Part shown: piece after piece, positions 1 through 64,000 of the stretch | Layout: every line of letters starts with the position of its first letter | How positions within the stretch are numbered: the stretch's first letter is position 1 | Assembly (NCBI RefSeq): GCF_902809845.1 | Contig: NZ_CADDWI010000009.1 | Location: 1-64,000 of the forward strand | Reading direction: 5' to 3' | Length of the DNA stretch: 64,000 nucleotides | DNA from: Chelativorans sp. Marseille-P2723 | GTDB taxonomy: Bacteria; Pseudomonadota; Alphaproteobacteria; Rhizobiales; Rhizobiaceae | Position numbers and translations under genes: made by a program | Notes under the pieces: generated by a model | Told to the model about the DNA's origin: nothing | What the model saw: the letters and a program-made list of their open reading frames with translations, nothing else | Database searches by the model: none

Positions 1-1374
1 CCAACGATCGGGAGGAATGAAGCCCTGCTCGCTCCTCTCGAAATAGAAGATGCGGTAACCAAGCAGGTTGGCGCGGTCCATCTCTTCCCGAAAGCCATCC
101 GGCACAACACCGAGATCCTCACCGATGATGATGGCCTGCCGACTTTGCGATGCCTCGGCCAGAACACGCACCATTTCTGGCATCGGGTAAAGGACATAGG
201 CGCCATCGGCGGCGCGCATTCCTTCCGGAACCCAGAACAATCGGTGAAGGCTCATCGCATGGTCGATCCGCAAAGCCCCTCCGTGGCGCAGAATCGTTTC
301 ATAGGCGAACCGCAAAGGCTGATATTGCCGGGCGGTGAGTTCGCGCGGCGACACGGGCGCTAACCCCCATTTCTGGCCCTCTGGATTGAACATGTCGGGC
401 GGTGCGCCGATTTCGGCCCCGACTATGGTTAGCGTGCGATCGCTCCAAGTAGCGGCACCATCCGGTGCAGTGCCGACCGCCAGATCGAGATACAGACCGG
501 TACGCATACCCGCCCTGCGAAGCCTGCCTGCTACAGCACCGAGTTGAGCGTCCGCGATCCACTGAAGCCAGATGAGAAACTCTACCTCTTCACTATGCTC
601 GCGTGCAAATTGTGCCACTGCCTCGCCTTCAGGGTCCTGGAACTCCTTTGGCCAAGCATACCAGCCGCTCCCGATCTTCCGGCGTACCATCTCAAGGCTG
701 ATAGCCTCAAAAAGGGCGAAACGAAAAAGCGGGGTGCTCCCCTTTTCCCTAAAAGTGTTCAACGCCACCCGGTTCGCGGCGATGGTGCGCCGAAAGATGC
801 GGCGGAGCACGCCAAGCTTATGGGAGCAGACAGCCGGATAGTCTACCAGCTCGCGCTCCCTCAGCGCCCCGATAGCTGCTTCATCCAGATCGCTGCCTGG
901 GTCGAAGCCCTCGATCTTGTCGGTGGCGATATAAAGTGGGTTTAAAAAGCTGCGGTCGCTTGGGGAAAAGGGGCTTGCCTTCTGCGGCTCGGACAGAAAG
1001 AGGCCGTGAAGCGGATTGACGCCAATGAAGTCCGCACCTTTTTGCGCCAACAGCTCCCCAAGCCGGGCAAGGTCCTCAAAATCCCCTATCCCCCAGTTCC
1101 GCCGGGATCTGAGGCCGTAAAGCTGACAGGTCACTCCCCATGCCCTGCCCTCCTGCAGGAAGGCAGGGAGATAGCACGAAATATCGTCTGGCGCACGTGG
1201 CGGCGGCGGCCAGTCGCCTTTGGGTGCCGGAACGTTCTGGTATCCGGTTGCACCCAGGATATCGAGGATCGCATTTACGGCCTCGTCCGAAGCTCGCGAA
1301 ATGGTCGCGTCGAGCGCCTGATAGGAGCGGACGATGCCATTGGCGGCTGCAAGCCGATCAAGATCGTCGTTCAT
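1..1374 (-). CDS. malQ: 4-alpha-glucanotransferase (amylomaltase), 3' end outside window
   Basis: Transfers alpha-1,4-glucan segments between maltooligosaccharides, releasing glucose; cytoplasmic, GH77. The ATG at 1372-1374 overlaps the treZ stop (ATGA), and the frame stays open for 458 codons to the window edge, so the C-terminus is missing. Visible family features are the N-terminal block with YGLRSRRNWGIGDF (the GH77 nucleotide-like 'RS.RNWGIGDF' signature), NPLHGLF, SPFSPSDRSFLNPLY, and near the edge IIIGEDLGVVP, which carries the conserved GEDLG..P acid/base motif. It is the last visible gene of the glgE-treS-glgB-glgX-treZ-malQ run, where it would recycle the short glucans freed by GlgX and TreZ. 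In related genomes treY often lies close by; it would have to be beyond the left edge. The family assignment is very secure. Confidence 0.94.
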   Translation of the reverse strand, partial: MNDDLDRLAAANGIVRSYQALDATISRASDEAVNAILDILGATGYQNVPAPKGDWPPPPRAPDDISCYLPAFLQEGRAWGVTCQLYGLRSRRNWGIGDFEDLARLGELLAQKGADFIGVNPLHGLFLSEPQKASPFSPSDRSFLNPLYIATDKIEGFDPGSDLDEAAIGALRERELVDYPAVCSHKLGVLRRIFRRTIAANRVALNTFREKGSTPLFRFALFEAISLEMVRRKIGSGWYAWPKEFQDPEGEAVAQFAREHSEEVEFLIWLQWIADAQLGAVAGRLRRAGMRTGLYLDLAVGTAPDGAATWSDRTLTIVGAEIGAPPDMFNPEGQKWGLAPVSPRELTARQYQPLRFAYETILRHGGALRIDHAMSLHRLFWVPEGMRAADGAYVLYPMPEMVRVLAEASQSRQAIIIGEDLGVVPDGFREEMDRANLLGYRIFYFERSEQGFIPPDRW

Positions 1375-3185
1375 TCCGCACCTTCGGTTAGAAGCAGGAC
1401 GCTCTTTCCGGGCAGCCGTCCCTGCCGGAGTTTTTCAAAGGCGCCGCTGCTGCTTTCATAGATGGATGCGGGATTGCGGACAATTTCTCCTGCCTCAACA
1501 TCGGCTGCAGCGAAGTTAGCAACCAGCAGGAGGGTCCGGTCACCCAATCCCCAGCGGACAGCAAAGGCAGCGTCCGCAATGCGCAGCGGTTCTGCGCGTA
1601 TCGAGCGCATGCTTTTCAGATAGGGACCAAGATGGTTCATTCGAACCTGCAGAAGGTTGCGAAACAGGTTTAGCCGCCGCTGACCAACTGCACTTCCTGC
1701 ACGATGCCAATCGAGGCGCGAAGCTTCGAAAGTAGAAAGTTCATTCGGATCGGGAATGCGAGCGGCATGATCGCCGGAAAACTGGCTGAACGAGGCAAAC
1801 TCGCGACGCCGCCCCTCACGGACGGCGGTGGCCAGATCTCCGTGAAAATCAGTGAAGAACAGAAACGGATTCGCTTCTCCATATTCCTCGCCCATGAAGA
1901 CCAGCGGAATCTGGGGATTGAGAAGAAGCACCGCGGTGAGCAGCTCCAGCGTCTCCGCATCAGCAAGCTGGGTGAGCCGCTCGCCTAGAGCGCGGTTGCC
2001 GATCTGGTCGTGGTTCTGGAGAAAATCGATGAACGCGGCCGGGGGCTGATTGACGCTCGGCACGCCGCGCGCCTGGCCACCTTTCGGGCCGTACGCTTCG
2101 CCTTGATAGCAAAAACCTTCCGCCAGCGCGCGGACCAGATGGCCGATCGGGTTGTCGGCGAAACCGGCGTAATAACCGCCATCCTCACCCGTGGCAAGGA
2201 CGTGGGCAGCGTGGTGGAAATCGTCGTTCCACTCGGCGGTGAACAGGATCGGGCGGTTCGCCTCATCATAAGGGTGCAAGCAAACGATGTTGCGCTCGTC
2301 CTCGGTGGTCAGATGAATTTCCCGCCCATCGAAACGCTCGCGGATCGTGGTCGCGATCTCCTCCAGTATCGGCGTTGGGCTGCGATCCTGAATCTGGTCG
2401 ATCGCGTCGAAGCGCAGCCCGTCGAAGCGGAACTCGTCGAGCCAGTAGATCGCGTTGTCGAGGAAGAAGGCGCGTACTGCCGGCTCTTCAAAGCGGATGG
2501 CCGGTCCCCAGGGCGTGTTACGGTCTGGGTCGAAGAACGCGGGCGCATAGGTGCCTAGATAATTCCCGTCCGGGCCGAAATGATTGTACACCACGTCGAG
2601 AATCATCATCAGGCCGCGTTCGTGCGCGGCATCGACCAGCCGCTTCAGTCCGATGATTCCGCCATAAACCGAATGAGGACAATAAGGCAGAACGCCATCA
2701 TAACCCCAGCCGCGAAGCCCTGAAAATTGCGCGACGGGCATCAGCTCGATTGCCGTAAAGCCTACGCCCGCCAGGTGATCGAGCTTGCGCCGTATGCCGT
2801 CGAAGTCTCCTTCGGGGGTGAATGTGCCGGTGTGAAGCTCATAAATGACCGCCTGCTCCCATGGCCTTCCCCTCCAGTTCCTGGTCTTCCAATCGAAAGC
2901 GGAGGAGACCAGAAGGCTTGGCCCGTGTACGTCCGCGACCTGCGCCCGAGAGGCAGGATCTGGAACCGCCAGTCCGTCGGCAAGGACAAACTGATAGGGC
3001 GTGCCTTCGGCCATGCCGTCCAGTTCTAGTTCAAACCAGCCATGCTCGTGTGGCTCCATCTCCTGCTCTTCGCCCTGGCCCAGCCGGAGGCGCAGCCGGT
3101 CAGCTCCGGGTGCCCAGAGGCGAAATACGGACGTTCCGTCGCCACGCAGATGTCCGCCCCAGCGGCCTTCGAAGGAAAAGGTCAT
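1371..3185 (-). CDS. treZ: Malto-oligosyltrehalose trehalohydrolase
   Basis: Cleaves the terminal trehalose from maltooligosyl-trehalose made by TreY; GH13, cytoplasmic. The start is ATG at 3183-3185 (MTFSFEGRWG), which overlaps the glgX stop by 4 bp; the open frame continues upstream but that part is inside glgX. Length is 604 residues, normal for TreZ. An N-terminal carbohydrate-binding-like domain (about 1-100) precedes the GH13 barrel. Catalytic positions read from the sequence are D260 (GLRFDAID), E295 (TTEDERN) and D393 (LQNHDQIGN), and DVVYNHFGPDGNY is the first conserved GH13 region. The TreZ-specific EDERN motif separates it from GlgB and GlgX. No treY is visible, so the full TreY/TreZ route depends on a gene outside the window. 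Confidence 0.94.
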   Translation of the reverse strand: MTFSFEGRWGGHLRGDGTSVFRLWAPGADRLRLRLGQGEEQEMEPHEHGWFELELDGMAEGTPYQFVLADGLAVPDPASRAQVADVHGPSLLVSSAFDWKTRNWRGRPWEQAVIYELHTGTFTPEGDFDGIRRKLDHLAGVGFTAIELMPVAQFSGLRGWGYDGVLPYCPHSVYGGIIGLKRLVDAAHERGLMMILDVVYNHFGPDGNYLGTYAPAFFDPDRNTPWGPAIRFEEPAVRAFFLDNAIYWLDEFRFDGLRFDAIDQIQDRSPTPILEEIATTIRERFDGREIHLTTEDERNIVCLHPYDEANRPILFTAEWNDDFHHAAHVLATGEDGGYYAGFADNPIGHLVRALAEGFCYQGEAYGPKGGQARGVPSVNQPPAAFIDFLQNHDQIGNRALGERLTQLADAETLELLTAVLLLNPQIPLVFMGEEYGEANPFLFFTDFHGDLATAVREGRRREFASFSQFSGDHAARIPDPNELSTFEASRLDWHRAGSAVGQRRLNLFRNLLQVRMNHLGPYLKSMRSIRAEPLRIADAAFAVRWGLGDRTLLLVANFAAADVEAGEIVRNPASIYESSSGAFEKLRQGRLPGKSVLLLTEGAE

Positions 3186-5257
3186 CGTATACGCCCCTCC
3201 AGAAGAAGCACCGTATGAGCGCCAACATCGATCTCGGCCGGCGTTCGGAGCACATCCCAAACCGGCCATCTGCCGGTATCGGTGCGCATTACAATCCTCC
3301 ATCCGGCTGCGCCCAGTTCGCGTGGAAGCTTGAACTCCACAGCTTCCGGGGCAGCATTGAAGAGGATGAGGATGGCGGAGCCATGTGCCTCGCAATGCAT
3401 CAGGCCGAGCGTCCGGAGGTTCGGATCGGCCCAATCCTCATCAACCATCGGTTCGCCGGAAGGGCGCAGCCAGGACACGTCGCGAATACCATCCGCCACC
3501 ATCCTTCCATGCAAAAAGCTTCGATAAGTCAGGCGGGGGCGGGCATGCCGGTACTGGAGCAACTTGCGGACAAACTGAAGGAAAGCCTCATCCTCGGGAT
3601 CAATACCTTCCCAGGGGAGCCAGTTCATCTCATTGTCTTGGCAATACGCATTGTTGTTGCCGTGCTGCGTACGGCCTACCTCATCTCCCATCAGAATCAT
3701 GGGCGTGCCTTGGGAAAGCAGCATGGTGGCGATGGCGTTGCGGCGCATCCTTGCTCGCAGTGCCAGAATGTCGGGATCGTCAGTGGGACCCTCGACGCCA
3801 CAATTCCAGCTTTTGTTGTCGCTGTGGCCGTCGCGATTTTCTTCCTGGTTCGCCTCGTTGTGCCGCTCGTTGTAGCTGTACAGGTCCGCAAGGGTGAATC
3901 CATCATGAGCGGTGACGAAGTTGACGCTCGCCCAAGGCCTGCGTCCCCGGCGATCGAACATGGCGGCCGAGCCCAGAAGCCCGCTGGCAAGATTTGGCGC
4001 CACCTGCTCGTCACCGCGCCAGAAAGATCGAACCCAATCGCGATAAGCACCGTTCCATTCCGCCCAGCCGGGTGGAAAATTCCCTAGCTGGTAACCGTCG
4101 GGCCCGAGATCCCAGGGTTCGGCGATGAGTTTCACGCCTGAAAGAACCGGGTCCTGCCGCACCGTGTCGAAGAAGACCGATGACGGCTCGAAATTGTCAC
4201 GTTCACGCCCAAGCGCGGTGGCCAGATCAAAGCGGAAGCCATCCACATGGCATTCCTCAACCCAGTATCGCAGCGAATCCATGACCATCTGCAACACCCG
4301 AGGGTGCTTCAGGTTAAGCGTGTTGCCGCAGCCGGTGGTGTCATAATAGTAGCGCGGGTCGTCTGCGAGGATGTAATAGCTGGCATTGTCAAGGCCGCGG
4401 AAGGAAAGCGTCGGCCCTAGCTGATTACCTTCAGCCGTATGGTTGTAGACCACGTCGAGAATGACCTCTATGCCTGCCTGATGCAGCTTGCGCACCATAC
4501 GCTTGAACTCATGCAAGCCGCCTGCCGGCGATATGTAGCGCGGGGCCGCTGCGAAGAAGCCGATGGTGTTGTAGCCCCAGTAATTGGTGAGGCGCTTTTC
4601 GACGAGATAGCGGTCGTCAAAGAAAGCCTGGACAGGCAGCAGCTCGATGGCCGTTATGCCAAGCTTGACCAGATAATCGATAACACGGCTGTCAGCGAGG
4701 CCGCCGAAGGTGCCGCGAACCTGCTCGGGCACGTCGGGATGAAGCGCTGTCATTCCCTTCACATGCGCTTCATAGATGATCGTTTCCTGCCATCGACGGC
4801 GCGGGCGAACGTCGTCGCCCCAAGTGGTGGCTGTATCGGTGACCACGCATTTAGGCATGACGAAAGCGGAGTCACGCCGGTCGATCGAAAGATCCTGACG
4901 CTGGGAGCCAACACGGTAGCCGAAGCAGGCGTCATGCCACCGCAAGTCGCCCAGCAGCAGCTTCGCGTAAGGATCGATCAGAAGCTTGTGAGGATTAAAG
5001 CGGTGTCCCCGTGAAGGATCGTAGGGACCGTGGGCGCGCAGGCCGTAGACCTGGCCGGGCCGCATATCGGGAAAATAGCCGTGCCAGACTTCGTGGGTAT
5101 ATTCCGGCAAGGGCACGCGTTGCAACTCGCGCCTACCCTTGGCGTCGAAAATGCATAGCTCGATCTTCTCAGCATGGGCCGAGAATACAGCTACGTTGAC
5201 ACCCGAACCATCCCATGTGGCGCCAAGAGGAAACGGAAGACCGGCATCAACGTGCAT
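3182..5257 (-). CDS. glgX: Glycogen debranching enzyme (isoamylase type)
   Basis: Hydrolyses alpha-1,6 branch linkages of glycogen-like glucan, supplying linear chains to TreY/TreZ and MalQ. The protein has 691 residues and begins MHVDAGLPFPLGATWDGSG, the usual start of the GlgX/TreX family. An N-terminal CBM48 domain (about 8-110) is followed by a GH13 barrel and a C-terminal beta domain. Catalytic residues by position are D344 (DGFRFDLATALG), E380 (LIAEPWD) and D452 (TAHDGFTL). The stop overlaps the treZ start, and the gene begins 7 bp after the glgB stop, so it is translationally linked to both. No frame damage or missing active-site residue was seen. Whether it prefers phosphorylase-limit dextrin or intact branched glucan cannot be told from sequence. 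Confidence 0.95.
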   Translation of the reverse strand: MHVDAGLPFPLGATWDGSGVNVAVFSAHAEKIELCIFDAKGRRELQRVPLPEYTHEVWHGYFPDMRPGQVYGLRAHGPYDPSRGHRFNPHKLLIDPYAKLLLGDLRWHDACFGYRVGSQRQDLSIDRRDSAFVMPKCVVTDTATTWGDDVRPRRRWQETIIYEAHVKGMTALHPDVPEQVRGTFGGLADSRVIDYLVKLGITAIELLPVQAFFDDRYLVEKRLTNYWGYNTIGFFAAAPRYISPAGGLHEFKRMVRKLHQAGIEVILDVVYNHTAEGNQLGPTLSFRGLDNASYYILADDPRYYYDTTGCGNTLNLKHPRVLQMVMDSLRYWVEECHVDGFRFDLATALGRERDNFEPSSVFFDTVRQDPVLSGVKLIAEPWDLGPDGYQLGNFPPGWAEWNGAYRDWVRSFWRGDEQVAPNLASGLLGSAAMFDRRGRRPWASVNFVTAHDGFTLADLYSYNERHNEANQEENRDGHSDNKSWNCGVEGPTDDPDILALRARMRRNAIATMLLSQGTPMILMGDEVGRTQHGNNNAYCQDNEMNWLPWEGIDPEDEAFLQFVRKLLQYRHARPRLTYRSFLHGRMVADGIRDVSWLRPSGEPMVDEDWADPNLRTLGLMHCEAHGSAILILFNAAPEAVEFKLPRELGAAGWRIVMRTDTGRWPVWDVLRTPAEIDVGAHTVLLLEGRIR

Positions 5258-5264
5258 GCTTCAT

Positions 5265-7487
5265 CTACCCAGGTTCGCGGATCAGAACAGTGCTGCCGAG
5301 CGGAGGCAGCCTCAGTTCAGCCGATGCCGGCCGCCCATGCCACGGCTCTTCCGTTACCTCCAGAACCCCGTTGGTCACGCCGGAGCCGCCATAACGGACG
5401 TCGTCACTGTTTAGGATTTCCCGCCAACGGCCAGCTTCAGGCAGGCCAATGCGGTATCCTTCGCGGGGAATGGGCGTGAAGTTGCAGGCGACAACGACCT
5501 GCGGCGCTTCGACGTTACCCTTGCGCAGATAAATGAATACGCTGAGGTCGGGATTGGATGCGTCGATCCATTCGAAACCTGCCGCTTCGCAATCCAGTTC
5601 GTGGAGCGCTCTATGGTTGCGGTAAATCCCGTTTAGGTCACGGATAAGATCGTGCACGCCCCTATGCAGCGGATCGTCGAGATGGTGCCAATCGAGCTGC
5701 CAATCATGGTTCCATTCGCGCTCCTGTGCGAACTCGCCTCCCATGAAGAGCAGCTTCTTGCCCGGATGCGTCCACATGAAGGTGAAGTATGCCCGCAGAT
5801 TAGCGAATCTCTGCCAGCGGTCGCCCGGCATGCGCCCGATTAGCGATCCCTTTCCGTGCACTACTTCATCATGGCTCAAGGGCAGGATGAAGTTTTCAGA
5901 AAAAGCATACACCAGGCCGAAGGTCATCTGGTTATGATGATGCCTACGATGGATAGCGTCGCGCTTCATGTAATCAAGCGTGTCGTGCATCCATCCCATG
6001 TTCCACTTGAAGCCGAAACCCAGGCCCCCGTCATGGACGGGCCGGGAGACACCTGGGAACGCGGTGGACTCCTCGGCAATCGAGGTCGCACCGGGATGCT
6101 TCGAGAACAGCGCGATGTTGGTGTCGCGCAGGAAGGCAATTGCCTCCAGGTTCTCGTTGCCGCCATGAACATTCGGCACCCACTCGCCAGGCTGGCGGCT
6201 GTAATCGAGATACAGCATCGACGCGACCGCATCCACGCGTAAGGCATCGACATGATACTGATCGATCCAGAAGAGCGCATTGGCAGCGAGGTAATTCGCA
6301 ACCTCCCGGCGGCCGAAATTATAGATCAGCGTGTTCCAGTCGCGATGGAACCCAAGCCGCGGGTCGGCGTGCTCGTAAAGGGCGGTTCCGTCGAACCGGA
6401 CCAAGCCGTGGGCATCGGACGGAAAATGCGCCGGCACCCAATCGATGATCACGCCAAGCCCCTCGACATGGCAGCGGTCGACGAAGCGTGCGAATTCCTC
6501 GGGTTCGCCAAAGCGGCTAGTGGGCGCATAAAGCCCGACGGGTTGGTAACCCCAGGAGCCGGAGAAGGGATGCTCGCTGACAGGCAGGCATTCGATATGC
6601 GTGAAGCCCAGATCTTTCACATACGGGATGAGCCGGTCAGCAAGCTCTCCATAGGACAGATAGCCGCCATCGTCGCGTCTCCGCCAGGAGCCGAGATGCA
6701 CCTCATAGATGGAAATCGGGGCACTGCGATCATTGCGCGCGGCCCGGCTTTCCATCCATTGCACATCTTGCCATTCGTACCGGGGAAGACCCTTGACCAC
6801 GGAGGCGGTCGCCGGCGGCACCTCGCTTGCAAAGCCTACAGGGTCGGCCTTGGCAGGTAGCATCTCTCCGTGCGCGCCAATGATCTCGTATTTATAGATG
6901 GCTCCGGATCCCACTCCCGGCAAGAAAAGTTCCCATACGCCGATGGCTGGATGCCGCCGCATCGGATGCCTGCGGCCGTCCCAATCGTTGAAAATTCCCA
7001 CAACGCTGACCCGACTGGCGTTAGGGGCCCAAACGGCGAAGCGGGTGCCCTCGACACCCTCGCAGCGTAATGGGTGCGCTCCCAGCTTGTCGTAAAGCCG
7101 GAAGTGGCGGCCTTCACCGAAAAGATGGCGATCGAGTTCTCCAAGCGTACTGTGGAAGCGATATGGGTCCTCCTCCTCCCAAACATCCCTATCCCGTCTG
7201 AAACGCAGCCGGTAAGCAGGAGTGTCCTGTCCGTTCCCAATCAGTCCTTCAAAAAACCCTCTTGCATGACGCTTCAGCAGCTTGCCAAGGCTCCTGCCCG
7301 ACACTGGATCAAATGGCTCGGCGCTGTCGGCTTCCGGCCGCAGGACGCGAAGGACGATGCCGGCATCTGTCCTGTGCGGCCCGAGCACTGCAAAGGGGTC
7401 ACCATGCCGCCCCGCCACAAGCGCAGCTATCGCGTGGGGGTCAGCAAGCCGCCAGGATGGGAGCGGGCTCTCCTCCACCGCATTCAT
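5265..7487 (-). CDS. glgB: 1,4-alpha-glucan branching enzyme
   Basis: Makes alpha-1,6 branches by transferring segments of linear alpha-1,4-glucan; here it would act on the polymer made by GlgE. It is 740 residues, close to the two-CBM48 type of GlgB. The catalytic triad is D419 ([10 protein letters not shown]), E472 (AEESTAFPG) and D540 ([11 protein letters not shown]). The spacing of 53 between the first two equals that between D405 and E458 of E. coli GlgB as I recall it. [25 protein letters not shown] and WVPAHFP are further GlgB signatures. The start ([12 protein letters not shown]) overlaps the treS stop by 4 bp (7484-7487). Adjacent glgE and treS make a GlgE-pathway role more likely than a classical GlgC/GlgA pathway; no glgA or glgC is in the window. 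Confidence 0.97.
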
Positions 7488-10400
7488 TCGCCCGGCCCTT
7501 CCATGAGGTTGAGCACACCCTGAAGGGGAATAGCGACCCAGTCTGGACGGTTGGAGAGCTCATAATTGACCTCGTAAAGCGCCTTTTGCAGCAGGAACAA
7601 TTGCAAAAGTGCATCCCGGGTTACTTGCTCATCGGTCCCGCTTACCGGGCTACCCGCGACCGCCGAGTAACCTGCGAGAAACTCACCTGACATGCGGTCG
7701 CGCCATCGCGCGGCGAGCGCTTCGCTGTCCCGCGACTGATCGGGAAGCCGCGCGGCCACCTGGCGCGCCGCGGTTGAGGCGGCATAATCGAACGAACGCA
7801 GCATCCCGGCCAGATCGCGCAAGGGTGAAGTCTTGGCCCGGCGTTCCGCAAGGGAGCGGCGAGGCTCGCCCTCGAAGTCAATGATGAAGAGATCCTGTTG
7901 CGCCACCAGCACCTGTCCCAGATGGTAATCGCCATGAATACGGGTCTTCATGCCGGAAGGCCGGATCCTGCGCAGGCCGGCGAGTCGGCGGTCCAGGTTG
8001 CGTGCCAAGGAAAGCACATGTTCCGCCATTTCCCTGCTTGTCGGGGGAAGGCGTTCGAGTGCATTTCCCAGGCCGGTTCGAACGGTGGAAAGCTCCGCCC
8101 TGGCATCCTTTACCCATTCGTCAATATCGGCACGGCGGACTGGCTCGGCGCGAAACGACTCAATATCCGTCTTTATGGCGAGGGCCGCATGCATCTGCCC
8201 CGACCGTTCTCCCAGCCGATAGATGAGATCGAGAGGGTAAACGAATGGAATTGGCATATTTTCAGCGGATGGAGGTGACAGGATTTCATCCTCCATGTGG
8301 CGCTCCAGGGCATGCACGAACACGCTCCAGGCGTCTCCCTGATTCTCGATATAGGCTGCAACGCTCACGAGTACCGTGTTCTCCTCTCCCTCCTCTAAAA
8401 GTTCAATGCTGCCCAGGAAGGCAGGTGTATTCGTGAAGCCTGCCTCCTCGGTAAGAAAACGCGCCACCTCGACTTCCGGCTGGTGGCCCGGACGGAGACG
8501 GCGGAAGATCTTCATGAGCGCCTGTCGGCCAAAAGCGATGGAAACATTGCTTTGCTCCTGCCTGAGTGCGGAGGGTGGCTCTGCGAAGCTCATCTCTGTC
8601 AATTTCTGGCTCCCGTAGAAGCGTAGAACGCCTCCAGGGCCGGAAAGTTCGCGGCCCGCCTGCATGCACCGCATCAATTCGGACGCGAAACGCTCATCAT
8701 AGGACCCGTCGACAAGCGCTCCCAACTGAGCACCCCGGCGCACGCGGGCAAGCGTGGCAGAGAGGCTGGGGGCGCCGTACAGCACGTGCTCCTCGCCCCA
8801 GAGAATGCTCAATGGCAGCAGGTAGTGCTGATTGCCCGAAGCAAGATCGACCTCGACTATGGCAAGCAATCCGGCCTCTTCATCGAGCCTTGCCAGCTCG
8901 CGGATGCGTGCAGAGCGTATTTCCTCGCTCTTGGCGCCGAACCATCGCTGACGTTGAAGAAACGGAGCCAGCACGTCCTCTTCAAGCTGTCGCAGCGCCC
9001 GTCCTTCCAGCACCCGCTCGATGTTCGTGCGCACCAGGGTCAGCGTAATGAATTCGGGAAGCGGCTCCGGAACGGGTGCATGCCAGTGCGGCGCCTGCGA
9101 TTCATCGGCGATCAGAAACCAGAAGGCACCGTAGCTTGAGAGCGTCAGCATATAAGGCAGGTCGCCAATGGGCGGAAAAGGCGAGTGGCTGATAAGTTCT
9201 ATGGGGACGCAGCCACGATATTTTGAAAGATCAAGCTCTACTGCCTGCGCTGAACGGGAAAGATTAGCCACGCACAGGATGGTCTCGTTACCGTCGCTTC
9301 GCGTATAGGCGAGAATGCGGCGATTGCCGGGATAGAGCATGGTGAAGTCGCCGCGCCCGAAGGCCGGATGCTGTTTGCGTACGGCGATCATCCGGCGGAC
9401 CCAGTTGAGCAGCGAAGACGGGTCCGTCTCCTGCGCCTCCACATTGATGGTTTGATAGCCATAGATCGGGTCCATGACCGGCGGCAGATAGAGCATCTGG
9501 GGGTTGGCGCGCGAGAAACCCCCATTGCGATCAGGCGACCACTGCATTGGCGTGCGGACCCCATCACGGTCGCCCAGATAGATATTGTCGCCCATGCCCA
9601 GTTCGTCCCCATAATACATGACCGGTGTGCCGGGCATCGACAGGAGCAGCGCGTAGAGCAGTTCGATCTTGCGCCGGTCGTTCTGCATCAGCGGCGCAAG
9701 CCTGCGGCGGATGCCTAGATTGATGCGTGCACGCACGTCCTCTGCATAGGTACGCCAGAGGTAGTCGCGTTCGCGGTCCGTCACCATTTCCAGCGTCAGC
9801 TCGTCGTGGTTGCGTAGGAAAATGGCCCATTGGCAGCTTTCAGGAATCTCCGGCGTCTGCCGCATGATGTCGGAGATGGGGTGCCGGTCCTCCTGCGCGA
9901 GCGCCATGTAGATGCGTGGCATAAGCGGGAAGTGGAAGGCCATGTGGCATTCATCGCCATCGCCGAAATAGGGACGGGTGTCCTCGGGCCACTGATTGGC
10001 TTCGGCAAGCAGCATACGGTCCGGATATCGCTCGTCCAGCGCGGCCCTAAGCTTCTTCAGGATTTCGTGCGTTTCCGGAAGGTTCTCGTTGTTCGTACCA
10101 TCGCGCTCGACCAAATAGGGAATCGCGTCCAGCCGAAGCCCGTCAACGCCCATATCAAGCCAGTACCGCATGATCTTGATGACCTCATCAAGAACGCGCG
10201 GATTGTCGAAGTTTAGATCCGGCTGATGGGAGTAAAACCGGTGCCAGAAGAACTGTCCGGCAACCGGGTCCCAGGTCCAGTTGGATTTTTCCGTGTCCAG
10301 AAAGATAATGCGCGTTTCGGGGTAGCGCTCGTCATCGTCGTTCCAGACATAGAAGTTGCGCGCAGCAGAACCTTTCCTGGCGTGGCGCGCGCGCTGGAAC

Positions 10401-10804
10401 CAGGGATGCTGATCGGAAGTGTGATTGATGACAAGTTCCGTGATGACGCGGATCCCCCTCCGGTGTGCTTCCGCCACGAAACGGCGGAAATCCCGCATCT
10501 TCCCGTATGCAGGATTGATGGCGCGGTAGTCGGAGATGTCGTAGCCGTCGTCGCGCAGCGGCGAGGGATAGAAGGGAAGCACCCAGATGGTGTTCACCCC
10601 CAGCCGCTCTATGTAATCGAGCCGCTGCAAAAGCCCGTTGAAATCTCCGATTCCATCGCCATTGGAATCGTGAAACGCCTTGATATGAAGCTGGTAGATG
10701 ATCGCGTCCTTGTACCAGTCGGCTGCATCCGCCGTTTCCGGGGGGAGCCCGGCTTGCCGATCGCCCGTATCTGCCGCTGCAACAAGCGTTTCCGTCGCGT
10801 TCAT
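7484..10804 (-). CDS. treS: Trehalose synthase fused to maltokinase
   Basis: Bifunctional 1106-residue protein. The N-terminal half (about 30-570) is trehalose synthase, which interconverts trehalose and maltose. The C-terminal half (about 650-1106) is maltokinase (Mak/Pep2), which makes maltose 1-phosphate with ATP. TreS catalytic positions are D226 ([10 protein letters not shown]), E268 ([10 protein letters not shown]) and D334 (RNHDELTLE). The kinase part shows the aminoglycoside-phosphotransferase-like signature [12 protein letters not shown] followed by FIIDFEGEP. The ATG at 10802-10804 is chosen because it overlaps the glgE stop (ATGA) and gives the normal N-terminus; the longer open frame runs into glgE. 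Fusing the two steps would channel maltose straight to the phosphate donor used by GlgE. TreS-Mak fusions are known in several proteobacteria. Confidence 0.95.
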
Positions 10805-12792
10805 CGGCGTCCTCCGGGTACGATGAGCCGCCATGCCATATAGGGGCGCTGGCGTGGGTCGAGATGCATGTGCTGGATTTTTCCGGTCCAGGCGAAAGGC
10901 TGTTCCGTGACTAGATCGAACGCCTCTATCGTCGCATCGTCCGGCAGGCCAAACTCCCACAAGGGCACTTCGAAGTATGCGCCCTGGGGATTGTGGGGGT
11001 CGAGATTGACAGCAAAGAGAAGGAAGTTGGAGAGGTCGTCCGTATACTTGCCGTAATAAAGAATTGCGTCGTTCCAGGCGTTATAGAAATTGAGATTGAT
11101 GAACTGCTGCAACGCCGGGTTCTCGCGCCGCATCCGGTTTACGAACGCAATATCGGCCTTGATGTTGCCTGGTCGATCCCAGTCCCAGGCCCGGATCTCG
11201 TATTTTTCCGAATTTAGATACTCCTCCTTGCCGGGGATTGCCTCCGCCTCGCAAAGCTCAAAGCCGCTATAAATGCCGTAATTTCCCCCAAGCGTGGCCG
11301 CCAGAAACAGCCGCACCTGAAAGCCCGGCCGCCCGCTAGTCTGAAGATAAAACGGGTTGATGTCCGGCGTGTTCACGAAGAAATTCGGCCGCATGTAGTG
11401 GCGGCATTCGTCGCGCGTAAGCTCCGTCAGATACTCGGTCAACTCCTGTTTGGTGTTGCGCCAGGTGAAATAGGAATAGGATTGGTTGAAGCCGACCTTG
11501 GCAAGCCGCTTCATCATCTTTGGCCGGGTGAAGGCTTCCGAAAGGAAGATAACTCCAGGGTCGGCCACCCGTACCTGCCTGATCAGCCATTCCCAGAAAG
11601 GCAAGGGCTTGGTGTGCGGATTGTCCACGCGGAAGATGCGCACGCCCTTTCCCAGCCAGAACAGCACCACATCGCGCAGGGCGAGCCAAAGGCTGGGAAT
11701 CGCATCGCGGTAGAAATGGACGTTGACGATGTCCTCATATTTTTTGGGCGGGTTCTCGGCGAATTTGATCGTCCCGTCCGGCCGCCAGTCGAACCATTCT
11801 GGATGCTCCTTGACCCATGGATGATCCGGCGAGCACTGTATGGCGAAATCGAGCGCGATCTCCAATCCATGTTCTGCGGCCGCCTTCACGAGCCGCTCAA
11901 AATCCTCGAACGTACCGAGTTCGGGATGAATCGCATCGTGCCCCCCTTCGTCAGAGCCAATCGCATAGGGGCTGCCGGGATCGCCGGGCGCAGCAGTCAA
12001 CGCATTGTTGCGCCCCTTCCGGTTGGTGCGGCCGATCGGGTGGATGGGCGGGAAGTAAAGCACATCGAAGCCAAGGCCGCGTACATAAGGCAGCCTGGCA
12101 ATTACATCGTTGAAGGTGCCATGCCTTTGCACGCTGCCGGACTGGGAGCGGGGAAAAAGCTCGTACCAGGCGGAAAAGCCGGTCTTCGCGCGATCGACGA
12201 ATACAGGAAATGGCGCCTCTGTCATCGTCAGGTTTACCCGCGGCCCGATGCGCCGCATCAACAATGCTGCCTCGTCATTCATCATCAGCGCGAACCGGCT
12301 GCCTTCGTCAGATGGCGGCGATAGCTCCGCCAACAGCGCGTTCAATGCCGCACGATCCTGCCGTGAACAGCCCCTGCAACGGGCAAGCGCCTGCTCGATC
12401 AGGATCTTTCCTTCCTCTAGTTCAAGTGAGATATTCTGCCCGGCGCCATGTTTTTTCGCCGTATCCATCCGCCAGGTGGCAAAGAGGTCGCGCCAGGAGG
12501 CGATGGCGAATTCGTGGTACCCGGCCTCCTCGAAAATGACGGCCGCCCGCCAGCGATCATTCACCAAGTGCCGCATAGGCGCCTCACGCCACGTGCCGTC
12601 TCCCCGACGACGGTGAAGAAGCACGGCTGTAATCGCCTCATGCCCGTCGCAGAAGATGTCCGCTTCCACCCGGAAACGCTCGCCTTCAAGCGCTTTAACA
12701 GCAAAGCGCCCCGCATCTATCGCCGGTTCTACGGCCTCTATCGCGATCCGGGCAGAGGCAAATTTCTCAAGCGGCGCGTCATGACGGTCCAT
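10801..12792 (-). CDS. glgE: Alpha-1,4-glucan:maltose-1-phosphate maltosyltransferase
   Basis: Extends linear alpha-1,4-glucan by two glucose units from maltose 1-phosphate; GH13 subfamily 3. The start is ATG at 12790-12792 (MDRHDAPLEKF), preceded by an AGGAAG ribosome-binding site; residues encoded further upstream are not GlgE-like. It is 663 residues, the usual size. The N-terminal part holds the DUF3416-type domain, and the catalytic centre reads D390 (FRVDNPHTKP) and E419 (FLSEAFTRP), each four residues earlier than D394 and E423 of the Streptomyces enzyme as I recall them. YFPPIHPIGRTNRKGRNN is another GlgE hallmark. It is the first gene of the operon and stands about 33 bp downstream of a stress-type promoter. 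Its substrate comes from the next gene. Confidence 0.96.
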   Translation of the reverse strand: MDRHDAPLEKFASARIAIEAVEPAIDAGRFAVKALEGERFRVEADIFCDGHEAITAVLLHRRRGDGTWREAPMRHLVNDRWRAAVIFEEAGYHEFAIASWRDLFATWRMDTAKKHGAGQNISLELEEGKILIEQALARCRGCSRQDRAALNALLAELSPPSDEGSRFALMMNDEAALLMRRIGPRVNLTMTEAPFPVFVDRAKTGFSAWYELFPRSQSGSVQRHGTFNDVIARLPYVRGLGFDVLYFPPIHPIGRTNRKGRNNALTAAPGDPGSPYAIGSDEGGHDAIHPELGTFEDFERLVKAAAEHGLEIALDFAIQCSPDHPWVKEHPEWFDWRPDGTIKFAENPPKKYEDIVNVHFYRDAIPSLWLALRDVVLFWLGKGVRIFRVDNPHTKPLPFWEWLIRQVRVADPGVIFLSEAFTRPKMMKRLAKVGFNQSYSYFTWRNTKQELTEYLTELTRDECRHYMRPNFFVNTPDINPFYLQTSGRPGFQVRLFLAATLGGNYGIYSGFELCEAEAIPGKEEYLNSEKYEIRAWDWDRPGNIKADIAFVNRMRRENPALQQFINLNFYNAWNDAILYYGKYTDDLSNFLLFAVNLDPHNPQGAYFEVPLWEFGLPDDATIEAFDLVTEQPFAWTGKIQHMHLDPRQRPYMAWRLIVPGGRR

Positions 12793-12824
12793 CTGGATCT
12801 TCCTGGAGGTAACCCCGCTCTTCC

Positions 12825-12849
12825 AACGCCGCGGCAGGGAGCATGTTCC
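12825..12849 (-). promoter_or_regulatory. EcfG-type general stress promoter of the glgE operon
   Basis: Read on the minus strand the site is GGAAC, a 16-nt spacer, then CGTT. It matches the consensus GGAAC-N16/17-CGTT recognised by the alphaproteobacterial general stress sigma factor EcfG (RpoE2). The CGTT ends 33 bp before the glgE ATG, which leaves room for a 5' leader of about 25 nt that carries the AGGAAG ribosome-binding site. Trehalose and glucan genes are typical members of this regulon. The match is by eye and no transcription start is known. Confidence 0.75.
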
Positions 12850-12934
12850 AGAAGGATCAAAGAAGAACGACGCGACAGCACCAGCACTGCCGACGCTCCT
12901 TGCGACAACTACACGAGCCAAATATGGGATTTGA

Positions 12935-12950
12935 TATCTATTTATAGATA
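12935..12950. promoter_or_regulatory. AT-rich inverted repeat, possible operator
   Basis: TATCTAT and ATAGATA are perfect 7-bp arms separated by TT. The site lies in the divergent region about 143 bp upstream of glgE and 201 bp upstream of the large rightward gene. It is one of the few strongly AT-rich spots in this part of the window, so a regulator or nucleoid protein could bind it. No family is assigned. Confidence 0.4.
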
Positions 12951-13150
12951 CATAAACATAATCGCTATTCACGAATACAGCAGTTGAAAACGGGTACAGG
13001 CTTCTGGACACAGAGCGTATACATCGCCTAGATGGCTACAACTTTAAGAAGAATCTTCACTTCGATAACATCGGGAGCAAGTATGTTCCAGGTCCTTAGC
13101 CGCCTGCATCGCATCGCGCATGTCTTCATTTCCTCTACCCAGAACATACG

Positions 13151-16100
13151 ATGGGCTCGGCATACTTATCGTCGAGCGCGGGAGGCCGCCGCCAACTCCA
13201 TGCGAGCGGCAGTCGGCTGGCGCTTATTTTCGCCGTAGCCCTGCTGGAGGTTGCATTTTCAGCAAGCCCGGCCGGGGCTGTATACGTGGCCCCCACCTCA
13301 CCATGTACGCCGTCGTCTCAGGTAATGCCCGACGGTTGGATGAAGGCAAGTTCGGATTCCGGGGGGTGTACGAACGGAAATCAATACCAGGGTTATGACG
13401 AGTATTTTTGGGATCCACCAATACCCCCTGCCCCGAACGGAGACGCCACCTGGCTGAGCGTCGATGGCAGAGGCAGCGCTGCACGGACGATGATCACCGG
13501 GTTGACGCCGGGTGTGGTCTACAGGCTTGACATGTATGCTTCCACCTCAAATATCGGAGGCACTAAACACCCAGTATACACCAGCTGCAGCGCTGCCACA
13601 GTCGCTGTCGGCGCGCATAGTCGCGAGACTCGACTTACACCGGTCCAGTGGGTACCTGCGCCTTTCCAGTTCACTGCTAACCATCATGAGTATCCCCTGG
13701 AATTGTCTTCACAAGGCGGATTTTGCACGGCGAACTTCTATCTCCGTGGCATTTCATGGATGAACAAGACGCTGGTTTCCCAGAGCCTGCCGAACAATCC
13801 GTCCGCCCAACGGAATGAGCGCCTCACCTACCGGATTGAGATATTCAATGTGGGCCCTGCTGTATCCTATGATATTCAGGACATGCTCGACCCGAACGTG
13901 ATCTTCCGCTTCGACCTATATAACGGCGAGCAACCCGAGAACGGCAATATCAACTGGTCGAATGTCTCCGTGCCGGCCGGGTCTCCCGAACAGCCCGGAA
14001 GACTTGTGCTTGACATTGCTGTCGATATGCCAAATCTGTATCCTGCGAATAGTGATGGGTACATCCGCAACATGGTTCGATATGCGGATCTGGAAGAGGC
14101 GGGATGTCCCTCTACCCATTGCCAGATGACACCTATTAGCGGGTCGGGCTGGGGCGGCGGTGGCGGCGGGCCGGGCGATCCCGGCGAGCCCGGTGGCAGC
14201 AGCCCCGCGCCAACGCTGAAGAAGCAACTGACCGGAGAGGAGACGCCCGACGGCCTGGTATCGCCCGGTGAGCTTCTCACATACACGATCACCGTTACCA
14301 ACCGCGGCTCGGCCATCTCCAGTTATCAACTGGAGGACGTTCTCGGCGCAGACCTTCAGTATGTGGATTCCAATCCTCCGGCCACGAATATGAGCCTGGG
14401 GAGCGACGGCTTCGGCGGCAGCGTCGGGTGGACGCTCAATCTGCCCGCGGGCACGGATGCTGCCCCTTCGCAAACGACACTCACGGTAAGGGCGCGAGCA
14501 CGCTCACCTCTGCCAGTCAATGCAAATCTCAGAAACTTCGTCCGCAGGTCCGGTGGCCCTACGCCGAACTGCCAGATATCCGAGCAGTGCGTTGACCCCG
14601 ATGCCGCCGGTATACGCATAGAAAAAAAGCTATCCAGCGATGAGAATGGCGATGGATTGGCATCTCCCGGCGAGACGCTGAAGTATCTCATCACCGTTAC
14701 AAATCCCGGTGCCGCGGTTTCGGGTTTCCATCTACGCGACGTGCTCGGTGACGATCTGCGCCATGTAATCTCGTTCCCCCAAGGGTCAGTATCCGGCGCT
14801 GACCCGGATGGTTTTGGCGGCACCCTCAGTTGGACAACCGATCTTCCCGCAAGCAGCGTCCGGAATTTTCAGGTTCATGCCGTCGTCCGCGACGCACCCC
14901 CTCAGAATGCGGATCTGAAGAACTACGCTGCAGGACCTGGCGACGGCGAGCCGGCTGATTGCGAGGATGCGGCGCGCTGCGTCGAGCTCGATTTGGGGCC
15001 AGGACTATCGCTCATCAAGCAGGGCGTCTGGAATGACGACGGCAATGGCATAGCCGAGGAGGGTGAGACCATTACCTACACCTTCACCGTCAGGAATACT
15101 GGCGGCGTCCCACTCAACGACATCACTGTTGACGATCCCAATATTCCCTCCATTCCGGGCAGTCCGATCACTTCCCTGGCAGCGGGTGCGTCGCAGATCC
15201 TCACCACCACCTATACGCTGACGCCCGCCGACATCGCCGCCGGCCAGGTAGTCAATGCCGCAACCGTTACGGGAAGGTCATCAGAAGGTGTGGAGGTTAC
15301 CCATACAACGGAAGTGATCACGCAGCTTGCCTCCGTGAGCATAGACAAGGCATTTGTCGCCGACGGTGACGGAGACGGCGAAATCTCTCCCGGCGAGGAA
15401 CTCACCTACAAGGTGACATTGACCAACAACACCGAGCAGATCGCCCTCTATGACCTCAGGGACGACATAGACAACAACACCACCTATGTGGCAGGCTCGT
15501 CGCTCGTGGACGGGACGCCGCGGGAGCCCGACCAGACCGGCGATCCCCTTGCCTGGAATGGTCTCGCAATAGCTGCGAACGGGACAATGGAGATCACCTA
15601 CAGAGTTGTCGTGAGTGATCCCCTTGCTGCCAATGTCACGGAAATCCGGAACCTCGCCTACAGGGAAGGCGACACGCCGCCCGACTGCGATGTGACGCCC
15701 CGTCCGGATAACTGCGAAAGCGTTCCTATCAGCCCCTTTGTCGTAGAAAAAAGCCTCATAGGGGATGCGGATGGCGATGGCTATGCCTCACCAGGCGAGG
15801 AACTCACCTATAAGGTGACGATCACCAATAATGGCGAGGAGGGGCCCTTCCGCCTTGTCGATAATATCGACGACAACACCACCTATGTCGCAGACTCCTC
15901 GACAGTTGACGGCGTTGCGCAAGAACCTAACCAAACCGGCGACCCGCTGGTGTGGAACTTTTTCGCGCTGCCCGGCAATAGCTCTGTAGAAGTTGTTTAC
16001 AAAGTGCGTGTCGGCCAGATTCCGGCAGGCGTTACGCAGATCCGCAACGTGGCTTACAACTCTGAACGCCGCGAGCCGAACTGCGATGCGACACCCCTAC

Positions 16101-17920
16101 CCACGCATTGCGAGATCGTGCCGGTTTATCCCGTGACGATCGAGAAGGATCTTCAGCTCGACGAAAATGGCGACGGCTATGCCGCCCCCGGCGAGGAGCT
16201 TACCTATCGGGTCATCCTGAGAAACAACACAGCCGCGCCGATTTCCTACAACCTCACGGATGATATCGATAACAACACAACCTACGTGCCCAACTCTTCC
16301 CGTATCGATGGCGTCTTACAGAACCCGGATCAGACTACCGATCCGCTCGTGTGGAACAATATCACGGTCCCTGCGAACGGCACGGCGGAAGTGACCTACA
16401 GCGTCATCGTGGACAGCCCACTTCCCGCCGGCGCAACCGAAATCCGCAACGTTGCTTTCGAGAGCGGAACCACCCCGCCCGACTGCGATAATTCGCCCTT
16501 GCTCGGCAACTGCGACACCGTCCCGGTTCAATTGTTCAGCATAACCAAGGCGCTGACCGGCGAGAGCATCAGTGACGGCTACGCCTCGCCCGGCGAGGAG
16601 CTCACCTATACGGTGACCCTCACCAACCTCACCGACCAGCCCGTCACCGGCTACGCGCTCACCGACGACATCGACGACAACACCGTCTATGTCGCCGGAT
16701 CGACCGCCGGCACGGCCGGCGCCGGCGAGCCGGCCGGCACCGACCCGCTGGAGTGGAGCGGCATCACCCTGCCTGCCAACAGCGCCGTGACCGTCGAATA
16801 CAAGGTGCGCGTCAAGCCGGCGGCGGAGATCCTGCCCGGCACCACCAGCCTGCGCAACATCGCCTATGAGGCGGGCACAACACCGCCCGACTGCACCGCA
16901 AGCCCGGCGCCGGCCAGTTGCGAAGTGACACCGTTCCCCACGGGCGATGTCGAACAATGGTCACTGACCAAGACGGCGGGGCTTCGTTATGTCCGTCGTG
17001 GAGAGCAGGTCCCGTTCACCATCCGTCTTGTGAATAATACGGATGTGCGAGCGGAAGGCCTGACGATAACGGATACGGTGCCATCAGGCTTCAGATATGT
17101 GGAGGGAACAGCCACCGTGAATGGAGTGGAAACGGCTCCTGTTATCGAGGGTCACAGCATCCGCTTTGCCAACCTCTCCATCGCTGCGCATCACGAACTC
17201 TCGATCCAACTGAGATTCCACGTTCTGAGTTCAGCCGGCGCCGGAGAAAAGATAAACCGCGCAGATGTCACGGACAGGAACGGCAAAGCCCTGGCTCCGA
17301 CAACCAGTGCAAAAGTTGAGGTTCTCGCCGAAGCCGTACTCGATTGCGGAGAGGTCCTTGGCAGGGTGTTCGACGACGTCAACCGCAACGGCTACCCCGA
17401 CGAAGGGGAGCGTGGACTTGCCGGTGTCCGCCTCGCTACTGTTGAAGGATGGCTGATCACAACGGACGAACATGGGCGCTTCCACATCGCCTGTGCCGAC
17501 CTTCCCGATGGACGTACGGGTTCAAACTTCATCATGAAGCTTGACCCTCGCACGCTGCCCACGGGATACAGGCTGACTACGGAAAACCCGCGCGTTATCC
17601 GCCTGACGCCTGGAAAGACGAGCCGCATCAATTTCGGCGCCTCAATCGGCCGGGTGGTTCGCCTCGACCTGAACGACAGTGCATTCGTTCCCGGCAGCTT
17701 CGAACTCGACCCCGCCTGGGCGGCTGGAATCGATCAGCTCATTGCCCTGCTTGATAGCGAGCCTTCGGTTCTGCGCCTGAGCTACTTCGGGACGGCCTCG
17801 GACATGACACTTGCCCGGCAGCGGCTCAAACATGTCAAGGACCTGATTACCGAACGCTTTGAACAGTCGCTCTCCGATTACCATCTGAGTATCGAGACGC
17901 ATTTGGAGATCGGGGAATAG
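13151..17920 (+). CDS. Giant exported DUF11-repeat protein with calcium-loop motifs
   Basis: 1589 residues; not tied to any characterised protein. A signal peptide (about 1-43, hydrophobic LALIFAVALLEVAF, cleavage after SPAGA) precedes an N-terminal beta-rich domain (about 44-210). About nine Ig-like DUF11 units follow, starting near 213, 354, 488, 619, 729, 863, 995, 1129 and 1270. A Gly/Pro linker (331-353) splits the first from the rest. Most unit starts read as an acidic loop plus PGEE, for example DGDGDGEISPGEE, which resembles an EF-hand or dockerin calcium loop. Residues 1398-1490 resemble an SdrD B-like domain (GRVFDDVNRNGYPDEGERGLAG), and 1491-1589 a divergent OmpA-like end. Repeat proteins of this kind are usually surface adhesins or scaffolds. 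The next gene encodes a large beta-barrel, which suggests a functional pair. The start is uncertain because no good ribosome-binding site precedes 13151. Confidence 0.8.
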   Translation: MGSAYLSSSAGGRRQLHASGSRLALIFAVALLEVAFSASPAGAVYVAPTSPCTPSSQVMPDGWMKASSDSGGCTNGNQYQGYDEYFWDPPIPPAPNGDATWLSVDGRGSAARTMITGLTPGVVYRLDMYASTSNIGGTKHPVYTSCSAATVAVGAHSRETRLTPVQWVPAPFQFTANHHEYPLELSSQGGFCTANFYLRGISWMNKTLVSQSLPNNPSAQRNERLTYRIEIFNVGPAVSYDIQDMLDPNVIFRFDLYNGEQPENGNINWSNVSVPAGSPEQPGRLVLDIAVDMPNLYPANSDGYIRNMVRYADLEEAGCPSTHCQMTPISGSGWGGGGGGPGDPGEPGGSSPAPTLKKQLTGEETPDGLVSPGELLTYTITVTNRGSAISSYQLEDVLGADLQYVDSNPPATNMSLGSDGFGGSVGWTLNLPAGTDAAPSQTTLTVRARARSPLPVNANLRNFVRRSGGPTPNCQISEQCVDPDAAGIRIEKKLSSDENGDGLASPGETLKYLITVTNPGAAVSGFHLRDVLGDDLRHVISFPQGSVSGADPDGFGGTLSWTTDLPASSVRNFQVHAVVRDAPPQNADLKNYAAGPGDGEPADCEDAARCVELDLGPGLSLIKQGVWNDDGNGIAEEGETITYTFTVRNTGGVPLNDITVDDPNIPSIPGSPITSLAAGASQILTTTYTLTPADIAAGQVVNAATVTGRSSEGVEVTHTTEVITQLASVSIDKAFVADGDGDGEISPGEELTYKVTLTNNTEQIALYDLRDDIDNNTTYVAGSSLVDGTPREPDQTGDPLAWNGLAIAANGTMEITYRVVVSDPLAANVTEIRNLAYREGDTPPDCDVTPRPDNCESVPISPFVVEKSLIGDADGDGYASPGEELTYKVTITNNGEEGPFRLVDNIDDNTTYVADSSTVDGVAQEPNQTGDPLVWNFFALPGNSSVEVVYKVRVGQIPAGVTQIRNVAYNSERREPNCDATPLPTHCEIVPVYPVTIEKDLQLDENGDGYAAPGEELTYRVILRNNTAAPISYNLTDDIDNNTTYVPNSSRIDGVLQNPDQTTDPLVWNNITVPANGTAEVTYSVIVDSPLPAGATEIRNVAFESGTTPPDCDNSPLLGNCDTVPVQLFSITKALTGESISDGYASPGEELTYTVTLTNLTDQPVTGYALTDDIDDNTVYVAGSTAGTAGAGEPAGTDPLEWSGITLPANSAVTVEYKVRVKPAAEILPGTTSLRNIAYEAGTTPPDCTASPAPASCEVTPFPTGDVEQWSLTKTAGLRYVRRGEQVPFTIRLVNNTDVRAEGLTITDTVPSGFRYVEGTATVNGVETAPVIEGHSIRFANLSIAAHHELSIQLRFHVLSSAGAGEKINRADVTDRNGKALAPTTSAKVEVLAEAVLDCGEVLGRVFDDVNRNGYPDEGERGLAGVRLATVEGWLITTDEHGRFHIACADLPDGRTGSNFIMKLDPRTLPTGYRLTTENPRVIRLTPGKTSRINFGASIGRVVRLDLNDSAFVPGSFELDPAWAAGIDQLIALLDSEPSVLRLSYFGTASDMTLARQRLKHVKDLITERFEQSLSDYHLSIETHLEIGE
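15335..16957 (+). repeat. Four tandem DUF11 units, about 132-141 codons each
   Basis: Units begin at 15335, 15737, 16133 and 16535, giving periods of 402, 396, 402 and 423 bp. Each has the same order: an acidic loop with PGEE, LTYKVTxTNN, DDIDNNTTYV, DPLxWN, a VEVxYKVRV strand, then a short Cys-containing end (PPDCD and NCE). The paired cysteines near each unit end could form a disulphide in the exported protein. The similarity also shows at DNA level around the DDIDNNTTYV segment. Confidence 0.85.
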
Positions 17921-18868
17921 CAAGAGGGGGAGCGGCGCATCAGGCGCCGCTCCTCCGTTCCAAATACGCCCAAAATGTGCCGATGCCGCCTGAGTGCGGC
18001 AAGCGAATTCGCCCTCCAGATTAAAACACGGTAAGCGGACGGAACGGGATCGAGCCTGCACCGCAAGTTGCATCGGCGGAAGTATAGGTCCTCCGGAAGT
18101 CACACAGTTCTTTTTGCTGCCGTTCAGTTTAAGCCGTTATGCGTCTTTAAAGGTCTTCGAGGAACTGCCTGTGAGCAGGCCCCAGTAACGCGTAAAGGGC
18201 GGCTGCAAGCTGCTTCCATCAAGTTTCCGGATTCTCGGAGTTGTGCGCTCAGGCCCGAGGATGCATTGGGATGAGCAACGGCGTCCTTGCACGCATTCTT
18301 ACGGAACCCTGCTTCGGCGGGACACCGAATGCGCGTACACCTGGCCGCTTTCCGGCTAGCCGTATTTTCCCTCCAGTACTTGGAATAGATGTTGATTATC
18401 CAGGGCGTTACTGGACTTTCCAAGCAGCCGCGTAAACGATGGCGCATATTTAAACGTGAATACATTTATCGTTTTACTGGAAGCGGTTATGCCGGATTTT
18501 GCACGCTGGATCCGCGGAAGCGCCGATGCTCCGGATGCGGCTACTAGTTATCCTAATGAGCTATGGCCCATTCTCGAGGGCAATGCGTGCGCTGTTTCCC
18601 TGTCACGTATACGCTCTGGTCCGCAGGCTGATCTTTTGTACCAAACGTCGGGCGCCATATCGAACCTGAGCGCCGGCGATGCTCACAAGTACCCCGATAT
18701 ACCCGGCCTGCATTCCTGTGCGGTCACCAGCGCAACAGCCCCGGCACACCGCGTACCCTCCCGTATCTTTTCTGGACCCGCGCAACCGCCAAACCAGCGT
18801 TCATCCCGCGAGGATGGCGTCAAGCAAACCAACGAAAACACCATCGACACCCGAGTGGAGAACGATCG
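17921..18868. other. 948-bp gap between the two large envelope genes
   Basis: Apart from the hairpin at its left end I see no supported gene. The stretch 18440-18480 is AT-rich and could hold the promoter of the beta-barrel gene. An open frame from a GTG at 18456 to 18872 (138 codons) ends in an ATGA overlap with the beta-barrel start, but it has no ribosome-binding site, no recognisable domain and unremarkable composition. An untranslated leader of several hundred bases or a decayed gene is possible. Confidence 0.5.
17929..17953 (+). terminator. Strong GC hairpin after the DUF11-repeat gene
   Basis: A perfect 10-bp stem, GGAGCGGCGC with GCGCCGCTCC, encloses a 5-nt loop and starts 9 bp after the stop codon. 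There is no clear T run behind it, so it may be a weak or Rho-assisted terminator or an mRNA-end stabiliser. Confidence 0.55.
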
Positions 18869-21800
18869 ATGATATCCCGCAACAAGCCTGCTGATCTTGA
18901 CAGCTTGCCCGTAAGTCGAGCGTCGGGCCTCCGTTCCATCCTCCTGACGGGTACCGCGCTCCTTGGCGGCATCCTTGCAGGCCCGGCTCTTGCTGAAGGA
19001 CTGGGCGGCGACCTGCGATTTGGCAATTCCACATCCAGTCCTCCGGCAACGGAGAATACGGAGAAGGAGACGATTCTCGACACCCCGCCAATTCCGTTCA
19101 TGATCAGCGTGGACGGTGTTCCCATCGACGCCAGCATCGAACCGGAGCGACTGGCGCCGGGCACGACGCTGCCGAATTCAAGACCTGTCGATCGGCAGCG
19201 TCAAACCGATGTGGGATTGAGCGCTGTCGACATTCAGGTGAAATTCGACGGCCTTGACCTTGCGCCCATGCTTAACGTCTCCACCGTCCCCATTCGCCGC
19301 GCCTACCTTCCCGGGGATGAGGTCCGCTTCCTTGCGACATCCAACTACCCAGCCTTCATCGAACGCGCGGAGATCCGGCTGTACGAGATCGGCGGAGGGC
19401 CTGCCGGAGAGCCGGTCAATATCGTTCCCGTACGAATCAATAGCGAGGCTAGCTGGGTGATGCCTGATGTTGGCGGCCCGGATTTCGCCTATGTGCTGCG
19501 TGTATATGATGCTTCGGGACGATATGACGAAACCGTCCCGCTAACGCTCCACCGTTCTGCCCGGGAACTGCCCTCACTGTCCGAGCAAACCCGATCCGAA
19601 GCCCCCGGCATGGCCGAAGACCGCACCGCCTTTCGTAACATTCCCGTAAGGGGCGGTGCCGTGACGGTCTATGGCCGCCACGTGCCACCGGGCTATACGG
19701 TCGAGGTCCTGGGTGATCCGATTCCGCTCGATTCAAACCAGGCATTCGTCGCACAACGTATCCTGCCATCGGGAGATCATTCGGTTGACGTTTCCGTGGC
19801 CGGCACCTCGAAAACGGGCGGGCTCGCCTTCAGCCGCGACATCAACATTCCGTATAATGACTGGTTCTATGTGGCGCTGGCGGATTTTACCTTAGGAAAG
19901 CGCTTCGGCGACGATCTCATAGAAACCGTTCGGCCAGGCGAGTTCGATGATGTCTACACCAAAGGCAGACTCGCCTTCTATCTGAGGGGGAAGATCAAGG
20001 GTGAGTATCTTCTGAAAGCGGCCGCAGATACCGGAGAGGAGGACCTTGACAAAATCTTCCGCGACCTCGACGCGAAGGACCCGCGCCAGCTGCTGCGCCG
20101 CCTCGACCCGGACAATTACTATCCGATATATGGCGATGATTCCGCCTTTCAGGAGGATGCCCCCACCAACGGCAAGTTTTATGTGCGGCTTGAGCGCGGA
20201 GACAGCCATGTCATGTGGGGCAACTACCGCACACAGGTGCGAGGAACCGAGTTTCTTCGCTCGGAGCGTGCGCTCTACGGTGCTTCCGCGGTATACCGGT
20301 CGGAATCGGCTACTACCTTCGGGGAGCGACGCACTGAGATCACCGGCTATGCCGCCCAGCCCGATACGCTGCCCCAGCGCGAGGAATTCTCCGGGACAGG
20401 CGGTTCCGGCTATTTCCTGAAGCGTCAGGATATCGTCGAAGGTTCCGAAACGGTGGCGATAGAGATTCGCGATGCCGTAAGCCAGCGTGTAATCAGGCGC
20501 CGTGTGCTTGTCCACGGGCAGGATTACGATTTTGACTACATGCAGGGCGTGATTATCCTCAGACGCCCGCTAATGTCCGTGAGCGTTCCCGACAGCCCCG
20601 TTCGGGATGGCGCGTTGGGTGGAGAGCGTCAGGTACTCACCGTACAATATGAGTTCGAGCCGCTGGGCCGCGATATTGACGGTTATACCTATGGAGGCCG
20701 TGGCCAGCACTGGCTGAATGAAATGGTGCGGATCGGTGCGACCGGGATGAAGGAAGGCACTGGCCCCGCAGATCAGCAAGCCTATGGCGCCGACGTGACC
20801 TTACGTCATACCGAAGAAACATATCTGTCGGCGGAGATTGCCAGATCAAAGGGCCCGGGTTTTGGCAGACTGAGATCCTATGATGGAGGCCTTACCTGGG
20901 GCAGCCAAGGGAGCACCGGCGATGCGGAGCACGGCGCCGACGCCTGGCGGATCGAGGGACAGGCCGCTCTTGAAGATTTCGCTGTGGGTCTGAAAGGACG
21001 TCTGGGAGCCTATTATGAGGAAAAGGACGCAGGTTTTTCGACGCTTTACGATCAGATTTCCGCAAAGCGCCACATCTGGGGAGCAGAAGCAAGGCTAGAG
21101 ATGACCGATAATATCGGCCTCCGGCTCGTCTATGACGACTTCACAGACGATACTGGGAAGTTTGAGCGCGAGGGAACAGCAAGCGTCAGCTATCAATTCG
21201 ACGCCCATTGGAAAGTCTCCTTCGGCGTCAGCTATACCGAACTGATGTCACCCACGGCCGTAGCTGCTCGGAAGTCCGGTTACGACGGCTCAAGGACAGA
21301 TGCTGGGGTGCGCGTAGATTACCGGATCGATGACGACCGACTCGTTTATGGCTTTGCTCAGGGCACTGTGGACCGCTCCGGCGATATCGACAATAACGAC
21401 CGGGGAGGCTTGGGCGCAGAGATCCGGCTTACCGAGAAGATCGGCCTCAATGGCGAGATCTCTTACGGTACCAATGGCTTCGGCGCATTGGCCGGCCTAA
21501 CTTACGATCCGACGGCGGATGACCACCATTATATCGGCTATCGGCTCGACCCGGACCGCGCCTTTGAATTCGACCTTGGCCATGATCTGTTCGGCACGGA
21601 CCGGGGAGCCGTCGTTGCAGGCACCCGACGGCGGATGGGAGACGCAATTTCGGCCTATGCTGAAAACAGCTATGACATGTTCGGCGCTCGGCGTTCGCTA
21701 GCCCAGACCTATGGCGTGGTGTACACGCCTGACGCCATGTGGACCGTAGATGCCGGACTTGAAATGGGGCTCATACGCGATGACACGCTGGACGGCGCAG

Positions 21801-22600
21801 GGAGGGAAAATTCGGATTTCGACCGCTACGCCCCTTCCCTTTCGCTGGGCTACCGGGACGAGGAAGCGGGGATTAAGGCCCATGCTCGGGGCGAGGTGCG
21901 CATAGAACGTTCCGAAGACGAAACGCGTGACCAGAACACCTATCTTATTGCTGCGGGTCTCGGCTGGAAAGCCAACGAGGACTGGCGGGTAATGGGGAAT
22001 ATCGATACCCTGATGTCTGATACCCAGTCTGAGGAAACATTCTTTGCCAATACGGATTATATCGAAGCATCGCTAGGTTATGCCTACCGACCGGTCAACC
22101 ACGACCGCCTCAATGCACTCTTCAAATATACGTGGCTTTACGATCTGCCCGGCAACGATCAGGTAATCAGCACCGCCACGGGCGATCTCAACGCACCGGG
22201 CCAGAGGAGCCACATTCTTTCGGCCGACATTTCGTATGAATTGACACATTGGCTGTCCGTCGGAGGCAAATACGGCGTCCGCATCGGCGAGGTGCGTTAT
22301 CGTGTGAATGACGGAGCAGGACGGGCCTTTGAGGAAGAGTGGCAGCGCTCGACCGCTCATCTGGGGATCATCCGTACCGACCTGCATCTGGTGAAGAACT
22401 GGGACCTCCTGTTAGAAGGGCGGATCCTGCATATGAAGGACGATTCAACAGATTTCGGCGCCCTTGCTGCCGTATACCGTCATGTCGGGGAAAATTTCAA
22501 AATCGGGATCGGCTATAATTTCGGGCGTTTCTCCGATGATCTGCGCGATCTTACCCTGAACGATCAGGGCGTCTTCCTCAATCTGGTTGGAAAGTTCTGA
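18869..22600 (+). CDS. Large outer-membrane beta-barrel protein paired with the DUF11-repeat protein
   Basis: 1243 residues, function unknown. A signal peptide (about 1-42, ending GPALAEG) is followed by a low-complexity linker, two beta-sandwich-like segments (about 100-330), and a conserved central block around YYPIYGDDSAFQEDAPTNG, then KFYVRLERGDSHVMWGNY. I associate this block with large outer-membrane proteins that co-occur with DUF11/OmpA-type repeat proteins; that link is from memory. A segment with VEIRDAVSQRVIRRRVL and VIILRRPL follows. From about 600 onwards alternating polar/aromatic strands continue to the C-terminal LNLVGKF, where the final Phe fits the BamA recognition signal. 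A GGAG site lies 9 bp before ATG 18869. It could export, anchor or display the upstream repeat protein. It lacks an obvious TonB box, so TonB-dependent uptake is less likely. Confidence 0.78.
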   Translation: MISRNKPADLDSLPVSRASGLRSILLTGTALLGGILAGPALAEGLGGDLRFGNSTSSPPATENTEKETILDTPPIPFMISVDGVPIDASIEPERLAPGTTLPNSRPVDRQRQTDVGLSAVDIQVKFDGLDLAPMLNVSTVPIRRAYLPGDEVRFLATSNYPAFIERAEIRLYEIGGGPAGEPVNIVPVRINSEASWVMPDVGGPDFAYVLRVYDASGRYDETVPLTLHRSARELPSLSEQTRSEAPGMAEDRTAFRNIPVRGGAVTVYGRHVPPGYTVEVLGDPIPLDSNQAFVAQRILPSGDHSVDVSVAGTSKTGGLAFSRDINIPYNDWFYVALADFTLGKRFGDDLIETVRPGEFDDVYTKGRLAFYLRGKIKGEYLLKAAADTGEEDLDKIFRDLDAKDPRQLLRRLDPDNYYPIYGDDSAFQEDAPTNGKFYVRLERGDSHVMWGNYRTQVRGTEFLRSERALYGASAVYRSESATTFGERRTEITGYAAQPDTLPQREEFSGTGGSGYFLKRQDIVEGSETVAIEIRDAVSQRVIRRRVLVHGQDYDFDYMQGVIILRRPLMSVSVPDSPVRDGALGGERQVLTVQYEFEPLGRDIDGYTYGGRGQHWLNEMVRIGATGMKEGTGPADQQAYGADVTLRHTEETYLSAEIARSKGPGFGRLRSYDGGLTWGSQGSTGDAEHGADAWRIEGQAALEDFAVGLKGRLGAYYEEKDAGFSTLYDQISAKRHIWGAEARLEMTDNIGLRLVYDDFTDDTGKFEREGTASVSYQFDAHWKVSFGVSYTELMSPTAVAARKSGYDGSRTDAGVRVDYRIDDDRLVYGFAQGTVDRSGDIDNNDRGGLGAEIRLTEKIGLNGEISYGTNGFGALAGLTYDPTADDHHYIGYRLDPDRAFEFDLGHDLFGTDRGAVVAGTRRRMGDAISAYAENSYDMFGARRSLAQTYGVVYTPDAMWTVDAGLEMGLIRDDTLDGAGRENSDFDRYAPSLSLGYRDEEAGIKAHARGEVRIERSEDETRDQNTYLIAAGLGWKANEDWRVMGNIDTLMSDTQSEETFFANTDYIEASLGYAYRPVNHDRLNALFKYTWLYDLPGNDQVISTATGDLNAPGQRSHILSADISYELTHWLSVGGKYGVRIGEVRYRVNDGAGRAFEEEWQRSTAHLGIIRTDLHLVKNWDLLLEGRILHMKDDSTDFGALAAVYRHVGENFKIGIGYNFGRFSDDLRDLTLNDQGVFLNLVGKF

Positions 22601-22657
22601 TGCCATGCCGGATATTGTTGCTTTCGGGGAGAAGATTGATAGCCTTCCACTTAACTG

Positions 22658-23971
22658 ATGCGCAGTGTGACGCCGCCTTTAAACGTGATGCGACAGGGAA
22701 CCGACGGACAGGGACTGTGGGCCGAAACTGCGCCGGCCGCACCGAAAACCGCCAGCATTTGCGATGCCACAACCGCCGATGTTGCAATTGTCGGCGCAGG
22801 CTTTACAGGCTTGTCGGCTGCCCTCCACCTATCGCAAGCCGGTGCGAAAGTCGTTGTGCTGGAGGCCGGGGAGATCGGCGAAGGCGGTTCCGGGCGCAAT
22901 GTCGGCCTCGTGAATGCCGGCATGTGGGTGTTGCCGGAGACTCTGCCGCAAACGCTTGGCAAGGAACATGGGGAACGCCTCCTCAAATTGCTGAGCGATG
23001 CACCGCGTTTGGTGTTCGACCTGATAAAGAAACATGGAATTGCCTGTGATCTAGAGGAGACGGGGACGCTCCATTGTGCAGTAGGAGAACGCGGCCTCCA
23101 GGAACTCGACGCACGCGCGAGGCAATGGGCCGCGCGGGGAGTGCCTGTCCGCCTACTCGATGGTAAGGAAACAGCAGAAAAGATCGGCAGCGATGCCTAT
23201 GCCGGAGCCCTGCTCGATCTGAGGGCAGGAACGGTGCAGCCGCTCGCCTATGCGCGTGGGCTGGCCGAAGCAGCACTCGCTAGCGGAGCGCAAATCTTCA
23301 CAAACTCGCAGGCAATTCGCATTGTCCCGCAAAATGGCGCCGTGCGCGTCGAGTGCGCCAACGGCCATGTGACGGCAGAACGAGTGATCGCCGCAACCAA
23401 CGCCTATACGAGTGTCTTATGGCCGGAACTACGGGAGGAGCTGGTGCTGCTGCCCTACTTCAATTTCGCGACGATACCGCTCGATGGAATGGCGAGGGAA
23501 ACGATCCTCCCGCAGCGGCAAGGGGCGTGGGATACGGAAAAGATCCTCACCTCTTTCCGCTGGGACCGCCAGGGCCGGCTCATCCTGGGCAGCGTCGGTT
23601 CGTTGCGCGGAACCGGCCGTGCCATCCATAAGGCGTGGGCCCGGCGGACTTTGGCGAAGCTCTTCCCGATGCTATGCGACGTACCGTTTACGCACGCCTG
23701 GTATGGATATATCGGTATGACGGACAATCATCTGCCAAGGCTCCACCGTTTAAGCCGCAACGTAATCGGGTTCAGCGGATATAACGGACGTGGCATCGCG
23801 CCTGGAACAGTTTTCGGAAAGATTCTGGCAGAGCATCTGATGGGACGAATATCCGACGAGGACCTGCCGCTGCCCGTGACGCAACCAAGGCCGCGTCCGT
23901 TTCGTGCCTTCCGGGAAACCGGCATCGAGTTGGGCTCGCAAGCGTTCCACACGCTTCAGATGATCCGATGA
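22658..23971 (+). CDS. FAD-dependent oxidoreductase (DAO / gamma-glutamylputrescine oxidase-like)
   Basis: 437 residues. The N-terminal dinucleotide-binding fold reads DVAIVGAGFTGLSAALHLSQ, then VVVLEAGEIGEGGSGRNVG, which is the D-amino-acid-oxidase family FAD site. The C-terminal part contains WYGYIGMTDNHLPRLHRL and GYNGRGIAPGTVFGK, typical of the PuuB-like branch that oxidises amines or amino-acid derivatives with O2. It lies 57 bp after the beta-barrel gene on the same strand, so it may be in its transcript, but nothing links the functions. A second in-frame ATG at 22688 is an alternative start. The exact substrate is not determinable; a polyamine-derived amine is one option given the ornithine decarboxylase 6 kb away. 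Confidence 0.85.
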   Translation: MRSVTPPLNVMRQGTDGQGLWAETAPAAPKTASICDATTADVAIVGAGFTGLSAALHLSQAGAKVVVLEAGEIGEGGSGRNVGLVNAGMWVLPETLPQTLGKEHGERLLKLLSDAPRLVFDLIKKHGIACDLEETGTLHCAVGERGLQELDARARQWAARGVPVRLLDGKETAEKIGSDAYAGALLDLRAGTVQPLAYARGLAEAALASGAQIFTNSQAIRIVPQNGAVRVECANGHVTAERVIAATNAYTSVLWPELREELVLLPYFNFATIPLDGMARETILPQRQGAWDTEKILTSFRWDRQGRLILGSVGSLRGTGRAIHKAWARRTLAKLFPMLCDVPFTHAWYGYIGMTDNHLPRLHRLSRNVIGFSGYNGRGIAPGTVFGKILAEHLMGRISDEDLPLPVTQPRPRPFRAFRETGIELGSQAFHTLQMIR

Positions 23972-23988
23972 GGCAGGCAGTGCCTGCC
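23972..23988. terminator. Bidirectional hairpin between convergent genes
   Basis: GGCAGG, a 5-nt loop CAGTG, and CCTGCC form a perfect stem that fills the 18-bp gap between the convergent oxidoreductase and kinase genes. It can fold in transcripts of both strands. No T run is present. Confidence 0.5.
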
Positions 23989-23989
23989 G

Positions 23990-24850
23990 TCAACCGAATC
24001 TTTCGACGGCAATTGCCAATGCACCATCAAGGCCAGTACCCAAAGCAGGCTTCAGGTTGGCGCGAAATGCTGCCCCAAGATAAGGCACGTAGGATGCGCC
24101 CAGACCGCCGATAAAGCAGATGCGCGGACAGTCCTGCGGCATCACTGCCCGAAGATGCGCCTCTATGGCGCTGACTCCGTTAGAGACAAGGCTTTTGGCC
24201 ACCGGGTCCCCCTGCCTTGCCCAGGAAAAGATTTCCGGCGCGAAAGCGGCAAAATGAGCTGGGCGTGCCTGATGCGCAAAGGCAATGATCTCTTCCGCAT
24301 TGCCATTGAAGCGAGAGAGAACCGATTTCGTCATGTCGGAGTTCGCTGCTACTTTGTCCTGAGCAAGAAGCACCCTTTTGAGAAGCGCCCGCCCGAGCCA
24401 TGCTCCGCTCGCCTGATCGCCGAGGAGGAAGCCCCAGCCGCCAATAAACCGCGCGTTGCCGCCTAGCTGAGCACCGAACACCGAACCCGTCCCGATAATC
24501 GCTGCGGCACCGTCGCCTGAGCCGAGCGCGCCTCTAAGCCCTGTCACGGCATCGGATAGAACGATGCTTTGAGAAAATGGAAGCTGTTGCCTGATCTTTT
24601 CCCCATGCTGACCCACATTGACGCCTGCCAATCCCAGAACTGCCGGGCACTCGGAGACTTTGCCAGCAGCCAGGTCCGCCGCTGCAAGTGCCTCTTGCGC
24701 CGCCCTGACCACATGGGAAAGGGCGCCATCAAGGTCGGTCATTGCATTGGCGGGTCCAGCATAGCCGCGGCCGAGAACGCGTCCCGCAGTGTCGGCTACG
24801 GCTGCACGGCAGCCGCTCCCGCCTCCATCGACGGCTATCAGCATCTTCAT
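23990..24850 (-). CDS. BadF/BadG-family N-acetylglucosamine-type sugar kinase
   Basis: 286 residues. The N-terminus MKMLIAVDGGGSGCRAAV is the phosphate-1 loop of the ASKHA fold in the BadF/BcrA/GlcNAc-kinase family. GTGSVFGAQLGG and GGWGFLLGDQASGAWLGR correspond to the phosphate-2 and adenosine regions of GlcNAc and glucosamine kinases. The likely role is phosphorylation of an amino sugar (GlcNAc, glucosamine or anhydro-MurNAc) during cell-wall recycling or sugar use. It stands alone on the minus strand, convergent with the FAD oxidoreductase and divergent from the SCP2 gene. Other ASKHA roles (BadF-type reductase activator) are unlikely because the iron-sulphur cysteine pattern is absent. 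Confidence 0.85.
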   Translation of the reverse strand: MKMLIAVDGGGSGCRAAVADTAGRVLGRGYAGPANAMTDLDGALSHVVRAAQEALAAADLAAGKVSECPAVLGLAGVNVGQHGEKIRQQLPFSQSIVLSDAVTGLRGALGSGDGAAAIIGTGSVFGAQLGGNARFIGGWGFLLGDQASGAWLGRALLKRVLLAQDKVAANSDMTKSVLSRFNGNAEEIIAFAHQARPAHFAAFAPEIFSWARQGDPVAKSLVSNGVSAIEAHLRAVMPQDCPRICFIGGLGASYVPYLGAAFRANLKPALGTGLDGALAIAVERFG

Positions 24851-24971
24851 GTCAAGAATGCCTCCAGGCGAATGAAAGCGGTCGCACGATAACGGAGCAC
24901 CAGAGCGGCATCCATTTTTTTAAAGCAACGATGAAACTGCCACAAAAGAAGCGAGGCGACAACGAGTCTCA

Positions 24972-24986
24972 TTGACGTATACGTAA
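24972..24986. promoter_or_regulatory. ACGTATACGT palindrome in the kinase/SCP2 divergent region
   Basis: A perfect 10-bp palindrome (24975-24984) sits in TTGACGTATACGTAA, about 105 bp before the SCP2 start and 122 bp from the kinase start. The shape ACGT-N2-ACGT with TTG and AA flanks resembles, from memory, the operator of the MerR-family fatty-acid/branched-chain regulator LiuR. That would fit an SCP2 protein, but the assignment is tentative. Confidence 0.4.
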
Positions 24987-25089
24987 TCTAGATGCTATTC
25001 AAGCTAGGGTGTACCGCCCTTTTTCCGGTGCTTGCAGACGCAGGCAGTTCAGACCTGTTGTTGCAACTTGCAAGATGAGGATCGCAAAA

Positions 25090-25371
25090 ATGACCCTGGA
25101 GGAAATTGCCGGCACGATGCGTGAACGTCTGGCAGGCTCGGACTTCACCCGATCAGTGAAATTTGATTGCGGCACCGACGGCGCGGTCCTCGTGGCAGGC
25201 CGCAATGTTTCGGTCAGCGACGGATCGGCAGACTGCCTCATAACGCTGACCAAAGGCGATCTGCAGGCGTTGCTAGCTGGCGAAATGGATCCCACGGCCG
25301 CCTTTATGGAAGGCAAGATCAGGGTCGACGGAGATCTGTCGGTTGCAATTGAGGTCAGCCAAGCCCTCTGA
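25090..25371 (+). CDS. SCP2 sterol-binding domain protein
   Basis: Small (93 residues) single-domain protein of the SCP-2 family, which binds lipids, fatty acyl-CoA or other hydrophobic ligands. It shows the typical end of the fold: DCLITLTKGDLQALLAGEMD, then PTAAFMEGKIRVDGDLSVAI, where the 'F..GK..v.GD...a' motif is diagnostic. The start ATG at 25090 (MTLEEIAGTM) is preferred because GAGG lies 9 bp upstream; an ATG at 25075 in the same frame is the alternative. It is convergent with the metal exporter gene downstream. It may act as an acyl-CoA or lipid carrier; no partner enzyme is adjacent. Confidence 0.88.
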   Translation: MTLEEIAGTMRERLAGSDFTRSVKFDCGTDGAVLVAGRNVSVSDGSADCLITLTKGDLQALLAGEMDPTAAFMEGKIRVDGDLSVAIEVSQAL

Positions 25372-25448
25372 GACAACGTCCTGAGCGGCAATCCCCCGTC
25401 CCTCGTTCGACGTTCATGGCGTTAGCAGCCGCATCCAGGCAGGGCTCT

Positions 25449-26621
25449 TTAGGCCAAAAGGCTGGCGGCCAGAAGCAAAAGCCCGAGAAGCAGGACAACC
25501 GCCGCACCGGCAATCTCGATCGTGGTGTGGATCCAGGAGCCTACAGCACCCCCGCCCGCAAATGCCACGGCCCAGTTCTTCGCGGTGACAGCAAGCAGGG
25601 CGAGGATGGAAACGGTAATCGCAGTACCCAGGGCCATAGCGAACACCGAGACGATGCCGCCCAACCATAGCGCATTCAGGAATGAGAAGGTGAGCACGAT
25701 GAGTGCGCCTGAGCATGGGCGAAGGCCAACGGCAGCCACAGCCGCACAGGCCTCCCGCCAGTCCAGACGATCCTTCGAAAGTCTTGCAGGGTCCGGCATG
25801 TGCGCGTGGCCGCAAGCTGTACAGACGTCACCTGTTGCGTGTTCGTGATGGTGGTGATGAGCATCATGATGATGTCCGGCGAGAGCGGCAGATAGGTTGG
25901 GAACGGCATGGCTTGCATCACGCCGGAAAAGCGGGACGAGCTTTCGCCATAATAGCCAGGCCCCAAAAGAAGCGATCAGCGCGAAGCTTGCGATTTCCAG
26001 GACGTGGGTTGCGTCTGTCATGGAGATGGTGGTTCCGCGCAGAAGGAGGAACACCGCCGCCATAAGGACAATTGCCGTTACAGCCTGCATGAGTGCAGAG
26101 GCGAAAGAAAGCATGACACCACGCCGGAGCGCAACTTCGTTGGCGAGCATATAAGAGGAGATTACCGCCTTGCCATGACCGGGACCGGCGGCATGAAAGA
26201 CTCCATAGGCGAAGGAAAGGCCGACCAAAAGCCAGAGTCCTGTGCCATCCTCCCGCATGGTCCTCAACGCGCCGGTGAGCGCGCGATAAAAGCCTTGCTG
26301 CTGAACGTTCACCCACTGCAGAAGCCCAGCCAGGGGTCCTGCGGGGGTGATAGCGGGCTCCGCCACGCCGATGCCCAGGGAGCTTTGCGCCTGGACGGGA
26401 AGGGAAAGTGCAACGATGAGAATGCCTGCGACAAGGAAGGTAACAGGCGTTCCGCGTATTTTCTGCCCTACCCTGGCCGCAGCAGGGAGTGAGGGCAGTG
26501 ACCTGCCTTCCTCTCCCTTTGCTCCGCGGAGCAAAGATTGAACAGCATGTGTTTTGTTATGTGTCGAGAAACAATGGCGGCTCTCTTGATTGCAGAAAGT
26601 CAACAACTTCTCCCTAGCCAT
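25449..26621 (-). CDS. NicO/RcnA-like nickel-cobalt (divalent metal) transporter
   Basis: Polytopic membrane protein with six to seven predicted helices, a signal-like first segment (FLVAGILIVALSLPVQAQ) and a His-rich loop (HHHDAHHHHHEHATGD with CTACGHAH) between helices. Conserved family motifs are FHAAGPGHGKAVISSY near the first core helix and GLRPCSGALIVL further on. These mark the NicO/RcnA family of Ni/Co exporters, although related proteins move other metals. The DUF1007 gene directly upstream is its usual partner. The start is unclear: ATG 26619-26621 overlaps the DUF1007 end and leaves about 55 non-membrane residues. The best ribosome-binding site (GGGAGAGGAAGG near 26505-26516) precedes an in-frame CTG at 26496-26498, which would give a normal signal peptide. 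No ATG, GTG or TTG lies at that spot. Confidence 0.88.
   Translation of the reverse strand: MAREKLLTFCNQESRHCFSTHNKTHAVQSLLRGAKGEEGRSLPSLPAAARVGQKIRGTPVTFLVAGILIVALSLPVQAQSSLGIGVAEPAITPAGPLAGLLQWVNVQQQGFYRALTGALRTMREDGTGLWLLVGLSFAYGVFHAAGPGHGKAVISSYMLANEVALRRGVMLSFASALMQAVTAIVLMAAVFLLLRGTTISMTDATHVLEIASFALIASFGAWLLWRKLVPLFRRDASHAVPNLSAALAGHHHDAHHHHHEHATGDVCTACGHAHMPDPARLSKDRLDWREACAAVAAVGLRPCSGALIVLTFSFLNALWLGGIVSVFAMALGTAITVSILALLAVTAKNWAVAFAGGGAVGSWIHTTIEIAGAAVVLLLGLLLLAASLLA
26517..26536. promoter_or_regulatory. Perfect 20-bp palindrome before the NicO ribosome-binding site
   Basis: CTTTGCTCCG and CGGAGCAAAG are perfect 10-bp arms with no spacer. On the minus strand the palindrome ends exactly where a GGGAGAGGAAGG Shine-Dalgarno-like run begins, about 19 nt before the likely NicO signal peptide. 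It could be a metal-regulator operator or an mRNA hairpin governing translation of the exporter relative to DUF1007. Confidence 0.5.
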
Positions 26622-27267
26622 TGTCACTGCAGGCGATTTCCAATCTGGTGGCGAAAATCTTGCTGAGGTCATTGCCAGCCGGGTCGTTGAAGAAGGCATC
26701 AGTCAGGGTCTGCTGGTTCTGGGCAATCGCCTCCTCCGGGTCGGGGCGGATAACCTCTCGGGTACAGTGATCCGGCAGATTCTCCACCACGAGATAGCTG
26801 TCTTCGGCAAAGTCGATGGCCGTATAAAAGGTCGGATCGTAGACACCGAAACCGACAAGCCCTTTCAGTTCAAGCGGCTTTACTGGCCGCGACTCGAACA
26901 GGATAATGAGTTGACTATCCACAAAATCAGCAATGAAAGGTGAAGGTGGCTGCATCTCTACATCGCGCCCGTCGACTGTGACGATCTGGAAATAATCGAA
27001 CTCAGCAAGCGATCCGAAAACGATATCAGCTACTTCCTGAAGCTCGTTGGCATCAAGCTCCAGATTCTGATTGCGATCGAACTCGAGGAGAACGGTGCTG
27101 GAGAAGAGGTCGTCGAAACGCCAGACATGACGCAGGGCTTCCACCTGGCCATTTTGGCCGACAGCGACATCGAGGCGCGCTTCCGCAAAGACATGCGGAT
27201 GGGCAGCCGCCGCAAAGCACGAGGCTGTGACAAAAGTACCGACCATCGCTCCAAAGGCCGTCCGCAT
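26614..27267 (-). CDS. DUF1007 family periplasmic protein, partner of the metal exporter
   Basis: 217 residues with a signal peptide (MRTAFGAMVGTFVTASCF, then AAAAHPHVFAEA). DUF1007 proteins are exported and usually precede a NicO-type transporter; the HPHVFAEA start of the mature part is characteristic. At about 62-80 there is an EF-hand-like segment, FDRNQNLELDANEL, that could bind a divalent cation. The mature N-terminal His pair could bind metal and hand it to or from the membrane partner; this is inference. The gene overlaps the most upstream possible start of the exporter by 8 bp. It lies downstream of the LysR gene, separated by a terminator-like hairpin, so it probably has its own promoter. 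Confidence 0.88.
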   Translation of the reverse strand: MRTAFGAMVGTFVTASCFAAAAHPHVFAEARLDVAVGQNGQVEALRHVWRFDDLFSSTVLLEFDRNQNLELDANELQEVADIVFGSLAEFDYFQIVTVDGRDVEMQPPSPFIADFVDSQLIILFESRPVKPLELKGLVGFGVYDPTFYTAIDFAEDSYLVVENLPDHCTREVIRPDPEEAIAQNQQTLTDAFFNDPAGNDLSKIFATRLEIACSDNG

Positions 27268-27288
27268 GCACCAAGTCCACCATTAAAA

Positions 27289-27303
27289 ATGAGCCGGGCT
27301 CAT
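27289..27303 (-). terminator. Terminator-like hairpin after the LysR gene
   Basis: On the minus strand ATGAG, loop CCCGG and CTCAT are followed directly by TTTTTAA, the form of a Rho-independent terminator for the LysR gene. The 15-bp sequence is also a full palindrome (ATGAGCC-C-GGCTCAT) 22-36 bp before the DUF1007 start, so an operator role is the alternative. Confidence 0.6.
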
Positions 27304-27329
27304 GTAGCATGAAACCGTCAAAAATTCGA

Positions 27330-28241
27330 TCACATGCGCTCGTTGGAGCAGCCTTCCTCCTTCAGCCATCGGGCGAGGTAATCTACAAGCACACGAACCT
27401 TGGCGGGAAGGTAGCGCCGATGCGGATAGACCGCGTAAATCCCTGCTCCATCAATCAGATAGTCGTCGAGAAGTGTCATCAGCCGCCCCGCCTTGATCTC
27501 CGGCAGGGCAATGAAATCGGGCAGAAAAGCGAAGCCGATGCCCGCCACCGCCGCTTCGCGCACGGTAAGCGGGCTGTTGACTTCGATGCGACTGCTTACA
27601 GATACGGTGAACGCTGTTCCGTCCGCACCTTGAAAGGGCCAATTATGTCTGTTGCGGCTGTTGGTATCGACGATGCAGGGCAGACCGGCAAGGACCTGCG
27701 GATGAGACGGGAGACCGTGGACCTCGATAAGCGAAGGCGCAGCGCAGAGCGGCATGCGGAAAGGAGCAAGCCGCCGTGCAATCAACGACGAATCATCGAG
27801 CCTGGCGATCCGTAGCGCAAGGTCAAATCCTTCTTCCACCAGGTCCACAAACCGGTCATCCAGGTGGATCTCCAGAATGATGTCGGGATGCGAAGCCGCA
27901 AAATCGATCAGAGAACGGCCGATGGGAGCGTCGGCGAAGGTGCGTGGCGCCGATAGCTTGATGCGGCCACCAACATCGCCTGTTTGCTCACGCACTGATT
28001 CGACCAGCGCGTCGATCTCACGAATTATTGCGGCGGAGCGCCCGTAGTAGATGTGGCCCGCTTCAGTAAGGGAGAACTTTCGTGTCGTGCGGTTAAGGAG
28101 AAGCACGCCGAGTTCATCCTCCAGTTCGCGCACATATTTGGAAAGCAGCGCTTTGGACCTGCCTGTGCGGCGTGCCGCGGCTGAAAAGCCTTCCGCTTCC
28201 ACCACCTGAAGAAAGGCGCGCATGCGTCCAAGCATGTCCAT
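27330..28241 (-). CDS. LysR-family transcriptional regulator
   Basis: 303 residues. The N-terminal winged helix-turn-helix (about 1-60) reads MRAFLQVVEAEGFSAAARR, then SKALLSKYVRELEDELGVLL and LNRTTRKFSLTEAG, a standard LTTR DNA-binding domain of the CrgA/DmlR-like branch. The rest (about 90-300) is the periplasmic-binding-like effector domain. The gene begins 5 bp after the stop of the amidase gene, on the same strand, so both are probably one transcript. The regulator may control the amidase. A hairpin with a T run follows its stop. The effector cannot be inferred. Confidence 0.92.
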   Translation of the reverse strand: MDMLGRMRAFLQVVEAEGFSAAARRTGRSKALLSKYVRELEDELGVLLLNRTTRKFSLTEAGHIYYGRSAAIIREIDALVESVREQTGDVGGRIKLSAPRTFADAPIGRSLIDFAASHPDIILEIHLDDRFVDLVEEGFDLALRIARLDDSSLIARRLAPFRMPLCAAPSLIEVHGLPSHPQVLAGLPCIVDTNSRNRHNWPFQGADGTAFTVSVSSRIEVNSPLTVREAAVAGIGFAFLPDFIALPEIKAGRLMTLLDDYLIDGAGIYAVYPHRRYLPAKVRVLVDYLARWLKEEGCSNERM

Positions 28242-28246
28242 AAATC

Positions 28247-29431
28247 CTAACCCTGAAGAATGGCGCCGGCGAGCCGGATGAGCTGCCGGTCGCTGCCTGC
28301 GTGAGCAAGGAGCGATATGCCAAAGGGAGCGTCGTGGACCGTGCCAAGAGGAATGGTGATCTGCGGCCAGCCGAGCAGCCCGGCAATGGAAGTGAGCGGC
28401 AGCGCCTTTTCCCGGTAGCTCTCAAGTTCCTCCTGATTGGCGATCTTGAGCGGTGCAGCCGAAGGCTGGGAAGGCATGATCACCACCATATCCGGGTCAA
28501 TTACGGCAGAGAAGGCGTTAGCGAATGCAGCCCGGCGGCGCTGCGCCACGGCTACCTGTTCATCAGTAATGGAGCCTGCGTAGGCGAAGCGCTCCCTTAC
28601 GCCCGATCCAAGGCGACGATCTTTCTGAGACAGGAAGGGACCATGCACCTTCCAGGCCTCATAGGCCTGGATCTCCTTAAAGCAGGTGAAAAGCTCGCCC
28701 GGCTCGCCGGGCAGGTCGACGAAGCATGGCGGACGCTTCCAATGGTCCAGAGCCTGGGAGAGCATGGCGTGATAGGCTGCGCGTTCCTCGTTGCCGAAAA
28801 GCAGCGCCTCAAGGGCAGGGATACGCACGGGGCGGGTGAAGGTTTCGTGGTGGGTATCCTCACCCAGAAGCACCGCGCCGACCACCTCATAAAGAGAGGC
28901 GTCACGGGCGAACCAGCCGAACGTGTCGAAGGAGGGCGCAAGCGGCATTGCGCCTTCCATGGAAATGCGGCCATGGGTGATCCTGAGCCCGATCAGCCCG
29001 CAAAAGGAAGCGGGCACGCGGATGGAACCGTTGGTGTCGGAGCCTATGGCAATATCGGCGAGGCCGCCGGCAACGGCGGCTGCCGAACCGGAAGAGGAAC
29101 CGCCGGTAGCACGTTCGCGCGCTCTTGGGTTAACCGGCGGGGGGAAGTGCGCGTTCAGCCCGCTTATGGAATAGGTGAGTTCGTCCGTCTGCGCCTTGCC
29201 GATAAATCGGGCACCGGCATCGAGTAACGACTGGATTGCCGGTGCGGTCACCACAGCTATGGGGCTCTCGGCCTCCTTGTCCGGATTGCCTCCACCCGTC
29301 GGATATCCCGCCACATCGTAATTGTCCTTCACCGCCAGCGTAGCTCCGGCAAGCGGCCCCTGAGCAGCGGAAGCCACGGGGGATTCCGGATAGCCAAGGA
29401 TGGCGTTCAACGGGTCGCGAGTCGTCGTCAT
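28247..29431 (-). CDS. Amidase signature family enzyme
   Basis: 394 residues, cytoplasmic by absence of a signal peptide. Ser-cisSer-Lys catalytic machinery is visible: the lysine in TLAVKDNYDV, the cis-serine in GGSSSGSAAAVAGG, and the nucleophile in GSDTNGSIRVPASFCG. It is shorter than GatA and lacks its C-terminal region, and it resembles general amidases or allophanate-hydrolase-like amidase domains. ATG 29431 (MTTTRDPLNAILGY) is chosen over the 20-codon-longer frame because it starts right at conserved sequence. It is the first gene of a two-gene unit with the LysR regulator. The substrate (an amide or N-acyl compound) is unknown. Confidence 0.88.
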   Translation of the reverse strand: MTTTRDPLNAILGYPESPVASAAQGPLAGATLAVKDNYDVAGYPTGGGNPDKEAESPIAVVTAPAIQSLLDAGARFIGKAQTDELTYSISGLNAHFPPPVNPRARERATGGSSSGSAAAVAGGLADIAIGSDTNGSIRVPASFCGLIGLRITHGRISMEGAMPLAPSFDTFGWFARDASLYEVVGAVLLGEDTHHETFTRPVRIPALEALLFGNEERAAYHAMLSQALDHWKRPPCFVDLPGEPGELFTCFKEIQAYEAWKVHGPFLSQKDRRLGSGVRERFAYAGSITDEQVAVAQRRRAAFANAFSAVIDPDMVVIMPSQPSAAPLKIANQEELESYREKALPLTSIAGLLGWPQITIPLGTVHDAPFGISLLAHAGSDRQLIRLAGAILQG

Positions 29432-29505
29432 CGCAGCTTCTCCGAGCGTTTCGCTCCGACATTCGGCGCTTCGCGAAATTTTTGCAAGCAAAGCGGAATT
29501 ATCGA

Positions 29506-29534
29506 TTGATTGTAAAGAGCAGTACGCTTATATC
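29506..29534 (+). promoter_or_regulatory. Sigma-70-like promoter for the ornithine decarboxylase leader
   Basis: TTGATT (29506-29511), a 17-bp spacer, then TATATC (29529-29534). Each hexamer keeps four of six consensus bases. A start near 29541 would give a leader of about 437 nt before the ornithine decarboxylase ATG, consistent with an RNA regulatory element. Confidence 0.45.
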
Positions 29535-29540
29535 GCGCCT

Positions 29541-29977
29541 TGCCCAAAGTCGCACGTGCCTGTGGGTGTCCGCCGGACCTCGAAAATGGCGAGGAAACCG
29601 GTACGGTACCTGGACCTAACCGCTCCAGTCGATTCTGCGGCCAACCGCAAGATCGAGGACATCTTGAAGCAACGACGGTGCGGGCCTTTCTGGTGTCTGC
29701 CGGTTGTCCAAAGACCGGGGTTACTGAAGAGGCACACCTTCATTGCCGGCAGTGCGGAGGGTTTTCCCATCCAAAGCTGAGGCAGACAAAGCGAGCATTC
29801 GCCGCCAGGCGGGCGCTCAAAGCAATGCGTACGGCATGTCGTGTTCCCGGCGTCTTCCACCTTCCGGGCACGCGTCACGTCGAGCCGCATCCTTTGTCCA
29901 CCGCAGGCGGCATGTTCCGCCCGCAGACCTTTGAGCTTCAGGAATCGGCGACCAGAGTGCGCCGATGGAGAGAACCG
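29541..29977 (+). ncRNA. Long structured 5' leader of ornithine decarboxylase (speF RNA candidate)
   Basis: About 437 nt with no credible gene, upstream of an ornithine decarboxylase. Consecutive stems can be drawn: CCGGT/ACCGG (29700-29718); a long arm closing with CGGC/GCCG (29832-29887) around GTGTTCCCGG/CCGGGCACGC (29841-29873, a few non-Watson-Crick pairs); GCAGGCGG/CCGCCCGC (29903-29924, one mismatch); and a perfect TCGGCG/CGCCGA (29945-29965). The last ends two bases before the GGAGAG ribosome-binding site. The Rfam speF motif was described as a leader of alphaproteobacterial ornithine decarboxylase genes, so placement fits exactly. I could not run a covariance search, so the exact boundaries are approximate. 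Confidence 0.6.
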
Positions 29978-31111
29978 ATGGCCACGCAGCGTATCCTCGA
30001 CTTTCTCGCCACCCGACGTCCGGACGGCCCCTGCCTCGTCGTTGATCTCGACGTCGTGCGTGAAAACTATCAGGCCTTTGAAAAGGCCCTGCCAGATTCC
30101 CGGATCTACTATGCGGTGAAGGCAAATCCCGCGCCGGAGATCCTGCGCCTGCTCGCCTCGCTCGGTTCATCCTTCGACACGGCTTCCGTGGCCGAGATCG
30201 AGATGGCCCTCAATGCTGGGGCCTCACCCGACCGCATCTCCTACGGCAACACGATCAAGAAGGAGCGCGACATTGCTCGCGCCTTCGCGCTCGGCATCCG
30301 TCTCTTTGCCGTGGATTCGGTCGAGGAAGTTGAGAAAATCGCTCGTGCGGCTCCTGGCTCGCGCGTATTCTGCCGCGTGCTGACGGACGGGGCGGGCGCC
30401 GAGTGGCCGCTGTCGCGCAAGTTCGGCTGCGTTCCGGTGATGGCGGTGGACGTGCTGCGCTGCGCAAAGGCGCTTGGCCTTGATGCTTATGGCGTGTCCT
30501 TCCATGTCGGCTCGCAGCAGACAAATCTTTCCGCATGGGACGAGGCGCTGGGTGATGCTCGTTTTGTCTTCCAGACGCTTGCAGAGGAAGGCATCACGCT
30601 GCGCATGGTGAACATGGGTGGCGGCTTCCCGACCCGCTATCTGCGCGATGTGCCCAGCGCGCAGGCTTATGGCCATGCCATCTTCGAGGCTCTGAAGAAA
30701 CATTTCGGCAATCGCCTTCCGGAGACGATTATAGAGCCCGGTCGCGGGATGGTGGGCAATGCTGGCGTCATCAAATCGGAGGTCGTGCTGATCTCCAAGA
30801 AGAGCGCAAACGACGATGTGCGCTGGATCTATCTCGATATCGGCAAGTTCGGCGGCCTTGCCGAAACCATGGACGAGGCGATCCGCTATCCGCTCGTGAC
30901 TCCGCGGGACGGCGATGAGACGGCGCCCTGCGTGCTTGCGGGGCCCACCTGCGATTCGGCCGACGTGCTCTACGAGAAGACGCCCTACCCGATGCCCGTC
31001 TCGCTCACCATTGGTGACGAAGTTCTGATAATGGGCACCGGCGCCTATACAACCACCTACGCATCGGTCGCCTTCAACGGCTTCGAGCCGCTCAAGGCTT
31101 ATGTGATCTGA
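29978..31111 (+). CDS. Ornithine/lysine decarboxylase, PLP-dependent (group IV, alanine-racemase fold)
   Basis: Removes CO2 from ornithine to give putrescine, the first step of polyamine synthesis. It is 377 residues, normal for bacterial eukaryote-type ODC. The PLP lysine is K48 in IYYAVKANP; HVGSQ, GGGFPTRY, EPGRGMVGNAG and GPTCDSADVLY complete the fold-III decarboxylase signatures, and the Cys of the last motif supplies the active-site residue from the partner subunit. ATG 29978 is preceded by GGAGAG at a good spacing; the open frame further upstream is leader RNA. A symmetrical hairpin follows the stop. Some members also use lysine, so the substrate split is uncertain. Confidence 0.93.
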   Translation: MATQRILDFLATRRPDGPCLVVDLDVVRENYQAFEKALPDSRIYYAVKANPAPEILRLLASLGSSFDTASVAEIEMALNAGASPDRISYGNTIKKERDIARAFALGIRLFAVDSVEEVEKIARAAPGSRVFCRVLTDGAGAEWPLSRKFGCVPVMAVDVLRCAKALGLDAYGVSFHVGSQQTNLSAWDEALGDARFVFQTLAEEGITLRMVNMGGGFPTRYLRDVPSAQAYGHAIFEALKKHFGNRLPETIIEPGRGMVGNAGVIKSEVVLISKKSANDDVRWIYLDIGKFGGLAETMDEAIRYPLVTPRDGDETAPCVLAGPTCDSADVLYEKTPYPMPVSLTIGDEVLIMGTGAYTTTYASVAFNGFEPLKAYVI

Positions 31112-31116
31112 CAGCG

Positions 31117-31135
31117 TCTCCCCTTTTCGGGGAGA
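31117..31135 (+). terminator. Hairpin after ornithine decarboxylase
   Basis: TCTCCCC, loop TTTTC, GGGGAGA: a perfect 7-bp stem 6 bp after the stop. There is no T run, so termination may be partial, allowing read-through into the GNAT gene. Confidence 0.45.
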
Positions 31136-31233
31136 GCTTCGCCCTCAGCAGATTCATGCATTCTAGCAAACGCTCCGCGTCCGGGCGTGGCGTTTGCTGC
31201 GCGTCACAAAAACCGCTCATCGAGGATCGGGCC

Positions 31234-31866
31234 ATGTCCCACCACGCGACCGCTTCTGCCATAAACACCACCTCGACCGTCGCCCCATCTTGCGAGGAGG
31301 CGTCAGCCCGTGCCTTCCAGATCGTGCCCGAACGCCCCGCTGACGTTGCCGCTCGCGAGGCACTGCTCAATCGCGCCATGGGTTTGACGCGCAAGCGCAA
31401 ATCCTCCGAGAAGCTGCGCCGCGGCCGCGAGCCGGCCGATGGGCTTGCCTTCGTCGCCTATGGCGCCGGCGGGAAGCTGGTGGGCACAGTGCGGCTATGG
31501 AACATCCGCCTTGGACGCAGGGGAGCCCCTGCCCTGCTACTCGGACCGCTGGCGGTGGAACCGGCGGCGAAGGGCGTGGGCATAGGCAGCGCACTTATGC
31601 AGCGCGCAATCTTCGAGGCAGCAAGGCTCGGCCATCGCGCCATCCTGCTTGTGGGAGATGCTTCCTATTACGCGCGTTTCGGCTTTTCAGCCGTAAAGAC
31701 TAACCGGCTCGCCATGCCTGGCCCGTATGAGATGGAACGTTTCCTGGCACTGGAGTTGGAAGCCGGCGCCCTGGATGGGGCGCATGGGGTATTGCAGCCG
31801 GCAGGCCGGAAGCTGGCTATCCGCCAAGCTCTTCTTTCGACCGCCGCCTCTGGCTGCGCGCCCTGA
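31234..31866 (+). CDS. GNAT family N-acetyltransferase next to ornithine decarboxylase
   Basis: 210 residues from ATG 31234 (MSHHATASAI), preceded by GAGG at 8 bp. The acetyl-CoA binding core is visible as LLLGPLAVEPAAKGVGIGSALMQRAI, which contains the Q/RxxGxG/A motif in the form KGVGIGSA, followed by ILLVGDASYYARFGFSAV, the usual 'YY.rfGF' end of the YhbS-like branch. The acceptor is unknown. It follows the decarboxylase on the same strand, so acetylation of a polyamine or a related amine is a reasonable guess, but the YhbS-like group has varied substrates. Its last 50 bp overlap the convergent small membrane protein gene. Confidence 0.88.
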   Translation: MSHHATASAINTTSTVAPSCEEASARAFQIVPERPADVAAREALLNRAMGLTRKRKSSEKLRRGREPADGLAFVAYGAGGKLVGTVRLWNIRLGRRGAPALLLGPLAVEPAAKGVGIGSALMQRAIFEAARLGHRAILLVGDASYYARFGFSAVKTNRLAMPGPYEMERFLALELEAGALDGAHGVLQPAGRKLAIRQALLSTAASGCAP

Positions 31867-32035
31867 GCCAGAAGACGAGGAAGAAGGCGATTACGAAGGC
31901 CGTAGCCGCGACCCCAGCCGCGATGGCCGAAAAATCTCCCAGCCATGCCATTATACGCGGCATGAAGAGCGCAACGCCCCCGAAGCCGATCAGAATGAGG
32001 GCAGCGGCGATGATCGTGTGGCGGTTTTCGTTCAT
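31817..32035 (-). CDS. Small two-helix membrane protein, unknown function
   Basis: 72 residues with two hydrophobic segments (TIIAAALILIGFGGVALFM and AIAAGVAATAFVIAFFLVFW) and a basic tail RARSQRRRSKEEL, which predicts the C-terminus in the cytoplasm. The ATG overlaps the stop of the SDR gene (ATGA, 32032-32035), so it is probably translated from the same transcript as the GNAT-SDR pair. Its 3' end overlaps the convergent GNAT gene by 50 bp. I do not recognise a family. Confidence 0.65.
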   Translation of the reverse strand: MNENRHTIIAAALILIGFGGVALFMPRIMAWLGDFSAIAAGVAATAFVIAFFLVFWLRARSQRRRSKEELGG

Positions 32036-32790
32036 AAGGTCCAGCCGCCGTCTATCGGAATAGCCGTGCCGGTGGTGAAGGCGGACTCATCGGAGGCAAG
32101 ATAGATGGCTAGTGCAGCAATCTCCGCTGGCCTGCCCACCCTTCCCATGGGCTGACGAGCGACAAACATTTCCATTGCCTTCTCCTTGCCTCCCATGGAC
32201 CTGCCCATTTCCTCCACCCGCGCTTCCCATGAAGGCGAATGTACCGTGCCGGGGCAGATCGCGTTACAGCGGATATTCTTGTCAATGAAATCTATTGCGA
32301 CCGACTTTGTAAGTCCGATAACGGCGGCCTTGGTCGCTCCATAGACATAGCGGTTCGGTGCTCCTTTGAGCGAAGACGCGCCAGAGGAAAGATTGATAAT
32401 GGAGCCGGAGGTGCCCTGGCGCTGCGCCCTTGCGAGCATGCCGGGCAGAAATGCACGTATCGTCCGGTGCATCGATTTCACATTGAGGTCGAACGAAAAG
32501 TCCCAATCCTGCTCACTGCAGTCAAGAACAGTGCCATGATGCACAAATCCTGCAACATTGACCAGGATATCAATCTCCCCGACCTGCCCGGCATAAGCTT
32601 CCACATCCTTCGACGAGAGAACGTCGAGCCTTGCCTTCTTTGCCTGCCGCAGACCTTCAAGCTTTCCGTAATCAGCATCGCTTGCAAAGACCATCGCTCC
32701 TTCGTCAATGAAGGAGGCCGCGATGGCGCGGCCGATGCCCTGCCCTGCGGCGGTCACTACTGCATGCTTTCCTTCAAGCCTTCCTGCCAC
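32032..32790 (-). CDS. Short-chain dehydrogenase/reductase
   Basis: 252 residues, classical SDR. The NAD(P) site is TAAGQGIGRAIA and VASDADYGKLEG-type text; an acidic residue after the second strand (ASDAD) points to NAD rather than NADP. NVAG, the catalytic Ser region INLSSGASSLKG and YVYGATKAA (Tyr and Lys) are all present, and the C-terminal SDESAFTTGTAIPIDGGWTL is typical. It is close to the 3-hydroxybutyrate or sugar-acid dehydrogenase branches (BDH2/DHRS6-like). The start is GTG 32788-32790 with GGAGAGGACAG just before; it overlaps the upstream GNAT gene by 17 bp. The substrate is unknown. Confidence 0.88.
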   Translation of the reverse strand: MAGRLEGKHAVVTAAGQGIGRAIAASFIDEGAMVFASDADYGKLEGLRQAKKARLDVLSSKDVEAYAGQVGEIDILVNVAGFVHHGTVLDCSEQDWDFSFDLNVKSMHRTIRAFLPGMLARAQRQGTSGSIINLSSGASSLKGAPNRYVYGATKAAVIGLTKSVAIDFIDKNIRCNAICPGTVHSPSWEARVEEMGRSMGGKEKAMEMFVARQPMGRVGRPAEIAALAIYLASDESAFTTGTAIPIDGGWTL

Positions 32791-33496
32791 CTGTCCTCTC
32801 CATGAAAACGCCGAGCTTTTTCCGCTGCTGTCCGCCGGTAGAGAAATTTTCGGGGGCGAGCCATAGTTCAATCGCCTCGCGTATCGCCGACCATTCATGA
32901 TCGAGGATGGCGAACCACGCAGTGTCGCGATTTTCGCCCTTGACCACCATGTGCTGGCGGAACGTTCCCTCGAAACGGAAGCCGAAGCGAATGGCGGCTC
33001 GTTTCGAAGGCTCGTTGCGGTCATCGCACTTCCACTCGAAGCGGCGATAGCCAAGGTCATCGAATATATGGCGGGCAAAAAGCAGGAAAGCTTCCGTAGC
33101 AAGCCGCGTCCCTGCCACTTGGGGGCCCCAGTAGATGCTGCCGATCTCCGCAACGCCGTTGTCGGCATCGATGCGCATCAGGGCCTGTCTACCGCCGACG
33201 CTTCCTGTTGCTGCGTCTATGACTGCGAAGAAGAGGGGATCACGGCTTGCCGACATTTTCTCCAGCCATGGCTGGAAATCTGCGCGGCATTGCGGCGGCT
33301 CCTCCCTGAGCCAGCGGAAACGTGCCTGTGCATCGGCAACGCTCGACACAGCGAACAGCCCGTCGCCATGAGCCGCCGTGTCCAGGGGCTCCAAACGGAC
33401 ATAGCGGCCTGCAAAGAGCGCGCGGTCAGGCGCGCTCCGCGGGGCCCAAGATGCCAAGTCCTGCACGTTCTCCACCTCGATTGACCTTTTTGTCAC
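32774..33496 (-). CDS. RimJ/RimL-type GNAT acetyltransferase
   Basis: 240 residues. The N-terminal part has RYVRLEPLDTAAHGDGLF, and the core has AEIGSIYWGPQVAGTRLATEAFLLF and FEWKCDDRNEPSKRAAIRFGFRFEGTFRQHMV. These are the acetyl-CoA loop and the N...S...A..lGF..EG.. signature of RimJ/RimL-like proteins that acetylate N-terminal amines or small molecules. It is the first gene of a three-gene minus-strand unit (GNAT, SDR, small membrane protein) and is divergent from the aminotransferase, with only 52 bp between the starts. Confidence 0.9.
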   Translation of the reverse strand: MTKRSIEVENVQDLASWAPRSAPDRALFAGRYVRLEPLDTAAHGDGLFAVSSVADAQARFRWLREEPPQCRADFQPWLEKMSASRDPLFFAVIDAATGSVGGRQALMRIDADNGVAEIGSIYWGPQVAGTRLATEAFLLFARHIFDDLGYRRFEWKCDDRNEPSKRAAIRFGFRFEGTFRQHMVVKGENRDTAWFAILDHEWSAIREAIELWLAPENFSTGGQQRKKLGVFMERTGGRKA

Positions 33497-33548
33497 GAAG
33501 CTTCACAAATGCGCGAATAGTGCGACAGAACCAGATGGAACTCCAACG

Positions 33549-34721
33549 ATGCTCCAAACAGTGCCCGCCTTCGACCGTCTCGGCGAGGAAAATGCCTTTG
33601 CCGTGCTGGCGCGGGCGACCGACCTTGCCCATCAGGGACGTGACATCATCAATCTGGGTATTGGCCAGCCCGATTTCCGCACGCCCGAACACATCGTAGA
33701 GGCGGCTGTCAAGGCTTTGCGCGATGGCCATCACGGCTATACTCCGGCGACCGGCATTCTCGCCGCCCGCGAGGCAGTAGCACGCCGTACGCTTGCGATG
33801 ACAGGCATCGAAGTTTCGCCAGACAACATCATGATCCTGCCTGGCGGCAAGCCGACCATGTACGCAGCCATCGTGATGTTTGGCGCGCCGGGAGTGGATA
33901 TCCTTTATCCTGATCCAGGCTTTCCGATCTACCGCTCAATGATCGAGTTCACCGGAGCAACACCGGTGCCGGTACCGATCCGCGAGGAGAATGGATTTGC
34001 CTTCTCGGCGGAGGAGACGCTGTCACTGATCACTCCAAACACCCGGCTTCTCATCCTAAACTCGCCGGCTAACCCTACCGGCGGCGTAACGCCACGCTCG
34101 GAGATCGAGAAACTCGTGAAAGGGCTTGAAGCACACCCGCAGGTAGCCATCCTTTCCGATGAGATCTATGACGTCATGACCTATGACGGGGAGAAAGCCA
34201 CCTCGCTGCTAGCCTTCCCGGAAATTCGCGAGCGCCTCATCGTGCTCAACGGCTGGTCGAAGACCTGGGCCATGACCGGTTGGCGGATTGGGTGGTCCAT
34301 CTGGCCGGATCAACTTTATGACAAGATCAGGAAGCTGGCAGTAAATTGCTGGTCCTGTGTCAACGCTCCGGCTCAATATGCGGGGATTGCTGCCATAGAT
34401 GGTCCGCAGGATGAGGCGGAGAAGATGATGCGGGCCTTCGATGCGCGGCGGAAGATCGTCGTGGAGGGACTGAACGGACTTCCCGGCGTCACCTGTCAGA
34501 CCCCCAAGGGCGCCTTCTACGCCTTTCCCAATATCACTGCGACCGGGTGGAAGGCTAAGCAGCTGGCTTCCTCACTGCTGGAGGAGGCAGGTGTAGCGCT
34601 GATCGGCGGGCCAGACTTCGGGGTGCTCGGTGAAGGTTATATTCGTCTTTCATATGCCAATTCGGAGGAGAACATCCTGCGCGCCATCGATCGGATAGGC
34701 AGGTTTCTCGCGGAGAGGTAA
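33549..34721 (+). CDS. Class I/II PLP-dependent aminotransferase
   Basis: 390 residues, fold-type I. PLP-related motifs are LGIGQPDFRTPEHI, HHGYTPATGILAAREAVARR, NSPANPTGG (the Asn contacting PLP), LSDEIYDVMTYDG (Asp/Tyr), and the Schiff-base lysine in LNGWSKTWAMTGWRIGW. The layout fits the aspartate/aromatic/branched-chain AspC-like 1-gamma group found as a generic 'pyridoxal phosphate-dependent aminotransferase' in rhizobia. The promoter region is shared with the divergent GNAT gene. The specific amino donor cannot be fixed from sequence; ArsC follows on the same strand but has no functional link. Confidence 0.93.
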   Translation: MLQTVPAFDRLGEENAFAVLARATDLAHQGRDIINLGIGQPDFRTPEHIVEAAVKALRDGHHGYTPATGILAAREAVARRTLAMTGIEVSPDNIMILPGGKPTMYAAIVMFGAPGVDILYPDPGFPIYRSMIEFTGATPVPVPIREENGFAFSAEETLSLITPNTRLLILNSPANPTGGVTPRSEIEKLVKGLEAHPQVAILSDEIYDVMTYDGEKATSLLAFPEIRERLIVLNGWSKTWAMTGWRIGWSIWPDQLYDKIRKLAVNCWSCVNAPAQYAGIAAIDGPQDEAEKMMRAFDARRKIVVEGLNGLPGVTCQTPKGAFYAFPNITATGWKAKQLASSLLEEAGVALIGGPDFGVLGEGYIRLSYANSEENILRAIDRIGRFLAER

Positions 34722-34814
34722 TCTTGCAGGAAGCGGCTGGGCATTGCAGTCCGGCTGCCGAGCGGCTAGAGCCGTCAATTGGAACGAGCGATACGAAAGC
34801 CGGAGCAGAACCAG

Positions 34815-35180
34815 TTGACCGTTACCATCTATCACAATCCCGCCTGCGGAACCTCCCGCAAGGTGCTTGCGTTGATCCGCGAGGCCGGCCAAGAATTGGA
34901 GGTCATCGAGTATCTGAAAAATCCACCCTCCCGAGAAAAGCTTCAAGAACTCATCGCAGCTATGGGAATTGTCCCCCGTGACCTCTTGCGTAGGACAGGC
35001 ACCCGTTATGACGAGCTAGAGCTCGACGATCCCAAATGGTCGGACGAAGAACTTATCGGCTTCATGCTGGAATATCCGCTTTTGATCAATCGCCCGATCG
35101 TCGTCACCTCGCTCGGTGCCAGACTATGCCGTCCGCCAGAAACTGTTATGGACATTCTGCCTTCTAATCTTCCGGATTAA
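34815..35180 (+). CDS. arsC: ArsC-family arsenate reductase (glutaredoxin-dependent type)
   Basis: 121 residues, thioredoxin fold. The catalytic cysteine is C11 in IYHNPACGTSRK, with the following HxNPxCxxSR pattern typical of E. coli R773-type ArsC. LLINRPIVVTSLGARLCRPPETV contains the arginines that bind arsenate in the family. The TTG at 34815 is chosen as start because GGAG lies 9 bp upstream; another TTG at 34779 lies in the same frame. No arsR, arsB or acr3 gene is nearby, so a role in arsenic resistance is not supported by context; YffB-like or Spx-like reductases of similar fold are the alternative, but the C-terminal arginines favour ArsC. Confidence 0.88.
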   Translation: MTVTIYHNPACGTSRKVLALIREAGQELEVIEYLKNPPSREKLQELIAAMGIVPRDLLRRTGTRYDELELDDPKWSDEELIGFMLEYPLLINRPIVVTSLGARLCRPPETVMDILPSNLPD

Positions 35181-35206
35181 AGAGGTGGTATTTCCGGCCT
35201 CTCTTT
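35181..35206 (+). terminator. Weak hairpin after arsC
   Basis: AGAGG and CCTCT (35181-35185 and 35198-35202) can pair across a 12-nt loop and are followed by CTTTCT. A weak terminator is possible. Confidence 0.3.
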
Positions 35207-35243
35207 CTCCTAGAAACTATCTGACCAGCACCGGGCTATTCCC

Positions 35244-38200
35244 TTGAAGCTTATCGACAAGAGAACCGATCCGCTGCTTTACAGTCTTGCCGCCGTTCTG
35301 GTGGTCCTGACGTTCATCTCGGATCTTTTCTTTCCACTTGGTACCGCAATCTGGGTCGTCTATCTGCTCCCGGTGGCTTTGTGCTATCTGGGATCGAGGC
35401 CTGAAGTCCCTCTCGTCGTGGCGGCCGTCACGTCTGTGCTCGTGCTCATCGGCTACTTCAGCGCACCCGTCGGCGTGGACCCCGATTTTGCTCGCATCAA
35501 TCGAGTTCTCGGCGTTCTCACGACATGGATCCTCGCAGGTGCCGGCTACTTCTTCATCGCAAACAAGCTGGCCATACAAAAGCATGAATGGCTTCAGGGT
35601 GGGCAGGTCGGTCTTTCCCAGAATATTGGCGGCAACCAGCGGCTTGAGGAACTTTGCCAGAACGCCCTCGCCTTCCTTGCGGAATATCTGGACGCCCAAG
35701 CCGGCGCGTTGTACGTGCGCGACGGTCTGGATTTTCACCGTCGCGCCGTCTATGCCGTGCCGGAGAACGCACCGATAGCCGACCGTTTTGCGCCCGGAGA
35801 CGGCCTGCTTGGCCAGGCTGTCAGGGACAAACGAAGCTTTCTTCTAAACGACGTTCCCGATGATTATCTCTACTTCGGCTCTGGCCTTGGGAGAAGCAAG
35901 CCGCGCAGTCTGCTGATCGCTCCTGCATCGGTCGACGGCGATATTAATACTGTGCTGGAACTCGGCTTTCTCGACAAGGCGAGCGATGAGGTCGTCGAGC
36001 TTTTACAAAGTGTTTCCGAATCCATCGCTATCGCGGTTCGTTCCGCGCAACACCGCGCACGGTTAAGGGAGCTTCTGGAGGAAACACAGCGACAGGCGGA
36101 GGAACTTCAAGCGCAGAGCGAAGAACTTCGCAGCACCAATGAGGAGCTCGAAAGTCAAAGCCGTTCGTTGCAGGAATCTCAAGCAAGGCTAGAGCAGCAA
36201 CAGGCGGAACTCGAGCAGACCAATGCGCAGCTCGAAGAGCAGACACAGGCCCTGGAACACCAGCGCGATGAGCTTACCCGCGCGCAGGCCGTCCTGCAGC
36301 AGCAGGCACACGATCTGGAAGAGGCTAGCCGCTACAAGTCGGAATTCCTTGCCAGCATGTCCCATGAACTGCGGACGCCGCTCAATTCGCTGCTAATCAT
36401 GGCACGGCTGCTGGCCGAAAATCGCGACGGCAATCTTACCGCTGATCAGGTGATATACGCCCAGACCATCGAGACGGCTGGGAATGATCTGCTCGCACTC
36501 ATCAATGACATCCTCGATATTTCGAAGATCGAGGCCGGCCATATCGAACTGCAGATCGAGAGCGTGCGGATTGACCAGATGCTGGAGAAGTTGCGGGCGA
36601 GCTTCCAGGCACCAGCCGCGGAGAAGGGTCTCGATTTCAGGATCGAGATCACCCCTGGCACACCTGACGAACTGGAAACGGACCCGCTGCGGCTCGAGCA
36701 AGTCCTGAAGAATTTCCTCTCAAACGCTATCAAGTTCACCGATAAAGGCGAGGTGGCGCTGAGCATAAGCATTAGGAAAGACGAACAGCTTGCATTTACA
36801 GTCCGCGATACTGGAATCGGAATTGCCGAGCACCACCGCGAAGCGATTTTCGAGGCTTTCCGTCAGGCGGACGGCGCCATCGATCGGAAATATGGCGGCA
36901 CAGGCCTTGGCCTTTCCATCAGCAGCGAGCTGTCCAAGCTTCTCGGCGGTCAGATCGAGCTTGAGAGTGAGGAAGGCAGAGGCAGTGCATTCACCCTGGT
37001 GGTTCCCGCGGTCTACCAAGGCGACGCAGCGGAGCTTCCTTCGAATGCGGCTTCGGCCGTCGCTGACACGGGCTACAGGCACCAGGCCGCGCGCACCACT
37101 GGGAGAAACGGGGCGCCTGCCCAGCCGAGAAGTTTCGAAGATGATCGTGATCGCCTCACGACCGGCCCAGTGATACTCGTGGTGGAGGACGACCTGGCTT
37201 TTGCCCAGATACTCGTGGACCTTGCCCACGAACTAGGCTTTCAGTGCCTTGTCGCCGAGACAGCAGATGAAGGTGTCCTGCTGGCACGCCAATATCTGCC
37301 CTCCGGCGTCATTCTCGATATCGGTCTTCCCGACCATACTGGCCTATCAGTCCTGGACAGGCTCAAGCACGACACGCGCACGAGACATATTCCTGTCCAC
37401 GTCGTTTCTGTCAGCGACTACATGCACACCGCCCTCTCCTTCGGTGCAGTGGGCTACATGCTCAAGCCGGTCAAGCGCGAGGAACTGGAGCACGCACTCA
37501 GGAACCTTACGGCTAGACTTACGCCGAGCCTCCGGCGGGTCCTCATCGTTGAAGACGATGCAGCTCAACTCGAAGCGCTCCAGCTCCTTCTGTCTTCCCA
37601 GAATGTGGAGACCGTTGCCGCTGCATCGGCGGCCGAGTGTCTTGAGAAGCTGAAGGCCGAGACGTTCGATTGTATGGTGCTCGATTTGAGCCTGCCGGAT
37701 GCGACGGGCTTTGAAGTCCTTGAGCAACTGAGTGTCGACGAAGCTTATGCCTTTCCTCCCACCATCGTCTACACGGGTCGCGAATTGACCCCTGACGAGG
37801 AACTGGGTCTCAGAAAATTTTCCAGTTCCATCATTATCAAGGGAGCCAAGTCGCCCGAACGGCTTCTCGATGAGGTAACGCTTTTCCTGCATCAGATGGT
37901 CTCCGAGCTGCCGGAGCAGAAGCGCGAGATGCTCGCCCGCTCGCTCAATCGAGATGCCGCGCTTGAAGGCCGCTGCATTCTCGTCGTCGAGGACGACATC
38001 CGGAATGTCTACGCTCTCATGAGTATATTCGAAACGCATGGGGCAAGGGTGGAGATCGCCCGGAATGGCCGCGAGGCACTTCAGGCGCTGAAGCGCGCGG
38101 CAAATGGCAGCAGTCCTGCCATCGATCTTGTCCTTATGGATGTGATGATGCCGGAAATGGACGGGTTGACCGCTACGCGCGAGATCAGAAAGCTCAAGGA

Positions 38201-38351
38201 ATGGAAGGGTCTGCCGATTATCATGCTTACAGCCAAGGCCATGCCTGGTGACCAGGAACAATGTCTTGCGGCCGGAGCAAATGATTATCTGGCAAAACCT
38301 CTCGATGTCGATAAGCTGCTTTCGCTCGCTCGTGTCTGGATCCCTCGCTAA
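35244..38351 (+). CDS. Membrane hybrid histidine kinase with GAF and three receiver domains
   Basis: 1035 residues. Three or four membrane helices (about 10-110) form a small sensor region; a GAF domain (about 130-270) and a Gln/Glu-rich coiled coil (275-360) follow. HisKA has phospho-acceptor H374 in SMSHELRTPLN, and the ATPase shows NFLSNAIKFTDKG, DTGIGIAEHH and GGTGLGLSIS. Three receivers follow with acceptors D692 (ILDIGLPD), D814 (VLDLSLPD) and D966 (LMDVMMPEMDG). In the second receiver the usual lysine region reads IIIKGAKSPE. The gene starts with TTG and lacks a clear ribosome-binding site; an in-frame stop at 35211 leaves no earlier choice. It leads an operon with cheR and an HWE kinase, like multi-receiver kinases that control stress or envelope responses. 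Confidence 0.9.
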   Translation: MKLIDKRTDPLLYSLAAVLVVLTFISDLFFPLGTAIWVVYLLPVALCYLGSRPEVPLVVAAVTSVLVLIGYFSAPVGVDPDFARINRVLGVLTTWILAGAGYFFIANKLAIQKHEWLQGGQVGLSQNIGGNQRLEELCQNALAFLAEYLDAQAGALYVRDGLDFHRRAVYAVPENAPIADRFAPGDGLLGQAVRDKRSFLLNDVPDDYLYFGSGLGRSKPRSLLIAPASVDGDINTVLELGFLDKASDEVVELLQSVSESIAIAVRSAQHRARLRELLEETQRQAEELQAQSEELRSTNEELESQSRSLQESQARLEQQQAELEQTNAQLEEQTQALEHQRDELTRAQAVLQQQAHDLEEASRYKSEFLASMSHELRTPLNSLLIMARLLAENRDGNLTADQVIYAQTIETAGNDLLALINDILDISKIEAGHIELQIESVRIDQMLEKLRASFQAPAAEKGLDFRIEITPGTPDELETDPLRLEQVLKNFLSNAIKFTDKGEVALSISIRKDEQLAFTVRDTGIGIAEHHREAIFEAFRQADGAIDRKYGGTGLGLSISSELSKLLGGQIELESEEGRGSAFTLVVPAVYQGDAAELPSNAASAVADTGYRHQAARTTGRNGAPAQPRSFEDDRDRLTTGPVILVVEDDLAFAQILVDLAHELGFQCLVAETADEGVLLARQYLPSGVILDIGLPDHTGLSVLDRLKHDTRTRHIPVHVVSVSDYMHTALSFGAVGYMLKPVKREELEHALRNLTARLTPSLRRVLIVEDDAAQLEALQLLLSSQNVETVAAASAAECLEKLKAETFDCMVLDLSLPDATGFEVLEQLSVDEAYAFPPTIVYTGRELTPDEELGLRKFSSSIIIKGAKSPERLLDEVTLFLHQMVSELPEQKREMLARSLNRDAALEGRCILVVEDDIRNVYALMSIFETHGARVEIARNGREALQALKRAANGSSPAIDLVLMDVMMPEMDGLTATREIRKLKEWKGLPIIMLTAKAMPGDQEQCLAAGANDYLAKPLDVDKLLSLARVWIPR

Positions 38352-38362
38352 GTTCGCGTCAG

Positions 38363-39223
38363 ATGACAAAGCCGTCGGAGGAAATAGAGATTGGTTTGCT
38401 GCTTGAAGCAATCCGCCAGCGCTATCAGTACGATTTTACAGGCTATTCCGGCGCCTCAATCGCGCGCAGGCTGAAACGCGCGCAGCAATATTTTGGCTGC
38501 TCCAGCCTTTCCATGCTGCAGCACAAGGTGATGCACGATCCGAGTATCCTTCCCGAATTGCTGAACCAGCTCACAATCCAGGTCAGCGAAATGTTTCGCG
38601 ACCCCTCCTACTACCGCGCCTTGCGTGAACAGGTCGTGCCACACCTGAAAACATATCCTTCGCTGAAAGTATGGGTTGCCGGGTGCGCCACCGGTGAAGA
38701 GCTTTACTCGCTCGCCATCCTTTTTCGCGAGGAGGGCCTTGCCGAACGGACTATCTTCTACGCGACCGATATTAACCCGGACGCACTTCGAAAAGCGGAG
38801 GCTGGTATCTATGAGCTCGACCGCCTCCCGCTTTTCACTGAAAACCATCGGAAGTCCGGCAGCGCGGTGTCACTGTCAGAATATTACACGGCAGCCTATG
38901 GTGCGGCTGTTTTCGACAGGACATTGCGGGCAAGGACCGTCTTTGCAGAGCACAATCTCGCCTCGGATGCCGTGTTCGCGGAGGTAAACCTCGTCTCCTG
39001 CCGTAATGTGCTCATCTATTTCGACCGAGAGCTTCAGGACCGCGCGGTTGGCCTGTTCAAGGATTCGCTCATACATGGCGGCTTCCTCGCGCTTGGAACC
39101 AAGGAAAGCCTACACTTTTCCAGTCACGGCCAAGAGTTTGGCCCGTTCGTGCAGCAGGAGAAGATCTACCGGAAGACGCCGCATGATGTGCTTGCCCGAA
39201 AGGTAAACCATGCAGCCGCTTGA
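38363..39223 (+). CDS. CheR-type protein-glutamate methyltransferase
   Basis: 286 residues. SAM-binding motif is VWVAGCATGEELYSLAIL, preceded by the CheR N-terminal helical domain with LLNQLTIQVSEMFRDPSYY ('tet FFRd' region) and followed by FYATDINPDALRKAEAGIY and VNLVSCRNVLIYFD. These show an intact catalytic domain. It starts 11 bp after the hybrid kinase stop and overlaps the next gene by 14 bp. No chemoreceptor or cheB lies nearby, so its target is unknown; related operons pair CheR with CheB and hybrid kinases outside of chemotaxis. It is not a chemotaxis-cluster gene by context. Confidence 0.93.
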   Translation: MTKPSEEIEIGLLLEAIRQRYQYDFTGYSGASIARRLKRAQQYFGCSSLSMLQHKVMHDPSILPELLNQLTIQVSEMFRDPSYYRALREQVVPHLKTYPSLKVWVAGCATGEELYSLAILFREEGLAERTIFYATDINPDALRKAEAGIYELDRLPLFTENHRKSGSAVSLSEYYTAAYGAAVFDRTLRARTVFAEHNLASDAVFAEVNLVSCRNVLIYFDRELQDRAVGLFKDSLIHGGFLALGTKESLHFSSHGQEFGPFVQQEKIYRKTPHDVLARKVNHAAA

Positions 39224-40700
39224 GAATGTCAAATTCCTACTAGTGGACGATGTAGAGGAGAACCTTCTGGCTCTGGAGGCGCTTCTCAGGCGCGACGGCC
39301 TAGAGATGTTCAAGGCCCGTTCCGGCCGGCAAGCTTTGGAGATGCTCCTCGTCCATGATTTTGCGCTCGCCATCTTTGATGTTCAGATGCCCGAGATGGA
39401 CGGGTTCGAGCTTGCGGAAGTCATGCGCAGCACGGAGCGCACATGCAAGGTGCCGATCATCTTCCTCACCGCCGTTGCGACAGACGAAAGACGCCGCTTC
39501 CGTGGCTACGAGGCAGGAGCGGTCGATTATCTGTTGAAGCCGGTCGATCCGCAGATGCTGCGAAACAAGGCAGAGATCTTCTTTGAGCTTGCCCGGCAGC
39601 GGCAGGAACTCGCGCGACAGCGCGATGAGTTGAGCCGCAGTGCCGAAAGACTGGCCGGCACGTTGAGCCTCCTTCAGGCGCACACTGACAATTCTCCTTT
39701 GGCCATCGTCGCCTTCGATTCAGACTTGCGGTTAGGCTCATGGTCGAAGGGCGCCGAGCGCATGTTCGGCTGGAACGAGGAGCAGATGCTGGGGCAGCTT
39801 GTGAAGGAATCAGGCTGGCTCCATGAGGAAGATGCGACGCGACTTGGCGCGGTTGCGGCGGAACTTCTCGACCGTTCAGGCCCGGCCAATGTCTTCCCTT
39901 GCCGGAACTATACCCGGGAAGGAAATGTGATCGAAAGCGAGTGGTACATCTCGGCGGTAGCTGATTCGCGGGGCAAGCTCGTTTCCATCAACGCCCAGAT
40001 TCTGGATGTAACCGAGCGCAAGCGGGCGGAAGCCACGCAGCAATTGCTAATTGGCGAACTCAACCACCGCGTAAAGAACACGCTTGCCACCGTGCAGGCC
40101 ATCGCAACCCAGACACTGCGCCACGCAAAATGCCCAAGTGATTTTGCGGCAAGCTTTTCCGGACGCCTGCAGTCTCTGGCGCATGCTCATTCGCTGCTAA
40201 GCGACGCTAACTGGCGCGGCGCCAACTTGATCAAGCTGGTTCGCGACCAGCAGAATCTGAGGGCGATAGAGGAAGGCAGGTTCATCGTTTCCGGTCCGGA
40301 AGTGCACCTGCCGCCGCAGCTTGCATTGCATCTTGGTCTTATCCTCCACGAGCTCACAACCAATGCCCAAAAACACGGTGCCCTCGCATTTCCCCAAGGC
40401 TATATCGAACTTAGCTGGGTGCTCGACGGTGAAGTACTACGGCTGAACTGGGTTGAGGCTGGCAGCGTTCTTGCCGAAGAACCGACGAAGCGGGGCTTCG
40501 GCTCCAGCCTGATAGAACGTAGCGCTTGCGCGGAAGGCGGGACCGCCCAGATGTCCATCAATCCCGATGGCATTTCCTGGGAACTGAGCTTTGCCATCTC
40601 GCAACAAAATGCATATCGGACGGCCACTCACAGCAAGTCATCTGTGAAGGGGCTGGAACGGCGGTACATACGCGCCGAAGCCGAACCGGCCGCCGATTAG
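39210..40700 (+). CDS. REC-PAS-HWE family histidine kinase
   Basis: 496 residues. An N-terminal receiver (1-125, acceptor D57 in FDVQMPEMDG), a coiled coil (about 125-160), a PAS domain (about 165-270) and an HWE kinase domain. The phospho-acceptor is H286 in LIGELNHRVKNTLATVQ, and the ATPase shows ILHELTTNAQKHGAL and GFGSSLIERS, with the HWE-type 'N...KHG' block and no classic G1 box. HWE kinases are concentrated in alphaproteobacteria and some feed the PhyR-EcfG general stress pathway. The receiver could be phosphorylated by the hybrid kinase two genes upstream, forming a phosphorelay; this is inference. It overlaps cheR by 14 bp. Confidence 0.92.
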   Translation: MQPLENVKFLLVDDVEENLLALEALLRRDGLEMFKARSGRQALEMLLVHDFALAIFDVQMPEMDGFELAEVMRSTERTCKVPIIFLTAVATDERRRFRGYEAGAVDYLLKPVDPQMLRNKAEIFFELARQRQELARQRDELSRSAERLAGTLSLLQAHTDNSPLAIVAFDSDLRLGSWSKGAERMFGWNEEQMLGQLVKESGWLHEEDATRLGAVAAELLDRSGPANVFPCRNYTREGNVIESEWYISAVADSRGKLVSINAQILDVTERKRAEATQQLLIGELNHRVKNTLATVQAIATQTLRHAKCPSDFAASFSGRLQSLAHAHSLLSDANWRGANLIKLVRDQQNLRAIEEGRFIVSGPEVHLPPQLALHLGLILHELTTNAQKHGALAFPQGYIELSWVLDGEVLRLNWVEAGSVLAEEPTKRGFGSSLIERSACAEGGTAQMSINPDGISWELSFAISQQNAYRTATHSKSSVKGLERRYIRAEAEPAAD

Positions 40701-40797
40701 CCGAAGCATTTCCGGGCGGCGGGCGCGCTTCCGCAAACGCCGCTACGGTCGTGCCAGGCGCCACCGAATAATGGCTGACCGCGACGAAGGGTGTTCC

Positions 40798-41670
40798 TCA
40801 CCTGTTGCGCAATACGACGCAGGCTCCCCCTGCACTTCGGAGTTCGCCACAGAGACGATCTGCCTCCGCGCGCGATTCGGCGCCGACTCGTACGGCAAAA
40901 AGGCCGCTGCGCCCGCGCGGAGACCGGACCCGACTTACGACTGGCTCGTAAGCGGAAAGGACTTCCGGCATTTGCCGCCGCAGCCTATCCCACATCCGGA
41001 TGGCTACTTCGCGCCGGAAATGTCCTGCTACCTGAATGCCCCAGGGCTTGATCGGGATGCTTGCCATAGCGGAAATCGCGCTTGCTGAGACCGGAAGCTT
41101 GCGACAGGCCTCGCCGAACGGTTCTTCCGAATCCAGGGGCGGAACATCCACTCTTCCGGTGCTGCCGACGAAAAGGTCCGCCGGCTGGCCGAGAATATCC
41201 AGAACGTAGTTCTCCGTCTCCAGGGGAAGGAAGCCTCCGCTGGCCAGCCATCGGGAGACGCGAGCTTCGCCAGCATTATAGGCCGCCGCCGCAAGGCCAA
41301 GATTGCCGAACGACTTTTCAAGCTCGGATAGATATTTGGCCGATGCGGCTATGGCCTGCTCTGCGTCAAAAGCATCACGCAGGCCGCGCGCGGCTGCTGT
41401 CGCCGGCATGAACTGAGCTATTCCCTGCGCGCCTTTTGGGCTGACCGCATTGGGATTGAAAAGGCTTTCCTTCCAGAGCAGACGGGCAAGGAAATGAGCG
41501 GGAAGATCGTTGAGCGCGCTATGCGTCTCGATGAGCGAGCATATGCTGGCAATGTAACCGCCAGCCTCTGCCGCTCGCGAGTTTTCCGGCATTGGATGAA
41601 GCGCCGCCAGGATGACAGCCAGAAGAAATGTCCGGAGCTTTTGCGCTTGTCCCCGCAGATAGGCCCGCAT
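40798..41670 (-). CDS. Lytic transglycosylase (SLT domain)
   Basis: About 290 residues from ATG 41668-41670, preceded by GGAGAG. The N-terminal signal-like segment (LRTFLLAVILAALHPMP) predicts export. The catalytic glutamate lies in LARLLWKESLFNPNAVS, followed by KGAQGIAQFMPATA and AAAAYNAGEARVSRW, the GAxGLMQ and AYNAG motifs of family-1 transglycosylases. The C-terminal 60 residues (LFAVRVGAESRAEADRLC and so on) look like a SPOR-type fold that would bind denuded peptidoglycan at the septum. It cleaves the glycan strand during wall growth or recycling. It converges with the HWE kinase and has no obvious partner gene. Confidence 0.88.
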   Translation of the reverse strand: MRAYLRGQAQKLRTFLLAVILAALHPMPENSRAAEAGGYIASICSLIETHSALNDLPAHFLARLLWKESLFNPNAVSPKGAQGIAQFMPATAAARGLRDAFDAEQAIAASAKYLSELEKSFGNLGLAAAAYNAGEARVSRWLASGGFLPLETENYVLDILGQPADLFVGSTGRVDVPPLDSEEPFGEACRKLPVSASAISAMASIPIKPWGIQVAGHFRREVAIRMWDRLRRQMPEVLSAYEPVVSRVRSPRGRSGLFAVRVGAESRAEADRLCGELRSAGGACVVLRNR

Positions 41671-41677
41671 CTCTCCA

Positions 41678-41708
41678 CTTCGCACTCAGGAAGCTTCGCA
41701 CTCAGGAA
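41678..41708. repeat. Tandem 16-bp direct repeat upstream of the transglycosylase
   Basis: CTTCGCACTCAGGAA occurs twice, at 41678-41692 and 41694-41708, one base apart, ending 8 bp before the transglycosylase ATG. The second copy displaces the region upstream of the ribosome-binding site. A slip-duplication or a double protein-binding site is possible. Confidence 0.6.
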
Positions 41709-41841
41709 TATGCCAGTCTGCCCTCCTCACCAACACACAGCTGGTAAAAGCAAGAAGCGCGTTCAAGCTATAACAATGGCAGCGTCCGGCAATCTTGCCA
41801 ATCAATAAAGGCAGCGCTTCATTTGTTCCCTGACGAACAGA

Positions 41842-43620
41842 CTATTTCAAGGGGAAGAAGTAGGCGATCGCCAGAACGCTTGCCATTCCGGCGATGAGAT
41901 TCATGGGGATGCCAATCTTCAGGAAGTCGGCAAAGCGATAATCGCCCGCGCCATATACAAGCGTGTTCGTCTGATAGCCTATGGGAGTGGCAAAACTGGC
42001 ACTGGCTCCGAACATCACCGCCACGACAAAGGGGCGCGGATCTATGCCCAACTGCTGGGCCAGGCCGATCGCGATCGGCGTGAGAAGCACGGCCACGGCA
42101 TTATTCGTCACAAACTCCGTGAGCAGCGAGGTGATGAAATAGACAGCAATAAGAGTTGCGAAGGGTGGCATGTCCGAGAGAAGAGGCGCAACCGAACCGA
42201 CAAAGAGTTCGATACCACCTGACTGTTGCAAGCCTTCCCCCACCACCAGCATGGCCAGGATAAGAATGAGGATCGAGGCATCGAGAGAAGCCCACGCCTC
42301 GTCAGCATCGATGCAGCGCAGGAGCAAGATGCCCGCTACAGCAAGAAGCGCCAGTACACCGATGGGAGCTACTCCATAGGCGGAGAGCAGCACCACCGCC
42401 ACCAGTGCACCCACCGCTATCGGCGCCTTGCGCCGGCGAAAGGCTCTTCCACTCGGGCGCGTTATCGTAATGAGGTCCGCTTCTTCCGACAGCGCGTCAA
42501 AGCCCGTGGCCGAACCTTCGAGAAGAAGCTTGTCCGCCGGCCTGAGGCGGACATTGTCCAGATCCGGCCCTGGAATATGCCTGTGCCGGTGGGCGCCAAG
42601 CACCCGCACGCCAAAACGGCTGCCAAGAGTGAGATCCGCTATTCGCTGGCCTGCAATGGAGCGGTGCGGCGCCACCACCGCTTCCACAACGACGGGATCG
42701 GACGTGCTTGCCAGCCCGCGCCTCCTGCCTACCCGCAGGTCCTCCCGCTCGTTAAGGGTGAGCAGTTCCGACGTGGTGGCCATGACGATGAGCGTGTCGC
42801 CCTTCTTGAGTGTGCGCTCGGCAATATTCGAGCGGATCACCTCACTGCCGCTCTTCAGGCCAACAATGCGCAGGCCGGGACGCTGGAATGCAGCAATCTC
42901 CGCAATGGGCTGACGCGTATAGCGGCCTTCGGAGCGTATCGTAATCTCGGAGAAGAACTCGGATTCGCCACCCGCCGCCTCGCTGGAGGCACCACGGTCG
43001 GGAAGCAGAAAACGCCCGAGGACAAGGAGGGTAATGATGCCCGACAGCGCCACGACAATTCCGACCGGCGTAATTTCAAATATCGAGAACGGCTCCATGC
43101 CGTTGGCACGGGCGACACCATCGACAAGCAGATTAGTCGACGTTCCGATCAGGGTGCATGTGCCACCCAGGATCGCGATGTAGGAGAGCGGGATGAGGAG
43201 CCGCGTTGGCGCGATATCAATTGTACCGGCAATCCTGATCACAATTGGGATCAGGATCAGAACCACGGGCGTATTGTTCATAAAGGCAGATGCGGCGAGG
43301 GCTGCCAGGATGAAGATGGCCAACGCCAAGAGCGGGTGTTCCTTGGCATGCACGACTAAAGCATTCGATACTGCTTCCAGAACGCCTGTGCGCACCAGAG
43401 CGCCGGACAGCACAAACATCGCAGCGATGGTGACGGGAGCCGGATTGGCGAGCACCTCCATGACTTCGCCGACTGGAACAAACCCCAGCAGCATAAAGGC
43501 TGCGGCTCCCCCAATGGCTGTTACCTCGGGAGGATAGAGTTCAAGAACGAAAACTGCGAAGAGGGCCACGAGCAGCGCAAGCGCAATGTAGGGCTCATAG
43601 CCGGAAAGGAATACTTCCAT
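41842..43620 (-). CDS. SLC13-type membrane transporter with two TrkA_C domains
   Basis: 592 residues. Two blocks of five to six membrane helices flank a central soluble region (about 220-390) with two RCK_C/TrkA_C domains, recognisable by repeated LKKGDTLIVMATTSELL- and LRPADKLLLEGS-type ends. FMNNTPVVLILIP and GTCTLIGTSTNLLVDG are the first transport motif region, and FVTNNAVAVLLTPIA plus GYQTNTLVYGAGDYR the second; the latter are DASS/SLC13 signatures (S-N-T pattern). Proteins of this layout move dicarboxylates, sulfate or other anions in exchange for Na+. The substrate cannot be assigned. It stands alone between the transglycosylase and the mod operon. Confidence 0.85.
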   Translation of the reverse strand: MEVFLSGYEPYIALALLVALFAVFVLELYPPEVTAIGGAAAFMLLGFVPVGEVMEVLANPAPVTIAAMFVLSGALVRTGVLEAVSNALVVHAKEHPLLALAIFILAALAASAFMNNTPVVLILIPIVIRIAGTIDIAPTRLLIPLSYIAILGGTCTLIGTSTNLLVDGVARANGMEPFSIFEITPVGIVVALSGIITLLVLGRFLLPDRGASSEAAGGESEFFSEITIRSEGRYTRQPIAEIAAFQRPGLRIVGLKSGSEVIRSNIAERTLKKGDTLIVMATTSELLTLNEREDLRVGRRRGLASTSDPVVVEAVVAPHRSIAGQRIADLTLGSRFGVRVLGAHRHRHIPGPDLDNVRLRPADKLLLEGSATGFDALSEEADLITITRPSGRAFRRRKAPIAVGALVAVVLLSAYGVAPIGVLALLAVAGILLLRCIDADEAWASLDASILILILAMLVVGEGLQQSGGIELFVGSVAPLLSDMPPFATLIAVYFITSLLTEFVTNNAVAVLLTPIAIGLAQQLGIDPRPFVVAVMFGASASFATPIGYQTNTLVYGAGDYRFADFLKIGIPMNLIAGMASVLAIAYFFPLK

Positions 43621-43741
43621 ACGGTGCCACGCTGCCGTCCGGTGCCAGACGCGGACATCTAACCTGCCGCACCCTAGCCAGCCACAGCAAATATGACCAG
43701 CAGGAATTATTCCTGTGTAAAATTGGCGAAAGGGTTGGAGC

Positions 43742-43762
43742 GGGGCGGCACTTGGCCGCCCC
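43742..43762. terminator. GC hairpin between the transporter gene and modC
   Basis: GGGGCGGC, loop ACTTG, GCCGCCCC is a perfect 8-bp stem in the 276-bp gap. It may help end the mod transcript or be a leader structure of the SLC13 gene. No T run. Confidence 0.4.
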
Positions 43763-43825
43763 TGTTCGAACCTGCTTGGGAGGAGGAAAAGCCGATTCGA
43801 CTGAAATCATCATCGGCTCAAAAGG

Positions 43826-43840
43826 TTAAAAACTCGTTAA
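43826..43840. promoter_or_regulatory. TTAA-N7-TTAA site (CtrA-like)
   Basis: TTAA at 43826-43829 and 43837-43840 with seven bases between fit the alphaproteobacterial CtrA consensus TTAA-N7-TTAA exactly. It lies 206 bp upstream of the SLC13-type gene in an AT-rich patch. With such a short degenerate consensus a chance match is quite possible. Confidence 0.35.
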
Positions 43841-43872
43841 TTTTGCAATCTTAGCGCGATATCCTTTCCACA

Positions 43873-43898
43873 AGAATACAACCTCACGGACGTATTCT
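43873..43898 (-). terminator. Inverted repeat at the end of modC
   Basis: AGAATAC and GTATTCT form a perfect 7-bp stem around a 12-nt loop and touch the modC stop codon (43897-43899). It lies where a terminator of modABC is expected, although no T run follows. Confidence 0.4.
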
Positions 43899-44976
43899 AA
43901 TCCGCGCGGAGGAGCCTTCCATGCTCGACCGACACCACCTTCACCAACGCAAAAACAGGCTTACCGGCAACCAGGCCAAGCGCATCGGCCGACTTGGATG
44001 TGACCCGGGAAACAATTCTTTCGCTGCCCACCGAAACCGTGACCTCGGCGAAGGTGCCGAATCGCTCCACCGTTTCGATTGTCCCGGCTAACTGGTTGCG
44101 GATAGACAAGCCTGCTTGAGGCGTTATGGCAATCGCCACGTCGGAAGCGCGAATCCTAAGACGCACATGGCTGCCTACGGCAAGAGCATCTTCCGGCAGT
44201 TCAATGGTTGCGCCGCCCGCCATGGCCGTTATCGTACCGTAGCGCTCATCCCGTTCCGTCACCCGGCCTTCAAGAATCGAAACCGGCTCGCCGCCATCCT
44301 GTCTGTCATGCCGGAGAATCTCTGCCGGGGTGCCGATTGCGCGCACCTTACCTCCCTCAACCGCCACCACGCGGTCAGCCAGTTGGGCCACCTCATCGGT
44401 CTCATGGCTGACGTAGAGGATGGGGATGCGCGCCTGGCTTGCTACGACTTCCAGATATGGAAGGATATCAGCCCGGCGTTCCCGGTCGAGGGAGGAAAGC
44501 GGTTCATCCATGAGCAGGATTTCAGGCTCCGCGAGCAGAGCCCTGCCGATGGCCACGCGCTGCCGTTCGCCGCCGGACAACGTCGCGGGATGGCGATTCA
44601 GGTGCTTTTCAAGGCCAAGCAGCGCAACCACCTCGTCAAAGCGGCGCTCGCCCCGCCGCCCCCCAGCCCAGCGCGCATAGGTGAGATTGCGACGCACGGT
44701 CATGTGTGGGAATAAGCGCCCCTCCTGGAAAACAAAGCCGATACCGCGGGTGCGCGGTGGCAGATCGACGGCTGCATCGGAATCAAAGAGTACCCGGCGG
44801 GCGGATGATATCCGTCCCCTTTCGGGTCGGACCGTACCTGCAATCATCTTGAGGATAGTGCTTTTTCCTGCGCCTGAACGGCCGAACAGCGCCGTCACTC
44901 CCGGTCGGGCGCAAAACTGGGCTACAATGGTGAAATTGCCCACCCTGCCAGAAATGTCGACTTCAAGGATTCCCAT
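43897..44976 (-). CDS. modC: Molybdate ABC transporter ATP-binding protein
   Basis: 359 residues. ATPase part (1-230): Walker A GRSGAGKST, Q-loop FVFQEGRLFP, signature LSGGERQRVAIGRALL, Walker B ILLMDEPLSSLD, and switch His in YVSHETDEV. The C-terminal part (about 280-359) is a TOBE/MOP-like molybdate-binding domain (LSIRNQLAGTIETVERF and so on), which separates ModC from other importers. It energises molybdate uptake with ModB and ModA. The start overlaps the modB end by 14 bp. The single C-terminal mop-like repeat suggests sensing of intracellular molybdate, as in the known family. Confidence 0.95.
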   Translation of the reverse strand: MGILEVDISGRVGNFTIVAQFCARPGVTALFGRSGAGKSTILKMIAGTVRPERGRISSARRVLFDSDAAVDLPPRTRGIGFVFQEGRLFPHMTVRRNLTYARWAGGRRGERRFDEVVALLGLEKHLNRHPATLSGGERQRVAIGRALLAEPEILLMDEPLSSLDRERRADILPYLEVVASQARIPILYVSHETDEVAQLADRVVAVEGGKVRAIGTPAEILRHDRQDGGEPVSILEGRVTERDERYGTITAMAGGATIELPEDALAVGSHVRLRIRASDVAIAITPQAGLSIRNQLAGTIETVERFGTFAEVTVSVGSERIVSRVTSKSADALGLVAGKPVFALVKVVSVEHGRLLRAD

Positions 44977-45655
44977 CGTTCAGCCTTTTAGCCAGGCTCC
45001 GGGCCACCCATTCCGAAGCGAGCACAGCGCCCAGCGCCAGTACAATGGAGAGCAGGATGAGGCGCAAGGCCGCCGCATCCCCTTCGGGGCTTTGCAGAAG
45101 CGCATATATGGCGAGGGAAAGCGTCTGCGTCTCACCGGGGATGTTTGAGACGAAGGTTATGGTGGCGCCGAACTCACCCAACGCTTTGGCAAAGCCAAGA
45201 ACGGCTCCGGCAAGGAGCCCGGGCAACGCCAATGGAAGGGTGACGGTCAAGAAGACCACCATTCGATCCGCGCCGAGCGTCGCCGCCGCTTCCTCAAGCC
45301 CCTGATCGACCGCTTCCAGCGAAAGGCGAATGGGTCGTACAATGAGCGGGAAGGCCATGACGCCGGCGGCAAGTGCCGCTCCGGTCCAGCGGAAGGCAAA
45401 GGTGAGGCCGAAGAGATTCTCAAATAGTTGTCCAAGCGGCCCGCGTGCGCCGAAGAGCAAAAGTAGGGCGAAGCCGGTGACAACAGGCGGTAGAACGAGA
45501 GGCAGCGCGACCAGTCCCTCCAGAAGCGCCCTTCCCGCAAAGCGCCGCCGCGCGAGCAGCCAAGCCACGGCAAAGGCAGGAACCAGCGAAAATGCAATCG
45601 CCGCCAGCGCCACCTTTGCGGAAAGAAGAAGTATGTCGATTTCCACGCCGCTCAT
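44963..45655 (-). CDS. modB: Molybdate ABC transporter permease
   Basis: 230 residues from ATG 45655 (MSGVEIDILLLSAK); the frame is six codons longer but ATG 45655 fits the family start. It has five membrane helices, and the EAA loop reads EEAAATLGADRMVVFLTVTLPLALPG. FAKALGEFGATITFVSNIPGETQTLSLAIY is the distinctive ModB C-terminal stretch, with E, G and T residues lining the pathway. It lies between modA (19 bp upstream) and modC (14-bp overlap) in the usual order modABC. Tungstate or sulfate specificity is less likely because all three genes match molybdate families. Confidence 0.95.
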   Translation of the reverse strand: MSGVEIDILLLSAKVALAAIAFSLVPAFAVAWLLARRRFAGRALLEGLVALPLVLPPVVTGFALLLLFGARGPLGQLFENLFGLTFAFRWTGAALAAGVMAFPLIVRPIRLSLEAVDQGLEEAAATLGADRMVVFLTVTLPLALPGLLAGAVLGFAKALGEFGATITFVSNIPGETQTLSLAIYALLQSPEGDAAALRLILLSIVLALGAVLASEWVARSLAKRLNDGNP

Positions 45656-45673
45656 CAGGTCCCTGCCGCGCAA

Positions 45674-46429
45674 CTAACTGGGTGGTAATGGCGTAAAGCC
45701 AAGTTCCCGGAATATTGCCTCAGCAGCCTTTCCAGACAAGAAATCCAGGAAAGCCGACGCCCCTGTGCTGGTGTGTGGCATCACAGCGGCGGCAGGATAG
45801 ACGATGGGCGGGTGCGAGTTGGGCGGAAAGGTGTAGATTCTGAAGAGGCCCGGCGCCGCATGCAGGTCGGAGCGGTAGACAATCGCGGAGGTGACCTCAC
45901 CACGCCGCGCAAGCTCCAGCACCACACGCACATTTTCGCCGAATACGGCGTGCTTTCTTACATTCTCCCAGAAGCCGAGGCTGGAAAGAGCTGCTTGCGC
46001 ATAGCGCCCGGCGGGCACGTGGGACGGGTCACCCATGGCAAAGCGTCCTTCCGCAAGAATGGTTTCCGGATCGGCCTTCTCGTGAAATGGTCCGGCAGCC
46101 GCGATGACCAGCGCATTGGCTAGGACGAGCCTTCGGCTATCGCGGTCGATCAGGTCGCGTTCGGCCAGATAATCCATCCATTCCTCATCCGCCGAGATGA
46201 AGATATCGGCGGGAGCCCCGGCTTCGATCTGGCGCGCAAGTATGGAGCTTGCTGCGAAAGATATGACCGTTTCGACGCCTGTTTCCGCTTGAAACGCCAC
46301 GGCGATACGGTCCATGGCTTCCTTCAGGCTGGCTGCTGCGAAGATCGTTACGCGATCGGCCGCGAAAGCAGCGTTAGTCTCAAGAACTCCAAACAGAATA
46401 AGGAAGATTATGACGAACTTTCTCATCAC
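45674..46429 (-). CDS. modA: Molybdate-binding periplasmic protein
   Basis: 251 residues with a signal peptide (MMRKFVIIFLILFGVLETNAAFAAD, cleavage after FAA). Mature motifs FAAASLKEAMDRIAVAF (binding Ser), FAASSILARQIEAGAPADIFISAD and NALVIAA match ModA. The C-terminal part contains VPAGRYAQAALSSLGFWENV and IVYRSDLHAAPG, the binding-pocket Ala/Tyr regions. It delivers molybdate or tungstate to ModBC. It heads the modABC transcript; the 359 bp upstream contain a hairpin but no recognised ModE-type site. No moa or moe cofactor gene lies in the window. Confidence 0.95.
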   Translation of the reverse strand: MMRKFVIIFLILFGVLETNAAFAADRVTIFAAASLKEAMDRIAVAFQAETGVETVISFAASSILARQIEAGAPADIFISADEEWMDYLAERDLIDRDSRRLVLANALVIAAAGPFHEKADPETILAEGRFAMGDPSHVPAGRYAQAALSSLGFWENVRKHAVFGENVRVVLELARRGEVTSAIVYRSDLHAAPGLFRIYTFPPNSHPPIVYPAAAVMPHTSTGASAFLDFLSGKAAEAIFRELGFTPLPPS

Positions 46430-46788
46430 ATGCCTTCAGAACCACGCAGAAGGTGGCCTTTGTGGAAACAGGACGTGATGGTGGACGGCACCGCATCCGC
46501 GCCCCGGATGCGCCTTCGACCTTGACCCTGAGGCGGCCAACACAGAGCCCCCGACATGCATCAAAGCGTGCCATGCATGACGCGGTGTAACTTTAGTCGT
46601 CCATGGGGAGGATTGGCAAGCCACCTGGTGCCCCCTGTTGCCGCCCTGCTGCCGCCACCACATGTTTCCCGCCGCGCAGGAAACGCTTGACGATTGCGCA
46701 TCAACGGCTAGGGGCGGCGATATGCGGGGACTTATCCCCGCCGCCACGAGGCAAAGGAGAATGAAGGGAACCATCGGAGGCTTCTTTC
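46430..46788. other. Divergent region between modA and the muramidase gene
   Basis: 359 bp without a gene. It contains one clear hairpin, CGCATCCG-CGCCC-CGGATGCG at 46492-46512 (8-bp stem), and a TTGACG at about 46688 that could be a -35 box for the muramidase gene. I found no ModE palindrome and no recognisable molybdenum-cofactor riboswitch fold by eye. Confidence 0.5.
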
Positions 46789-47697
46789 ATGATTCCAACT
46801 GAAACCGCTGCCCTCATCTCCCACCTTGCTTTGAAGGCCAGACTTGAACCCGCCACCCTCCTCGCAGTGGTCGAGGTGGAATCGGCAGGCAGGACTCACG
46901 CCGTAGTGGATGGAAGGAAGGAGCCGTTGATCCGGTTCGAGGGTCATTATTTCGACCGCCGCCTCTCTCCGGAAAAGCGGGAGGCAGCACGTCGCGCCGG
47001 GCTTGCAGCGCCAACGGCCGGTACGATCCGCAACCCGACGGCGCAGCCGGCTCGTTGGCACATGCTGGAACGCGCAGCGGAAATCGATAAGGCGGCCGCC
47101 TACGAAGCCACCTCATGGGGAGTTGGCCAAGTGATGGGCGCGCATTGGGCATGGCTCGGATATGGAAGTATTGAGGCGCTGGTGGAAGAAGCGCGCAGCG
47201 GGCTCGACGGCCAACTCCGTTTGATGATGCGCTATATCGAGAAGGCAGGACTTGCCGAAGCATTGCGGCGGCGCGACTGGACGGCCTTTGCACGGGGCTA
47301 TAACGGCCCGGCCTACGCCCGCAACGGTTACCATCTGCGCCTCTCATTGGCTTACCGGCGTTATGCGCGAACGGAGTCCTCCGTTACCAAGGTCGACCAG
47401 CCATCAGTTCTGCTGCGTAGCGGGGACAGAGGCGAAAATGTCCGCCATCTGCAAGGGCTGCTCTGTGCGCTCGGGCATCCTGTTGTACAGGACGGCATCT
47501 TCGGGCCTGAGACCAGAGGGGCAGTGCTGACTTTCCAGCGCAGACACGGTCTTGCGGCGGACGGTATCGTTGGCCCGCTCACCTGGACCGCAATTAACGA
47601 CAATCTGCCCGCAAAGCGGATCATGCACTTGATACACGATCTTGGGAGGCGTATCCGGCAAGGTGCAGCGGCGCTGTTAATGCGCTGGGGGATTTGA
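46789..47697 (+). CDS. N-acetylmuramidase with peptidoglycan-binding domain
   Basis: 302 residues. The N-terminal 190 residues match the muramidase family once called DUF3380: LLAVVEVESAGRTH, then PLIRFEGHYF, WGVGQVMGAHWAWLGY and FARGYNGPAY. This fold is best known from phage endolysins. The C-terminal part (about 210-275) is a PG_binding_1 domain with LRSGDRGENVRHLQGLL and VQDGIFGPETRGAVLTFQRRHGLAADGIVGPLTW. There is no signal peptide and no phage gene or holin nearby, so it is either a domesticated endolysin or a cell-wall enzyme exported by another route. A GGAGG-type site precedes ATG 46789. Confidence 0.88.
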   Translation: MIPTETAALISHLALKARLEPATLLAVVEVESAGRTHAVVDGRKEPLIRFEGHYFDRRLSPEKREAARRAGLAAPTAGTIRNPTAQPARWHMLERAAEIDKAAAYEATSWGVGQVMGAHWAWLGYGSIEALVEEARSGLDGQLRLMMRYIEKAGLAEALRRRDWTAFARGYNGPAYARNGYHLRLSLAYRRYARTESSVTKVDQPSVLLRSGDRGENVRHLQGLLCALGHPVVQDGIFGPETRGAVLTFQRRHGLAADGIVGPLTWTAINDNLPAKRIMHLIHDLGRRIRQGAAALLMRWGI

Positions 47698-47746
47698 ATT
47701 CCAGCGCGTAATCCGCTTAAATCGCGGGACAAGCTTGGAGCCCGCG

Positions 47747-48388
47747 ATGAACACGAAGACCGAACGCCTTCTGCAGATCCTCTCGGGCCAGCCGGTAATC
47801 CCGGTCCTGCGGATCGAGCGTGCGGCCGATGCAGTACCGCTGGCGCGGGCGCTGGTCAGAGGCGGGCTGCCTGCCATTGAGATCACGCTGCGCACGCCCG
47901 GGGCGCTCGAAGCAATCCGCATTGTGACAAATGAGGTGCCGGAAGCTGCTGTCGGGGCGGGCACCATCCTTTCCAGCAAGGACTTTGAAAGTGCTGAGAA
48001 GGCTGGCGCCCAGTTCATCGTCTCACCTGGAGCAAACAGAAACCTGCTCACGGCCGCCAGCCAGTCCGCTCTGCCCTTCTTGCCCGGAGGTGTGACGCCG
48101 AGTGAGATCATGGCCCTCCGGGATGAAGGCTATGAGATCATCAAGTTCTTCCCCGCAGAGCAGGCGGGAGGCATTGCATATCTGAAATCGCTTGCTTCGC
48201 CGCTGCCAGGGATGCGCTTCTGCCCGACAGGCGGAATATCGTCTTGGAACGCAGCCGACTATCTGTCTTTGTCAAATGTGGTGTGTGTAGGCGGCTCGTG
48301 GGTTGCGCCCGAAGCATCGCTCGCAGCGGCCGACTGGGACAAGATCGAGGAGCTGGCGCGCCAGGCCGCTTCCCTACGGACCGGTTGA
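47747..48388 (+). CDS. eda: 2-dehydro-3-deoxy-phosphogluconate aldolase
   Basis: Splits KDPG into pyruvate and glyceraldehyde 3-phosphate, the last step of the Entner-Doudoroff pathway. It is 213 residues, a class I aldolase. The catalytic glutamate E45 (AIEITLRTPGA) and Schiff-base lysine K133 (YEIIKFFPAEQAGG) sit at the same numbers as in E. coli Eda as I recall them. PVLRIE, VGAGTIL, FIVSPG, FLPGGVTPSE and FCPTGGIS are all family motifs. ATG 47747 is preferred to the TTG four codons earlier. It follows the muramidase on the same strand with 49 bp between; edd is not present in the window. A perfect hairpin follows at 48447. Confidence 0.95.
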   Translation: MNTKTERLLQILSGQPVIPVLRIERAADAVPLARALVRGGLPAIEITLRTPGALEAIRIVTNEVPEAAVGAGTILSSKDFESAEKAGAQFIVSPGANRNLLTAASQSALPFLPGGVTPSEIMALRDEGYEIIKFFPAEQAGGIAYLKSLASPLPGMRFCPTGGISSWNAADYLSLSNVVCVGGSWVAPEASLAAADWDKIEELARQAASLRTG

Positions 48389-48446
48389 AGCGGAAAGCTT
48401 AATCCGGACAAGCACTGGCATCACACTCTTTACGGCTCCGCCAAAC

Positions 48447-48466
48447 GCACTTCGTCATTGAAGTGC
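48447..48466. terminator. Bidirectional hairpin between eda and the DUF882 gene
   Basis: GCACTTC, loop GTCATT, GAAGTGC is a perfect 7-bp stem between two convergent genes and can terminate both. The flanks have only short T runs. Confidence 0.5.
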
Positions 48467-48492
48467 TTCCCCTGCGGCGCTTCGGCCAATGC

Positions 48493-50361
48493 TCAGTTGC
48501 CGTCGAACTTTGCCAACGACAGGAAGGTAACAGCCTTGCCGGTAAAGCGGCGAGCGTCCTTTATCGCCGGAGCGTGAAAACCGTCGGTGTACACAGCCTT
48601 AGGCGCTTCGGCGAGCTCCTTGCTGAAGGCGGGCGCTTTTGTCACCGGCTTGCTGCGCATAACGGATTCGGGGCTGAGCACAGTGCTTACCGTGACCTTC
48701 TCGACTGGCACCACGACCGGCGCGGGATCGCGTCGGACGTCATCCGCGCGCGGCCGAGCGGATTTCGGCGCTGTCCGGGCACTGGAGGAAAGGAGGGCTA
48801 CTGCCCTTGCATCGTCAAGGCGTCGTTCAGCCTTTTTGTGGACAGCAACCGGCGAACCAGCCTCGCCGCCAGCAGTTCCCGCTAGCTGCTCCGCCTTTTC
48901 GGCAGCCGCCCCGATAGGCGTAATCTCTGAAGGCACCTTCTTAGGCCCGCTCTCGCCACTTCCCGTTGCTTTCGGACGCATGCCCGGCATCGAAGCACCA
49001 CTTGCATAAGCTGTCTGGAGCGGAGTGGCGCTATCCTCCTGCGCGACCAGAAGCTCAGCGATAACATCGGATGTTGCACGCCGCTCCGGCCGGCTGGTGG
49101 GCATAACATAGGCGATCGCTGGCATGTTGTTTTCGTCAGTTTCTTCGGCCACCACGTCCTCAAGGGTCGGCGAGTGGTCCGGACGGCGCGAAGGAATGGG
49201 TACGTTGAGTGCGGAGGCAAGCACAGCCTGCCCCTCTGCCTGTGTTTCCTCATCGCCGGCGGCAGCCACGATCGGCTCCTGCAACTGCTGAGCACCGACA
49301 ACAGCATCCGGCCGGGGCGCTTCGCGCGGCACAGGCACAGAACGTGGAGGCAGGGCTGCTATGATGGTCGAAGGCGCCTCATTCGTTTCTGGAGACTGCT
49401 GCGGTTGCGCGTGCTGCTGTATCGGGACCGGTGGCTGGAGGGGCGCCTGCTGCCTCGCCGTCCTGGCATTTGCCGCCGGGCGCTGGGCAACCAGCAGGCC
49501 TGCATTCGCATCGTCCTCGGCCTCGTCGGCTCCACCGCTAAAGAGGGCCGCGAGCAGGCCCCGGCCGCCGCGGTTCCTGGAAGTGTCATCGGCTACCTGA
49601 ATAGCGCCACCACCGCGCTGACGCGCCTGATAAGCAGCCAGTGCCTGCTGATAACCGGGCAATGGCTTGCCGTCGGATGGCACATGCAGGGTCTTGCCGT
49701 CAGGGAAGATGGCTGCCAGTTGCTGCCGGTTAAGGCGCGGCCAATGACGCACGCCGCCAACATCCAAATGGATGAAAGGAGAGCCGGAGCGTGGATAATA
49801 CCCCACTCCGCCAGCCTGCAATCTAAGAGCTATATCCCGCACGCGCGAAAGCTTTACATCCGGAAGGTAGAAGTCCACGGCCTTGCCTAGCATGTGCTGG
49901 CTTTTCTCGGCGACGCCGCTTGAGCGGCCGCGCAACATTGCGTTGGTTGCAGGAGAACGATAGGCGGAGACAACGTGAATGTAATCGCGCGAGCCAGACT
50001 GGCGGTAGACTTCCCATAAAAGGTCGAGCAGGCGCGGGTCCATGTTGGTGGGCTCGTTGCGCCGCCAGTCCCGCAGAAGATGGTTTATCTGCTTCAGGCC
50101 GCTCTGAAGATAGCGCCCATTGCGCTTATAAGTGATTTCCGCCCTCTCCTTGGTGTGCAGGAAGTAAATCTTCAGGATGCGCGTCTGCGCATCCGCGGCC
50201 GGCACAGCCAGAAAGAGAAAATTCGCGGCTAGCAGGAGACCGGCCAGACATCTGGCGCAGCCAAACCTTCCCCTCCGTCCGCCATCCCGTCCAATGTCGC
50301 TTTGCTTCAAAACGCAACCCGTCTGGATAAAACTGTCCCCACGAAGCGCCCGAGGCGCCAA
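48493..50361 (-). CDS. DUF882 (YcbK-like, M15-type) envelope protein with long disordered tail
   Basis: Up to 622 residues. A signal-like segment (CLAGLLLAANFLFLAVPAADAQT) leads to a DUF882 domain (about 60-240) with SAYRSPATNAMLRGRSSGVAEKSQHMLGKAVDFYLPDV and FIHLDVGGVRHW. The His/Asp/His zinc set of the M15/YcbK peptidase fold (SQHMLGKAVD and HLDVG) is retained, so it is probably a peptidoglycan-peptide hydrolase or binder. The rest, about 380 residues, is Ala/Gln/Pro-rich and looks disordered; such tails are common in rhizobial DUF882 proteins. The start is unclear (TTG 50361 or TTG 50310). A 19-bp imperfect palindrome lies 14-32 bp upstream. Confidence 0.85.
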   Translation of the reverse strand: MAPRALRGDSFIQTGCVLKQSDIGRDGGRRGRFGCARCLAGLLLAANFLFLAVPAADAQTRILKIYFLHTKERAEITYKRNGRYLQSGLKQINHLLRDWRRNEPTNMDPRLLDLLWEVYRQSGSRDYIHVVSAYRSPATNAMLRGRSSGVAEKSQHMLGKAVDFYLPDVKLSRVRDIALRLQAGGVGYYPRSGSPFIHLDVGGVRHWPRLNRQQLAAIFPDGKTLHVPSDGKPLPGYQQALAAYQARQRGGGAIQVADDTSRNRGGRGLLAALFSGGADEAEDDANAGLLVAQRPAANARTARQQAPLQPPVPIQQHAQPQQSPETNEAPSTIIAALPPRSVPVPREAPRPDAVVGAQQLQEPIVAAAGDEETQAEGQAVLASALNVPIPSRRPDHSPTLEDVVAEETDENNMPAIAYVMPTSRPERRATSDVIAELLVAQEDSATPLQTAYASGASMPGMRPKATGSGESGPKKVPSEITPIGAAAEKAEQLAGTAGGEAGSPVAVHKKAERRLDDARAVALLSSSARTAPKSARPRADDVRRDPAPVVVPVEKVTVSTVLSPESVMRSKPVTKAPAFSKELAEAPKAVYTDGFHAPAIKDARRFTGKAVTFLSLAKFDGN

Positions 50362-50374
50362 ACTCCTTCAAATT

Positions 50375-50393
50375 GTTCACCATAATGGTTAAC
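50375..50393. promoter_or_regulatory. 19-bp imperfect palindrome upstream of the DUF882 gene
   Basis: GTTCACCAT-A-ATGGTTAAC: eight of nine arm positions match. It lies 14-32 bp before the most upstream DUF882 start, in a 177-bp gap behind the sigma-54 regulator. Two TTAA-N7-TTAN near-matches to the CtrA consensus lie beside it: TTAA-CCGCCTC-TTAT (50389-50403) and TTAA-TCAAATG-TTAC (50467-50481). Confidence 0.35.
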
Positions 50394-50538
50394 CGCCTCT
50401 TATTGAAGCAGGAATGAGTTGAGAGAATGGCAAGAAAGCGGCGCGATGTGTAAACCGCTGACGTAGTTAATCAAATGTTACAATAATCACGGGCGCAAAC
50501 GCTCATGGATTAGGCTCGCCAGGTTTCGCCGCCGACAG

Positions 50539-52050
50539 TCACGCCTCCTCGCCTCCGTCTGCCGGCTCAAGCCCCATCTCCTTCAGCTTCCGGTAAAGGG
50601 TTGAACGGCCGATGCCCAGGCGTCGAGCAACCTCGCTCATGCGACCGTCGTAATGGTCGATGGCGAAGCGTATCAACTCCTTTTCCACCTGCTCAAGCGT
50701 GCGGACGTGCCCCTTGTTGTCCACTGCTCGCAGCAGCCCAGGGTCGGATGGCTGCTCATCGATGCGCTCGGCTGCCGATCCTTCCACCAAGACCGGTTCG
50801 GCAGCCGGCAATTGTTCCCGCTCTAAGTAGCCTCTTAACTCTCCCCCGCTTTCGTCGATCCCCTCTACCTGGGCCCTGATCTGGGGAAACTCCGCCGTGG
50901 TGAGCATTTCGTCTTCACACAACACGACGGCCCGGAAGACCGCATTCTCCAGTTGCCGAATGTTTCCCGGCCAGTCATAGGCCGACAGCAGGTCGAGCGC
51001 GTTGGCAGAAATGCCGGTGGTTCTGCAGCCTGGAACGGATTGTGAGAAGCGGCCTATGAAATGCTGCACAAGCAGCGGAATATCTTCCTTCCGGTTTCGC
51101 AGCGGCGGCACCATGATGGGGAAGACGTTGAGCCGGTAGTAAAGGTCCTCGCGGAAACGTCCTTCCTTCACACGTTCGAGCAGGTTCTGATTCGTGGCCG
51201 AGACCAGGCGGATGTCCACCTTCACCGTGGAGCGCGCGCCGACAGGGTCTACCTCGCCTTCCTGGATGGCACGCAGAAGCTTGACCTGCACGTCTGGCGG
51301 AAGATCCCCTATCTCATCCAGAAAGAGCGTGCCGCTGTCTGCCTCCACGAACTTGCCCATGTGCTTTTCGGTAGCGCCTGTGAAAGCCCCCTTCTCATGA
51401 CCAAAGAGGATACTTTCCACGAGGTTGTCGGGAATTGCGCCGCAATTAACGGTGACGAAGGGCTTGGTGCGGCGACCGCTGGCCCCTCGGATGGCACGCG
51501 CAATGAGTTCCTTCCCCACACCTGACTCCCCCTCGATAAGAACAGGGATGTCGGAAGCGGCGGCTTTGCGGGCTATACGGATAACCCGCTCCATTGCGGG
51601 GCTGCGCGTGACGATGTCCTGGAAGGAAAAAGCATCTGTGCCTTTGCCGCGCCTCTGCTTTTCGGCATTGCCCAGCGCTTCAACCTTAAGCGCATTGCGG
51701 ATGGCGCTGCCCAGCCTCTCCACCGAAGCTGGCTTGACAACGAAATCGAATGCGCCGGCGCGCATGGCGGCAACCGCCGTCTCAACGCCGCCTCTTACGG
51801 TCTGCACGATGACGGGCACCATAATCCCGTCCTCACGCATTTGCCCAAGGACCTCCAGTCCATCCATGCCGGGCATGATAAGGTCGAGAATGACAACCCG
51901 GAACTGATTGTGCCCAGCATTCGCCATAGTCTGCAGCGCAGCCGCCCCATCCTCCGCGACCGTTACGGCATAGCCAAGCTTCGACACCGCAGCCTCGAGA
52001 AGGCGACGCTGAACCGGGTCGTCATCGACTATCAGGACTCGTTCAGACAT
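50539..52050 (-). CDS. Sigma-54-dependent response regulator (NtrC family)
   Basis: 503 residues from ATG 52050 (MSERVLIVDDD). An N-terminal receiver (1-120, acceptor D56 in VILDLIMPGMDG) precedes the AAA+ domain (about 150-380) with Walker A EGESGVGKE and the sigma-54 contact loop EKGAFTGATEK intact, followed by LFLDEIGDLPPDVQ and ATNQNL. A C-terminal Fis-type helix-turn-helix follows (EVARRLGIGRSTLYRKLKEMGL). The GAFTGA loop shows it can activate sigma-54 promoters. There is no histidine kinase next to it, so it is an orphan regulator, and the region between the AAA+ and Fis domains is unusually long (about 60 residues). It is divergent from pepF. Confidence 0.93.
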   Translation of the reverse strand: MSERVLIVDDDPVQRRLLEAAVSKLGYAVTVAEDGAAALQTMANAGHNQFRVVILDLIMPGMDGLEVLGQMREDGIMVPVIVQTVRGGVETAVAAMRAGAFDFVVKPASVERLGSAIRNALKVEALGNAEKQRRGKGTDAFSFQDIVTRSPAMERVIRIARKAAASDIPVLIEGESGVGKELIARAIRGASGRRTKPFVTVNCGAIPDNLVESILFGHEKGAFTGATEKHMGKFVEADSGTLFLDEIGDLPPDVQVKLLRAIQEGEVDPVGARSTVKVDIRLVSATNQNLLERVKEGRFREDLYYRLNVFPIMVPPLRNRKEDIPLLVQHFIGRFSQSVPGCRTTGISANALDLLSAYDWPGNIRQLENAVFRAVVLCEDEMLTTAEFPQIRAQVEGIDESGGELRGYLEREQLPAAEPVLVEGSAAERIDEQPSDPGLLRAVDNKGHVRTLEQVEKELIRFAIDHYDGRMSEVARRLGIGRSTLYRKLKEMGLEPADGGEEA

Positions 52051-52189
52051 GAATGCCACAGCTTCAAAAGATTTGCCCCAGGTGAGACGGACACACTAGA
52101 CTCTATGTCACAGGCTTCTAAACAGGCTTTCAAGAATCCCGGTGAACGAATTATTGATTTAAGTTTTCTGGAAGCACGGAGAAAATCTC

Positions 52190-54052
52190 ATGGCACACCC
52201 GGCTGGACCGTTCGGAGCATCATCCGTGCCGGCCTCCCCCAGCGGCGAAGGGGCAAGTAAGGCTTCCGGACTGGGCGATCTTCCCGAGTGGGACCTTTCC
52301 GACCTTTACCCTTCCATGGACAGCCCGGAGCTTTCGCGGGACCTGGCGCGCGCGGCCAAGGAAGCCATTGCCTTTGAAAAAGCATGGAAGGGGCGGCTTG
52401 CGGAAGAAGCGCGGAAGGGAAATAAAGGCCGGCTCGGCGAGGCAGTGCGTGCCTATGAGGCGCTTGATGAGCTGTTCGGCCGGCTCGGCTCCTATGCCGG
52501 GCTCGTCTACGCCGGCGACACGTCCGACCCGCAGAGGGCCAAGTTTTATGGTGACGTGCAGGAGAAGCTGACCGATGCCAGCACGCATCTGCTCTTCTTC
52601 ACGCTCGAACTGAACAAGATCGACGACCAGATCATCGATGAGGCGCTGAAGGCCGATCCTCTCTTCAGTCATTACCGACCCTGGGTGCTCGATATCCGCA
52701 AGGACCGGCCGCACCAGCTCGAGGATCGCATCGAGCAGCTTTTCCACGAGACGTCCGTGACCGGCCGCGCCGCCTGGAACCGATTGTTTGACGAGACCAT
52801 GACCAGCCTGCGCTTCAATGTCGATGGCGACGAGCTGACGCTTGAGCCAACGCTGAACCTGATGCAGGACCCGGATGGCGACAAGCGCCGCAAAGGAGCC
52901 GAGGCCCTCGCCGTCACGCTGAAGGAGCATATGCGCCTCTTCACACTCATCACCAACACGCTTGCCAAGGACAAGGAGATTTCAGATCGCTGGCGGAAGT
53001 TCGAGGATGTCGCGGACGCCCGCCATCTGGCCAATCGGGTAGAACGGGAGGTGGTGGATGCGCTGGCTGCTTCGGTCCGCGAGTCGTTTCCGCGTATTTC
53101 ACATCGCTACTACGCCATGAAGGCGAAGTGGCTGGGAATGGACAAGCTCAACCACTGGGACCGAAATGCGCCGCTGCCCGAAACGCCGCAGACGGTCATC
53201 GGCTGGGAGGACGCGAAAGAGACGGTGCTTTCCGCCTATCACGCCTTCTCCCCTGAATTGGCGGATATCGCCGCACGCTTCTTCGACAGGAAGTGGATCG
53301 ATGCACCGGTGCGCGCCGGCAAGTCGCCGGGTGCCTTCGCGCATCCGACGGTGCCGTCGGCCCACCCCTATTTGCTGCTCAACTATCTGGGCAAGCCGCG
53401 CGACGTGATGACGCTTGCACACGAATTAGGACATGGCGTTCATCAGGTGCTGGCGGCGGGCCAAGGCGCGCTCATGGCCGCGACGCCGCTCACCCTGGCC
53501 GAGACAGCGTCCGTGTTCGGCGAGATGCTGACCTTCCGCTCCCTTCTTGAGCGCACCTTAGACCATCGCGAGCGCAAGGCGATGCTCGCACAGAAGGCGG
53601 AGGACATGATCAACACCGTGGTGCGCCAGATTGCGTTCTATGAATTCGAGCGCAAGGTACATACCGAGCGGCGCAGCGGCGAACTCACCTCAGAACGGAT
53701 CGGCGAATTGTGGCTTGAGGTGCAGGCCGAAAGCCTTGGCCCGGCGATCCGGCTCGGGGAAGGATATGAGACATTCTGGGCCTATATCCCGCATTTCATC
53801 CACTCGCCCTTCTATGTTTACGCTTACGCTTTCGGCGATTGCCTGGTGAACTCGCTTTTTGCTGTCTACAGCCAGGCCGAGATCGGCTTCAAGGAAAAGT
53901 ACTTCGAGCTTCTCAAGGCCGGTGGCAGTAAGCATCATTCGGAACTGCTTGCGCCCTTCGGCCTCAATGCGGCCGATCCTTCCTTCTGGGGCAAGGGACT
54001 GTCGGTGATCGAGGGGCTGATTGACGAACTGGAAGCGCTGGACGAGGGGTGA
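52190..54052 (+). CDS. Oligoendopeptidase F (M3 family zinc peptidase)
   Basis: 620 residues, cytoplasmic. It cleaves oligopeptides of roughly 7-17 residues. The zinc site reads H411-E412-xx-H415 in LAHELGHGVHQV, with the third ligand Glu in LAETASVFGEM. The HPYLLLNYLG, HFIHSPFYVYAYAFGD and GLNAADPSFWGKG segments are typical of PepF-type M3B proteins. The start ATG 52190 is followed by a variable, Ser/Pro-rich N-terminus up to about residue 30, and the weak conservation there leaves the start slightly open. It is followed by pabB 15 bp downstream on the same strand, so they are probably co-transcribed although the functions are unrelated. Confidence 0.93.
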   Translation: MAHPAGPFGASSVPASPSGEGASKASGLGDLPEWDLSDLYPSMDSPELSRDLARAAKEAIAFEKAWKGRLAEEARKGNKGRLGEAVRAYEALDELFGRLGSYAGLVYAGDTSDPQRAKFYGDVQEKLTDASTHLLFFTLELNKIDDQIIDEALKADPLFSHYRPWVLDIRKDRPHQLEDRIEQLFHETSVTGRAAWNRLFDETMTSLRFNVDGDELTLEPTLNLMQDPDGDKRRKGAEALAVTLKEHMRLFTLITNTLAKDKEISDRWRKFEDVADARHLANRVEREVVDALAASVRESFPRISHRYYAMKAKWLGMDKLNHWDRNAPLPETPQTVIGWEDAKETVLSAYHAFSPELADIAARFFDRKWIDAPVRAGKSPGAFAHPTVPSAHPYLLLNYLGKPRDVMTLAHELGHGVHQVLAAGQGALMAATPLTLAETASVFGEMLTFRSLLERTLDHRERKAMLAQKAEDMINTVVRQIAFYEFERKVHTERRSGELTSERIGELWLEVQAESLGPAIRLGEGYETFWAYIPHFIHSPFYVYAYAFGDCLVNSLFAVYSQAEIGFKEKYFELLKAGGSKHHSELLAPFGLNAADPSFWGKGLSVIEGLIDELEALDEG

Positions 54053-54067
54053 TATTCCTTCCACCAG

Positions 54068-55204
54068 ATGTTCGCGCGCACTCACCTCGCCCTCTTCCGC
54101 AACGATCTCACGAACGAGACGCTCGTTTTCGATTGGCCGCAGGAAATCCTGCTCGCGGAAGAGCCGGAGCAGTTCTTTCCGGCCCTGGAAAGAGCGGAGG
54201 GTCTCCGCCAATCCGGCAAATGGCTCGCGGGCTATATATCCTACGAGGCCGGCTATCTTCTGGATGCAGCACTGATTCCTTATCTGCCCGAAGGTCGCCA
54301 TTCTCCCCTTCTCTGCTTCGGCGTCTTCGACAGTCCGTCGCCTCCGCCACTTTCGCCCACCAAGGGATGGGAACCGGCGCGTCTTTTTAATGCCAGGCCG
54401 ACCTGGAGCCTTTCTGAATATGCGGAACGTTTCGACCGGCTGCATCAGCATCTCAGAATGGGTGATTGTTATCAGGGCAACCTCACCTTCCCGGTTGTCG
54501 CAAATTGGCAGGGCCATCCGCTCGCGGTTTTCGAGGGGCTGACGGCACGTCAGCCTGTCCGCTACGCTGCCTTCATCGATCTGGGCGGGCCGGTTGTGGT
54601 GTCACGTTCGCCGGAACTGTTCTTCGAGGTTTCAGCAGACGGATGGATCGAGACGCTGCCCATGAAGGGCACGATGCCGCGCGGCAGAACCCTGGCCGAA
54701 GATGCGACGCTAAAGGAGGAGCTGCGCAACGATCCCAAAAACCAGGCTGAGAACCGCATGATTGTCGATCTGCTGCGCAATGATATCTCGCGCATCAGCA
54801 AGGTAGGGACACTCGACGTGCCGGAGCTTTTCCATGTCGAAACCTACCCGACGGTGCACACGATGATCAGCCGCGTGCGCGCCGAACTTCTGCCCGGTCT
54901 GTCCTTCACCGACATTCTAGGCGCGTTATTCCCTTGTGGCTCCGTGACGGGCGCACCGAAGATCTCGGCCATGAAGATATTGCGGGCACTGGAGACAGCC
55001 CCGCGTGATGTCTATTGCGGCGCCATCGGATGGGCGTCGCCCGATGGGCGAATGCGCTTCAACGTGGCAATCCGAACTGTTTCGCTATACCCGGATGGAG
55101 AGGCTGTTTTCAATGTCGGTGGCGGTGTCGTGTTCGATTCCACCGCCCGCTCTGAATATGACGAATGCCTGCTGAAGGGGCAATTTGCCACCTTCGGCGA
55201 ATAG
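54068..55204 (+). CDS. pabB: Aminodeoxychorismate synthase component I
   Basis: 378 residues, chorismate-binding family. Adds ammonia or glutamine nitrogen to chorismate to give 4-amino-4-deoxychorismate for folate synthesis. The chorismate core reads PELFFEVSADGWIETLPMKGTMPRG (the Lys of the MKGT motif covalently binds chorismate), KNQAENRMIVDLLRNDISRI, FPCGSVTGAPKISAMKIL and CGAIGWASPDG. The N-terminus lacks the pabA-like glutaminase, and no pabA or pabC is next to it; such short PabB proteins are often fused to or followed by PabC, which is not the case here. The final gene of the pepF-pabB unit; a hairpin with a T run follows. Confidence 0.92.
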   Translation: MFARTHLALFRNDLTNETLVFDWPQEILLAEEPEQFFPALERAEGLRQSGKWLAGYISYEAGYLLDAALIPYLPEGRHSPLLCFGVFDSPSPPPLSPTKGWEPARLFNARPTWSLSEYAERFDRLHQHLRMGDCYQGNLTFPVVANWQGHPLAVFEGLTARQPVRYAAFIDLGGPVVVSRSPELFFEVSADGWIETLPMKGTMPRGRTLAEDATLKEELRNDPKNQAENRMIVDLLRNDISRISKVGTLDVPELFHVETYPTVHTMISRVRAELLPGLSFTDILGALFPCGSVTGAPKISAMKILRALETAPRDVYCGAIGWASPDGRMRFNVAIRTVSLYPDGEAVFNVGGGVVFDSTARSEYDECLLKGQFATFGE

Positions 55205-55264
55205 CGGCGACGCCCGAACACACCCACCAGAGGCATGGCAATTTCGCAACAGCTACATCCTGGT

Positions 55265-55285
55265 AAGGGCGGCATCCGCCCTTTT
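55265..55285 (+). terminator. Rho-independent terminator after pabB
   Basis: AAGGGCGG, loop CAT, CCGCCCTT forms a perfect 8-bp stem ending in a short T run (TTTT overlapping the stem end). This is the best terminator of the window. Confidence 0.7.
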
Positions 55286-55353
55286 CCGGGTCCTCAATAT
55301 TGCTTTCCGGCAAAATTCCGGCGATGAGGTCGTGGGATAGTGAGGAGGCCGCC

Positions 55354-55713
55354 ATGGTCACATTTCGTCTGAAAGCCACCCTTTTTGCCCTGACATCCGC
55401 CCTGATAATATCCGGTTGCGCTGGGGTGGCACCGAGGAAGGCCGGGCCTTCATTGGAAGGAAGCTGGATGGACGAGCAGGGTGTGGCGATCTCCAGCTTT
55501 TCTAACGGCCAGTTCGTGACCGTGGCGACTGATACCGGCAACAGGCTGTCGGAAGGCTTCTATCGTTTCCGCGACGGTCAGACCATCGAAATCTCGATGC
55601 GTTCGCTCATTCGCGGAACGCAGACAAACGTGGTATGTGCGGCCGTCACATTGAGCCAGCTAAATTGCACAAATGCCGAGGGGCAGAATTTCGTGCTCAG
55701 GCGGCGCACCTGA
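55354..55713 (+). CDS. omp10: Omp10-family outer membrane lipoprotein
   Basis: 119 residues. The start is ATG 55354 (MVTFRLKATLFAL) with GAGGAGG just before it. A lipobox ALIISGC at 17-23 predicts a lipid-modified Cys23. The mature part (LEGSWMDEQGVAISSF, then DTGNRLSEGFYRFRDG and ISMRSLIRGTQTNVVCAAVTLSQLNCTNAEGQNF) aligns with Brucella Omp10: EGSW, TDT, LAEG, INMRSIVRGT, NC..., QLNCT all recur. Two cysteines late in the chain could form a disulphide. In Brucella this is an immunogenic surface lipoprotein of unknown biochemical role. It has no partner gene here. A short GCGCG/CGCGC hairpin lies about 27-45 bp beyond the stop. Confidence 0.88.
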   Translation: MVTFRLKATLFALTSALIISGCAGVAPRKAGPSLEGSWMDEQGVAISSFSNGQFVTVATDTGNRLSEGFYRFRDGQTIEISMRSLIRGTQTNVVCAAVTLSQLNCTNAEGQNFVLRRRT

Positions 55714-56087
55714 CGCGCCTGAGAGAACAGGTTGAATACGGCGCGTGATTTTTCGCGCGTTAGTGCATCCACAAACACCGGCGCTAGCCAGACCTGATGC
55801 GAAGGGTGAACCGGTCTGGCCGCGTGGTAGTCATTCGCCGCATTGCACATGATGCACATCACGTCGCCATGCGATCGCATAACGGCCTTCTGAACGACCT
55901 ATCTTCCCTATCCGGATCGGATTCCAGCTCGGAGCCGCGTTTACCGTGCAGACGAGCTGATGCCCGTTAGGCAAGTTTCCCTTGCATAAGGTTGCAGCCG
56001 ATGGGAACATTCCACCCAATAAGCCTGTCCGTTGCAAAAACGACATCCCGATGCGGTAGACGGGAACCTGGGAACTGGGAGAACATC
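55714..56087. other. 374-bp gap upstream of the 5'-nucleotidase gene, rich in inverted repeats
   Basis: No gene is seen. Inverted repeats include GCCAGACC/GGTCTGGC (55787-55794 and 55813-55820, perfect 8-bp stem), the 12-bp palindrome ATGCGATCGCAT (55869-55880), and GCAAG/CTTGC (55971-55985). A PHO-box-like pair of TGTCAT repeats was looked for and not found. The last 30 bases before the ATG repeat GGGAAC two times. Confidence 0.5.
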
Positions 56088-58040
56088 ATGAAGAGACTTG
56101 CCGTCCTCGCGTTGAGCGCGTCAGCGCTGGCGCTGTCCCACTCACCTTCGTTTGCCGCCTACACGCTGAATATCCTGCACATCAATGACTGGCACAGCAG
56201 GATCGAGCCCATCAATGCGTTCGATTCCACCTGTTCTGCGGAGGATGATGAAGCTGGCGAATGTTTTGGTGGCGCGGCGCGGCTTGTCACGGCCGTGCGT
56301 GAACGCAGGGCTGCACTCGGAGGTGAGAATGTCCTGTTCCTGAACGCGGGCGACAATTTTCAAGGTTCCCTGTTCTACACCACCTATAAGGGAGCCGCGG
56401 AGGCCGAATTTCTAAACCTCATGGAAACTGACGCCATGGTCGTTGGAAATCATGAGTTCGATGACGGCGAAGATGGCCTGGCTGCCTTTCTGGAACTGGT
56501 TCGGTTTCCGGTTCTGGGCTCTAACGTGAAGGCGCGGGAAGCGTCGGCGCTCGGTGACCGCGTGCGGGAGTATGTAATTCTCGACATCGGCGACGAGCAG
56601 GTGGGCATTGTCGGTGCGGTGGCCAATGACACCCCAGAGCTTTCCTCGCCGGGAGAGCACGTGTCCATCATAGAGGATGTCGAGGGCATAACCGCAGCCG
56701 TTCAGGCGGTGGAGGCCGAAGGCGTCAACAAGATCATCGCGCTCACCCATGTGGGTTATCCGCGCGATCTGGAAGCCATTGCCAGGATTCCGGGCGTGGA
56801 CGTGGTGGTAGGCGGACACACCAACACGTTGCTTTCCAATACGGTCGAGGGGGCCGATGGGCCCTACCCCACCATGGTCGACAATCCAGGCGGTTATCAG
56901 GTGCCGGTGGTCCAGGCGAACGCCTATTCCAAATATCTTGGCGAGTTGAAAATCGTCTTCAATGACGAGGGCATCGTTACGGAAGCCGAAGGCGACGTGC
57001 ACCTGCTCGATGCTTCCGTCGCAAAGGATGAGCAGGTGGTGGCGCGTGTGGCCGAGCTTGCCGGCCCGATCGAGGAATTGAAACGAACGGTCGTCTCGGA
57101 AGCCGTTGGGCCTATCGACGGCAGCCGCGAAAGCTGCCGGGCAGGCGAATGCGCCATGGGCAATCTTGTAGCGGACGCTATGCTTGCCCGTGCCCGCGAT
57201 CAGGGCGTCCAGTTTGCGATTACCAATGGCGGCGGCCTGCGCGCGTCGATCGATGCGGGCGAGATCACCATGGGCGAGGTGATCGAAGTACTTCCCTTCC
57301 AGAACACGCTGGCAACCTTCCAGCTCAGCGGTGCCGATTTCGTGGCATCGCTGGAAAGCGGCGTGAGCCAGATTGAGGAAGGTGCTGGCCGGTTCCCGCA
57401 GGTCTCGGGCCTGCGCTTTTCCTTCGATCCGGCTGCTGAAAGCGGCTCGCGCGTGAGCGACGTGCAGGTGCAGACGGATGACGGCTGGGCGCCGATCGAG
57501 CCTGACGCTACCTATACGATCGCCACCAACAACTTCATGCGCAATGGTGGCGATGGCTACAGCCTTTTCGCAGAAGAGGCCGAGAACGCCTATGATTTCG
57601 GACCGGGGCTGGAGCAGGTCCTTGCCGATTATCTTGCTGAGAACCGGCCTTATGAGCCATATACGGACGGGCGGATCACCGAGGTAACGGCCACTACGCG
57701 GGCCGAGGATGGCGTTGAACCCAAAGCCGCTGAAGGGCAGGCGGAGCCGACCGACGGCACGTCCGAGGCAGCAGATGCGGATGCTGGACCTGCCGCAGAA
57801 CCCGAGGTATCGGAATCTGAGACGGAGCCTGCGCAAACCGGCAGTGAAGCTGCCACGCAAGTGGCTGAAACTGCCGCAGGAAACACGCACACGATCACAC
57901 ACGGCGACACCTACTGGAAACTTGCCGAGCGCTATCTGGGAGATGGCAGACAGTGGCGGCGCTTAGCCGAGGCAAATCCCCAATTCACTCCTGGCCGCCT
58001 CCCCGTCGGCGCGGAACTTTTAATCCCTGACAACCTGTAG
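56088..58040 (+). CDS. Exported 5'-nucleotidase/phosphoesterase with C-terminal LysM
   Basis: 650 residues. Signal peptide MKRLAVLALSASALALSHSPSFAA. The metallophosphoesterase core shows ILHINDWHSRIEP, FLNAGDNFQGSLFY, VVGNHEFDDG, ALTHVGYPRD and VVVGGHTNTLL; the C-terminal 5'-nucleotidase domain reads AITNGGGLRASIDAGEIT and NNFMRNGGDGY, where the Phe/Asn/Gly residues bind the base. It then has an acidic Pro/Ala/Glu linker of about 70 residues and a LysM domain (HTITHGDTYWKLAERYLGDGRQWRRLAEANP, about 600-650). It would release nucleosides and phosphate in the periplasm and stay attached to peptidoglycan through the LysM. The LysM tail is an unusual addition for UshA-type enzymes. ATG 56088 has GGGAG upstream. 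Confidence 0.9.
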   Translation: MKRLAVLALSASALALSHSPSFAAYTLNILHINDWHSRIEPINAFDSTCSAEDDEAGECFGGAARLVTAVRERRAALGGENVLFLNAGDNFQGSLFYTTYKGAAEAEFLNLMETDAMVVGNHEFDDGEDGLAAFLELVRFPVLGSNVKAREASALGDRVREYVILDIGDEQVGIVGAVANDTPELSSPGEHVSIIEDVEGITAAVQAVEAEGVNKIIALTHVGYPRDLEAIARIPGVDVVVGGHTNTLLSNTVEGADGPYPTMVDNPGGYQVPVVQANAYSKYLGELKIVFNDEGIVTEAEGDVHLLDASVAKDEQVVARVAELAGPIEELKRTVVSEAVGPIDGSRESCRAGECAMGNLVADAMLARARDQGVQFAITNGGGLRASIDAGEITMGEVIEVLPFQNTLATFQLSGADFVASLESGVSQIEEGAGRFPQVSGLRFSFDPAAESGSRVSDVQVQTDDGWAPIEPDATYTIATNNFMRNGGDGYSLFAEEAENAYDFGPGLEQVLADYLAENRPYEPYTDGRITEVTATTRAEDGVEPKAAEGQAEPTDGTSEAADADAGPAAEPEVSESETEPAQTGSEAATQVAETAAGNTHTITHGDTYWKLAERYLGDGRQWRRLAEANPQFTPGRLPVGAELLIPDNL

Positions 58041-58148
58041 ATACATCTGAAGAGCGGCCGCCGCGCTCCTTCAGCCGCCTGCGGCCAGAAGTGACATTGT
58101 CTTTGCTGGAAAGATCGCTAGGTCCAAAGTTATCATCCGGAGACTTTC

Positions 58149-59210
58149 ATGACCGCGTCCATCGATACCGTAGGAAAGACAGAGCTGCGCATCGTCGCGC
58201 CCGCCGCACGCAAGGCTGCCGCTGCGGAAAAGGTCGGTGTCCTCCTTGTCAATCTGGGCACACCCGATGGTACCGACTACTGGCCGATGCGCCGCTATCT
58301 CGGTGAGTTTCTTTCAGATCGCAGGGTGATCGAGTGGCCGCGCGCGATCTGGTACCCCATTCTCTACGGGATCGTGCTTTCTCGCAGGCCGCAAAGATCC
58401 GGAGCAGCTTATGACACGATCTGGAACAGGGAGCAGAATGAGTCGCCTCTGCGCACTTTTACGCGTGCACAAGGCGAAAAGCTCGCATCGGCTCTGGCAA
58501 AGCACGAGAACGTGATCGTCGACTGGGCGATGCGCTATGGCCGCCCCTCGATCGAGACCGTGACGAAGAGCCTGATGGAACGCGGCTGTGACCGCATCGT
58601 CATGTTCCCTCTTTACCCGCAATACTCCGCGTCCACGACGGCCACGGTGAACGACAAGTTCTTCCAGGCGCTGATGAAGATGCGCTTCCAGCCAGCTGTC
58701 AGAACGGTCCCGGCCTATTACGACGAGCCGATCTATATCGACGCCCTGGCGCGTTCCATCGAGCAGCACTTGGCGACGCTCAGTTTCGAGCCGGAAGTCG
58801 TCATCGCCTCCTATCACGGCATTCCGTTGGGCTATTCTAAGAAGGGAGACCCCTATCACCAGCATTGTCTGACGACATCACAGCTTCTGCGTGAACGGCT
58901 TGGCTGGGACGAGAAGAAGCTGATCAGCACCTTCCAGTCCCGGTTCGGCCCCGAGGAATGGCTGCAACCCTACACGGACAAGACCGTGGAGCGGCTAGGT
59001 CGTGAGGGGGTAAAATCCATCGCCGTGTTCAATCCTGGCTTCGTGGCCGATTGTCTTGAAACGCTCGAAGAGATCGCCGTCGAAGCAGCGGACATCTTTC
59101 AGGCCGCGGGCGGCGAAAACTTCACGCACATTCCGTGCCTGAACGACACCGCCGACGGCATGGCAGTTATCGAGGCACTGGTGCGGCGCGAGCTTTCCGG
59201 CTGGCTCTGA
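58149..59210 (+). CDS. hemH: Ferrochelatase
   Basis: Inserts Fe2+ into protoporphyrin IX, the last step of heme synthesis. 353 residues, with a rhizobial-type N-terminal extension of about 25 residues before VGVLLVNLGTPDG. Catalytic His in VVIASYHGIPLGY and Glu in ADCLETLEEIAVEA, plus FPLYPQYSASTTATVND and the LSTFQSRFG-type block (SLISTFQSRFGPEEWLQPYT), are all seen. A Cys (in FVADCLETL) is near the position of iron-sulphur ligands of other ferrochelatases, but the C-terminal cluster region is missing. No Irr-box was recognised upstream. A small hairpin follows the stop. Confidence 0.95.
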   Translation: MTASIDTVGKTELRIVAPAARKAAAAEKVGVLLVNLGTPDGTDYWPMRRYLGEFLSDRRVIEWPRAIWYPILYGIVLSRRPQRSGAAYDTIWNREQNESPLRTFTRAQGEKLASALAKHENVIVDWAMRYGRPSIETVTKSLMERGCDRIVMFPLYPQYSASTTATVNDKFFQALMKMRFQPAVRTVPAYYDEPIYIDALARSIEQHLATLSFEPEVVIASYHGIPLGYSKKGDPYHQHCLTTSQLLRERLGWDEKKLISTFQSRFGPEEWLQPYTDKTVERLGREGVKSIAVFNPGFVADCLETLEEIAVEAADIFQAAGGENFTHIPCLNDTADGMAVIEALVRRELSGWL

Positions 59211-59213
59211 CCT

Positions 59214-59230
59214 GCGGGTATATTTCCCGC
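59214..59230 (+). terminator. Hairpin after hemH
   Basis: GCGGG, loop TATATTT, CCCGC starts 4 bp after the hemH stop and is followed by TCTCCCTTTG. A modest terminator. Confidence 0.4.
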
Positions 59231-59268
59231 TCTCCCTTTGTGTTTCCTAAACAATGCCACGTTTTAAT

Positions 59269-59287
59269 GCGGCAACCGTCATGCCGC
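59269..59287 (+). promoter_or_regulatory. Hairpin directly before the SPFH gene ribosome-binding site
   Basis: GCGGCA, loop ACCGTCA, TGCCGC is a perfect 6-bp stem that ends 3 bp before AGGAG, the ribosome-binding site of the SPFH gene. It may protect the mRNA 5' end or control translation. Confidence 0.4.
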
Positions 59288-59301
59288 TTTAGGAGCACAA
59301 A

Positions 59302-60255
59302 GTGAATTTCTCCGGTTTCGATATTCTGATTCCAGTCCTGGTCGTTCTCGTTCTGCTACTGCTGTTCGCAGGCATCAAGACCGTGCCACAAGGCTACAAC
59401 TTCACCGTCGAAAGGTTCGGGCGCTACACACGCACATTGACGCCCGGCCTCAACATCATCATTCCCTTCATCGACCGCATCGGTGCAAGGATGAACATGA
59501 TGGAACAGGTGCTGGACGTGCCGACGCAGGAGGTCATCACGCGCGACAATGCGACGGTGGCGGTCGATGGGGTAGCCTTCTTCCAGATACTGAGCGCGCC
59601 GCAGGCTGCCTATCAGGTGTCGGGGCTGCAGAACGCGATCCTGAACCTGACCATGACCAATATCCGCTCCGTAATGGGATCCATGGATCTGGACGAACTA
59701 CTTTCCAACCGCGACGCCATCAACGAGCGGTTGCTCCGCATTGTCGATGAGGCGGCAGGCGCTTGGGGCATCAAGATCACCCGCGTAGAGATCAAGGATA
59801 TCAATCCTCCGGCCAATCTGGTGGAGTCCATGGCCCGACAGATGATGGCAGAACGCAACAAGCGCGCGCAGATCTTGGAAGCAGAGGGGCTGAAACAGGC
59901 GCAAATCCTCGAAGCGGAAGGTCGGCGCGAGGCAGCATTCCGCGATGCTGAGGCGCGCGAGCGCGCGGCGGAAGCCGAAGCGCGTGCTACGCAGGTCGTC
60001 TCCGATGCCATCGCCCAGGGCGACGTGCAGGCGGTGAACTATTTCATTGCCCAGAAATATACAGAAGCGCTGGCCAGCATCGGCTCTGCGAACAACAACA
60101 AGATCGTGCTCATGCCGTTTGAGGCCTCGTCGCTCATCGGCACCCTAGGCGGCATTGGCGCGATTGCGCGCGACGTCTTCGGCGATGGCGAGACGCGGGC
60201 ACCTTCCCGCCCCTCCCCGGCCCGCCCTCCTGCGGTCAGGCCGGAAGGAAGCTGA
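59302..60255 (+). CDS. SPFH/Band-7 membrane protein (stomatin, QmcA-like)
   Basis: 317 residues starting with GTG 59302 behind AGGAG. One N-terminal membrane helix ([17 protein letters not shown]) then a Band-7 domain (about 30-190) with [19 protein letters not shown] and [22 protein letters not shown]. The following coiled coil is Ala/Glu/Arg-rich ([21 protein letters not shown]), the stomatin-type oligomerisation part. The C-terminus is a short proline-rich tail. These proteins form membrane-anchored rings and regulate FtsH-like proteases or membrane microdomains. The NfeD gene 13 bp downstream is the usual partner of this SPFH type. Confidence 0.92.
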
Positions 60256-60268
60256 TAGGCGCTCTGCG

Positions 60269-60730
60269 ATGCTGATTGATATTCTTGGCGAACTTGGCCC
60301 ATGGAACTGGATGCTCCTGGGCTTCGTCCTGCTGGCCCTGGAAATCCTCATTCCGGGCGTGTTCCTTCTGTGGATCGGAATTGCTGCGATCCTGACCGGC
60401 GCATTGTCGCTGCAGCTATGGGCTCTCGCCCTCTGGAGCTGGCAAGTCCAGGTGCTCGTCTTTCTCGGACTTTCGCTTGCTTCCGCCTATGTCGGCATGC
60501 GGGTAATGGATGCGCGAAGGGAACATGAAACGGACGAGCCGCTTCTCAACCGCCGGGCCGAACAGCTTGCCGGGCGTACCGCGACACTCGACGAGCCGAT
60601 TACCCATGGCCACGGCCGGATAAAGATCGGCGATACGTTCTGGCGTGTCACGGGACCCGACCTGCCTGCGGGAAGCCGGGTGCGCGTAGTGGCGGCTAAA
60701 GGCAGCAGATTGCAGGTGGAGCCAGCCTGA
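60269..60730 (+). CDS. NfeD-family membrane protein
   Basis: 153 residues from ATG 60269 (MLIDILGELGPWNWML). Three hydrophobic segments (WNWMLLGFVLLALEILIP, LLWIGIAAILTGALSLQLWALALW, VQVLVFLGLSLASAYVGM) followed by an OB-fold soluble domain (about 95-150) with GRTATLDEPITHGHGRIKIGDTFWRVTGPDLPAGSRVRVV. This is the short NfeD form, without the ClpP-like protease. It pairs with SPFH/stomatin proteins, and here the genes are 13 bp apart on one strand. It likely helps order the stomatin complex in the inner membrane; no enzymatic activity is expected. Confidence 0.92.
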   Translation: MLIDILGELGPWNWMLLGFVLLALEILIPGVFLLWIGIAAILTGALSLQLWALALWSWQVQVLVFLGLSLASAYVGMRVMDARREHETDEPLLNRRAEQLAGRTATLDEPITHGHGRIKIGDTFWRVTGPDLPAGSRVRVVAAKGSRLQVEPA

Positions 60731-60740
60731 CCGGTTCCGG

Positions 60741-61760
60741 CTAGGCGGCGCCGATCCGCAGCAGGTCATGAAGGTGGATGATGCCCACCGGCTTTTCGCC
60801 CTCCACCACCATAAGGTTGGTGATGGCCGATGAATTGATGATCTGCAGCGCCGCCACCGCTAATGTGTCCGGCCCAATGGTCTTGGGCGCTCTGGTCATG
60901 ACTTCGTCAACGGTCATCGCAAGAATGTCGCTGTCCATGTGGCGCCGCAAGTCGCCATCGGTAACGATGCCGATCAAACACTCTTCCTCATCGATGACGC
61001 CCACACAGCCGAAGCCTTTGCGGGAGATCTCTAAAATGGCGCCCCGCATCCCGGAACCGGCCGGAACAAGCGGTATGCGATCGCCACTGTGCATGATGTC
61101 TCGCACATGGGTGAGCTTGGCACCCAGTTGCCCGCCCGGGTGGAACGTGCGGAAATGATCGGCGGTGAAGCCGCGCGCCTCCAGCAGGGCGACGGAAAGA
61201 GCGTCGCCAATCACAAGCTGAAGAAGGGTAGAAGTAGTCGGTGCAAGACCGTGCGGGCAAGCTTCCGGCACCTCCGGCAGGGCAAGCACCACATTCGCTT
61301 CACGGGCGAGCGTGGACGTTTTTCCCGAGGTGATGGCAATCAGCGGAATAGAAAAGCGGCGCGCATAGGCGACAATACCCTTAAGTTCCGCGGTCTCGCC
61401 TGACCATGAAAGCGCGAGAATGGCATCGTCGCGCGTGATCATCCCCAAGTCGCCGTGGTTGGCTTCCGCCGGGTGCACGAAGAAGGAGGGCGTACCCGTA
61501 GAGGAAAGGGTGGCGGCCGTCTTGGAGCCGATATGGCCGCTTTTGCCAACTCCCGTAACAATAACCCGGCCGGAAATACTGGCGATCAGCTCCACAGCCT
61601 TGGCAAACGGCCCTGAAAGCCCGTCATCCAGCGATTTGGAAAGCGTGGCAAGCGCTGCCTGCTCGGCCTTGAGCGTGCGCACGGCCGAAGCAATGGTCTC
61701 CTGCGGATCGGGTTTACTGTTCGATCGGCTCAACATGGAGGATGCGCTTAACGCTTTCAT
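60741..61760 (-). CDS. kdsD: Arabinose-5-phosphate isomerase (KpsF/GutQ/KdsD)
   Basis: 339 residues from ATG 61760 (MKALSASSMLSRSN). Interconverts ribulose 5-phosphate and arabinose 5-phosphate, the first step to KDO for lipopolysaccharide. The SIS domain (about 40-190) shows GVGKSGHIGSKTAATLSSTGTP, HPAEANHGDLGM and SWSGETAEL; the C-terminal half has two CBS domains (MHSGDRIPLVPAG and so on, then VDEVMTRAPKTIGP) that probably sense nucleotide or sugar. GKSGHIG is the KpsF/KdsD signature. It is convergent with nfeD (11 bp apart) and divergent from the barrel gene. Acts in cytoplasmic LPS precursor supply. Confidence 0.94.
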   Translation of the reverse strand: MKALSASSMLSRSNSKPDPQETIASAVRTLKAEQAALATLSKSLDDGLSGPFAKAVELIASISGRVIVTGVGKSGHIGSKTAATLSSTGTPSFFVHPAEANHGDLGMITRDDAILALSWSGETAELKGIVAYARRFSIPLIAITSGKTSTLAREANVVLALPEVPEACPHGLAPTTSTLLQLVIGDALSVALLEARGFTADHFRTFHPGGQLGAKLTHVRDIMHSGDRIPLVPAGSGMRGAILEISRKGFGCVGVIDEEECLIGIVTDGDLRRHMDSDILAMTVDEVMTRAPKTIGPDTLAVAALQIINSSAITNLMVVEGEKPVGIIHLHDLLRIGAA

Positions 61761-61885
61761 TGCGATGTGTCCACATTGTTTCACGATCCTGCTGCGCCAC
61801 CGATTCTCAACCTTGTATTAACCACCAGCATTTACCGATCGGTTACCAAGTGCGGCAGGCGGAGCCGCGAAGGGTTCGGGTGGCG

Positions 61886-63517
61886 ATGTCGCGTGTCTGC
61901 TTCAATGAGGAACACAAGCTGCGATTAGCCTCGTTTCTAACCGGGGCAGCGGTACTCATCGCGGTAGCTCCTGCGGCAAGCCAGGAAGCGGGGTTGCGCG
62001 GTGCGGTTTCCGAGGCGGAAGTGACGAGCAGGCTTGTCGCGCAGGGCGCCGCTGGCATCTCCAGCCCCCCTTACCAACCCATCACCCCCGCCCCGCCTGA
62101 CAGCAGCCTTTTTCCTAATGCCGCTTCAGACCCCTTCGCTTCCTTCAATGCACCACCGGCCGCACGACCACCCTCCACGGCAACGGAGAGGGCCCGCCGT
62201 CGCGAACAGGACGGGGCTGATCAAGAAAGGTTACAGCCCGTAGCCGAGCAGCAAATCGACGATCTGCCCACCGGCAACACCCGCGCTGTCATTGTGGATG
62301 CGCTTGCACCGTCCGGTACCGAGGTCCCGGCCAGGCTGAACCAGCCTGCCACGCCCATCGAGGGGCTTCCGCGACGATGGGAGGAAGCTCCATATGCCCC
62401 CAGTGGCCTACGGATCGGTACCTTCGTCCTTATTCCCCAGCTTGAGCAGGGGCTTACCTGGACCTCCAATGCGAGCGACACTCCCGGTGGCGATGAGGCG
62501 CTGATGTCGGAAACCTCCTTGCGGCTCGGGGCGGCATCCGACTGGTCGCGCCACAGCGCCAGCGCAAACGCCTTCGGAACAATCCGCAGGTCGCTCTCCG
62601 GCGACGAGATTTCGGAAGCGGAAGGGGGCGCGGATGTGCGCTTGGACGTCGACATATCCGAGTCAATGCGGGGTACCGGCGCACTCGCCTATTCGGCGCG
62701 GCGCGAGGGGGCATCCTCGCCCGTCATCATCTCCGGCGTGGAGAAGCAACCTCTTCGTCACACCATCGAGGCCGCGCTGGGACTTGAACGGTCGCTTGGG
62801 CCCGTTCGAATAGGGATGATTGGTGAAGTCCTGCGCAATCAGTTTGGCGATGCCAAGCTGGCAGGGGGCGGGAGGCTTTCACAGTCGGAACGCAACTCGA
62901 TTTTGGCTGTCGCCAGGCTTCGCAGCGGCTATGAAATATCGCCGGCGCTTATTCCCTTCGTGGAAGTTCAGGCGGGACGCCGCATTTATGACGATGAGCG
63001 CGATAGCGCCGGGTATGCACGCTCGGCGCTGCGGCTCGGCGCACGCGCAGGCATTGCGTTCGACCTTTCCGAAAAGCTGAACGGCGAAATTTCGGCGGGC
63101 TGGATCAGCGAAGATCTCGATGATGACAGGCTGCAGACAATTTCTGGCTTGGCGTTGGGCGCCATCCTTGCATGGTCACCGCAACGCGGAACCATCGTCA
63201 GCCTGAACGCGAACACTGTGGTGGAGGGCACCACAGCACCCGGAGAAAGCGGCTCACTTCTCCATTACGGCACGTTGGAGATGGAGCGTCAGTTGCGCTC
63301 TAACCTGACGGGCAATCTCGCGCTCGGATTGTCGTACCGCGATTATGCAGCTGGTGGACATGACCTGATCATGAGCGGCGAGGCCGGGCTGACCTGGTGG
63401 CTCAACCGCTATGCCGGCCTCACCAGCCGCGCTCGCCACGAGCGCCAGACCAGCAGCCTGCGCGGCCGGGAGTACGAGACGACCAGCGTCTTCATGGGCG
63501 TGCGGCTACAGCGATAG
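61886..63517 (+). CDS. Outer-membrane beta-barrel protein next to galU
   Basis: 543 residues from ATG 61886 (MSRVCFNEEHKL); GTG 61880 is a close alternative. A signal peptide (LASFLTGAAVLIAVAPAASQE) is followed by about 130 residues rich in Pro, Ala and Ser (low complexity), then a beta-barrel-type C-terminal half with alternating strands from residue 175 on, such as GTFVLIPQLEQGLTWTSNAS, up to the C-terminal MGVRLQR. It resembles the BBP2_2-type outer-membrane proteins that sit beside galU in Hyphomicrobiales. The neighbouring kdsD and galU both feed LPS or exopolysaccharide synthesis, so polysaccharide export or anchoring is a possibility. Not characterised. Confidence 0.78.
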   Translation: MSRVCFNEEHKLRLASFLTGAAVLIAVAPAASQEAGLRGAVSEAEVTSRLVAQGAAGISSPPYQPITPAPPDSSLFPNAASDPFASFNAPPAARPPSTATERARRREQDGADQERLQPVAEQQIDDLPTGNTRAVIVDALAPSGTEVPARLNQPATPIEGLPRRWEEAPYAPSGLRIGTFVLIPQLEQGLTWTSNASDTPGGDEALMSETSLRLGAASDWSRHSASANAFGTIRRSLSGDEISEAEGGADVRLDVDISESMRGTGALAYSARREGASSPVIISGVEKQPLRHTIEAALGLERSLGPVRIGMIGEVLRNQFGDAKLAGGGRLSQSERNSILAVARLRSGYEISPALIPFVEVQAGRRIYDDERDSAGYARSALRLGARAGIAFDLSEKLNGEISAGWISEDLDDDRLQTISGLALGAILAWSPQRGTIVSLNANTVVEGTTAPGESGSLLHYGTLEMERQLRSNLTGNLALGLSYRDYAAGGHDLIMSGEAGLTWWLNRYAGLTSRARHERQTSSLRGREYETTSVFMGVRLQR

Positions 63518-63537
63518 CTTCGCAACGCGCCAGCTTT

Positions 63538-64000
63538 CTACTCCTGATTGAGGAAGCTCCTCATGAAGCGGAGGACGTGAGGCTTCAGTTGCGGGCTGTC
63601 GAGGGCAAGGGCAAGATTGGCCTTGATGAAGCCTTCTGGTGAGCCGCAGTCGAAGGTGTTGCCCGTGAAGATGTGCGCATAGAAGGGCTGGGTCGCGTGC
63701 AGCCGCAGCATCGCGTCTGTGATCTGTATTTCTCCGCCCGCGCCGGTTTCCTGGTTTTCCAGCAGCGCAAAAATCTCGGGCTGCAGAATGTAACGGCCAT
63801 TGATGTAGAAGTTGGAAGGTGCGTCCTCCGGCTCCGGTTTTTCCACCATGGCGGTGATCTCAAACCCGGTATAGGCATCCTTGCCGCGGCCAACGATGCC
63901 GTATTTGTGCGTCTCCGTCGGATCACACTCCTCCACGGCCAGGATGTTGCCGCCGGTCTGCTCATAAAGCTCGACCATTTGTTTCATGCAGCCGGTTTCC
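63538..64000 (-). CDS. galU: UTP-glucose-1-phosphate uridylyltransferase, 5' end outside window
   Basis: The C-terminal 154 codons of GalU, which makes UDP-glucose from UTP and glucose 1-phosphate; the N-terminus lies beyond the right edge and the frame continues through position 64000. Recognisable pieces are KQMVELYEQTGGNILAVEE, KYGIVGRGKD, VEKPEPEDAPSNFYINGRYIL, GGEIQITDAMLRL and FDCGSPEGFIKANLALAL, where the Gly-Ser-Pro and Asn-Gly residues contact the sugar. UDP-glucose feeds glucan, LPS and exopolysaccharide synthesis and links this region to the KDO gene kdsD. The gene converges with the beta-barrel gene, 20 bp away. Confidence 0.95.
   Translation of the reverse strand, partial: ETGCMKQMVELYEQTGGNILAVEECDPTETHKYGIVGRGKDAYTGFEITAMVEKPEPEDAPSNFYINGRYILQPEIFALLENQETGAGGEIQITDAMLRLHATQPFYAHIFTGNTFDCGSPEGFIKANLALALDSPQLKPHVLRFMRSFLNQE

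Follow-up and report, generated by a model that had tools for sequence, protein, structure and literature searches.

CLIPPER (DUF11) fibrillar adhesins, for example B9T28_05395 of Acinetobacter silvestris, share several features with gene A of the locus described here. According to passages of the published account, they have a tandem DUF11/DUF7507 stalk with Lys-Asp-Asn triads, a variable N-terminal head and an envelope-facing C-terminal region (PMC12617251). The locus lies in the window, the whole 64,000-nucleotide stretch of Chelativorans sp. Marseille-P2723 DNA that was analysed. In those passages, B9T28_05395 carries an OmpA-like anchoring domain and no barrel partner, whereas here a separate conserved gene for a predicted barrel, gene B, follows downstream. 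In contrast to the CLIPPER adhesin as presented there, A ends in a conserved SdrD-like domain and a small domain that is not recognised as OmpA.

The chaperone-usher pathway offers an analogy for B, in which the FimD barrel lets Ig-like domains through to the outside in folded form. In VIA-align the B model matches FimD best (9fxs_D, Z 15.8, rmsd 13.9 over 339; 3ohn_B, 5.9 over 322), in partial alignments of a moderate-confidence model. However, B has no usher family match, the A fibre would be a single polypeptide without pilin subunits, and the barrel likeness may be generic. Type V secretion (autotransporter and two-partner) provides another analogy, in which each passenger comes with a barrel dedicated to it, either fused or as a separate protein. 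Type V barrels are smaller than the barrel region of B, and neither A nor B has autotransporter, POTRA or TPS-domain matches at E up to 1. Type 9 SprA and Deinococcus SlpA are very large barrels. Both are among the Foldseek matches of the B model, with low TM-scores (0.14-0.20 by query) and no sequence match. We rejected B as a Type 11 (Slam/DUF560) exporter, since it has no DUF560 match at E up to 1; the DUF11 word matches in parts of PMC12282271 are largely DUF1194. A description of the A-B pair was not found in the literature searched, a set outside which most subscription papers and preprints fall.

Organisation of genes A and B

The initial annotation reported two consecutive plus-strand genes, each with a signal peptide, and both points agree with our analysis, the N-termini appearing Sec-like by eye. 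The features are as follows.

13151..17920, + strand: gene A, encoding a secreted protein of 1589 aa that resembles fibrillar adhesins (open reading frame list and domain matches)
13151..13279, + strand: likely signal peptide of A (aa 1-43), judged by eye from the translation
13280..13795, + strand: aa 44-215 of A, an N-terminal domain that varies among A genes and probably forms the distal tip, without a Pfam domain above cut-off
13796..14155, + strand: DUF11-type unit 1 of A, without the isopeptide lysine, judged by eye from the translation and outside the eight-unit alignment
14219..17305, + strand: eight DUF11/DUF7927/DUF7507 units of A, each with a Lys-Asp-Asn triad, seven with an acidic loop and six with paired cysteines
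17306..17653, + strand: SdrD_B/CnaB-like domain of A, with a mean pairwise identity of 0.75 more conserved than the other six regions compared
17654..17917, + strand: small C-terminal alpha/beta domain of A, OmpA-like by predicted topology only
17921..18868, + strand: A-B gap of 948 bp, unusually long, in a single genomic copy
18869..22600, + strand: gene B, encoding the 1243-aa partner, predicted to be a barrel of the outer membrane
18869..18994, + strand: likely signal peptide of B (aa 1-42), judged by eye from the translation
19229..19555, + strand: Ig-like domain 1 of B (aa 121-229), from strand pattern and pLDDT, the Ig-like name being putative
19625..19849, + strand: Ig-like domain 2 of B (aa 253-327), delimited and putatively named in the same way
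19868..22597, + strand: barrel region of B (aa 334-1243); the model predicts 37 strands of at least 8 residues from its residue 304 onward
20120..20227, + strand: conserved core of B, YPIYGDD...FYVRLERGDSHVMWGNY (aa 418-453)
20396..20578, + strand: conserved short-strand segment of B, TGGSGYFL...GSET...EIRD...DY..DYMQG (aa 510-570), within the barrel region and plug-like by position

TIGR01451 (DUF11 repeat) matches nine stretches of A (E 5.5e-58), in line with the roughly nine units first proposed, and TIGR04226 (isopeptide-forming fimbrial domain) matches above its cut-off. The Pfam matches are DUF11, DUF7927 and DUF7507. The SdrD B-like region read earlier does have a match, which falls below the SdrD_B cut-off. 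In total, A consists of nine DUF11-type units, an SdrD_B-like domain and the small C-terminal domain. As a long protein with tandem DUF11-family stalk domains and a by-eye signal peptide for secretion, A is, judged by sequence, of the already recognisable DUF11/CLIPPER fibrillar-adhesin type and not of an unknown type. The view that neither gene belongs to a characterised type holds for B and fails for A.

The N-terminal domain of the window's A is matched besides only in two related loci (L009 and L050). No adhesive head is recognised in it by Pfam above cut-off, and an explicit head occurs in one of the 8 other paired A N-termini scanned: CshA_NR2 (1.2e-42) with GEVED in that one, DUF6923 in four and SpaA_2 in three. 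No credible relative was found in the PDB by sequence, whether the query was A, B or a profile of B or of the A C-terminus; the best E-values (0.0084 and 0.02) are chance-like.

In the stalk, the Lys-Asp-Asn triad of intramolecular isopeptide bonds is present in all eight aligned units; the lysine is absent by eye from unit 1. The crystal CLIPPER domain 9ifr aligns with the last unit at Z 13.2 and 3.3 Å over 121 residues. An acidic loop ending in GE heads seven of the eight aligned units, as had been noted for most units, although two of the seven loops are degenerate. The stiffness of A is best explained by the predicted isopeptide bonds together with disulfides. Of the calcium-stiffened fibre suggested earlier, the calcium loops are retained as an addition, and calcium would be at most one among several stiffeners.

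At the C-terminus, the SdrD-like domain shows a mean identity of 0.75, versus 0.42 and 0.41 for the adjoining A domains and 0.53-0.67 for parts of B. The small domain after it has the predicted order strand-helix-strand-helix-strand, which would fit an OmpA fold. Sequence evidence for OmpA homology is lacking, as PF00691 matches none of 55 family members and hhalign of the last ~90 residues against OmpA gives a probability of 14% (E 0.0019, over 46 columns); the divergent OmpA-like C-terminus of the initial annotation is thus not borne out beyond its predicted fold order. Meanwhile, PF00691 is found in four of five distant homologues scanned, three times at the B N-terminus and once ahead of the core, after the SdrD-like part.

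The model of B is mediocre (pLDDT 69.8, pTM 0.66) and predicts many long strands, so that strand number and pore width are only predicted. Its structural matches are ushers, LptD, SlpA and SprA, which may reflect mere barrel-ness. B ends in ...NLVGKF and has sub-threshold matches only to generic barrel families, consistent with the barrel-type end and terminal Phe described before. The core, earlier taken to be split, is contiguous (YPIYGDD...APTNGKFYVRLERGDSHVMWGNY, aa 418-453). From its position, the short-strand segment at aa 510-570 may act as a plug. In Pfam searches at E up to 1, B has no TonB plug, TonB-receptor barrel, POTRA/FhaC-type, usher, autotransporter or DUF560 match; on these comparisons it matches no characterised family.

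Pairing of A and B across genomes

One scan confirmed at least 569 stretches related to B, and we examined the best 80 of these matches as loci. As the best-scoring ones, they are dominated by close relatives. Of the 72 evaluable loci, 62 have A on the same strand, upstream of B, and 10 lack an adjoining A; eight more are too near the contig end (B less than 2.6 kb from the locus start) and are excluded from the rate. Among 101 relatives scored for the A C-terminus and B, 21 have both, three B only, two A only and 75 neither (Fisher 1.8e-16, with the counts tallied by hand). This value overstates independence, because 14 of the 21 both-positive genomes belong to one genus and two scored as B only (G076 and G098) each have one long ORF in which an SdrD-like part matches weakly.

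We further compared 40 phylum loci from 38 of 57 matching Pseudomonadota genomes, taken roughly by score, with the window's own genome and G084 excluded. They comprise 21 split pairs with A upstream, 15 single ORFs, one long core-only ORF, one with B first and two that are cut. The B-first locus (L186) was assigned by eye, and the stalk profile does not match its downstream gene. In the 15 single-ORF loci, a weak SdrD-like match (16-45 bits) precedes the B core. The barrel profile matches two of 16 distant single-ORF forms, so a related barrel at their C-terminus is only presumed. In G084, one ORF of 2079 aa combines the whole of B with the C-terminal module of A (201 bits). Vibrio campbellii, Eleftheria and the cyanobacterium Kovacikia also carry pairs, as does Chelativorans multitrophicus DSM 9103 (L082). 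Several genomes have more A than B matches (four versus one in G055), and the window's own genome carries a second A gene without an adjoining B.

In 54 of 60 pairs, an ATG, GTG or TTG in the frame of B is located at the end of the A stop or up to 12 nt before it, a count without a chance control that covers 60 of the 62 pairs, L149 and L150 being outside the position window. The 948-bp gap of the window differs from nearly all other pairs. It has weak short matches to A only (best E 0.066), and blastn found nothing similar in eight related loci or the rest of the window; the genome has no second copy.

The partnership of A and B is well supported by adjacency, co-occurrence and fusion, and the two-gene system first proposed is upheld by this check for conserved adjacency. 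On the other hand, specific co-evolution of the SdrD-like domain with B is not supported, because in a distance-matrix (mirror-tree) test over 46 shared pairs (L126 and L157 dropped) its correlation with B is no tighter than that of the adjoining DUF11 unit, and the three 95% intervals all include 0.

Possible roles of the barrel partner

Our proposal is that A acts as a fibrillar adhesin at the cell surface, with B as its dedicated outer-membrane partner, exporting the fibre and anchoring it at its base, a reading to which we give an even chance of being correct. Sec would carry A into the periplasm. The DUF11 (CLIPPER) units would take on Ig-like folds, held fast by Lys-Asn isopeptide bonds and disulfides, with bound metal as a further lock in some units. 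The SdrD-like domain near the A C-terminus would dock on the periplasmic side of B, at the Ig-like domains or the barrel mouth. The N-terminal tip and stalk would then exit through the barrel, while the C-terminal domains would remain behind as the base, whose periplasmic position is favoured by the PF00691 domains of distant homologues. We infer isopeptide formation, docking, passage through B and the direction of export, and with them the role of B as exporter. The single-polypeptide forms of many other bacteria would be fused counterparts of the split pair, and where several A genes accompany one B, B may serve them in trans. Points against the proposal are the 10 B loci without an adjoining A, the second A without B in the window's genome, the 948-bp gap, the mirror-tree result, the mediocre model of B, the barrel that is only presumed in distant single-ORF forms, the explicit head in just one of the 8 N-termini scanned, and the unusually wide pore that folded, cross-linked domains would demand. 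We regard as possible, though rather doubtful, the bolder idea that B is an undescribed export channel: one very large barrel, perhaps of 30-40 strands, that passes pre-folded isopeptide-locked fibres and recognises a CnaB/SdrD-like C-terminal domain. Single-chain fibrillar adhesins would have a secretion route of their own in it, present in split and fused forms across Pseudomonadota and in at least one cyanobacterium.

Adjacency and fusion would fit equally well if B were an outer-membrane anchor or assembly platform only, with A surfacing by another route and its base held by the barrel and Ig-like domains. The PF00691 domains of the distant homologues point the same way, as does the description in PMC12617251 of a CLIPPER adhesin from a Gram-negative bacterium that has an OmpA-like domain for anchoring; the main text of that paper does not use the terms outer membrane, secret- or export. 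A barrel region of ~900 residues, however, seems far beyond the needs of an anchor, and we consider this explanation unlikely. The same OmpA domains of homologues, which place the base in the periplasm, would also suit A as a periplasmic scaffold or spacer from peptidoglycan to the barrel, with B a porin or receptor; B is named TonB-dependent receptor in seven of 25 annotated plasmid records. The CshA_NR2 adhesive head of one of the 8 paired A proteins and A genes reaching 18,588 bp (in Sulfitobacter guttiformis) argue against a scaffold and make it very unlikely.

That plasmid product name would also suit B as a stand-alone TonB-type nutrient receptor, neighbour of an adhesin gene by chance, and in Phyllobacterium sp. 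628 a siderophore-interacting gene, exbB, exbD and tonB come after B. We rejected a TonB-receptor identity, since B lacks any Pfam plug match at E up to 1 and ExbB/ExbD/TonB homologues occur at one of the 80 B loci (60 of these with at least 3 kb downstream) and none of the 40 phylum loci. The missing plug and TonB-receptor matches and the rarity of ExbB/ExbD/TonB at the 80 loci also count against the scaffold reading. By eye, no TonB box is recognised in B aa 41-130. Adjacency at 62 of 72 loci also opposes a chance neighbour, and the fusions in particular disfavour a stand-alone receptor, which we take to be extremely improbable. Neither outcome that the initial annotation named as refuting its system, missing co-occurrence or a stand-alone TonB-type receptor, was observed.

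How giant DUF11/CLIPPER fibres are displayed on the Gram-negative surface is left unexplained in the passages of the CLIPPER literature cited above. A conserved predicted barrel that co-occurs with such fibres or is fused to them is a specific candidate that can be put to the test. Should B export domains that are folded and covalently cross-linked, the route would lie beyond the secretion types compared here. If true, a large family of at least 569 related stretches would be renamed, including the copies now called TonB-dependent receptor.

Pairing of A and B across genomes

The window, part of contig 9 of a 3.77 Mb genome, carries a predicted fibrillar-adhesin-like gene (A) and a predicted outer-membrane barrel gene (B).

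13151-17920, + strand: gene A, 1589 aa, in tandem with B
18869-22600, + strand: gene B, 1243 aa, downstream of A

The initial annotation treated both genes as one system, and the comparison of other genomes bears this out. Among the 80 best B loci of at least 569 matches, sampled from named genomes, A lies upstream of B on the same strand in 62, does not in 10, and 8 are not judgeable, giving 62 of the 72 judgeable loci. In 54 of 60 pairs, a candidate start of B sits on the final position of the A stop codon or shortly ahead of it (raw count). Across 101 related genomes, A and B occur together in 21 and singly in 5 (B alone in 3, A alone in 2), and 75 have neither. Several genomes (for example G001, G004, G013 and G055) hold more A than B matches, tandem A genes among them; some of the A matches are partial. 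In the window, A and B are 948 bp apart (17921-18868), the longest spacing of 63 pairs when measured as the distance to the B core. This gap is single copy in the genome, and no clear coding remnant was found within it.

All 10 B loci without A, among the best 80 of at least 569, belong to Chelativorans or Nitratireductor. In the two of these ten whose neighbors were read (L113, L146), B lies downstream of a putative biotin-carboxylase-like gene and is followed by a putative carboxyltransferase-like gene, the latter close to B in L146 and approximately 7.7 kb off in L113. Genes of the TonB system locate near B in 1 of 80 loci tested (L100). The same Phyllobacterium sp. 628 record (L165, 19207-22784) shows B followed by a siderophore-interacting gene, exbB, exbD and tonB.

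We also notice repeated and broken copies. Contig 13 of the window's genome holds a second A-type gene (L009, 5196-10729) with the same C-terminal module and no adjoining B; it lies in two overlapping frames (5196-6887 and 6722-10729), reflecting a frameshift or an assembly error. B fragments occur at contig ends in G002, G005, G012, G014 and G036 (L068-L077), in pairs with near-equal scores in G002 and G036, a hint of multi-copy B genes collapsing in assemblies. In Pseudorhizobium tarimense, NODE_18 (L084, L090, L103) carries several A-B pairs; in L084 two pairs face each other, and the A-type reading frame is broken in both.

The repeat stalk and the predicted barrel

TIGR01451 matches nine stretches of A, in agreement with the roughly nine DUF11-like units first noted. 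PMC12617251 reports a Lys-Asn isopeptide bond in DUF11 (there renamed CLIPPER), with an Asp as the presumed catalyst, on the basis of crystal structure 9IFR plus thermal and protease tests. The Lys in the first strand, the Asp, and the Asn near the end are present in 8/8 aligned A units; read by eye, the first unit of A is without the lysine. Paired cysteines occur in 6/8 aligned units. Seven units are headed by an acidic loop, which is degenerate in two of the seven; calcium would therefore be just one of several features that stiffen the proposed fibre. The C-terminal 326 residues of A are predicted confidently (pLDDT 90.3; pTM 0.66). The first domain of this model matches 9ifr (Z 13.2, 3.3 Å, 121 residues), and its first two domains together resemble Gram-positive pilins and SdrD, with large rmsd.

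A profile built from 60 relatives reveals strong conservation around YPIYGDD in B. Its model suggests two Ig-like domains, then barrel-type strands. From model residue 304 on we counted 37 strands of at least 8 residues, an estimate because model confidence is moderate. PDB sequence and profile searches found no sequence relative of solved structure. Foldseek matches of the B model are many barrels (SlpA, LptD, TonB receptors, SprA), and VIA-align ranks the FimD usher first (Z 15.8, with an rmsd of 13.9 across 339 residues).

Conservation, fusion and a predicted arrangement

In 46 A-B pairs, the SdrD-like domain of A has a mean pairwise identity of 0.75; the preceding unit reaches 0.42 and the following domain 0.41, and parts of B range from 0.53 to 0.67. 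The N-termini of eight A proteins scanned vary: CshA_NR2 with GEVED in 1, DUF6923 in 4 and SpaA_2 in 3, plus a below-threshold DUF642 match in 1. A head that varies, a stalk of repeats and a base that stays constant are in keeping with a surface fibre that has a common docking domain, an idea not further supported by a distance-matrix test of A vs B in the 46 pairs.

The B profile matches 57 of 398 Pseudomonadota genomes. Forty loci from this phylum comprise 21 split pairs, 15 single ORFs in which a weak SdrD-like match precedes the B core, 1 long ORF with the core only, 2 cut loci, and 1 in which B precedes a DUF11-like gene (judged by eye). The barrel profile matches just 2 of these 16 distant single ORFs. 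In the closer relative G084 the fusion is clear: one 2079-aa ORF holds the A C-terminal module and the entire B. Eleftheria, Vibrio campbellii and Kovacikia likewise carry A-B pairs. On the Acinetobacter haemolyticus plasmid p4 (L162), a DUF11 gene cluster surrounds a fused A-B type protein and a separate OmpA family protein, and a transposase gene follows.

An OmpA domain is present in 4 of 5 distant homologues scanned, at the B N-terminus in 3 and, in 1, after the SdrD-like part but ahead of the core, which argues for a periplasmic base. Together with A genes reaching 18,588 bp, the adhesive head of a relative and the fusions, these domains argue for a base in the periplasm and a stalk lying outside. 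In the export variant of this proposal, the A stalk would pass outward through the B barrel. The stalk type of A is already known; no description of the barrel partner or of the split/fused relation was found in the literature searched. Our best reading makes B a dedicated barrel for the A fibre, one that exports it or at a minimum holds it, and B is predicted to be a conserved outer-membrane element accompanying it.
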